Below are positions 1 to 35,118 of a stretch of DNA of 35,118 nt, piece after piece. Position numbers and translations under genes: made by a program. This DNA is from Christensenellaceae bacterium (GTDB taxonomy: Bacteria; Bacillota; Clostridia; Christensenellales; DTU072): the NCBI GenBank assembly GCA_031259085.1, contig JAIRMA010000043.1, positions 1 to 35,118 of the forward strand, written 5' to 3'. The notes beneath the pieces were generated by a model, which had not been told where the DNA came from, ran no database searches, and saw only the letters and a list, made by a program, of their open reading frames with translations. Each line of letters opens with the position of its first letter. Positions within the stretch are counted from its first letter, which is position 1.

Positions 1-684
1 TATTTGAGAGATGAGGCAGGATTAATTATCGATGCAATCTATAGACGCGCCGTAACGTCAGAATGCATGGATCGCATATCGGAAATCAATGACTTTATTC
101 AGGCGGTGTTACAAAAAAAAGTTTGTTTGATTGGTGCTTTCAGAACACAAGTTGTACATAATAAGAATATATTCAGAATTTTACATTTAGACAAAACGAA
201 ATCATTTTTGACACATGATGAGATTGAATTCATCAATCAGCATATCCCAAGAACTTATGAGCTTAAGACTGGATTATTTGATTACGATGATGTGATTAAC
301 AACAAAGATAAGTGGTTAATCAAGCCCTCAGATAAATACGGTTCATACGGTGTTGAAGCTGGGTTAAATTGTTCTCTAGATGAGTGGGTACAAATAATCA
401 ATGATAAAATAAATACTGATTATATTCTTCAAGAATATTGCACTCCATTTAAAACGCAGAATTTCTATTATAATGATAAAAATGAGCCTGTGTATGATAT
501 GTATAATAACATGACTGGTATATTTTTATATAATGGTAAAGTAGCTGGTCTATATAGTAGGCTAATGACGGGTCCTGTTACAACTAAACAGGATGAAGGA
601 CGTGTTGCACCTACTATACTAGCATGCCCATCTTATATGACAATTCCTGAATTGGAGTTACCTCATCTTAAAAAAATATTGTAG
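1..684 (+). CDS. ATP-grasp-fold protein, glutathionylspermidine synthase-like (5' end missing)
   Basis: The reading frame is open from the first base, so the gene begins upstream of the window and only its C-terminal part of about 227 residues is present. The pattern DAIYRRAVTS near the start, then CLIGAFRTQ and later KPSDKYGSYGVEAG, is what I associate with the circularly permuted ATP-grasp proteins related to glutathionylspermidine synthase. The KPSDKYGSYG stretch is the likely nucleotide-binding loop and QEYC the following strand. Such enzymes form an amide or peptide bond using ATP; the substrate cannot be told from this part. The next gene (AraC regulator) starts about 190 bases downstream on the same strand. 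No signal peptide or membrane segment is visible. The fold is fairly sure, the exact reaction is not. Confidence 0.65.
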   Translation, partial: YLRDEAGLIIDAIYRRAVTSECMDRISEINDFIQAVLQKKVCLIGAFRTQVVHNKNIFRILHLDKTKSFLTHDEIEFINQHIPRTYELKTGLFDYDDVINNKDKWLIKPSDKYGSYGVEAGLNCSLDEWVQIINDKINTDYILQEYCTPFKTQNFYYNDKNEPVYDMYNNMTGIFLYNGKVAGLYSRLMTGPVTTKQDEGRVAPTILACPSYMTIPELELPHLKKIL

Positions 685-828
685 TATCATTTTCTATATT
701 ACTGTCTATATTATTAATGTATTATAGATTAAGGGTCTACGATTTATGGAAACGGAAATTCTATGCCTTAGGTATATGCTATTTTTTAGCTTTTAAGTTT
801 ATATAATATAGTGTATTCTACCTTTTTA

Positions 829-843
829 CTCACGATGTGTGAG
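829..843. promoter_or_regulatory. Inverted repeat upstream of the AraC-type gene
   Basis: CTCAC-gatgt-GTGAG is a perfect 5-bp inverted repeat 35 bases before the start codon. A TATAAT hexamer lies at 802-807, but I see no convincing -35 at the right distance. The repeat is where an operator for an autoregulated gene might sit, or it may simply be a small leader hairpin. The rest of the 685-878 gap is AT-rich and shows no other gene. Confidence 0.25.
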
Positions 844-878
844 AGTAGTATTAATATTATTATAGGCAGTAACATATT

Positions 879-1631
879 ATGGCATCCTTATTATATATCG
901 CAAAACAACCAAAAACTAAATTAATTCCTTTTCACAAACATTCTGATTGGGAAATAATTTATTGTACTCACGGCAACGGGCAATTGGATTTTTCTAATCA
1001 TGAATCTATCACATATTTACAAAGTGAGGTACTTATAATCCCACCAAAAGTATTACATACAAATGTTTCTGATAGTGGATTTAAGAATATTCATTTAGTA
1101 GTATCGGATTGGGATACTCTTCAAAAAAATCCATTCAAAATATCTGATCGGGATGGGTTTATAAGAATTCTCATAAAGAGGTTGCAAATGTCTATTGTGT
1201 CTGAGAAAAAAGGTTGCCAACTTATATCTCAGAATTATTTGGATCTCATATTAAATTTGATAATAAGCCAATCTGCGGAAACTCATTATTCTAGGTATGT
1301 ACTTTATTTAAGAGAGAAGTTGTTAGAAAATTTCACAGATGAAAATTTTGATCTTCTGTGCTACATGAAGGAAATACCACACAGTCCAGAATATTTGAGG
1401 AAGCTTTTTATCAAGGAATTAGGAATAACACCTGTTCAATATCTACGGAAAATCCGTCTTGAGAATGCTAATCGCTTATTAATATCAACGGACACAAGCT
1501 TACTTAATATTAACGAAATTGCTCATATGTCTGGATTTAGTGATAGTTTGCATTTCTCACGCCTTTATAAAATGAAGTATGGCGTTTCTCCTAAATTTTA
1601 TAGACAAAATTTATCAAATGAAAACAAATAG
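879..1631 (+). CDS. AraC/XylS-family transcriptional regulator with N-terminal cupin
   Basis: A 250-residue protein. Residues about 10-90 form a cupin-like sensing domain (HKHSDWEIIYCTHG, then a LIIPPKVLHTN segment typical of AraC effector domains). Residues about 140-245 are the double helix-turn-helix of the family, with GITPVQYLRKIRLENANRLL in the first part, IAHMSGFSDSLHFSRLYK as the second recognition unit, and the closing GVSPKFYR. It should bind DNA and respond to a small ligand, often a sugar or amino-sugar derivative, but no ligand can be inferred. The ribosome-binding site is weak (ggcag). The stop is only 9 bases before birA, so the two are probably co-transcribed. Its target may be the ATP-grasp gene upstream; that is inference from position only. 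Confidence 0.88.
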   Translation: MASLLYIAKQPKTKLIPFHKHSDWEIIYCTHGNGQLDFSNHESITYLQSEVLIIPPKVLHTNVSDSGFKNIHLVVSDWDTLQKNPFKISDRDGFIRILIKRLQMSIVSEKKGCQLISQNYLDLILNLIISQSAETHYSRYVLYLREKLLENFTDENFDLLCYMKEIPHSPEYLRKLFIKELGITPVQYLRKIRLENANRLLISTDTSLLNINEIAHMSGFSDSLHFSRLYKMKYGVSPKFYRQNLSNENK

Positions 1632-1640
1632 GATTAAATC

Positions 1641-2612
1641 ATGTATGAAAGCAAAATGAAAGTTCTTTACTATTTAGAAAAAAATCGTGACCAACCTGTA
1701 TCTGGTGGTTATTTAGCCAATCAGCTATCGATCTCGCGCAATGCCATTTGGTTAATTATTTCTAGATTAAGATCTGATGGTCATAAAATTGATGTGTCAA
1801 AAAGAGGTTATCAGCTAGGTAGCGACAGCAATATGATATCAATTCCAGGTATTTCACAATATCTTATAAGAAAAACTGACGCCGATCAAATTACTATTCT
1901 AAACAGTACAGAGTCTACCAATAAAATTGCGAAGGAAAAAGCATTATCAAATGATGGTAATGGAACAATCATAATATCCAACGAACAAACAAAAGGTCGT
2001 GGACGGAGTGGACATACTTTTTATTCGCCTAAGAACACAGGGGTATATATAAGTTTTGTTTTAAAAAACAATTTATTCAAGCATATTGTTCCTGCATTTA
2101 TCACGATGAATGCTGCTGTTGTAGCATGTGAAGCAATTGAAAAGATATCTGACAAAATCCCAACAATAAAATGGGTAAATGACATTTTAATAAATAGAAA
2201 AAAAGTTGCTGGGATTTCCACAGAAGGCATAACCAATCTTGAAAATGGTGAGCTAGAATGGATAGTGTTAGGTATTGGAATAAATGTCTCAACGACTGAT
2301 TTCCCACTCGAAATAGCTGATATTGCTACATCCATTTATCCAATAATGCCTATAGGTATAGCGAGGAATAAATTGATAGCTGAACTAATTAATGGCATTT
2401 TGGATCCGCTATTTGGACTTGATTTTGAGAAAACACTAATTGCTTATAAAAAACGCATGGGGTTCATTGGTGAAATAGTTAAAGCAATAACGCCAACGGA
2501 TTCATTTAAAGCAAGAGTTTTAAACGTATGTTCTGATGGCTCATTAATAATAGAGAAGGATAATAATGAAATTGTTAATCTGCGTTCAGGAGAAATAAAA
2601 CTAGAAATTTAA
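1641..2612 (+). CDS. birA: Bifunctional biotin--protein ligase / biotin operon repressor BirA
   Basis: A 323-residue protein of normal BirA length. The N-terminal 60 residues are a winged helix-turn-helix (SGGYLANQLSISRNAIWLII), so this is the repressor-type ligase. The catalytic domain carries the biotinyl-AMP loop KGRGRSGH (canonical GRGRxGR), then KWVNDILINRKKVAGI, with the lysine that contacts biotin, and GIGINVS. The C-terminal SH3-like domain follows. It activates biotin with ATP and transfers it to the carboxylase carrier lysine; the N-terminus should repress biotin synthesis or uptake genes when biotin is plentiful. The start ATG has AGGA 7 bases upstream. It lies 9 bases behind the AraC-type gene. 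No biotin-synthesis gene is in the window. Confidence 0.95.
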   Translation: MYESKMKVLYYLEKNRDQPVSGGYLANQLSISRNAIWLIISRLRSDGHKIDVSKRGYQLGSDSNMISIPGISQYLIRKTDADQITILNSTESTNKIAKEKALSNDGNGTIIISNEQTKGRGRSGHTFYSPKNTGVYISFVLKNNLFKHIVPAFITMNAAVVACEAIEKISDKIPTIKWVNDILINRKKVAGISTEGITNLENGELEWIVLGIGINVSTTDFPLEIADIATSIYPIMPIGIARNKLIAELINGILDPLFGLDFEKTLIAYKKRMGFIGEIVKAITPTDSFKARVLNVCSDGSLIIEKDNNEIVNLRSGEIKLEI

Positions 2613-3404
2613 AAGATTTGAAGTTCTATATATTTGGTTAGTAGAAGATAGGTGCGAGAGCGGGAACGTTTAGAAGTTTTTATATTTGCCAAAAATCCGT
2701 ATATTCTAGGCAATTCTACTTATTCAGTTTGCCACTTTTATCCCTTTTACTTACTTTATGTTTTCTATCATTCCCGCCTCTTAAAATAATCAAAGAAAAT
2801 CCAAACAACACCAAAAACAACGCGGCTGAGTGCTCCTTAAAAATAAATTTTTCTGTACCGCTTAACCGCAATGTGAACGTCAATCTCGTGTCGCGTGCTG
2901 TTTTTTGAACCCAAAATATGCACTGCAAATCCTTAAATTTGCCTCTAATACTAAGGAAACGCATGAATCAAAATTATTTATTTGACGAATTGTTCCGCTG
3001 TTTTAATTTAATGCTCTAGACAGTGAAAATGCATGATAATAAAGTTATTCATGAAATCCCTCCCCAAGCGGGGGATCGGGGGACTCTATCCTTTCGGTTT
3101 TCACTCGATTCATACTTAGTCAATACTTTTTCAAAATATTCATCGTTCCTGTAATCATAAAGCTTTACTTTATTATTACTAACGATATAATAAGAGTGTT
3201 CAGTATGGATAATTAATTCCTTATGGATTATCCTCTTGAGAATCAAACTGCCAATAGCTTAACGCGCTGTATACCACAATATCTTAAAGTTATTGATAAT
3301 AGAAAAACACTTGAGATCAATATTAAAATAATTCAACAAAACATTATTTTTACATTCAATAGTAAAAACTAGCAAAAGAAATCGAAAAACACAAATAATT
3401 ATAA
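2613..3404. other. AT-rich intergenic region without a supported gene
   Basis: About 790 bases between the converging birA and MBG-protein genes. Two minus-strand frames are open (2716-2964 and 3049-3246), but neither has a ribosome-binding site or recognisable family. The only distinct element is a G/C-run stretch at about 3058-3083 (see the separate entry). I found no GC-rich hairpin with a T-tract on either strand, so the terminators of the two converging genes are not obvious. Confidence 0.5.
3058..3083. repeat. Short G/C-run hairpin element, possible dispersed repeat
   Basis: In otherwise AT-rich DNA there is a compact run of C and G blocks: TCCCC-aagcg-GGGGA forms a 5-bp hairpin and is followed by a second GGGGGA block. 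The sharp composition difference from its surroundings suggests an end or remnant of a small dispersed repeat. Only one copy is visible in the window, so its repeat status is not shown here. Confidence 0.3.
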
Positions 3405-5255
3405 CTACCATTTATATTTTTTATTTACATTTGCCTCCTCTTGCTTGCGCATTGCTTTCTCTTTTTTTGCTTGTATCATTGCCTTAGTATCTTTATATGA
3501 ATTATTATTTGCAATTATTAATGATATAACAGCAATTACAATTAACCCTATAATAGCAATTATTACATATGTTGTTAAACTGTCTCTATATAAGACTATA
3601 TAACCAGATGAAAAAGAATTAAAACTCAGAACACCGTTTTTTAATGCAAAATTCTTTATATCAACAACATTTCCATTAGAATCAACAATAGCTAGTTTAT
3701 ACGAAAACAGATTTGAAGTTTCAACGCCACTAACTGAGATTGTACAAACTCCAGTTGATACTACGCCACCAGATGTATAAAGAAACTGATATACCGTTTG
3801 TACATCACTTAAGAAGAAGATATTTTGAGCATCGCGCAAAGCATTAGCCACTCTCTTAGATTCAGCAGAATCTGGGTTAAAAGCTGTGGCATCAACTTGT
3901 GTGCCTGGTTGAAAAGTCCCATTGATTACAAGATTTTGTTTTTCTGAGTTCTCAATACCAGTTGATAGGCTGATTGCATATACAGTAAGATTTCCGCTCT
4001 TGTATCCAAACTGATAATTGTTTGATTTTGCACCAGTAGGCTTTATTACATACTTTCCAGGCACATTTATATCAGGCATATCATTTATGCGAAGCTCACT
4101 TAAATCCAAAACTGTCTCAGATTCATTGTTTACAAAACCTGAATAAGTATATACGAAGTTAGGGAGTTCACCTTGTCGCGTTGTGAGATCTCTAACACCG
4201 ATCGTAAGTGTTTGTTTTGTAATCATCAATGATGTAGTAGGATAGCCAGAGGCCGTTGCGTACACATAGTTTTCAGATTTTGATGTGATCGATTCAATAT
4301 AATAGTCACCAGCATCAGTTGGATACTCAACATATGCTCCATCTGCAGTTCTGTGAACTATTGTGAATGTAGCATCAGCTTGAGTTATATACTCATTATT
4401 TATTGTTGTATTATCATTGCCCCATGAATAATATGAGATGGTACGGTTTATTGGTGATCCTGTGTATCTAACAGTGGCAGAAGCTGCTACAGCATGAACC
4501 ATCGTTGGTTTCACCGTAAAATTGATTGTACGATCTATTGATTCATAATTATCATTACCTTTAAAAACAAATCTGGCCGAATATGATTCCCCACTTGAGT
4601 TAACAGGTGGTTTTTTTAGATCATTACCATATCCATACAATTCTTTATCATATGTTAGAAAGTCATATTCAATTGATAATTCCTCAACATAAAAATATTC
4701 AGAGGTTTTTACACCTTTAATTCGTGAAGACTCAAATCCATAAAAAACATGGTAATCTACGGTGTAATTTATTTCGTCAGTTGTGGTAATACCTCTCCCG
4801 TCTATATTAACTTCAGGAGTTGCTTTTGTTATTATGAATAACTTCTCGCATTCAAGATCATCGTAATTAAAAGTCACCTTATATGTAGCAGCATTAGTTG
4901 GGTTGGTAGTGACAGTAGTACTGCCGTCTGAATTAAATATATGGTATGTAATCGTAACATCTGATTGCTCTAGTGTAATGGGCTGATCATTTTTCTCAAA
5001 TTTAATATACTGAAATGGTATGCCTTGTGTTTCAGCTGAATATGTAACAACATAATTCCCATTTTCATCAGAATTTTCAGAAAACGACACATTAAATGTA
5101 TCATCACCCTCAGCTAAAGCCTTAATACTTCCTGTTTCAGAAGTAATTAGAGGAGTATCTACTAAAAGAGACAACAAAACTAAAACAGTCAAGATGACAA
5201 ATGCTGCTAATACAAAAATTATTAAATTGATAGACTTGCGCCTGCCTAACAGCAC
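3405..5255 (-). CDS. Membrane-anchored surface protein with MBG-type repeats
   Basis: The start is the GTG at 5255, because a perfect AAGGAGG lies 6 bases upstream (5262-5268); the longer frame to 5330 has no such site. The product is 616 residues. A basic N-terminus (LLGRRKS) precedes a hydrophobic segment of about 24 residues, which acts as signal-anchor or signal peptide. The large extracellular part consists of beta-rich repeats of the MBG/MBG_2 kind, with the recurring pattern 'Y.GS...NF.YTYSGF...NY.....G.LTV' (for example PNFVYTYSGFVNNESET and NYQFGYKSGNLTVYA). A second membrane helix (TYVIIAIIGLIVIAVISLII) is followed by a short, strongly basic cytoplasmic tail. Such proteins are thought to be adhesins or cell-surface structural proteins. 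No LPXTG sorting signal is present; the C-terminal helix does the anchoring. It has its own promoter (5302-5330). Confidence 0.8.
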   Translation of the reverse strand: MLLGRRKSINLIIFVLAAFVILTVLVLLSLLVDTPLITSETGSIKALAEGDDTFNVSFSENSDENGNYVVTYSAETQGIPFQYIKFEKNDQPITLEQSDVTITYHIFNSDGSTTVTTNPTNAATYKVTFNYDDLECEKLFIITKATPEVNIDGRGITTTDEINYTVDYHVFYGFESSRIKGVKTSEYFYVEELSIEYDFLTYDKELYGYGNDLKKPPVNSSGESYSARFVFKGNDNYESIDRTINFTVKPTMVHAVAASATVRYTGSPINRTISYYSWGNDNTTINNEYITQADATFTIVHRTADGAYVEYPTDAGDYYIESITSKSENYVYATASGYPTTSLMITKQTLTIGVRDLTTRQGELPNFVYTYSGFVNNESETVLDLSELRINDMPDINVPGKYVIKPTGAKSNNYQFGYKSGNLTVYAISLSTGIENSEKQNLVINGTFQPGTQVDATAFNPDSAESKRVANALRDAQNIFFLSDVQTVYQFLYTSGGVVSTGVCTISVSGVETSNLFSYKLAIVDSNGNVVDIKNFALKNGVLSFNSFSSGYIVLYRDSLTTYVIIAIIGLIVIAVISLIIANNNSYKDTKAMIQAKKEKAMRKQEEANVNKKYKW

Positions 5256-5301
5256 TGCTTGCCTCCTTGTAGGATTGCTAGATTGCAAATATAACTTATA
5301 T

Positions 5302-5330
5302 AGAATATCATATTGACACAAAATTTTCAA
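5302..5330 (-). promoter_or_regulatory. Predicted sigma-A promoter of the MBG-repeat protein
   Basis: On the minus strand TTGAAA (5325-5330) and TATTCT (5302-5307) are separated by 17 bases. Transcription would begin near 5295, giving a leader of about 40 bases before the AAGGAGG and the GTG start. This supports the shorter GTG-start model, since the promoter overlaps the longer frame. Confidence 0.5.
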
Positions 5331-5401
5331 TAGTTTTGTTAAAATTTGATATATGATATGCCTAAAACTTCAAATTTCATCAGTATTGCTATTATGTGTT
5401 T

Positions 5402-6625
5402 TTAGTTAAAAATAGTTTTGTAAATCGAATATATCTCCATTTCTGATATAGCCTTATCAGTTAATTCATCTATATTGAGTTTGGTTTCATATTCAATTGC
5501 TTTATCAATGGTTGGATGGATAACGGGCTTGTCTGGCAAAAAGGCTGTACAACAATCAGCAAACGGGCGTATGCTAATCTCATACGTATCAATCTTTTGA
5601 GCAATACTAACTATTTCTGACTTATCTAAACCTATAAGAGGACGCAAAACAGGCAGATCAATTACATTATTTGTAACATTTATGCTCTCCATAGTTTGAC
5701 TAGCAACTTGGCCTAAACTTTCACCCGTTATGAGACAACCACAACCTCGTTTTTTTGCAATAATTTGTGCTATACGCATCATAAATCGCCGCGCAAGAGT
5801 TATAGCGTATTCAACAGGACAGTTCTTGTCAATTGACTCTTGGACGTGTGAAAATGGTACTATATATAAATCCATGCGTGGTATATAAGGATTAAGTTTA
5901 TTAATCAAATCCTTAACTTTCTGGAGTGCTAGTTCCCCAGTGTAGGGAAAGCTATAAAAATGTACTGCGGTTATTTTAACGCCACGTTTTGCCATCATAT
6001 AAGCCGCTACTGGACTATCAATGCCACCTGATAATAAGAGCATGCCTTTACCGCCTGATGAGTATGGTAACCCACCCGCGCAATTTATTTTGTCATAGAA
6101 AATATATGAATATCCATTTTCTCTGATATCAACATTTAACTCAAAATCATGGTTGAACAAGTTAACTTTAAGTCCCACAGCTCTAGATAACATATATCCA
6201 CCAATATCTGCTGCTATATCCATAGACCTGGTTTTAATGTTATTATCAACACGATTTACAGTTACTCTAAATGTTCCGTTTTTGGGTGATATTTGTGAGG
6301 CTAATACCTTAATATTAGCAATATCTGTTTTTATTTTCTTTGCTATGCTTAGACTATGTATTCCAAACACCTTGTTAAGTTTGTTAATGATTAGATCTAT
6401 ATCATCGTTTTCGAAGTTTTCAATATAGGCACGCGATCTGGCTCTCTGGAAATCATACTTGTGCCCTTTAAGAGCAAACTTGATGTTTTTTGCAAGAACA
6501 CTTTCAAACCAGGATTTATTAGCTCCCTTTAAAAACAACTCACCATATCGAATTACTATGACATCATAACTCTCTAGAGCCACTTTTTGATCGTCTATCT
6601 CTCTCTGTCCTTTCTCTGTCGCCAT
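5402..6625 (-). CDS. thiI: tRNA 4-thiouridine synthase ThiI
   Basis: A 407-residue protein. Order: N-terminal ferredoxin-like region (VIRYGELFLKGANKSWFE), THUMP domain (about 70-170) and PP-loop ATPase (MLLLSGGIDSPVAAYMMAKRG, near residue 195). The conserved PFADCCTAFLP follows near the C-terminus. There is no rhodanese domain, as in B. subtilis ThiI, where a partner cysteine desulfurase delivers sulfur directly. It makes s4U at position 8 of tRNA and may also supply thiazole sulfur. The desulfurase gene immediately upstream is the expected donor. Start: the ATG at 6625 has TAAGGA 11 bases upstream and overlaps the desulfurase end by 62 bases. The GTG at 6583, just before the conserved region, is an alternative with a poorer ribosome-binding site. 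Confidence 0.95.
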   Translation of the reverse strand: MATEKGQREIDDQKVALESYDVIVIRYGELFLKGANKSWFESVLAKNIKFALKGHKYDFQRARSRAYIENFENDDIDLIINKLNKVFGIHSLSIAKKIKTDIANIKVLASQISPKNGTFRVTVNRVDNNIKTRSMDIAADIGGYMLSRAVGLKVNLFNHDFELNVDIRENGYSYIFYDKINCAGGLPYSSGGKGMLLLSGGIDSPVAAYMMAKRGVKITAVHFYSFPYTGELALQKVKDLINKLNPYIPRMDLYIVPFSHVQESIDKNCPVEYAITLARRFMMRIAQIIAKKRGCGCLITGESLGQVASQTMESINVTNNVIDLPVLRPLIGLDKSEIVSIAQKIDTYEISIRPFADCCTAFLPDKPVIHPTIDKAIEYETKLNIDELTDKAISEMEIYSIYKTIFN

Positions 6626-7742
6626 AACCCGAAAATTCCTTATAAGCTTTAATATATGTATCTAAAAATTCGCGTGATTCATCCACTGAGTTTTCAATTG
6701 ATAGACTTATTCTAATTAAGCCATACCTGTAATTCCCAATCAAACCTAGTGAATCTGCTACTTTGTTTGACATCTTGTTTGATGAACATGCACTACCAGT
6801 AGCTATTAATATACCTTTTCTCTCTAATGCATGTTGCATTAACTCGCCTCTTACTTTTTGAGAAGCAACTGCTAAGATATACGGAGATGTATCATCGTTT
6901 GAGAGAATCTTAAGTTCACGAATATGTCTAAATCCCTTTTCTAGTCGGTCTCTTATTGCTTTGACTCTAGTTAAACGTGCATCTATAGTATTCTGAAAGT
7001 CATTAACTGCTGCCGCAAATCCCATAATCCCAGGCACATTTTCAGTAGAAGGTCTAATCCCAAATTCTTGACCCCCACCAAACATCATCGGGCTTATGTT
7101 CAAACCTCTCTTTACAAAAAGCCCGCCGATTCCTTTTGAAGCGCCTACTTTATGACCAGATATCGTATACAAATCAACATTCAATTTCTTTAGATTCACA
7201 TGCATTTTACCAAACGCCTGAGACCCGTCACTATGAAAAAGAATGTCACTGTCGACCTCTTTTGCTAGATGCACTAATTTCTCTATCTCGTTAATTGCAC
7301 CTGTATTGTTATTAACATGCATTATTGAGACAAGCGACGTGTTTTTTGTCAATGCATTCTTGAATTCATTCAACTTTACTTTGCCATACTCATCAACAGG
7401 ACACACTACCACATCAAATCCTTTCTGTTTAAGTACATTTACAGGTAATGCAATCGATGCATGTTCATTAGCCGATATGATAATTCGTGATTCCTTTAGC
7501 TTCTTGGTACCAAAAACAACAAGGTTATTAGCCTCAGTCCCACTCGAGGTGTATATAATATTACCCTCACCTGAGAGCGCATTTAGTATAGATTCACGCG
7601 CGCGCGTTATTTCATTTTTAACTGCCATGCCTTGTGCATACGTTGTTGACGGGTTATGAAAAAATTCAGTTGCATACTTGATCATAGCACTAATAGCGTG
7701 CTTGCCACATCTTGTGGTCGCTGCATTATCAAAATAGATCAT
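6564..7742 (-). CDS. Cysteine desulfurase (NifS/IscS-like, ThiI-dedicated)
   Basis: A 392-residue class V aminotransferase-fold enzyme. It starts MIYFDNAATTR, the classic opening. SGHKVGASKGIGGLF holds the lysine that binds PLP, and ATGSACSS holds the catalytic cysteine that carries the persulfide. It removes sulfur from cysteine and passes it on; lying directly before thiI, it is most likely the dedicated donor for 4-thiouridine, comparable to the NifZ-ThiI pair of B. subtilis. The last 25 residues or so are a charged tail (RERTERDRRSKSGSREL) encoded in the stretch that overlaps thiI. AGGAG overlaps the mutS2 stop region 12 bases upstream, so it is translationally close to mutS2. Confidence 0.95.
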   Translation of the reverse strand: MIYFDNAATTRCGKHAISAMIKYATEFFHNPSTTYAQGMAVKNEITRARESILNALSGEGNIIYTSSGTEANNLVVFGTKKLKESRIIISANEHASIALPVNVLKQKGFDVVVCPVDEYGKVKLNEFKNALTKNTSLVSIMHVNNNTGAINEIEKLVHLAKEVDSDILFHSDGSQAFGKMHVNLKKLNVDLYTISGHKVGASKGIGGLFVKRGLNISPMMFGGGQEFGIRPSTENVPGIMGFAAAVNDFQNTIDARLTRVKAIRDRLEKGFRHIRELKILSNDDTSPYILAVASQKVRGELMQHALERKGILIATGSACSSNKMSNKVADSLGLIGNYRYGLIRISLSIENSVDESREFLDTYIKAYKEFSGYGDRERTERDRRSKSGSREL

Positions 7743-7754
7743 TAGTGAAATCTC

Positions 7755-10124
7755 CTATCGACGCAAGGCAGCAACTGTTACGCCGCCTCCGCCTTCATTA
7801 TATTCTCCGCTTCTTAATGATTGGATAGCAGAATGTCCTTTTAAAAATCGGCGAACAGCGTCTCTCAACCGACCTGTGCCGAATCCATGTATTATCGTTA
7901 TTTGATTGACCCCAGCAATAATTGCTTTGTCAATATATTCACCCAGCTTAGCCTCTGCCTCATATACTCTTTGTCCTAATAGGTTTATCTCAGGAGAAAA
8001 ACCATCATTCCTTAGCTTAGGATCTTGACCGCCTTTTTTGGCTTGAGATGTAGCTGGATAAACTAACCCATTCTTATCTAACTTAATTAGATCACTAATT
8101 TTGAATATTGACTTTAGAACACCAAATGAGACTTCAGCAGTACCTTTAGTATAGTTTATTGAAGCCACAGTGCCCTCTGTCCTGATTGATTTAATCATAA
8201 CCGCATCCCCAGCAATGATAGGTTCAGTTGTTATAACATTATCAAATTCGTCAAATTCATTATCCTCGTTTACTATGTATTTAGTGAGAGATTTCTTGAG
8301 AGTTCTAGCCTTGAACAAGTCCTCTTCAGTTGGGTCGTCTAGTAGAGCTTTCATGTTAGAAATTATAGCGTTTGCTTCTTCCATAGCTTCCTCGACCATA
8401 CGCTTTGTCTCTTTCTTGACATTCTCATTGAGCTTCTCTCTTTGAGCAGCTAACCGATCGCGTTCAGCCTCAACCTTTCTTGACGTTATCTTTGCTTCGT
8501 CTAGTAAACGCTGAGCTTCCTCTTCATGCAATGCTGCATTTTTTCTAGCTATTTCTAATGAGCTTAATACATGTTCAAACTGTCTCTTCTCCTTAGAAAT
8601 ACCTTGACGCGCCGCTTCAATTATCTCTTGATTTAAACCCAGCTTCCTTGCGATCATGATTGCATTCGAGAGCCCTGGTGATCCAATCGTCAGTTTGTAT
8701 GTAGGGCTATACGATACTGGATCAAATTCCATGCTAGCATTCTGCACACGCTCATTAGTAAAGGCATACTCCTTCAATTCATTATAGTGCGTTGTAATTA
8801 TGGCTTTGCACCCCACTTTCTTCAAATGATCTGCGATTGCAACTGCAAGTGCTGCGCCCTCTGCAGGATCAGTCCCTGCACCTAATTCATCTAATAACAC
8901 TAACGAATTGCTAGTTATGCTGTCTATGATCAACACTATATTTGCTATGTGTGATGAAAATGTCGATAAATTCTGTTCTATGCTTTGCTCATCTCCGATG
9001 TCACAAAATATATCATCATAGATACATATGTCAGCATCACGAGCAGGAACAAACAAACCCGAAGCACCCATTATAGATAACAACCCTGCTAACTTTAATG
9101 AGACTGTTTTGCCGCCTGTGTTAGGACCTGTTATAAAAAGCATGTCATAGCCCTTACCAACTGCGATGCTAGTGGGGACTACCTTTTCATCTGGAATTAA
9201 AGGATGTCTGCCCTTTTCTATTTCAGTAATGCCTAACACATTAATTCTGGGTTTTATTGCGCGGATTGATGATGCATACTTAGCTCTTGCAAAGATCTCA
9301 TCTAGATAGCTGAGTTTGTCTAAGTTAGCATATATACTTGAGCTTTTATTGCTAACCTTGACAGTAAACAGCCTCAAAATCTTTTCAATCTCGCGCTCTT
9401 CGTCTAGAATGTATCCTTTCAGATTATTATTCATCTCTAGTATCGCCATAGGTTCAATGTATATTGTCTGCCCAGATGCACTCTGGTCATGAATTAGTCC
9501 AGGAATTGCGCCTCTAAATTCTGATTTTACTGGGATCACATACCTGTCACCACGTATAGTAACTATATTGTCTTGCAGATACTTCGAATAATTCGCTGAA
9601 TTAACAAAAGTATATAATTTAGTTTTAATATGATCATTTTCGCGTCTTATTTTCTGTCTAATAATTCTAAGCTCAGGAGAAGCATCATCACTAATCTCAT
9701 CATCAGACAGAATAGCTTTGTCAATTTCATTTTGCAATGCATGATCGACGTATATTTCTCTTGCATAAGATAGCAACTTAGGCGATCCCACATCTGACAA
9801 TTTATTAATAGACTTTTTTACACTGTCTGAGCATCTCAATAATGCAGATACTTTCAACAGTTCACCCATCGTTAGTGTTGATAGAATATCAGCCTTTTGT
9901 ATGATGTGAGTTACATCATCAAAGCCAAAACCTGGGCAAACTGAGTACTCATATATTGCCTTATCCGCTTCCTCAACTTCGTCCAAAATCCTATTAATAT
10001 CGTCAATATTTGACAAAGGCAACATTGACAGTATCCGTTCTTTAGCTGTAGTAGATGACGCAAACGTAGCTATTGTACTGAGGATTTTATTAAATTCAAG
10101 CGTAGTTATTGACTTTGAAACCAA
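7755..10124 (-). CDS. mutS2: MutS2 family ATPase (ribosome/DNA quality control)
   Basis: A 789-residue protein of normal MutS2 length. The MutS core and lever come first. The ABC-type ATPase has Walker A GPNTGGKTVSLK (about residue 335) and Walker B LLDELGAGTDPAEGAALA. A long charged coiled coil (about 520-610), a KOW-like beta domain (about 640-690) and a C-terminal Smr domain (about 712-789) follow. The Smr domain keeps IIHGFGTGRLRDAV, but its opening motif reads INLLGQR at 713-719, where family members usually have LDLRG; the usual Asp and Arg are missing. In B. subtilis MutS2 acts on collided ribosomes; other work links it to suppression of recombination. The start is TTG at 10124, with AGGAG overlapping the pheT stop. 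Confidence 0.95.
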   Translation of the reverse strand: MVSKSITTLEFNKILSTIATFASSTTAKERILSMLPLSNIDDINRILDEVEEADKAIYEYSVCPGFGFDDVTHIIQKADILSTLTMGELLKVSALLRCSDSVKKSINKLSDVGSPKLLSYAREIYVDHALQNEIDKAILSDDEISDDASPELRIIRQKIRRENDHIKTKLYTFVNSANYSKYLQDNIVTIRGDRYVIPVKSEFRGAIPGLIHDQSASGQTIYIEPMAILEMNNNLKGYILDEEREIEKILRLFTVKVSNKSSSIYANLDKLSYLDEIFARAKYASSIRAIKPRINVLGITEIEKGRHPLIPDEKVVPTSIAVGKGYDMLFITGPNTGGKTVSLKLAGLLSIMGASGLFVPARDADICIYDDIFCDIGDEQSIEQNLSTFSSHIANIVLIIDSITSNSLVLLDELGAGTDPAEGAALAVAIADHLKKVGCKAIITTHYNELKEYAFTNERVQNASMEFDPVSYSPTYKLTIGSPGLSNAIMIARKLGLNQEIIEAARQGISKEKRQFEHVLSSLEIARKNAALHEEEAQRLLDEAKITSRKVEAERDRLAAQREKLNENVKKETKRMVEEAMEEANAIISNMKALLDDPTEEDLFKARTLKKSLTKYIVNEDNEFDEFDNVITTEPIIAGDAVMIKSIRTEGTVASINYTKGTAEVSFGVLKSIFKISDLIKLDKNGLVYPATSQAKKGGQDPKLRNDGFSPEINLLGQRVYEAEAKLGEYIDKAIIAGVNQITIIHGFGTGRLRDAVRRFLKGHSAIQSLRSGEYNEGGGGVTVAALRR

Positions 10125-10133
10125 TTTAAACTC

Positions 10134-12521
10134 CTATCTCAATACTGCTCCAATATTTGCTAGATTCTTTAGAATGTTTTTTGTGGTATCTGTTATTTCT
10201 GTGTCATTCAGCGTGCGTGTAGTGCTTTGGAATACCATATTGAACGCTATGCTTTTATAACCTTCCTCAACCTGATTACCTGTATAAACATCAAAAACAT
10301 AAGTGTTTATTAAATATTCACCACCAGATGCATTAACTATATCTAGGATTGTCTTTGACTCGACCTCTTTTTTTACAACAACAGCAAAATCTCTCTCAAC
10401 AGCAGGATATTTCGATATTGGCTTATATGTAATATCATTTTTAGTATCAATTAAGAAGGCTGGATCAATCTCTGTTACATATATCCGCTTTGCAATATTA
10501 AATTTATCGGCAATGTCCTCACTGATTTCACCAAAAACACCAATTATATCATCAGTTCCCTCTTTGATTACATATGCCGCTCGTCCTGGATGTAGATAGG
10601 AAATATTAGCTTTTCTAAAGGCAATTCCAAATTTAAACAGCTCGCACAACTCGGTTAACACTTTTTTGAATGTGTAAAAATCATCATCCGTAGACCCTAT
10701 GATTAAATGATTCTTTTCAATTGGATATGATTGTTCACAATCAACTGGTGCATATACTTTTGCAATCTCAAAAAGTCTAACCGCCTTATTTCCCCTCTGA
10801 TAATTGGTTGATAAGGATTTTAGCATGCCATGCATCAAAGTAGTCCTCATTACAGAATAATCTTCGCCTAATGGGTTTTTAATTTTTATGACTCTTCTTA
10901 AGCTATCATCCTGAGGGATATTTAAAAGCTCAAATGTCTTAGGTGAGGTAAATGAATAGGTTAATATCTCATAACAACCATTAGAAACTAATATAGATTT
11001 AATTTTTTCAATTGATGTTTGCTCTGAACTTTTACCACCTAAAACAGCAAATCTATTTAAATCAAGCTTCTTTGACTTTACCAATTTATCATAACCATAT
11101 GCACGTATAATTTCTTCTGCTAAGTCGTGCAAATTTGTTACATCGTCTCTATATAATGGGACCTTAATAAAAATTTGGTTGTCACATTCTCTTTGTACAA
11201 ATCCAAATCCATTTAGAATTGTAAGCATTTTCTTAGCTGGAATTGTAATCCCTAAAATATTACAGATGGTCTTTGGTAAAAACTCAATTTCACGTTCATA
11301 AAGTGGAATTGGTTGTGTATCTAAAACACCAAAGGCCACATCGCCGATCTTTTGTCCTGTTATTAACGTAAGAGCCCTCTCAATCCCAGCCATTTGTGAA
11401 TAATAGTCAATCCCTTTTTCAAATCTAGCTGATGATTCGGATCTAAGCCCCAAATCTTGGGACGTTTGCCTAACGGAATCCTTAGCAAACGCTGCAGATT
11501 CAAGAATTATATCAGTAGTGTCATTGGATATTGAATAGTCAGCACCTCCCATGACCCCTGCAATTGCCATTGGGTCATGTGCGTTAGCTATCACTAGATG
11601 ATTGGTTTTTAACTGATACTCTTTTCCATCAAGAGCCTTTATTCGCTCTTGATCCTCAGCGCATCTCACAACTATATTCCCATTAACCCGTTTTAAGTCA
11701 AATGCATGCATAGGTTGCCCTAATTCGATTAAAATATAGTTTGTTATATCTACTATGTTGTTAATTGGTTTAATCCCAACGGCTCTTAAACGCTCAATAA
11801 CTAATCTAGGTGATCTTTCAATTCTTACATTCTTGACTAGTTTAGCTACATATCTACTGCATAGTTTTGGCTCTTCATTTTTAAGTGTGATATGATTTGA
11901 TATATGATCAACGGTTTCATTGTAATTAATTAACAAAGGTTTTAAGTCAATTTTTAGTGCAGAACTAACTTCTCTAGCAATACCATATATACTGTTTGCA
12001 TCTCCACGATTAGCAGTTATCCCAATGTCTAAAACTGCATCGTTCAAGCCCAAAATCTCATTGACGTTAATACCAGGATCAACACCAGTCTCAAATTTTA
12101 ATATAGAATCTGCACTAGCCCCAGGATAATCGTCAGATGTTAATCCTAAATCAGCACCTGAACAAAACATTCCATCAGATTTAATTGATCGTATTTCACT
12201 AGCTTTTATAACAGTACCAGTTGCTAACTTGCTACTATCTAAAGCAACAGGGACAATATCATCCACATTCAAAGTGTTTGAATTTGTGACTATTTGTTTG
12301 ATCTTATTATCATTAACTAAAACTTTACATACATGAAGGGCATTTGTGTTTGGATGTTCTTTGATTTCTAGAATTTTGCATGAAAAAACATTTACTATGG
12401 ATTCATTTAAATAGTGAATCCCTTCAATCTCAAATCCACGCGATACTAACACCTCAGATAGCGCTTCTGGAGATATTGTAATATTTACAAACTCTTTTAA
12501 CCAATTCATTGGTACTAACAT
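10134..12521 (-). CDS. pheT: Phenylalanine--tRNA ligase beta subunit
   Basis: A 795-residue protein, normal for bacterial PheT. It begins MLVPMNWLKEFVNI. The OB-fold tRNA-binding domain lies at about 40-150 (VFSCKILEIKEHPNTNALHV, CSGADLGL). The B3/B4 editing region and the B5 domain follow (GQPMHAFDLKR; VMGGADYSISNDTTDIILES). The C-terminal ferredoxin-fold anticodon-binding domain is at about 700-795 (SKYPAVERDFAVVVKKEV). It pairs with PheS in the alpha2-beta2 enzyme that charges tRNA-Phe and edits mis-charged tyrosine. Unusually, nearly 300 bases separate it from pheS, and no strong Shine-Dalgarno is visible before the ATG. Confidence 0.97.
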   Translation of the reverse strand: MLVPMNWLKEFVNITISPEALSEVLVSRGFEIEGIHYLNESIVNVFSCKILEIKEHPNTNALHVCKVLVNDNKIKQIVTNSNTLNVDDIVPVALDSSKLATGTVIKASEIRSIKSDGMFCSGADLGLTSDDYPGASADSILKFETGVDPGINVNEILGLNDAVLDIGITANRGDANSIYGIAREVSSALKIDLKPLLINYNETVDHISNHITLKNEEPKLCSRYVAKLVKNVRIERSPRLVIERLRAVGIKPINNIVDITNYILIELGQPMHAFDLKRVNGNIVVRCAEDQERIKALDGKEYQLKTNHLVIANAHDPMAIAGVMGGADYSISNDTTDIILESAAFAKDSVRQTSQDLGLRSESSARFEKGIDYYSQMAGIERALTLITGQKIGDVAFGVLDTQPIPLYEREIEFLPKTICNILGITIPAKKMLTILNGFGFVQRECDNQIFIKVPLYRDDVTNLHDLAEEIIRAYGYDKLVKSKKLDLNRFAVLGGKSSEQTSIEKIKSILVSNGCYEILTYSFTSPKTFELLNIPQDDSLRRVIKIKNPLGEDYSVMRTTLMHGMLKSLSTNYQRGNKAVRLFEIAKVYAPVDCEQSYPIEKNHLIIGSTDDDFYTFKKVLTELCELFKFGIAFRKANISYLHPGRAAYVIKEGTDDIIGVFGEISEDIADKFNIAKRIYVTEIDPAFLIDTKNDITYKPISKYPAVERDFAVVVKKEVESKTILDIVNASGGEYLINTYVFDVYTGNQVEEGYKSIAFNMVFQSTTRTLNDTEITDTTKNILKNLANIGAVLR

Positions 12522-12611
12522 TTCGATCTAAACGCTCCACATTACGATTTTAAATATGAATATGACGGCACATAATTAAGTATTAATTCTAAGCTAAATT
12601 CACTATTTGCT

Positions 12612-12639
12612 ATATTATTTATGTAAAGTCAGTTTACAA
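12612..12639 (-). promoter_or_regulatory. Possible separate promoter for pheT
   Basis: In the 294-base gap between pheS and pheT the minus strand shows TTGTAA (12634-12639) and TAATAT (12612-12617), 16 bases apart and about 90 bases before the pheT start. It is a moderate match in AT-rich DNA and may be chance. It would let pheT and the genes after it be transcribed apart from pheS. The rest of the gap shows no gene and no T-box-like element. Confidence 0.3.
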
Positions 12640-12815
12640 TTAATTTAATGTATTTTAAAATAATCAAGCTTACATAGTAAAATATAACAATCAATTCTGG
12701 AAGAATTTCAGACTTATGCAAAATACTATATCAAATCAAACTTCATCTATGCAATCACAATTTGAATGTCAACTATCTTTTTAGGAATAGTTGCATAGTA
12801 TAAAGTATTCAAGCC

Positions 12816-13841
12816 CTATTTAAATTGTTTTAATATTCTAATGTCATTATCAAACAATAATCGCATATCATGAATACCGTATTTTATCATAGCAGCTCTC
12901 TCTACTCCAATACCAAATGCAATGCCTTTATATTTACTACTATCAATGCCACATTCTTCTAGCACATTAGGATGCACAACGCCAGCCCCTAATAATTCAA
13001 TCCATCCTGTACTCTTGCATAGATTACAACCAGCGCCACCGCATTTGTTACAGCTCAAGTCAACCTCAACGCTAGGCTCAGTGAATGGAAAATATGAAGG
13101 TCTAAATCTAACCTTAGTAGTCTCAGAGAAGAACAACCTAGCAAATTCTTCTAAGATAGATTTAAGATCTCTAAGTGTCACTGTTGTGTCAACAACTAGT
13201 CCCTCAATTTGTTGAAACATAGGGCTGTGTGTTGCATCATCATCTGGCCTATATACTTTTCCTGGGCATATAATCCGAATAGGCGGACGTTGAGACTTCA
13301 TAACGTGTACTTGAACTGCGGAGGTCTGCGTTCGTAGTAATAAATTATCTGATATATAAAAAGTGTCTGAATTGTTTCTTGATGGGTGATCTTTTGGAAT
13401 GTTTAATGCAGTGAAATTGTAATATTCAAATTCAATCTCAGGGCCATCTTTTACTTCAAAACCCATACGAATAAAAATATCAGTGATATCGTTTTTTATA
13501 AGCGTTAAAGGATTTAGAGCTCCTATCGACCTGCCTTGTGGCAAGGACAGAGTAACATCTAATGTTTCCTCTTCTGTTCGCTTTTGTTTTAGTATCTCTT
13601 GTATACTATTCTCTTTGTCGGCAATTATACCTTCAACTAATTTTTGCGCATCATTCACCCATTTGCCGATTTGTGGTCGCTCAGCCACACTAGCCTCTTT
13701 AATAGACTTTAATACAGCAGTAATTTCTCCGTTGCGGCCCAAATACTTAATTTTTATAGCATTAATTTGTTGCAAATCGGACGCATTATTTATCTCTAAT
13801 AAACATGCCTCTTGAATGCCATCAATTTTTGCTTTTAACAT
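12816..13841 (-). CDS. pheS: Phenylalanine--tRNA ligase alpha subunit
   Basis: I place the start at the ATG at 13841 (341 residues), because GGAG lies 6 bases upstream. The ATG at 13853 would put the ribosome-binding site inside the gene. The N-terminal coiled coil is followed by the class II catalytic core: PQGRSIGALNPLT, the motif 2 region MFQQIEGLVVD and RPSYFPFTEPSVEVD, and motif 3 GIAFGIGVERAAMI. A four-cysteine insert CNKCGGAGCNLC precedes TGWIELLGAGVVHP, as in other Firmicute PheS. It activates phenylalanine and transfers it to tRNA-Phe together with PheT. Its promoter lies just upstream and the leader is only a few bases long, so there is no room for a T-box. Confidence 0.97.
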   Translation of the reverse strand: MLKAKIDGIQEACLLEINNASDLQQINAIKIKYLGRNGEITAVLKSIKEASVAERPQIGKWVNDAQKLVEGIIADKENSIQEILKQKRTEEETLDVTLSLPQGRSIGALNPLTLIKNDITDIFIRMGFEVKDGPEIEFEYYNFTALNIPKDHPSRNNSDTFYISDNLLLRTQTSAVQVHVMKSQRPPIRIICPGKVYRPDDDATHSPMFQQIEGLVVDTTVTLRDLKSILEEFARLFFSETTKVRFRPSYFPFTEPSVEVDLSCNKCGGAGCNLCKSTGWIELLGAGVVHPNVLEECGIDSSKYKGIAFGIGVERAAMIKYGIHDMRLLFDNDIRILKQFK

Positions 13842-13871
13842 GAGGGTCTCCATAAGTAAATAATTTTCTAG

Positions 13872-13899
13872 ATTATACTACATTTTCAAAAATTATCAA
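13872..13899 (-). promoter_or_regulatory. Predicted sigma-A promoter of pheS
   Basis: On the minus strand TTGATA (13894-13899) and a perfect TATAAT (13872-13877) are 16 bases apart. The predicted start near 13865 leaves about 24 bases before the preferred pheS ATG. Such a short leader excludes a tRNA-sensing T-box, the common control of pheST in Bacillota. Confidence 0.6.
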
Positions 13900-14107
13900 A
13901 ATAAAAAAAGTAGAATTAACAGTAAATACTGTTTTTGATCACTCAAATTTCATTTTTGACCTCAAATACATGCGCGCGATTGTCTATCTGTGAAAAAATC
14001 ACAACACTATACCAAAATTTAACATTGCACATATGAATCGCTTATATTTTTAAGTCAAACGCATGAAAGCCTAAATGTTAGAATTAATATTAGAAAAATG
14101 TCAATAT

Positions 14108-14557
14108 TTATATTTTTTTATGCCTCACAGCCTCTAATTCTTTCAATAATAGCTCTAGATACTTAAAATTTATGTGAATAAGTTCAGCCATCTACCTGCC
14201 GATGAAATAATACCTATCGCACCCGTATTTTCCATCCATCGTTTCGATGTCAGAACATAACCATTAGCACCGCTCTCATTTCTAATACTACTGAATTGCG
14301 TATATTAAAATTCGGGTTATTAACTTTTTCCCAAATCCCTAAGAACTCAAATGTATACCTTGCGGTTAGCCAATGCGAAATACAAGTGCGGTTTCATTAG
14401 GATTTTTATATTTTGGCATATCCGTTAATGATATGTAGTCATCTGTCCCTTTTCCGTTTAGAACACTTATGTCTTGTCCTTGAACTTCGATTTCGTTTTT
14501 CATACTTACTTTTATTAGTGAGCCTAATTTGACTGACTTTGCTTTTTTTGTATGCAT
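14108..14557 (-). pseudogene. Broken KilA-N domain gene (phage-type DNA-binding protein)
   Basis: The first frame (14366-14557) reads KNEIEVQGQDISVLNG then DDYISLTDMPKYKNP, the typical opening of KilA-N proteins, and stops after ALVFRIG. Reading one base over, the family sequence resumes as ISHWLTARYTFEFLGIWEKV then NNPNFN, so one base is missing near 14381. A second missing base near 14304 is implied, after which QFSSIRNESGANGYVL and KRWMENTGAIGIISSAGR continue. Near 14190 the frame changes again and sequence is lost; the tail reads FKYLELLLKELEAVRHKKI to a stop at 14108. KilA-N proteins are phage or mobile-element DNA-binding or antirepressor-like proteins. With three lesions this copy cannot make the normal product. 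Confidence 0.7.
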
Positions 14558-14612
14558 ATTATATCATATTTTTTCTCGCAAGTTCAATAATCACGTTATA
14601 TGGAACTTATGT

Positions 14613-14714
14613 TTATATTTGCCCGTCAAAATCTTTTCTATGTTCTCTAACTTTTCCGTAAAGCGGCTTAAAACGCTTTCTCCCCACACCTGGTCTTGCC
14701 CCGCCTTTTGACAT
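14613..14714 (-). CDS. 33-residue ORF with RPGVGRK N-terminus, phage-derived fragment
   Basis: A strong GGAGG lies 9 bases before the ATG. The product begins MSKGGARPGVGRK, the basic opening common in phage terminase small subunits and other short phage DNA-binding proteins (usually RPGAGRK). It ends after 33 residues, so it is either a truncated gene or a genuinely small protein. It lies about 55 bases before the KilA-N remnant on the same strand, consistent with one decayed element. Confidence 0.4.
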   Translation of the reverse strand: MSKGGARPGVGRKRFKPLYGKVREHRKDFDGQI

Positions 14715-14760
14715 GGTTTTTGTCCTCCCTCTCTTTGATTTCCACGCATATTTCATTGAT

Positions 14761-14931
14761 TTATTGCGTCATTTCTGGTTTGTTAGAAAACCAGACTGTC
14801 GAAAAGTGCCAATCACCAGAGGTTTCACTTGGGAGATTTAATGCATAATTGCCACTAATATATTTATCTTTTGTTTTTGCCAGTATTTCCTTTTGGTAGC
14901 AATCATTAAATTCGAATTGGATATTTTGACC
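14761..14931 (-). pseudogene. Remnant of an unidentified mobile-element gene
   Basis: A 56-codon open frame without a start codon near its beginning encodes NYALNLPSETSGDWHFSTVW near its end and stops 46 bases before the small RPGVGRK ORF. The composition reads like real protein rather than random translation, and I have the impression of a recurring GDWH pattern in short mobile-element proteins, but I cannot name the family. It is probably the 3' end of a gene whose 5' part is gone. Confidence 0.35.
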
Positions 14932-14934
14932 TCA

Positions 14935-15510
14935 TTTTATAGTATTGAGATTAAGAGACATAAACAAATTTAGTCATGGGGTAGAATGCTTTTAACAATT
15001 ATTGTGCAATTTTGCTAGTGTTACTTAAAACCATTTGCTTCATTTTATTGAAAGTCTATTGAACAGCATATCATTTGTTTTTTTACAAATGAAAATGCTG
15101 AAGGGTCTTTAGTGTAACTATTTTAAGTATATCATAATCTAGATAGAATACAAACGTTTTCTATTTATCATAGGCATAAAAAACATATATTATATTTGGT
15201 GTTATGAATCTATCCAAAATTCATTTAAATATTAAAAAGGTGAAATCCTGGAAATACATAAAAAAAATAAAGATATACAATCTGATCGTGTGTTAAAATT
15301 TATACTAGGCATTTATAAATAGATTGAATATAACAGCAAGATTCGACAAGTATTTTAAACTATACATGCATAAATAAAACAGCTTAACTTTTATGATCAC
15401 TATAGAATCAAGCCTAGTAATATTGCTAATTTATATTGGCATTTTAATTTTCATATAAATTATATTGAACAGTTATATCAATTTATACTAACAGACAGGT
15501 TAAAAAATGA
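14935..15510. other. AT-rich gap without genes
   Basis: Between the mobile-element remnants and the operon terminator I see no coding frame on either strand. The only structure is the long hairpin at 15064-15100. The part from 13900 to 14107, on the other side of the remnants, is likewise empty. Confidence 0.5.
15064..15100. repeat. Long two-part hairpin
   Basis: CAGCAT-a-TCATTTGT, a T6 loop, then ACAAATGA-aa-ATGCTG: 6 plus 8 base pairs with one small internal bulge. Neither strand has a T-tract directly after the stem, so it is not a standard terminator. It could be an RNA structure, a recombination site or part of the decayed element next to it. Confidence 0.4.
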
Positions 15511-15539
15511 GGATGGGCTCCTATTAAAGGAGCCCATCC
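15511..15539 (-). terminator. Rho-independent terminator of the rplU-NYN operon
   Basis: A perfect 12-bp stem (GGATGGGCTCCT with its complement) with a 5-base loop. On the minus strand it is followed by TCATTTTTTA. It lies about 100 bases after the NYN gene stop and should end transcripts from the L21 promoter. On the plus strand no T-tract follows, so it works in one direction. Confidence 0.88.
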
Positions 15540-15641
15540 AAGAATATATTTTTCACCAAAAAACATATCAAAATTGAGAAAATTTACATAAATAAATATT
15601 CTGTTTTGGTAAGGTAGAATATTTATTATAAGAAGACTATC

Positions 15642-16226
15642 TTATTTCTTATATTTTGCTAAAATATTTTTTACATCATCAATTCTTTGGTTATGGTGTG
15701 CAGCGGCAGCTGGGGCAGCTGGGGCAGGCTTAGGTCTCTTTTGCCCTGGTCTGATCGCAGGCGCAGCATAACCAACTCTTAATGCTGATACTGGAACATT
15801 GATAAACCCATTATACATATCCTTATATTTGCCTTCCGCTGTATTTATGTCATAAACATCAATACCTTTAGACTTTAAAAGATTCAATACTGGAAGTATG
15901 TCACCTTCACCGGTGATAAGACCTACAGCATTTACGGCGACAGCGTTAGCAGATATAGAGTTTGCAATTTCCACAGCAGAAATAATTTGTCTAGAATCAA
16001 GTTTATTGCGTCGTCTTGATGCGCTTGGCAAAAATGTATCAAAAGCGTGATTAGCTATATATTCATTGTAATCACGATTTCTTTTTGCTACATAACTGTA
16101 GAATTTGCAAGCAACGACGTCGAAATCTTTTGAAATTTCTTCTACTAATGCTTGGAAACCAACACAGGTAATCCTGAGACTCGCTATATCAGCGAGGATA
16201 ACCATTTTAGGTTTTGTTTGCGACAT
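15642..16226 (-). CDS. NYN-domain (LabA/DUF88-like) putative ribonuclease
   Basis: The start is the ATG at 16226, with GGAGG 8 bases upstream; the longer TTG frame would swallow that site. The product is 194 residues. It has a PIN-like NYN fold: an acidic residue in VILADIASLRI at the N-terminus, KLDSRQIISAVEIAN in the middle and LITGEGDILPVLNLLKSKGI, which matches the usual SGDSDFxPL motif with the last acidic residue kept. A flexible Pro/Ala-rich linker (about 160-178) and a short basic helix (DDVKNILAKYKK) end the protein. NYN proteins are usually metal-dependent RNases; the substrate here is unknown. It is the last gene of the rplU operon, starting 28 bases after ogg. Confidence 0.8.
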   Translation of the reverse strand: MSQTKPKMVILADIASLRITCVGFQALVEEISKDFDVVACKFYSYVAKRNRDYNEYIANHAFDTFLPSASRRRNKLDSRQIISAVEIANSISANAVAVNAVGLITGEGDILPVLNLLKSKGIDVYDINTAEGKYKDMYNGFINVPVSALRVGYAAPAIRPGQKRPKPAPAAPAAAAHHNQRIDDVKNILAKYKK

Positions 16227-16253
16227 GACTATAACCTCCAAAGAGTTTAAGTA

Positions 16254-17081
16254 TTATTTTTTTTCGCGAAAATAATAGAACAAATATTGTTGTGCGTATC
16301 CTGCAAGTTCACCAAAATTGCTAACTAGATTTTTCGCTATCTTATTCTTTGATTTTTCAGTACTGTCGTATATCTCATTATACGCTTTTGCAATCCAAAC
16401 GTCTGTTGGAAAAACATCAGTCCTTTTGTAAGCGAATAACAGAATACAGTCTGCTACTTTACTGCCCACACCATACAACTTCATGAGATGACATTTAGCA
16501 TCATGTGTAGACATGCTTGATAGATTAAGGTCAAATCCGTCAGATAACAGCTTCATGGTTTTAATCATATTGACCGCTCTATATCCAGCTCCAATAAATT
16601 TTAAATCATCATATTGAAGCTTGCCCAGTACATCAAGCGACGGGAAAGGATAAAAGTCATCTACCATGTCAGACTTCAATCTACAAAATTTTTCAATTGA
16701 ATTCTGAATTCTCTTTATATTATTATTTGCCGATAGTATAAATGAAAATATAGTTTCGACAGGATCTTGATTCAGAATTCTAATACCACTACCAAACTCA
16801 ATTGCCTCTTTCAGTATATGGAATCCCGATAATCGCCTTTTGATTTCCGAATAATCGCGATCGAGATCAAAATACTTAATAAAGTAATCTGTATTTGATG
16901 TATTTATTATAACACGATTTGCGTCAATAATCAATATACAAGTGAAATTTTGTGAAAAAACACGATAACCTTTTGAAATTTTAGTGTATCTAAAGACTTG
17001 TCCACACTCCAAAACGTGTTTAGGATTGAAATCCGTTAAATCATGGACTACAATTCCAGAATCATTTGTCTCATAAATCAT
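16254..17081 (-). CDS. ogg: 8-oxoguanine DNA glycosylase/AP lyase (OGG1-type)
   Basis: A 275-residue protein. The N-terminal OGG domain includes LECGQVFRYTKI and DYFIKYFDLDRDYSEI. The HhH-GPD core carries LMKLYGVGSKVADCILLFAY, where the lysine in GSKVADC is the catalytic one, and VFPTDVWIAKA with the catalytic aspartate. QDPVETIFSFILSANNNIKR is the usual DNA-contact helix. It removes 8-oxoguanine opposite cytosine and nicks the strand. The ATG abuts the rpmA stop (TAA then ATG), so translation is coupled to a ribosomal protein gene. The assignment is firm; the operon position is less usual. Confidence 0.93.
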   Translation of the reverse strand: MIYETNDSGIVVHDLTDFNPKHVLECGQVFRYTKISKGYRVFSQNFTCILIIDANRVIINTSNTDYFIKYFDLDRDYSEIKRRLSGFHILKEAIEFGSGIRILNQDPVETIFSFILSANNNIKRIQNSIEKFCRLKSDMVDDFYPFPSLDVLGKLQYDDLKFIGAGYRAVNMIKTMKLLSDGFDLNLSSMSTHDAKCHLMKLYGVGSKVADCILLFAYKRTDVFPTDVWIAKAYNEIYDSTEKSKNKIAKNLVSNFGELAGYAQQYLFYYFREKK

Positions 17082-17360
17082 TTAGATTAGAGAATAGACA
17101 CTCACTTTTTTGTCATCACGTCCTTTGCGTTCGTATTTTACTGATCCGTCTATCAGGGCAAATAATGTGTCGTCTTTACCAATTCCTACACCACTGCCAG
17201 GATGGATCCTTGTACCTCTTTGTCTAACTAAAATGTTTCCTGCCAAAACAAATTGGCCATCTTCTCTTTTAATTCCTAATCTTTTTGCATTACTGTCACG
17301 GCCGTTCTTAGAACTACCGCCACCTTTTTTGTGTGCAAATAATTGAATATCTATAAACAT
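17082..17360 (-). CDS. rpmA: 50S ribosomal protein L27 (bL27) with cleavable N-terminal extension
   Basis: A 92-residue protein that begins [20 protein letters not shown]. The mature L27 N-terminus AHKKGGGSS is preceded by nine residues ending in QLF, the extension typical of Firmicutes that the Prp protease cuts after the phenylalanine. The rest is canonical ([29 protein letters not shown]). L27's tail reaches the peptidyl-transferase centre, so cleavage is needed for function. The ATG overlaps the prp stop by one base (TAATG). Confidence 0.98.
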
Positions 17361-17683
17361 TAATAAATTTCCTCCAATTTAACATGAGCTGGATAATCTT
17401 TTTCAATATCCCTAAGCGCTACACACATTGTTTCTAGAATAATGTCTGCGGAGTGACGTGTTGATATGTTAGAGTCGAGAATTGTAAAAGTCAATTGACC
17501 ATCTTTATAGATTTGCGATACAGATACTTTTGCTATCTCAATAAGGCCCAGTAGTGAACCTTGGACTAATGTAGAAACGGCAGCACAGACAACATCTGGA
17601 CCATTACTCACATAACCTGCGTGACCATTTGCATCGACTCTGAAAATTCTTCCATTATCACGGTAAGCGCGTATGATAGTCAT
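17360..17683 (-). CDS. prp: Ribosomal-processing cysteine protease Prp
   Basis: A 107-residue protein. [20 protein letters not shown] carries the family's catalytic histidine (GHAGY) and cysteine (DVVCAAVS), about 12 residues apart. Prp removes the N-terminal extension of L27, encoded by the next gene. It sits between rplU and rpmA, the usual Bacillota order, with 7 bases to rplU and a one-base overlap with rpmA. The ribosome-binding site is only moderate (TAGG). Confidence 0.96.
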
Positions 17684-17690
17684 TGAAATG

Positions 17691-17996
17691 TTAACCTACT
17701 ATCTGTAAAATTTTAATTTGAGTGTATGGTTGTCTGTGGCCTTGTCTTTTTCGTACATTCTTTTTTGGTTTGTATGTGAATATATGAAGTTTGCGACCTC
17801 GCCCTGCGCCTAATACTTCTGCTAGCACATAAGCATCTTTTGAATCATTGCCAGTTAAAAATTTGTCGTCATCAGCTAATAATATGACATCAAGTTTAAT
17901 TTTATCACCAATTTGAGCATCGAGCAGTTCAACTTTAAGAAGTTCACCTTCAGACACTCTGTATTGTTTCCCGCCTGTTTTTATAATAGCGTACAT
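17691..17996 (-). CDS. rplU: 50S ribosomal protein L21 (bL21)
   Basis: A 101-residue protein, MYAIIKTGGKQYRVSEGELL at the start and KKNVRKRQGHRQPYTQIKI at the end, both hallmarks of L21. It binds 23S rRNA near domain I and L20. GGGAG lies 6 bases before the ATG. It heads the operon rplU-prp-rpmA-ogg-NYN and is preceded by a structured leader that probably gives feedback control. Confidence 0.98.
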   Translation of the reverse strand: MYAIIKTGGKQYRVSEGELLKVELLDAQIGDKIKLDVILLADDDKFLTGNDSKDAYVLAEVLGAGRGRKLHIFTYKPKKNVRKRQGHRQPYTQIKILQIVG

Positions 17997-18072
17997 GTAT
18001 TACTCCCGTTTTTAGGTCTCGCCAAATTTGGCGTTATGCTATGCATAAACTTATAAGCCAGCTCTGTGCGGT
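17997..18072 (-). ncRNA. Probable ribosomal protein L21 leader RNA
   Basis: Between the predicted transcription start and rplU the minus strand reads AACCGCACAGAGCTGGC, then the palindrome CGCCAAATTTGGCG (18020-18033), then GAGACCTAAAAACGGGAG running into the start. ACCGCACAG...CTGG and GAGACC..AAAACGGGAG match my memory of the L21 leader found before rplU in Bacillota. It is thought to let L21 repress its own operon. I recognise it by sequence pattern only; a covariance-model search would settle it. Confidence 0.65.
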
Positions 18073-18078
18073 TAATAT

Positions 18079-18107
18079 ATACTATCATAATAACGCTTTT
18101 GTAGCAA
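18079..18107 (-). promoter_or_regulatory. Sigma-A promoter of the rplU operon
   Basis: TTGCTA (18102-18107) and TAGTAT (18079-18084) on the minus strand are exactly 17 bases apart. The start would lie near 18072, at the first conserved bases of the L21 leader. Confidence 0.65.
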
Positions 18108-18787
18108 GTAAATTAACATAGATTTTTATAAAATATTGAAAATTAACAACGCAAGGGCAAATGAAATTAATAAAATACCCCTAACTTAGATGACTGAGTC
18201 GATGATAAGATTGGCATTTTTGTTAATACTCCAAAATTAGTGGTGTTTTACATTGGAAAAGCCGAAGTATTTATGGAGACAGGGAATTTTTGAAAACACA
18301 TATATTTTTGGATGTTATACTACTATATATTAGGTTTTCTAGTATTAAATAGCTTTGTGAAACCAATTCTATTTGATGATTCACTTAACTTAAAAGTCAT
18401 GCGTCCTTAATGAATTTTGGGAGTTATCATTTTTTAAAGGTCAATATTATTTGCTGTGCATTTAAAATTTATCTTTGCAAGTCATATCTTTTTTTAAAGA
18501 TTAAATTTGATTTACATATTCGATCGATTTGTAGCATAATAGATACTTGTTTACAAATATTAGAAAAATAAGACCAGGTTAAAACATCCATTTAAAGGAT
18601 AGCAAGAGACAATAATTGCTTAAATATTATCAGGTTAACAAAATCGCCAGGGCCTTTTACACTTAATCCTCTTGTTAGTTTTCTAATTCGATTATTAAAT
18701 CAACTATTGAGCCATTTACGAATAAAAAAGTTATTATAGATCAACAATTAGAATTAACAATTCATATTAAACACATTTATTTTTTTA
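18108..18787. other. AT-rich divergent intergenic region
   Basis: About 680 bases between the rplU promoter and the ABC transporter promoter, which fire in opposite directions. I see no coding frame, tRNA or GC-rich hairpin in it. Confidence 0.5.
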
Positions 18788-18816
18788 TTTACATATGACT
18801 GTTCATGTGATATAAT
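18788..18816 (+). promoter_or_regulatory. Sigma-A promoter of the ABC transporter gene
   Basis: TTTACA (18788-18793) and a perfect TATAAT (18811-18816) are 17 bases apart. The start would fall near 18823, leaving a leader of about 130 bases before the GTG start. Confidence 0.65.
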
Positions 18817-18834
18817 TAATCATATTAAATGTTG

Positions 18835-18846
18835 TTCTCATGAGAA
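18835..18846. promoter_or_regulatory. Perfect palindrome just after the promoter, candidate operator
   Basis: TTCTCATGAGAA is a perfect 12-bp palindrome about 12 bases downstream of the likely transcription start. That position suits a repressor site for the ABC transporter gene. No matching regulator gene is in the window. Confidence 0.35.
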
Positions 18847-18956
18847 ATTTACGAATTTAGCATATAAAACGTTTAAATATTAGGTATCATAAATAATTTG
18901 ATATCAATATAAATAGATTTAATAAAACTAGTATAAATAGTATTATAGGGGTTTTT

Positions 18957-21647
18957 GTGTTAGAGTTAATTAATGTTAAAAAGACATATACAACAAAAAC
19001 TGGTGTTAATGTAGATGCTTTAAAAGGTATATCTTTAAAGTTTCCTGACACTGGCATGGTGTTTATTTTAGGAAAATCGGGTAGCGGTAAATCTACACTA
19101 TTGAATTTGATGGGCGGCCTAGATAGTTTTGACTCAGGTGAAATGATAGTTAAAGGTAAATCAACTACAGCATTTAAACAAAGTGAGCTTGACAGCTATC
19201 GAAATACGTCGATTGGGTTTATTTTTCAAGACTATAATATTTTAGAAGAATTTTCTGTTGGTGCTAATATTGCATTAGCAATGCAGTTGCAAGGCCTTAA
19301 TGCGACGAATGATGCTATATCAAATATTCTAGATCAAGTGGGTCTAGCTGGATTTGGAAAAAGAAAGCCTAACGAGTTATCTGGGGGACAACAACAAAGA
19401 GTAGCCATTGCTAGAGCGCTTGTAAAAAATCCAGAGATAATAATGGCAGACGAGCCTACTGGTGCATTAGATAGTAATACAGGATTACAAGTATTTGATG
19501 CTTTAAAAGACTTATCAAAGGATAAACTAATTCTAATTGTATCGCACGATAGAGAATATGCTGAATTGTATGGTGATAGAGTAATTGAGTTATCTGACGG
19601 GAATGTTATAAGCGATATAGAAAAAATGAAAGGCGAATCTCTAGCGGTTAGTGACGGCGTTACTGTCCTTGATGATTCGTTTATTAAAATAAAGAAGGGC
19701 TATGAATTAGATCCAGATGAGATTAAATTACTAGTTGATTATTTTGCTAAGGCAGACTCTGATTCATACATTTCAAGTGATGAAGTACTTAATTCAAAGT
19801 TTAGAAGAATAGCATATATAAACGATGATTTTACCCGCGATAAATTTAAAAAGACGGATGAATCAAAAATAAGTGACGATGAAGTTTCAGAAAACTTTAA
19901 ATTAGTCAAATCGAGGTTGCCTCAACATGTTGCCTTTAAAATGGCACTTAATAGTTTAGGATATAAAAAATTCAGACTGGCAGTAATTATTTTTATGACC
20001 TTAATAGCTTTAGTACTTTTCTGTCTAGCAGACGCATTAGGGTCTTTTAGTGAAACACAGTCAATTAAACCCACACTTAAAGGTGAAAACATCAGTTATA
20101 TAAGCTTTACAAAATCACTTCTTAATCAATACACCGAACTGGGTTCTACTACCAAGATTTATACTGAAGTACCATTGTATGAAAAAGAAGTCGATGAGCT
20201 TAAATCATTAACTGGCATGAACTTTTTGCCAGCATACGATTTAAATTACATTAGTTTTGATATGTATTATGATCAAATACCTTCTGATTTTTATCAATAT
20301 ACTAATGGGCATAGAGAGTACATATTTAGTAATTCGTTAGTTAATGCTATGCCTATAACACAAGCACTTGTAAATGAATTAGGTTATAGTGTTCAAGGCA
20401 GATTGCCTATTAATGATAACGAGATAGTAATAACAAAACTATTATATGAACATTATGAAATAGCGGGTTACACAAATGGAACGATTTCTATCCCAGCAGA
20501 AATAATGAATACTAACTATTTCTTGAATTCAAACCCTATAATTAAAGTTTCTTATTTTACAGAAGGTAATCAAGTTTCTATTGATTTAAAGATAACTGGT
20601 ATCATTGACACATTACTGCCAGATAATTTGGATGTTAGTAATCAAATACTAAGCTTAATTGCACTCGGAAATAAGAAAAGTAGCATATATTATGATGGTT
20701 ATCATTCAGTAACCTTCTTTCATCCACAGACACTCGAGAAAATTATGGATGAAGCAGATCGCAGGAATGAATCTACTATAACAATTGATAGTACATTACA
20801 TTCTTGGTATAATGAACCCTTTGATATAAGGGAAATCAATATGCCGTATATTGCCTTTGATGGGAAACATAACAGAGAACTTAAAGATAATGAAATCGTT
20901 ATCCCATCAAGTATATTTGCAAAATTTGATAATGCAGCTCAGACATTAGCTGAAATTGCTGAAGGAGTCGATACGATAATCTATTATTATGGATATTATC
21001 CAGTTAAAATAATTGGATATTATAATGATGATGCTAGTAGTTATTTTACAATAATGGCAGGGCCTAACATCAAAACGATGATTAATAGTGACGACTGGCC
21101 GATGGTGTCATATGCGATATCAAAAGTCTCAGCTAATGACATAGATAAGATTGCATCACTACATATTGATAAGAACAACAGTTATAGAATGAGGTCTTAC
21201 ATTGCGGTTGCACTTAATACGTTTGAAAATTTATCCAACTCGATTTCTATAGTATTCACTTATATAGGGCTGGTACTAATTTTACTTGCAGCTCTTTTGC
21301 TGATGAATTTTATAGCAACTAGCATTGGAAATAAACGTAAAGAAATTGGAATTTTGCGTGCCATAGGATCTAGGGGACGTGATGTATTTAATATATTCTT
21401 TACAGAGAGTTTAATAATAGCAATTTTTAATTTCATATTAGCTATTATCCTATCATATATTATTGCAGCTTTCTTCAATCGTTCTGCTAAACAATCAACA
21501 GGCATGGTAATATCTTTGTTAAACATTGGAATTAGACAAATTCTTATAGTATTAGCTACGAGTATTGGTTCTGCATTCATAGGTTCCATTTTACCTATAA
21601 TTAGTGTAGCTAGAAAAAAACCGATCGATATAATTAAGAAGCGTTAG
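18957..21647 (+). CDS. ABC transporter, ATPase fused to FtsX-like permease (MacB type)
   Basis: An 896-residue fusion, starting at GTG with TAGGGG 5 bases upstream. Residues 1-220 are a MacB/LolD-type ATPase: Walker A GKSGSGKST, signature LSGGQQQRVAIARAL, Walker B IIMADEPTGALD, H-loop IVSHDREY. An acidic linker (about 225-330) follows. Transmembrane helix 1 is near 345-365 (LAVIIFMTLIALVLFCLADA). A large extracellular domain of roughly 400 residues comes next, then three C-terminal helices of the FtsX domain with the family motif RKEIGILRAIGSRGRDVFNIF. In Gram-positives such proteins mostly export or sense antimicrobial peptides, or act on the envelope. There is no adjacent two-component system, so the substrate is open. 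The GH13 gene follows 135 bases downstream. Confidence 0.9.
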   Translation: MLELINVKKTYTTKTGVNVDALKGISLKFPDTGMVFILGKSGSGKSTLLNLMGGLDSFDSGEMIVKGKSTTAFKQSELDSYRNTSIGFIFQDYNILEEFSVGANIALAMQLQGLNATNDAISNILDQVGLAGFGKRKPNELSGGQQQRVAIARALVKNPEIIMADEPTGALDSNTGLQVFDALKDLSKDKLILIVSHDREYAELYGDRVIELSDGNVISDIEKMKGESLAVSDGVTVLDDSFIKIKKGYELDPDEIKLLVDYFAKADSDSYISSDEVLNSKFRRIAYINDDFTRDKFKKTDESKISDDEVSENFKLVKSRLPQHVAFKMALNSLGYKKFRLAVIIFMTLIALVLFCLADALGSFSETQSIKPTLKGENISYISFTKSLLNQYTELGSTTKIYTEVPLYEKEVDELKSLTGMNFLPAYDLNYISFDMYYDQIPSDFYQYTNGHREYIFSNSLVNAMPITQALVNELGYSVQGRLPINDNEIVITKLLYEHYEIAGYTNGTISIPAEIMNTNYFLNSNPIIKVSYFTEGNQVSIDLKITGIIDTLLPDNLDVSNQILSLIALGNKKSSIYYDGYHSVTFFHPQTLEKIMDEADRRNESTITIDSTLHSWYNEPFDIREINMPYIAFDGKHNRELKDNEIVIPSSIFAKFDNAAQTLAEIAEGVDTIIYYYGYYPVKIIGYYNDDASSYFTIMAGPNIKTMINSDDWPMVSYAISKVSANDIDKIASLHIDKNNSYRMRSYIAVALNTFENLSNSISIVFTYIGLVLILLAALLLMNFIATSIGNKRKEIGILRAIGSRGRDVFNIFFTESLIIAIFNFILAIILSYIIAAFFNRSAKQSTGMVISLLNIGIRQILIVLATSIGSAFIGSILPIISVARKKPIDIIKKR

Positions 21648-21782
21648 TTGTCAGCAGAATTAGATTACTAAAAAAATATCATTAATTAATTATGAGTATA
21701 ATTTGATCAAATATTAATAATAATTAAATTAATAATAAAAATATTATCTTTAATTTTAAAGAAATGTAGGTGAGGATATTTC

Positions 21783-23348
21783 ATGAAGTATGAATGGTTA
21801 GAGAGTGCAGTTTTTTATCAAGTCTATCCTACTAGTTTTTATGATTCTAATGGGGATGGTGTAGGTGACATCCGTGGAATAATTCAAAAGCTCGATTACA
21901 TCAAGGATTTAGGAGTTAATGCCATTTGGTTATGCCCATGTTTTTGCTCACCTTTTAAAGATGGGGGCTATGATATAACCGATTATTATAATGTAGATCC
22001 TAGGTTTGGGACAAACGAGGATCTGACTGAATTATTTACAAAAGCTAAGGACTATAATATTCGTATATTACTTGATTTGGTGTTAGGGCATACATCGATA
22101 GAGCATCCTGCATTTAAAGCATCACAACTTGACGAAAAAAATGAATTTTCAGATATGTTTATATGGAAGCCAGGTGAAGAGCCTTTTAATAATAATGATA
22201 ATAAGTTTATTAGTGGGATTGCTGAACGTCCAGACATGTTCATGATAAACTACTACGCTATACAACCTGCTATCAATTACGGATTTAATAAGAGAAAATT
22301 CAAGTGGCAAGATAAACCAGATGATCATGCTCCAAAAAAGAACATGCAGCGTCTTATAGATATTTGCTCATATTGGCTTGATAAAGGTTGTTCAGGATTT
22401 AGAGTTGATATGGCTGGGCAGATGGTTAAAGGTGATCCTACAGGCAAGGGGAATATTGACTTTTGGAATAAGGCAATCCCTGCAGTAAAAGAGAAATTCC
22501 CAGATGCTGTTTTCTTGTCAGAATGGTATAATCCAGTTAATTCTGTAAAAAAATCATCATTTGATATAGATTTTAGTAGTGAATATTTCATGTATTTAAT
22601 GTGGACTAAAAAAGGATTTGATCATATTAACAGGTCTTGCTATTTAGGTGATGAAAGCAGTTTTTACACTCTTGCAATGAAAAGATTCAAGAAAATGAGA
22701 AAGGTTGTCACAAATAAAGGCTACAATGCGGTGGCACTAGGAAATCATGATAAGATACGAATGTCACATGGAAGAGACCAGGATATTGCAAAAGTAACAT
22801 TTGCATTTCATTTGCTGGCACCTCATCTACCCTTTATTTATTATGGGGATGAAATTGGACTACCTTATGCTAAAATTAAATCAAAAGATGGTGGATATAG
22901 ACGCACTGGATCAAGGACGCCGATGCAATGGGATAATTCAAAAAATAGAGGGTTTTCTACTGCTGATGAAATTTACTTGCCAGTTGATAATACTGACTTA
23001 ATATCTGTTCAGACACAGGCAAACGATGACAATTCTTTGCTCAGTACAGTAAAAGCACTTGTAAAACTTAAAAGGACATATAAATGCTTTAGGATTGATT
23101 CTGGGTTTAAAATTATTAAGGCACGAAATGGAGGTAATCCATTAGTATTTAAGCGCTATAGTGTGGATGACGCTGCCTATATAGTTTTATTCCCACGAGC
23201 TGAACAAAACAAACTTAAACTAAATTTCATTGAAAACATAGACGAATATCAATTGATCTCTAATAATCTAGTTATAAAGGATGGATTTATCGAGTCGAAA
23301 GGCAAGGCATTTGCGGTGTTTTACAAAACAAATAACGAGAATAAATAG
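21783..23348 (+). CDS. GH13 alpha-glucosidase (oligo-1,6-glucosidase-like)
   Basis: A 521-residue enzyme with no signal peptide, so it acts in the cytoplasm. It opens with WLESAVFYQVYPTSFYDSNG and the calcium-binding-like DSNGDGVGD. The four GH13 regions are present: DLVLGHTS (I; canonical Asn replaced by Gly), GFRVDMAGQM with the nucleophile Asp (II), FLSEWYNP with the acid/base Glu (III) and LGNHDKIR (IV). It should hydrolyse alpha-glucosidic bonds of short oligosaccharides; substrate preference is not clear. AGGTGAGGA sits before the ATG. A TATAAT at about 21690 has no good -35. Its stop is only 4 bases from the converging HIT gene stop. Confidence 0.9.
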   Translation: MKYEWLESAVFYQVYPTSFYDSNGDGVGDIRGIIQKLDYIKDLGVNAIWLCPCFCSPFKDGGYDITDYYNVDPRFGTNEDLTELFTKAKDYNIRILLDLVLGHTSIEHPAFKASQLDEKNEFSDMFIWKPGEEPFNNNDNKFISGIAERPDMFMINYYAIQPAINYGFNKRKFKWQDKPDDHAPKKNMQRLIDICSYWLDKGCSGFRVDMAGQMVKGDPTGKGNIDFWNKAIPAVKEKFPDAVFLSEWYNPVNSVKKSSFDIDFSSEYFMYLMWTKKGFDHINRSCYLGDESSFYTLAMKRFKKMRKVVTNKGYNAVALGNHDKIRMSHGRDQDIAKVTFAFHLLAPHLPFIYYGDEIGLPYAKIKSKDGGYRRTGSRTPMQWDNSKNRGFSTADEIYLPVDNTDLISVQTQANDDNSLLSTVKALVKLKRTYKCFRIDSGFKIIKARNGGNPLVFKRYSVDDAAYIVLFPRAEQNKLKLNFIENIDEYQLISNNLVIKDGFIESKGKAFAVFYKTNNENK

Positions 23349-23352
23349 ATCG

Positions 23353-23703
23353 TTAGTTTCTAGATCCGAATTTTTCTGTTAACTTTTCTCCACCCAAAAT
23401 ATGTATATGTAGGTGATCAACACTTTGGCAACCATCAAAACCCTTATTAGAAACTAATCTAAAGCCGTTAGATAGTCCAAAATCAAGTGCAAGAGTTGAT
23501 AACTTTTTAAGACATTTCCCTAATGTTATTGCTTGATCATCATCCATTTCTAATATGTTTGCATAGTGCTGTTTGGGAATAAGAATGTAATGGATCTTGG
23601 CTTGTGGGGCGATGTCTTTAATAATAAGCATATTATCATCCTCATAAACCTTTGTTGATGAAATTTCACCTGATATAATCTTGCAAAAAATGCAGTTATT
23701 CAT
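23353..23703 (-). CDS. HIT family protein (HINT-like nucleotide hydrolase)
   Basis: The ATG at 23703 is preferred: it lies one base after the mtaB stop, and AGGAG is 12 bases upstream, whereas the TTG at 23712 would be only 3 bases from it. The product is 116 residues. NNCIFCKIISGEISSTKVYE is the usual opening, with the CxxC zinc ligands. DHLHIHILGG is the histidine triad with the catalytic histidine. Such proteins hydrolyse AMP or GMP from amino or phosphoryl links. It is commonly the last gene of the dnaK-prmA-mtaB cluster. Confidence 0.94.
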   Translation of the reverse strand: MNNCIFCKIISGEISSTKVYEDDNMLIIKDIAPQAKIHYILIPKQHYANILEMDDDQAITLGKCLKKLSTLALDFGLSNGFRLVSNKGFDGCQSVDHLHIHILGGEKLTEKFGSRN

Positions 23704-23704
23704 A

Positions 23705-24934
23705 TTATACAATATCTCCTATAATACCTTTTTTATGTAGAGCCAGAGGACGCACGATTGCTATTTTTTTGTTAGTAATGGCGTATGTTCTAATATAATA
23801 TTGAGAGTATCCTTCGGATACCTCTCCAAATTTTTCAAATATGACTGTCTGATTCATATCGAGTTGAGATGTCAGATAATTTTTCTTTAAATTCTCATTA
23901 ACCAATGCTAGGACTCTGCAACGATCTTTTATAACCTCTGGTTGAACTTTTTTGAGAAGTGCTGCAGGAGTCTGTGGTCTCGATGAAAATGGGAATATAT
24001 GAATATTAGCAAATCTCATTGCTTTTGCAAAGTCACAGGACTTGATAAAAGATTCATCACTTTCTGTGGGATATCCTACTATTATATCAGTAGTAATTGC
24101 CGCGTTTTTATCATATTCTCTAATCAGATTGACTTTACTTTGAAACTCGTCAGTAGTATAGCCTCTCTGCATATCCTTTAAAATGTTCGAATCACCATGT
24201 TGTAGTGATAAATGAAAATGTGGAGAAAAGTTGTTTAAATTAAACAGAGCATCTAAAAGATTTCTATTAATCCCTTTTGAGTAAAAAGAGCTCAATCTAA
24301 TACGTGATTTAACAGGCTTAATTTTTGTTATTAATTCTTCTAGAGTTTCATTATGGTCTCTTCCATACAAAGAAAGGTTAATACCAGTAATGACAATCTC
24401 ACTAGTATTTTCACTTACACTAATTATTTCTTGAGATGCAATGCTTACAGGCTTAGAACGAGGGATTCCACGCAGTCTAGATACTACGCAATAAGAACAA
24501 AAATTATCACATCCATCCTGTATTTTGACATAAGCTCTTGTCCTAAGTGATGTTGGAATCAAGCTAGATTTTGACTGCTCAATTCTTTGAGAGTCTAATG
24601 CGCGAATTACTTCAGCATAATCAATGCCACCCACAAAACTGATTCCAGCTTCGTTATAGAAAGTTGCGTTTTTTACTGTTGCACAACCAAAAACATAAAT
24701 TTTAGCATTTGGATTTAAATTTCTGATTCGTGATATTATTTGCCTAGATTTACTCTCCGCTGTATTAGTAACAGCACATGTATTCGTTATGTATATATCT
24801 GCTACTTCTAATCTATCATAAACTAAATACCCTCGTTTAATCAATTCGGCAGTTATCATATCACAATCGTATTGATTGGATTTGCATCCGATGTTGAAAA
24901 CAACTGCACTAGGGATCACATTTAAATCAGTCAT
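23705..24934 (-). CDS. mtaB: tRNA t6A37 methylthiotransferase MtaB
   Basis: A 409-residue radical-SAM enzyme. The N-terminal MTTase domain has FNIGCKSNQYDCDM and YITNTCAVTNTAESKSRQII, with cysteines of the auxiliary 4Fe-4S cluster. The radical-SAM motif is DGCDNFCSYCVV (CxxxCxxC), followed by SRLRGIPRSKP, a typical MtaB signature. A C-terminal TRAM-like domain ends it. It converts t6A37 to ms2t6A37 in tRNAs reading ANN codons. It matches yqeV in the B. subtilis dnaK cluster. It begins 44 bases after prmA; no clear ribosome-binding site precedes the ATG. The gene rsmE, normally between the two, is not here. Confidence 0.95.
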   Translation of the reverse strand: MTDLNVIPSAVVFNIGCKSNQYDCDMITAELIKRGYLVYDRLEVADIYITNTCAVTNTAESKSRQIISRIRNLNPNAKIYVFGCATVKNATFYNEAGISFVGGIDYAEVIRALDSQRIEQSKSSLIPTSLRTRAYVKIQDGCDNFCSYCVVSRLRGIPRSKPVSIASQEIISVSENTSEIVITGINLSLYGRDHNETLEELITKIKPVKSRIRLSSFYSKGINRNLLDALFNLNNFSPHFHLSLQHGDSNILKDMQRGYTTDEFQSKVNLIREYDKNAAITTDIIVGYPTESDESFIKSCDFAKAMRFANIHIFPFSSRPQTPAALLKKVQPEVIKDRCRVLALVNENLKKNYLTSQLDMNQTVIFEKFGEVSEGYSQYYIRTYAITNKKIAIVRPLALHKKGIIGDIV

Positions 24935-24978
24935 TATTTATAGTAATAGAAGAATTAATAGACATGAGGCATTTTATT

Positions 24979-25974
24979 CTAGGTGTCAAAAATGATACCA
25001 CACCATTCACCATCATCTAATTCTTTTTTGACATCGAATCCATTTTTCACGAAAGCCTTAATCACCTCTTTTTTATAGGCCACCAAAATACCTGAGCAAA
25101 AAATATGCCCACAAAGATTCATTTTGGGTTTGATAAGGCCTGCTAGTCTTATTAATAATTCAGCAGTGAGATTAGCAAATACTACGTCAATAGGGAATTT
25201 TGCGTTCATGCAAAGATCCGCTTCAGATATAATAACTTTATCCGTAACATTGTTTAAAGCTGCATTTTCATGCGCTGCCTTAACTGCAATTGGATCGATG
25301 TCGTTCATGTAAACGCGTTTTGCACCTTGGACAGCTGCCGCAATTCCAAGTATTCCACTGCCAGTGCCAATGTCTAGGACTACTTTATTCCTAAACTTAT
25401 ATTTGTGAATAAGTTTAAGAATTAACCTAGTCGAAACGTGCTGACCAGTACCAAATGCCATGCCAGGGTCAATGTATACAGGAATACCACATTTCATTGG
25501 AGGCTTCATCCACTTAGGTATTATAGTTACATGTCCTGCACTAAAAGTAGTATAACTCTTTTTCCATTGTCTTAGCCAGTCAACTTCAAAATAATCCTCA
25601 GTATTGAACCTTATAGAGTCTAAATCAACAGTAGGAAAATCATACAAATAACTTCTCACTGATTCCTTGATGTCTTCAATTCGATCTTTTGGAAAAACCG
25701 TAGATAAAACAACCGTTGGTTTGCTAAGTATATCTGCACTAGGATCAAGCACTGAAATAATGGAATTATAATTTAAATACTTTTCAGAAAACTCATCCTT
25801 TATAATTTTAGCAGCATCCTTTATCTCAATCCCCTCAGCCCCTGCCTCGAATAATGCCATTGAAACAAAATCGCTGAATTCTTCAGGTGTTGAGACCAAT
25901 AAAATAGTCTGATCGGGTTTTTTTATATTGGAGTGCAAAAAGACAGAATCATCAATATCAGATGGATCATACAT
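24979..25974 (-). CDS. prmA: Ribosomal protein L11 methyltransferase PrmA
   Basis: A 331-residue class I methyltransferase. DPGMAFGTGQHVSTRLIL is the PrmA hallmark, VVLDIGTGSGILGIAA is SAM motif I and VVFANLTAELLIRL is the catalytic NLT region. The N-terminal substrate-recognition domain contains EDWLRQWK-like EVDWLRQWKKSY. It trimethylates L11. AAGGA lies about 10 bases before the ATG. The N-terminus (residues 1-22) is a slightly longer than usual polar leader. Between dnaJ and this gene lies a 230-base AT-rich gap. Confidence 0.95.
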   Translation of the reverse strand: MYDPSDIDDSVFLHSNIKKPDQTILLVSTPEEFSDFVSMALFEAGAEGIEIKDAAKIIKDEFSEKYLNYNSIISVLDPSADILSKPTVVLSTVFPKDRIEDIKESVRSYLYDFPTVDLDSIRFNTEDYFEVDWLRQWKKSYTTFSAGHVTIIPKWMKPPMKCGIPVYIDPGMAFGTGQHVSTRLILKLIHKYKFRNKVVLDIGTGSGILGIAAAVQGAKRVYMNDIDPIAVKAAHENAALNNVTDKVIISEADLCMNAKFPIDVVFANLTAELLIRLAGLIKPKMNLCGHIFCSGILVAYKKEVIKAFVKNGFDVKKELDDGEWCGIIFDT

Positions 25975-26075
25975 ATGAAAAAAATCCTTATTATATATTT
26001 ATTATCTATCATTAGCTATAACAATAGTTAATTTTGGTAGGGATTAAAATTTGATCAAATTAGAACTACTTATGA

Positions 26076-26109
26076 GACATTTATACATACTAAATCTATA
26101 ATAAATGTC
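26076..26109. repeat. Inverted repeat between dnaJ and prmA
   Basis: GACATTTA and its complement TAAATGTC are 18 bases apart in the 230-base gap after dnaJ. It has no GC-rich core or T-tract, so it is at best a weak transcript-end or processing structure. Confidence 0.25.
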
Positions 26110-26204
26110 ATTATAATAATTTAAACAAATCTAATATATATTATAACATAAACAGAAAAAAAATTCACTATTTTAATTAAATTTCATTAAAAATAATTTT
26201 CAAA

Positions 26205-27332
26205 TTAGATATCGCGTAATTTCTTGCGGAATTTATCAGTTTTATCATATCTAGAATCAGCAAAAATATTACCAAGATCCTTGATTAATTTTTTCTGTTT
26301 AGATGAGATTCCTTTTGGGATGTCTAATGTGACTCTCACATACAAATCACCATAGGTCTCTTTACCTAATACTTTCATGCCACGGCCTTTAATTCGGATA
26401 GTAGCCCCATCTTCTGTGCTCTCTGGTATAACAACTTTTACTGGTGTTGTCATAGTTGGCACATCAACAGTGCAACCCATTACAGCATCAAATACTGGGA
26501 TTGGCATAGTCATTTTCAGGTCGTAATCTGATCTCTCAAAAATAGGATGAGCTGCTACTCTGAACAATACGAATAGATTTCCATTAGGCCCGCCATTTAC
26601 ACCAGCTTGCCCCTCATTAGCGAGCGTCAAGGTTTGTCCGTCAGCCACCCCTGCTGGAATTGCAACCTTTAGAGATCGTCGGACTTTATTATGTGCCTTC
26701 CCCTTACAGTCTGGACAAACATCGGTTATTATTTTACCAGATCCATGGCACATATCACAAACTGTTTCAACATTCATGATGCCTAAAACAGTCCTGGAGC
26801 TAACTGTGATTTTTCCTCTTCCCCCACACTTTGTGCAGACTTTGAATGCATTTCCATTCCGCGCCCCCGTACCTTTACAAGCGACACAATTTTCAATTCT
26901 AAAGAATGAAATTTCTTTTTCAACGCCTGTATATGCTTCTTTGAATGTTAAGTTAAGTGTATATTCTAGGTGATCGCCTTGCATCGCTGAATTTCGTGTT
27001 CTGCCTCTACCTGCGTTTGCAAATGCATTAAACAAGTCATGAAACACATCACTTGTAAATCCCCCATATTGGAATCCACCTCCACCAGTATGTTGTGGTC
27101 CTTCTTCATCTCCATAATTGTCAAAAGCAGCTTTTTTATTTGGATCTGACAAAACGTCATATGCGTGTTGAATTTCTTTAAATTTCTTCTCAGCGTTAGA
27201 TTTTTCAGCATCTGATGCAGTTGCAAAAACGTCAGGATGATATGTCTTTGCTAAACGTCTATATGCTGACTTAATATCATCAGCATTAGCTTTTTTGTCA
27301 ACACCTAAAATTTTATAATAGTCTGCAGCCAT
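26205..27332 (-). CDS. dnaJ: Chaperone DnaJ
   Basis: A 375-residue type I DnaJ. The J-domain (1-70) has the HPD motif in RLAKTYHPDVF. A Gly/Phe-rich region follows (about 78-110, HTGGGGFQYGGF). The zinc-finger domain (about 145-215) holds four CxxCxGxG repeats: CVACKGTG, CTKCGGRG, CDMCHGSG and CPDCKGKA (the last with A for G). Two C-terminal substrate-binding domains end it. It delivers unfolded clients to DnaK and stimulates its ATPase. GGGAGG lies 12 bases before the ATG. It is separated from dnaK by a 129-base gap with a strong hairpin. Confidence 0.97.
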   Translation of the reverse strand: MAADYYKILGVDKKANADDIKSAYRRLAKTYHPDVFATASDAEKSNAEKKFKEIQHAYDVLSDPNKKAAFDNYGDEEGPQHTGGGGFQYGGFTSDVFHDLFNAFANAGRGRTRNSAMQGDHLEYTLNLTFKEAYTGVEKEISFFRIENCVACKGTGARNGNAFKVCTKCGGRGKITVSSRTVLGIMNVETVCDMCHGSGKIITDVCPDCKGKAHNKVRRSLKVAIPAGVADGQTLTLANEGQAGVNGGPNGNLFVLFRVAAHPIFERSDYDLKMTMPIPVFDAVMGCTVDVPTMTTPVKVVIPESTEDGATIRIKGRGMKVLGKETYGDLYVRVTLDIPKGISSKQKKLIKDLGNIFADSRYDKTDKFRKKLRDI

Positions 27333-27376
27333 GTTTATTTTTTACCTCCCTTTAGACACGTGAAACATATTTTATT

Positions 27377-27422
27377 GCAAATACCCAAATGATCTAGAAT
27401 TTTTAGACCATTTGGATATTGC
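27377..27422 (-). other. Large imperfect hairpin between dnaK and dnaJ
   Basis: On the minus strand CCAAATG-g-TCTA, a loop, then TAGA-t-CATTTGG pair, extended outside by AATA/TATT and GC pairs. No T-tract follows, so it is not a classic terminator. A hairpin here could set a 3' end that stabilises or processes the hrcA-grpE-dnaK transcript and lowers dnaJ output. Confidence 0.45.
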
Positions 27423-27461
27423 ATTAACATATTTAGAATTATTAATTAAACTTCATTTGTG

Positions 27462-29282
27462 TTAATTAATGTCGTCAGGGTTGACATTGATAGTAGAATC
27501 GCCAGGATCTGCATTAGGATCACCCTCAGCCCCATTAGCCCCACCAGCTTGGTAAAGTTTAGCAAAGATCGGATTGATAGTTTTGCTGAGCTCTTCAGTT
27601 AGTGCTTTGATTTCATCGCTTGTCTTAGCAGACTTTAATTTGTCTTTAGCAGTATTAACAGCATCTTGAAGTGTAGTTTTATCTTCGTCAGACAATTTAT
27701 CAGCTGATTCAGATAGTGTCTTTTCAGTAGTCAGTATTAACTGTTCAGACATATTTCTAAGATCAACTTCTTCCTTTCGCTTTTTGTCTTCTTCAGCGTA
27801 CATCTCAGCTTCTTTGACAGCTTTGTCAATATCAGAATCGGTTAGATTTGTAGAAGCTGTAATAGTTATATTGGCTGACTTGTTAGTGCCCTTATCAACA
27901 GCCGATACAGAAACAATACCATTTGTATCAATATCAAAGGTAACTTCAATTTGTGGGATTCCGCGCATCGCTGGAGGTATACCAGTTAATTCAAAATTAC
28001 CAAGTGTCTTATTGTCAGCTGCCATTGCACGTTCACCTTGCAATACGTGTATTGAAACTGAAGTTTGATTGTCTGCAGCCGTTGAGAATATCTTTGATTT
28101 TTTGGTAGGAATAGTTGTATTTCTTTCGATTAATACAGTTGATACCCCGCCCAAAGTCTCAATACCTAGTGATAGTGGCGTGACGTCTAATAATAATACA
28201 TCCTTTACATCCCCACTCAAAACACCGCCCTGAATTGCAGCGCCTAATGCAACGCATTCGTCAGGATTTATGCCTTTATAAGGTTCCTTCCCAGTTATAC
28301 TGCGGACTGCGTCCACAATTGCTGGGATACGTGTAGACCCACCTACTAATATTACTTTGTTGATGTCAGCTGCTGAGAGTTTAGCATCTTTAATAGCAGA
28401 AATCGTTGGGGCTATTGTCTTTTTAACAAGATCAGCAGTCATATCATCGAATTTTGCTTTTGTTAAGTCCATATCAATGTGGAGAGGTCCGTTGCTACCC
28501 GCAGTTATGAATGGTAGATTGATGTTAGTCTTAGTGATACCTGATAAATCAATCTTAGCTTTTTCTGCAGCTTCTTTGATTCGTTGCATTGCCATCTTGT
28601 CTCTAGATAAATCAATGCCCTCGTTTTTCTTAAATTCAGCTACTATATAATCCATGATGGCCTTATCAAAATCGTCACCACCTAAACGTGTGTTTCCGTT
28701 AGTAGCTAGAACCTCAAATACACCATCACCTAATTCAAGTATAGATACGTCAAAAGTACCACCACCTAAATCGTAGATCAAGATTTTTTGTGCTTTATTA
28801 TCATCTTTGTCAAGACCATATGCAAGAGCTGCCGCTGTAGGCTCGTTAATAATTCTCAACACTTCGAGCCCTGCTATTTTACCAGCATCTTTTGTTGCCT
28901 GTCTTTGACTATCAGAAAAATATGCTGGTACTGTAATAACAGCTTGGTTTACTTTATGTCCTAAATATGCTTCAGCATCGGACTTTAATTTTGCTAATAT
29001 CATTGCAGATATTTCTTGTGGTGTGTACTTCTTGTTATCAATAGTAACTTTATAACCAGTACCCATCTCTCTCTTAATAGACGTTATCGTTTTGTCTGGA
29101 TTTACAACAGCTTGGCGTTTTGCAACTTGACCCACTAGTCGTTCTCCATCAGTTTTAAAACCCACGACTGATGGGGTAGTTCGCGCACCCTCAGCGTTTG
29201 GTATTACTACAGCTTCGCCACCTTCCATAACGGCTACGCAAGAGTTTGTTGTTCCTAAATCTATTCCAATTATTTTTGCCAT
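27462..29282 (-). CDS. dnaK: Chaperone DnaK (Hsp70)
   Basis: I prefer the ATG at 29282 (606 residues): it gives the canonical start [15 protein letters not shown] with AAGGAG 10 bases upstream. The ATG two codons earlier is only 4 bases from it. The ATPase domain (1 to about 365) shows [49 protein letters not shown] and [13 protein letters not shown]. The linker [19 protein letters not shown] leads into the beta-sandwich substrate domain and helical lid. The C-terminus is short and acidic (INVNPDDIN). It refolds proteins with DnaJ and GrpE. It is controlled by HrcA/CIRCE upstream. Confidence 0.98.
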
Positions 29283-29357
29283 ATTCATTAATCTCCTTGT
29301 AATTTATTTTTAAATGTTAGGCGTTTTGCACATTAATTTTTAGAATAACTGATTGTG

Positions 29358-29906
29358 CTACTCAGCTACTTTTACCATCGCGTATCTGATAACTTTATCA
29401 TAACGCGAATACCCCTTCTGAAGTACTTCAATAACCTTTCCAGAATTTTCATTGCTACGTTCGCGCATAATAGCATTATGAAAATGTGGATCAAATTGAT
29501 CGCCTACTTCACCAAATTCAGTTACATCATATTTGGTTAGAACTGAATCAAATTGCTTACGGATCAGAGCAACACCTTCTAAAGAAGCTGTGTCTGTTAT
29601 AATCGATAGTGCTCGCTCAATTGCATCTTTCACTGGTAAAAAACTCAATATAGCTTCGCTAGAACCATCAATTTTAGCTTGTGATAAGCCCCCTTTATTT
29701 CGTTTAACATAGTTTGAGAACTCCGCTTGTAATCTTTGTATCTGTTCTAAATACATAGCGTCTTTAGCATCGGGTTCAACCTTTGGTTCACTAGCTACTT
29801 CAGCTACTGTTTCAGTAGCAACCGATTGGTCTTTAGCATCGTTACCAGTGTCAGAGTCATTAATCTTTTCGACAGTTTCTTCTGTTTTATCTTTTTTTCT
29901 ACTCAT
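29358..29906 (-). CDS. grpE: Nucleotide exchange factor GrpE
   Basis: A 182-residue protein. The charged, low-complexity N-terminus (about 1-50) is followed by the long dimer coiled coil (YLEQIQRLQAEFSNYVKRN) and the C-terminal beta domain with EFGEVGDQFDPHFHNAIMRE and VLQKGYSRYDKVIRYAMVKV, both signatures. It releases ADP from DnaK. AGGAGG lies 7 bases before the ATG; 35 bases separate it from hrcA. Confidence 0.97.
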   Translation of the reverse strand: MSRKKDKTEETVEKINDSDTGNDAKDQSVATETVAEVASEPKVEPDAKDAMYLEQIQRLQAEFSNYVKRNKGGLSQAKIDGSSEAILSFLPVKDAIERALSIITDTASLEGVALIRKQFDSVLTKYDVTEFGEVGDQFDPHFHNAIMRERSNENSGKVIEVLQKGYSRYDKVIRYAMVKVAE

Positions 29907-29941
29907 TATTATACCTCCTATTTATTAAATTCTTTATCTAA

Positions 29942-30988
29942 TTAAACCTCTGGTTCATCCTTATTCAAATCAGCATCATCTGTATTCTCCATGATAGAAT
30001 TTATTGTATTTCCAACATAAGATAGTACAGATATGACCTTGGAATAATCCATTCGCTCAGGCCCAATCACACCAGCGTGTCCAATCTCTTTACCATTGAT
30101 TGAATATCTTGCAGTTACTACCGCGCATTTATCAATCCCGTTTGTCTCTGACTTTCCAATTTTCAATGAAAATTCTATGTCAGCATTGTCACATATTAAT
30201 GCAGAAATGGACTTTTTGTCATCAATAAGTGAAAAAAAATTACGCGCACTCTCTAAGCTAGTCTCAGGATAATCCAAAACCTTCTTTTCACCCTCAGTAA
30301 TTACAGAATTCGTCTCATCTTCATAAGATAATATGATGTTCATAATGCTGTTCAGTAGCTCTCTAAATGTGTTAAGCTCCGCGTCTACTCTAGCAGAGGC
30401 TGCTTTACTCTTTATATCACCTAGTGAGCGACCTGCAAATATCTTGTTTATTAATACAGTAGCATCAGCTAAAAATGATTCATCTTGAGCATCTACTAAA
30501 ATCACTTTGTCCCGAATTATACCACTATCAGTTATAATTACAACTAAAGCAGATTTGTCATCTAGACCTATTATTTTAATGCCCTTAATATATACCTTAT
30601 TAATGTTTTTGAGAACTATGACCGATGTGTAATTGGTCATATCACTTATTACTTTAGCAGCGGTTTTGACGATCTCTTCTACTCTCAAAAACTTATTATT
30701 AAATGAAGCATTGATAGTCTCAATTTCTTCGATCTTTAATGTCTTATCGCGCAAGAAATTATCAACATAAAATCTGTATGCTAAAGGTGAAGGTATGCGA
30801 CCAGCAGAAGTGTGAGGCTGGACTAAATAACCCATATCTTCAAGCGTTGATAGCTCAGTACGAATAGTAGCTGCACTTACATCATCAAAGTATTTGTTTT
30901 TTATCTCACCTGATGAAATAGGTAGTGCTCCTTTAATGTACTCATCTACGACCGCTTTTAAAATTGTCTGTTTTCTAGTCGATAGCAT
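29942..30988 (-). CDS. hrcA: Heat-inducible transcription repressor HrcA
   Basis: A 348-residue repressor. The N-terminal winged helix (LSTRKQTILKAVVDEYIKGA then SAATIRTELSTLEDMGYL and HTSAGRIPSPLAYRFYVD) is the HrcA signature. A GAF-like domain and dimerisation part follow, with GVIGPERMDYSKVISVLSYV near the end. It binds CIRCE and represses the operon under normal conditions; the GroE chaperonin keeps it active in B. subtilis. AAGGAG is 4 bases before the ATG. The CIRCE operator lies 32 bases upstream, so it represses itself. Confidence 0.97.
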   Translation of the reverse strand: MLSTRKQTILKAVVDEYIKGALPISSGEIKNKYFDDVSAATIRTELSTLEDMGYLVQPHTSAGRIPSPLAYRFYVDNFLRDKTLKIEEIETINASFNNKFLRVEEIVKTAAKVISDMTNYTSVIVLKNINKVYIKGIKIIGLDDKSALVVIITDSGIIRDKVILVDAQDESFLADATVLINKIFAGRSLGDIKSKAASARVDAELNTFRELLNSIMNIILSYEDETNSVITEGEKKVLDYPETSLESARNFFSLIDDKKSISALICDNADIEFSLKIGKSETNGIDKCAVVTARYSINGKEIGHAGVIGPERMDYSKVISVLSYVGNTINSIMENTDDADLNKDEPEV

Positions 30989-31019
30989 CTAGCTCCTTGC
31001 AGTCTCAAGTGTTAATTAC

Positions 31020-31044
31020 TAGCACTCTCATCTGTTGAGTGCTA
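31020..31044 (-). promoter_or_regulatory. CIRCE operator (HrcA binding site)
   Basis: TAGCACTC (31020-31027), 9 bases, then GAGTGCTA (31037-31044): the CIRCE inverted repeat with its typical 9-base spacer. The outermost consensus T/A pair is lost on one side (C at 31019). It lies directly after the -10 of the hrcA promoter, so bound HrcA would block initiation; in the RNA it forms a hairpin before the hrcA ribosome-binding site. Confidence 0.95.
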
Positions 31045-31048
31045 ATTA

Positions 31049-31077
31049 ATTATATATCCTATTATATATAAAGTCAA
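31049..31077 (-). promoter_or_regulatory. Sigma-A promoter of the hrcA-grpE-dnaK-dnaJ operon
   Basis: TTGACT (31072-31077) and a perfect TATAAT (31049-31054) on the minus strand, 17 bases apart, with CIRCE beginning 4 bases further on. It is a strong vegetative promoter controlled by a repressor. The 31078-31387 stretch upstream of it is AT-rich and shows nothing else. Confidence 0.85.
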
Positions 31078-31387
31078 CAAAATATATACACATTTTTAAA
31101 TATTTTACATTTAAAATTAAAAATTGACAATTTGCAAAGTTTTTAGGCTAAAAATTAGGGATATAGGTAAATATTCAAGACAATGAGTACTTGTGAATGA
31201 ATATATGACAATTTAAAAGGCTTCAGACTATTATACTAGAATGTTCTAAGAGTAAATCATATTTAGTAATAATTTAATACTGCGCACACTAAAGGTATGT
31301 AAACTTAAATATGATGGCCAATGAAATGTTTAAAAAGTATGTATAAAAACGCAAACAGGATGTAGACAAAGTAATATACTAAATTTG

Positions 31388-31416
31388 TTGACAATAGAAT
31401 AAAAATAAACTATAAT
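31388..31416 (+). promoter_or_regulatory. Consensus promoter of tRNA-Ala
   Basis: TTGACA (31388-31393) and TATAAT (31411-31416), 17 bases apart, 19 bases before the tRNA: a perfect match to the sigma-A consensus, as expected for stable RNA genes. Confidence 0.88.
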
Positions 31417-31435
31417 TTAACTGATTTTCATTTTA

Positions 31436-31512
31436 GGGGGATTAGCTCAGTTGGCTAGAGCGCCGCGCTGGCAGCGCGGAGGTCAGGGGTTCGAGTCCCC
31501 TATTCTCCACCA
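31436..31512 (+). tRNA. tRNA-Ala (anticodon GGC), CCA encoded
   Basis: A 77-base cloverleaf. The 7-bp acceptor stem includes the alanine identity pair G3-U70. The D arm is TAGCTCAG..GGCTAGAGC. The anticodon stem CCGCG/CGCGG encloses loop CTGGCAG with anticodon GGC. The T arm is AGGGG-TTCGAGT-CCCCT (the loop is TTCGAGT). The discriminator A and encoded CCA end it. It is the last host-like feature; the DNA after it becomes GC-richer and foreign. Confidence 0.97.
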
Positions 31513-31585
31513 TAGACACACGGCGCAAGGGCAGCGTGTAAAACGCTACTTCGCGTCGTTTTTCTTTGCTTTTTTCACGTTGAAT

Positions 31586-31602
31586 GCGCCGTTTTGCGGC
31601 GC
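31586..31602 (+). terminator. Possible terminator after tRNA-Ala
   Basis: GCGCCG-ttttg-CGGCGC followed by GTTTTGTT: a 6-bp GC stem with a short, imperfect T-run, about 75 bases after the tRNA. It lies in the foreign segment, so it may serve the tRNA only by chance of insertion. Confidence 0.4.
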
Positions 31603-31743
31603 GTTTTGTTAGTCTTACCCGTTTTGCCGACTTTTCGTTCACCGTTTACCTTGCAATTTATGTCGCACGGGATTTGAACATTTTGATTTCCCGTTTGAAT
31701 TATTTTGAATTCCGTCAAAACTCACTTTTTATCGCGTGCCTTT

Positions 31744-31788
31744 TTCAAGTTTTATAATATGCGAAAAAAATTCAAGTTTTTTCAAGTT
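31744..31788. repeat. Three direct copies of TTCAAGTT
   Basis: TTCAAGTT occurs at 31744-31751, 31771-31778 and 31781-31788, between the tRNA and the recombinase remnant. Short spaced repeats next to a recombinase can be protein-binding or attachment-site parts, but AT-rich chance repeats are not excluded. No other gene is visible in 31513-31797. Confidence 0.3.
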
Positions 31789-31797
31789 CAACCGATT

Positions 31798-32076
31798 TTA
31801 ACCGGTTTTTCTTGCCTTTCGACAATAAAAAGAGCGGCAAGGTTTTTCCGCCTTGCCGCCCGTTTCCGCCTTGACCTCGGTGCCGTCCTTAAACTCGAAC
31901 GTTATGTCCTCCCGTCCTCTAACAGTTATGCGTTTGACTAGTCTTGCGAATACGTCTTTGTCAAATTCGCTTTGCCGCTCTACGCTCTCTAAAAACTCGG
32001 CGAGAATTTTCCGTCGCGCCGCGTTTAACGCGTTGTTAGTAAGCCAATCTTTTTAAAACTCTTAGTCATTAATTGC
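31798..32076 (-). pseudogene. C-terminal remnant of a serine recombinase
   Basis: In one minus-strand frame the sequence reads LNAARRKILAEFLESVERQ, then EFDKDVFARLVKRITV and FEFKDGTEVKAE. EFDxxxFxxLVxxITV followed by FxFKDGTE is the closing region of large serine recombinases (the DUF4368-like tail). The resolvase catalytic domain and zinc ribbon are missing. Upstream, MTKSFKKIGLL is in another frame, which stops right at the junction. The frame runs on through the terminator at 31834-31859 to a stop at 31798, so the original stop is probably lost. Its orientation toward the tRNA fits an integrase at the edge of an inserted element. Confidence 0.6.
31834..31859 (-). terminator. Rho-independent terminator after the recombinase remnant
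   Basis: A 9-bp stem GCGGCAAGG/CCTTGCCGC with an 8-base loop, followed on the minus strand by TCTTTTTATT. It lies at the end of the recombinase-like sequence and would end transcripts from the phage-like genes. Confidence 0.75.
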
Positions 32077-32089
32077 ATAATTTTACTCC

Positions 32090-32554
32090 TTAATATGTTT
32101 TTTCGAAAAATACTATTTCTTTCTTTTCATAAAAGCAAATACAGTATAGCATCATATCGAATTTTTCAATCTCAATATATTTAAATGATAAAGCAAAATT
32201 TGGAAGAAATGCTACATCAACCGCTATGCCAGAATCAACAACATCCTTTGTAAATCTACTTTCAAAATCATTTTTTTTAATCTCACTATTGTATTTAAAC
32301 AGCTCGGTCAATTCATTACTACTTTGTGAGTAACGAAAAACGCTGTATCTTTCGCCCTCTCCCTTAATATTAAAGCGTTCAATATGATACGTCTTTTTTA
32401 GATTGCTTGGCAGATTTATCCCCCATCTATTCTCATAGCCCTTTATTAAAGGGGACGGCGTTAATTGCCAAATAACACAACCAACGCTAACAATGAGTAA
32501 AACCACTGTTGCACCGATAAAAATATTAAGAATTTTACCTCTAATTTTACTCAC
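32090..32554 (-). CDS. Hypothetical single-pass membrane protein
   Basis: A 154-residue protein starting at GTG. A basic N-terminus (MSKIRGK) and one hydrophobic segment (IFIGATVVLLIVSVGCVIWQ) are followed by a polar domain of about 120 residues outside the membrane (KTYHIERFNIKGEGERYSVF). I do not recognise a family. A cysteine lies in the hydrophobic segment, but the lipobox is poor. It is clearly more AT-rich than the phage genes on both sides and looks like a later insertion or cargo gene. There is no Shine-Dalgarno; a TATAGT hexamer ends about 6 bases before the GTG, so a leaderless message is possible. Confidence 0.55.
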   Translation of the reverse strand: MSKIRGKILNIFIGATVVLLIVSVGCVIWQLTPSPLIKGYENRWGINLPSNLKKTYHIERFNIKGEGERYSVFRYSQSSNELTELFKYNSEIKKNDFESRFTKDVVDSGIAVDVAFLPNFALSFKYIEIEKFDMMLYCICFYEKKEIVFFEKTY

Positions 32555-32600
32555 AAGAAAACTATACCATAATTACAAAAAACTTTAATGACTTTCTTTG

Positions 32601-32996
32601 TCAATATTTAATGTAATTTGTCGAAATCTCCTCAAACCGCTTTGCGGCTCTGTCGTCAAGCCCTTTAAGTTTTCGGATTGCTTTTGTTACGAACTTCCGG
32701 GGCTTTACGGTACTACTGCCGAAGTTTAGGATGTTCGCCACTTTTTCGAGCGGAGTTCCGTATTCGTCCGTTCCATCGTAGGACAGACGATAGCCGTACT
32801 TTTTGCTTGTCGAGACATCGGCTTTGGTGAGCGAGGCGGCGAGTTTGCCGGTGTCTACGGGCGTGTCGGAACGGAGCGCGGCTTCCACCGCGTCCGTTTC
32901 GACGTCCACCTGTTCCTTTATCGCTTCCACCGCCATATCGCCGAGCTTCTCTAATTTGCCGAAATAATCCGCTAACTGTTTTGTTACTCCGTCCAT
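32601..32996 (-). CDS. HK97 gp10-like phage head-tail/neck protein
   Basis: The ATG at 32996 has GGAGG 7 bases upstream; the longer GTG frame would include that site. The product is 131 residues. EAALRSDTPVDTGKLAASLT followed by YDGTDEYGTPLEKVANILNF and KPRKFVTKAIRK is the pattern of HK97 gp10-like proteins (a PVDTGxLxxS core and a final PxxFVxxA). These proteins form part of the neck or tail completion ring. It begins 14 bases after the chaperone extension ends, whereas in siphophages this gene usually lies before the major tail protein gene. Confidence 0.75.
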   Translation of the reverse strand: MDGVTKQLADYFGKLEKLGDMAVEAIKEQVDVETDAVEAALRSDTPVDTGKLAASLTKADVSTSKKYGYRLSYDGTDEYGTPLEKVANILNFGSSTVKPRKFVTKAIRKLKGLDDRAAKRFEEISTNYIKY

Positions 32997-33009
32997 ATAT
33001 TGTCCTCCG

Positions 33010-33264
33010 TTATCCACGCATCCTCCCTTTTGCCGTCATTTCCGCCACGCTCATCGGCGCGGATTTTCGGACGGTCTTGCCCTCCGCCTTCGCTAATGTC
33101 GCGCTGTCTATTTCGGACGAGTAGTGCAAGAGGTCAAACAGAACGTTCAGCCCCATATCTTCGAGCCGCACCGTCAACCCGGTCTTAATCGCGGCGTAGA
33201 GCAGTTGGCTTGTGAAGTCGCCGTCTACCTGTAAAGCGTTTTCCGGCGCGTCAACGCTAAGCCT
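33010..33264 (-). CDS. Tail assembly chaperone C-terminal extension, reached by frameshift
   Basis: Starting on the A7 run (33264-33270) inside the preceding gene, the frame offset +1 (equal to -2) stays open for 84 codons: RLSVDAPENALQVDGDFTSQ, then LEDMGLNVLFDLLHYSSEID, ending in KGRMRG. It has the same GC-rich codon use as its neighbours and no start codon or ribosome-binding site near its beginning. The position directly after a tail-chaperone-like gene matches lambda G/GT, where a frameshift adds the T domain that binds the tape measure protein. I infer a fused product of about 225 residues. Confidence 0.6.
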   Translation of the reverse strand, partial: RLSVDAPENALQVDGDFTSQLLYAAIKTGLTVRLEDMGLNVLFDLLHYSSEIDSATLAKAEGKTVRKSAPMSVAEMTAKGRMRG

Positions 33265-33694
33265 TTTTTTGAGATATGAACAGCGAGAGAAACCCCATCA
33301 GCTCGCCTATTACCTCGCGGTCGGCAAGCCAGTACGGCGGGATTTCCGTTATGATTTCGATAACGTCAACCTTTTGCGGATACCGCGCCGTGGCGATAAG
33401 GGCGGCTATAAAATTGAGCGTGAATTCGGAATCGAATTTGTAATCGGTGATTGCCGACAGCACTTTCTCCCGCGCCGCCGCAGACAGCGCGTTCAAATCC
33501 TCAACCGATTTTACCTTTAACTCGCCGAACCTTTTGACCGTTTCGGCGTCGGCGGAGTTCCTCGCAAAAGCCACGATGTCGTTCAACAGGTCGCGCCCGA
33601 AACACGATTTGTAAAGCACAAATGTCAGCGCGTTGCCGACCAACTTAATCTCGCGCCCGTCGCTATCGCGCATTGTTTTCACTAAGCCGTACAT
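33257..33694 (-). CDS. Phage tail assembly chaperone (gpG-like)
   Basis: The ATG at 33694 overlaps the major tail protein stop (TAATG) and has AAGGAGG 7 bases upstream. The product is 145 residues: MYGLVKTMRDSDGREIKLVG, ALTFVLYKSCFGRDLLNDIV, ending ELMGFLSLFISQKKA. The start pattern 'R.IKLVGNALT...YK..FGRDLL' is common in Gram-positive siphophage chaperones encoded between the major tail protein and the tape measure gene. The zero-frame stop comes two codons after CAA AAA AAG, where a shift would open the 84-codon extension. No tape measure gene follows in this window. Confidence 0.72.
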   Translation of the reverse strand: MYGLVKTMRDSDGREIKLVGNALTFVLYKSCFGRDLLNDIVAFARNSADAETVKRFGELKVKSVEDLNALSAAAREKVLSAITDYKFDSEFTLNFIAALIATARYPQKVDVIEIITEIPPYWLADREVIGELMGFLSLFISQKKA

Positions 33695-34299
33695 TAGCCC
33701 ACCTCCTTGTCGGGGATATAGATTTCGTCCTGAACGGCGCTCCAAATCTCTTTGTTGAGTTCGCTGTTTAGGATTGTGTATGAAACCTGCTGTTTCTTAT
33801 CCGCCGCGTCCGTGTAGTCGTAGGGTTGCACCTTGACGTTGAGCGTCAGGTCGCGGATTGTCTTGCCGTCGAACGAAACGCTGTTAAGGCTCGGCAGGCT
33901 GAACACGGCTTTGTACATCGTGAAAAGGCTCTCGCTCCCGTCGCCGACTTGACTGTAGTACCCGAACGCTACCTGTTTAGGGGATTTGCTCTTGCCGGAT
34001 ATGATCACCGCGCCGTTACTGTCGGTCGTAACGTTAAAGAACTTGCTGTACACCGCATACGGCAGGACGGCGAATTTGACCGTTCCCTCGCCGGTCACCG
34101 CGCTTGCAAGCGTGATAAAAGCGGGGTTATCGTCCGCGCTGATTTCCGTCACCTCTTGCGTGAATTCAATCTTGACCTCGACCAAGCCCTCGTGGTATGT
34201 TTTCTCTCCGAATGTGCCGTTACTATTCAGCGCGGCGGCGAAGAATTTCTTGTTGCCGACTTCGTAAAGCTGGCTTACGTCTACATTATTGTTTGGCAT
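33694..34299 (-). CDS. Phage major tail protein
   Basis: The ATG at 34299 has AGGAGG 5 bases upstream; the longer frame to 34401 has no such site. The product is 201 residues: VSQLYEVGNKKFFAAALNSN, FGEKTYHEGLVEVKIEFTQE, then SGKSKSPKQVAFGYYSQVGD. The short modified-immunoglobulin-like beta layout and the 'G..KFYAAL.....Y...L..V.I...Q' start resemble the TP901-1/phi13-type major tail proteins of long-tailed siphophages, which form the tail tube. It sits between the terminator-like gene and the chaperone, as in such phages. Confidence 0.78.
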   Translation of the reverse strand: MPNNNVDVSQLYEVGNKKFFAAALNSNGTFGEKTYHEGLVEVKIEFTQEVTEISADDNPAFITLASAVTGEGTVKFAVLPYAVYSKFFNVTTDSNGAVIISGKSKSPKQVAFGYYSQVGDGSESLFTMYKAVFSLPSLNSVSFDGKTIRDLTLNVKVQPYDYTDAADKKQQVSYTILNSELNKEIWSAVQDEIYIPDKEVG

Positions 34300-34315
34300 T
34301 TTAACCTCCTGTTTG

Positions 34316-34729
34316 CTATGAATAAAGTTTTGATACGAACAGTATCTGATGGTACAGCTTCGTGTCCGGCTCGAACTGTTCTTCTTCCATCGTGACCTCA
34401 AAGCCCTTTTCGGTCAGCTTTTCTTCCAAGTGCGTAAGCGTTTCCGACAGCAATTTGCTCTCAAAACTCCGCACCGAAAACACGTCGATTTGCGCGTAAA
34501 AGTCGCGGCACAGCACCGCGTCGTCGGCTCTTTGTATCGGGTTGCTGTCTATGACCTCATATACAACGTAGTTGCCGACGAAGCCGTCGCGCGCTTTGTT
34601 GTAGTGGTAACTGAATTCGTCCCCGATTGCCGTTTCCGTCAAACCGTCCTTAAACCGCAAAGCGCGGAAAACGGCTTGCAAGTCCTTTTTGCCTTTCTGC
34701 TTTGCCCGGCCGTTGGTTATTCCCCGCAT
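34316..34729 (-). CDS. Phage tail terminator/completion-like protein
   Basis: A 137-residue protein. DFYAQIDVFSVRSFESKLLS followed by LTHLEEKLTEKGFEVTMEEE and YHQILFVSKLY fits the alpha/beta layout of tail terminator proteins (lambda gpU/SPP1 gp17-like), encoded just before the major tail protein. Identification rests on this pattern and on gene order. Its start overlaps the upstream gene by 13 bases; AGGGGG precedes the ATG. Confidence 0.6.
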   Translation of the reverse strand: MRGITNGRAKQKGKKDLQAVFRALRFKDGLTETAIGDEFSYHYNKARDGFVGNYVVYEVIDSNPIQRADDAVLCRDFYAQIDVFSVRSFESKLLSETLTHLEEKLTEKGFEVTMEEEQFEPDTKLYHQILFVSKLYS

Positions 34730-35091
34730 TCGTTATCCCCCTCGTATTTTACAAAGTCCGTCGGCTCCGGCACACAGCGGCTTGCCCGTAAAGTCAAATC
34801 GCGCTCGTACCACTCGTAGCCGTTAATATCGGCTATGCGGTAGGTTTCGCCCCGGAATTCGAGGTATAGACCCGCTTTGAGTTTCGCATTGTAATTCACC
34901 CTAAACACGGTGCTTTGCTCCGCTCCGCTCGCCTTTGCCGCAAACTTTTCGCGCTCGGAGAGTTCACGTATATATGCGTGAAGGTTGTTACGGTCGTGAA
35001 TATACCGCTTAACCTTGCGCTCGTTGCCGCTTAGGTCGCGGTCGGTTTCTACGGCGTAAACGCCGATGATTTTGTCCTTAATTTCGCTCAT
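34717..35091 (-). CDS. Phage head closure / head-tail adaptor protein
   Basis: A 124-residue protein. After a variable start, AGAEQSTVFRVNY-like GAEQSTVFRVNYNAKLKAGL and YLEFRGETYRIADINGYEWY match head-tail joining proteins (HK97 gp9/SPP1 gp16-like), with the '..F.I.Y...I..G..I.Y.G..Y.I..I' beta core. It seals the portal to the neck. GGGAGG lies 6 bases before the ATG. Confidence 0.68.
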   Translation of the reverse strand: MSEIKDKIIGVYAVETDRDLSGNERKVKRYIHDRNNLHAYIRELSEREKFAAKASGAEQSTVFRVNYNAKLKAGLYLEFRGETYRIADINGYEWYERDLTLRASRCVPEPTDFVKYEGDNECGE

Positions 35092-35117
35092 TACTTACCT
35101 CCCGTTAAAACTCCCTT
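35091..35117 (-). CDS. Last codons of an upstream phage gene (partial)
   Basis: One frame runs from the window edge to a TAA that overlaps the next ATG (TAATG), the arrangement seen between other genes of this segment. It would be the 3' end of a head-tail connector gene. Another frame closes a few bases earlier, so the choice is uncertain. Confidence 0.3.
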   Translation of the reverse strand, partial: KGVLTGGK

Positions 35118-35118
35118 T

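Follow-up and report, generated by a model that had tools for sequence, protein, structure and literature searches.

The question raised by this locus is how a phage reaches the second part (T) of a tail assembly chaperone-like gene pair when T lies out of frame with the first part (G). The window (the whole stretch of 35,118 nucleotides analysed here) is contig C63 of a 2.35-Mb metagenome-assembled genome that is 92% complete. At its right end it carries, on the minus strand, a prophage piece with head closure, tail terminator and major tail protein genes, G, T and an HK97-gp10-like gene (Table 1). A programmed +1 or -2 frameshift on the A7 run at the end of G had been proposed. Following up this proposal led to what we regard as the most reportable result, a candidate prfB-type +1 signal in the tail-chaperone gene of related phages.

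Table 1. Features of the prophage piece and the neighbouring host genes in the window
Feature	Position	Strand	Basis
G, tail assembly chaperone-like ORF, 145 aa, end SQKKA-stop	33257..33694	-	phrog_709 1.4e-6; adjoins major tail protein
A7 run with in-frame A AAA AAG heptamer, directly 5' of GCT TAG	33264..33270	-	sequence
Final codon GCT and stop TAG of G, then C; slot of CTT TAR C in +1 relatives	33257..33262	-	
T, in the +1/-2 frame relative to G; 33013-33219 conserved; TAA stop at 33010-33012	33010..33297	-	
40-nt linker, G stop to conserved T core	33220..33259	-	counted by hand
HK97-gp10-like gene; next after T in all relatives	32601..32996	-	PF04883, alignment
Major tail protein	33694..34299	-	phrog_88 9.9e-18
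Tail terminator	34316..34729	-	phrog_78 2e-12
Head closure protein; just short of contig end	34717..35091	-	phrog_25, PF05521
Host hrcA and grpE, then dnaK, dnaJ, prmA; slot expected for tape-measure and later tail genes	29358..30988	-	

A chaperone-like gene pair in two frames

The 145 codons of G, on the minus strand, end with TCT CAA AAA AAG GCT TAG, the TAG being located at 33257-33259, and on re-reading, the coordinates and frames given in the original prediction were right. In the +1 (= -2) frame of G the open stretch of T extends from 33297 to 33013 and includes KKRLSVDAPENALQVDGDFTSQLLY. The -1 frame closes after KKGLALTRRKTLYR, a tail of 14 codons. As had been stated, the continuation thus lies in the +1/-2 frame, the only one in which T is open, and not in the -1 frame. 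Upstream of the conserved DFTSQLLY core no ATG, GTG or TTG is present in the T frame, and the first one is located 42 nucleotides inside the core. The second frame is thus indeed without a start of its own, and an independent start of T in the window can be ruled out.

T is a real and constrained protein and not a chance open frame, since it shares 59-68% identity with its counterparts in the four nearest homologues, retains the invariant residues and has a pN/pS of 0.32-0.37 against these homologues, similar to the 0.38 found among the homologues themselves. Traits of a tail chaperone G/GT pair were found in its position (directly after the major tail protein in the window and upstream of the tape-measure gene in relatives) and in its architecture, with a second ORF that overlaps the first, is out of frame, lacks a start and is conserved as a protein. 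The only profile match of G is phrog_709, a family of unknown function; searches of Pfam, NCBIfam and PDB gave no convincing match for the chaperone pair, and the AlphaFold model of G (pLDDT 47.7) was too poor for a structure search.

Homologous loci form a -1 and a +1 group

Twenty loci with both G and T were collected, two from bacterial contigs (L008, L009) and the others from viral contigs. G and T are out of frame in all 20, and an uninterrupted homologue with both parts in one frame, which would have spoken against a programmed shift, was found in none of them. The loci fall into two groups. T is located in the -1 frame in L012-L020, L024-L026, L045 and L052-L054, where the sites are mostly A8-A9 runs such as CTC AAA AAA AAA GAT AA (in the slipped reading). 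L026 contains AAACAAAAACAG together with a 9-bp hairpin, and L052-L054 contain A AAA AAG and a hairpin recognised by eye; apart from these four -1 loci, downstream hairpins are not clear, and they are no common feature. The second group consists of L008-L011, the four nearest homologues of the window, with T in the +1 frame. The +1/-2 offset is common to these four, and the view that the window encodes a G/GT-like pair with a T reachable only by recoding is supported.

Searching the annotated phages with three queries and scanning the viral contigs with G as a single protein gave no match. A search of genomes at the level of order, family, class and phylum added a single locus (L006, G070 C50), located in another genome of the order, in which G is broken by a frameshift and a truncation; it represents another relic of this group of phages.

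A prfB-type signal in the nearest relatives

The +1 signal of prfB consists of a Shine-Dalgarno-like 6-mer, CTTT three nucleotides downstream, a stop codon and a C (PMC12421855). At the junction of G and T, L009, L010 and L011 carry GGAGGTGGGCTTTARC, that is GGAGGT-GGG-CTT-TAR-C, with the 3-nt spacing of prfB and all features of the prfB type. L008 reads GGCGGC GGG CTT TAG C, likewise in the +1 frame, with a weak Shine-Dalgarno sequence (-5.6 kcal/mol). CTT-stop-C is thus present in all four +1 relatives and the full signal in three. Pairing with the anti-Shine-Dalgarno sequence reaches -14.0 kcal/mol at the site in L009-L011, the strongest of any position scanned in each G. These three loci are divergent, with synonymous sites near saturation, making inheritance of the signal without selection unlikely. 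A simple base count predicts about 0.17 such motifs in all DNA gathered, a number to be compared only with the three tail loci found by protein similarity, since the others were fetched by the motif itself. A DNA scan for this motif yielded six contigs, two of them with this tail gene; the other four have no such gene pair and were taken as chance matches.

For the putative +1 shift in L008-L011, the prfB mechanism is the reading with the best support. The internal Shine-Dalgarno sequence, located 3 nt upstream, would strain the P-site Leu-tRNA on CUU, which could then slip from CUU to UUU while a stop codon (UAA or UAG, followed by C) waits in the A site. L009-L011 share with prfB the 6-mer, the 3-nt spacer, CTTT, the stop, the C and the +1 product (PMC12421855), but the gene is a phage tail chaperone, the stop is TAA or TAG whereas prfB has TGA, and the window is without the signal. 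As RF2 does not recognise TAG, an RF2 feedback loop is not at work here.

Frameshifts in tail genes are known as -1, -2 and +1, the latter at CCC-stop in Listeria phages (PMC5009743), and SPP1 uses +1 at CCCUAA in its tail tube gene and -1 in its chaperone (PMC6316719). The Listeria phages PSA, A118 and A500 as well as SPP1 resemble the present relatives in shifting +1 while a stop codon occupies the A site; in contrast, their slip occurs on proline CCC and in a tail tube or shaft gene, not a chaperone (PMC5009743, PMC6316719). As in lambda gpG/gpGT, a two-part gene follows the major tail protein and T is reached only via recoding, yet lambda shifts -1 (PMC5009743) and the inner group here +1 with a prfB-type signal. 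According to PRFect (PMC10885494), every CUU-stop +1 entry in RECODE is a prfB gene, and therefore the tail chaperones would, if the reading is true, be a second use of the mechanism, with stops that remove RF2 feedback. In the openly accessible papers searched, we came across no prfB-type signal described for a tail chaperone or any other phage gene, and the novelty is provisional. The anatomy is complete in three +1 members (L009-L011) and looks independent in each, and annotators gain a search pattern for tail chaperones that appear split in the +1 frame.

The prfB match of the window's own genome (L048, G000 C58 35670-36722) is encoded in a single frame and the CTT-stop-C signal was not found in it; the RF2 of this host seems to manage without a frameshift.

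The A7 site of the window

The site in the window mixes features of the two groups: the +1 offset is that of L008-L011, and the A-run, the QKKA-stop ending and the long linker are those of the -1 loci. From the G stop to the T core the linker measures 40 nt in the window, 44-47 nt in L012 and L019 and 13-19 nt in L008-L011. The C-to-stop spacing is 11 nt in L012, L014, L019 and the window alike, which makes the linker a more plausible place for the frame change than the A-run. Several -1 relatives share the QKK[R/G/A]-stop ending and its spacing with the window, which argues against a wrong A-run length. That the A-run or the linker was misassembled or misread is scarcely credible: the contig was assembled from a metagenome and the prophage sits at its end, but the same offset is found in four independent contigs and the G ending with this A-run length is conserved.

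Alignment with the homologues confirmed only one part of the original prediction. The offset is conserved in all four nearest homologues; the A-run is conserved in none, CTT-stop-C being present instead. The junctions of L008-L011 contain no A-run and thus no conserved slip site for this offset, and the proposed +1/-2 slip on poly-A found no support in the homologues, none of which uses an A7 site in that way. In the window itself no prfB-type signal was found (CAAAAAAAG GCT TAG C, without CTT; Shine-Dalgarno energy -0.3 kcal/mol) and no downstream hairpin beyond chance (z -1.0).

The A7 run holds a perfect in-frame A AAA AAG -1 heptamer, the same as in dnaX-type -1 sites and in L052-L054, and looks like a leftover of -1 ancestors. 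The likeliest event on this heptamer is a -1 slip; unlike at a dnaX-type site, it yields in the window only the 14-codon tail and not T. Since this is the outcome of a -1 slip, and since a Shine-Dalgarno sequence and a clear hairpin are missing, our confidence that the window contains a working, putative -2 or +1 site is low. G would be made by normal translation, and a G-T fusion would require the ribosome to enter the +1 frame close to where G ends. Access to T might come from a weaker slip on the old A-run, either -2 by two Lys-tRNAs or +1 on AAA. If the window slips -2, the relative frame of T would be the same as in phage Mu (PMC5009743), a likeness of frame alone. It might also be that RNA polymerase slips on the A7 run and that the fusion is translated from an edited mRNA, for instance with A6, which would put G and T in one frame; A7 is, however, short for such slippage and no homologue of the +1 group has kept the run, making this very improbable.

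Descent of the frame offset

In a tree of six proteins the window groups with L008-L011 against the -1 loci (support 100/100) and lies outside L008-L011 (support 87/84); the tree was made without an outgroup and was rooted by assumption on the long branch that separates the two groups. A pairing of the window with the -1 locus L019 was rejected in the AU test (p=9e-34), as was L008 as the deepest branch (p=0.025). The window is therefore likely the deepest branch of the +1 group, judged from these sequences, and descent supports the view that its +1/-2 offset was inherited.

The AU test did not reject a grouping of the window with L008 (p=0.18), which would imply the loss of a prfB-like site. 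The ancestor would then have had such a site, the A-run would have re-arisen or been retained, and the present site would be inactive or weak. CTT-stop-C in all four nearest relatives, the already weak Shine-Dalgarno sequence of L008 and the TTAGCGT after the site, which matches L008, are in line with such a loss, but the long linker and the QKKA-stop ending resemble the -1 relatives and the best tree sets the window outside L008-L011; we consider this history improbable.

The account we favour, with somewhat less than even confidence, is that the window carries the remnant of a siphophage of a Clostridia-like host which inherited the +1 offset, that its relatives would use the prfB-type signal and that the window itself would use a weaker slip on the A-run. 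Under this account we infer that shifting happened, in this direction, at a site that was functional before the prophage decayed. The window might thus be an intermediate in a change of frameshift direction. That it is a surviving one is a tentative idea, less likely than not; in this series a -1 shift on an A-run would, once the linker had changed, have become a +1/-2 slip on that run and finally a prfB-type +1 shift in a phage structural gene. One gene family with a conserved T contains both -1 and +1 members and thus bears on the evolution of frameshift direction. We know of no account of how the direction of the tail-chaperone frameshift changes in evolution.

A prophage remnant and its surroundings

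In the relatives gp10 is followed by the tape-measure gene, either directly or past cargo genes; it was seen downstream in L008, L010 and L018. In the window gp10 is followed by one ORF without a family, a tRNA-Ala gene and then hrcA-grpE-dnaK-dnaJ-prmA. The tape-measure gene is absent from the window, and the 92% complete genome contains only a degenerate 38-residue match to the L008 tape-measure protein; the capsid piece of L008 used as a query gave no match there. Because the tape-measure gene was not found and host genes come next, the prophage looks like a remnant, a strong conclusion that is short of final since the genome is incomplete. The other prophage ORFs on the contig are open, about 2.5 kb including G and T.

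A remnant such as this prophage would tolerate a dead site. The locus could descend from a -1 phage with A AAA AAG in which an indel hit the linker after integration and decay, leaving T unreachable. This would fit the perfect in-frame heptamer, which is the site of the -1 relatives L052-L054, the type and spacing of the A-run, the long linker, the missing tape-measure gene and a shredded piece of a related T elsewhere in the genome. But the window groups with the +1 phages, so that the same offset would have arisen twice, and the sole lesion would have struck a 40-nt linker within about 2.5 kb of otherwise open genes. Such a late indel has in our view a fair probability, though a lower one than inheritance of the offset.

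The shredded piece (L003, contig C42 19443-19700 of the same genome, G000) is scrambled and comprises part of a related T and the start of gp10; 118 nt of T are 86% identical to the window, and unrelated AT-rich DNA lies beside it. At the prophage edge in the window, a short ORF (31853-32060, minus strand) resembles by eye the tail of a serine recombinase, with no confirming match in Pfam or PHROGs. The tRNA-Ala gene (31436-31512, plus strand), located between the prophage piece and hrcA, is a possible integration site. The cargo at the junction of gp10 and the tape-measure gene encodes a RelA/SpoT-domain protein in L008 (6734-8088) and an ArsR regulator and a methyltransferase in L031 (6997-8707).
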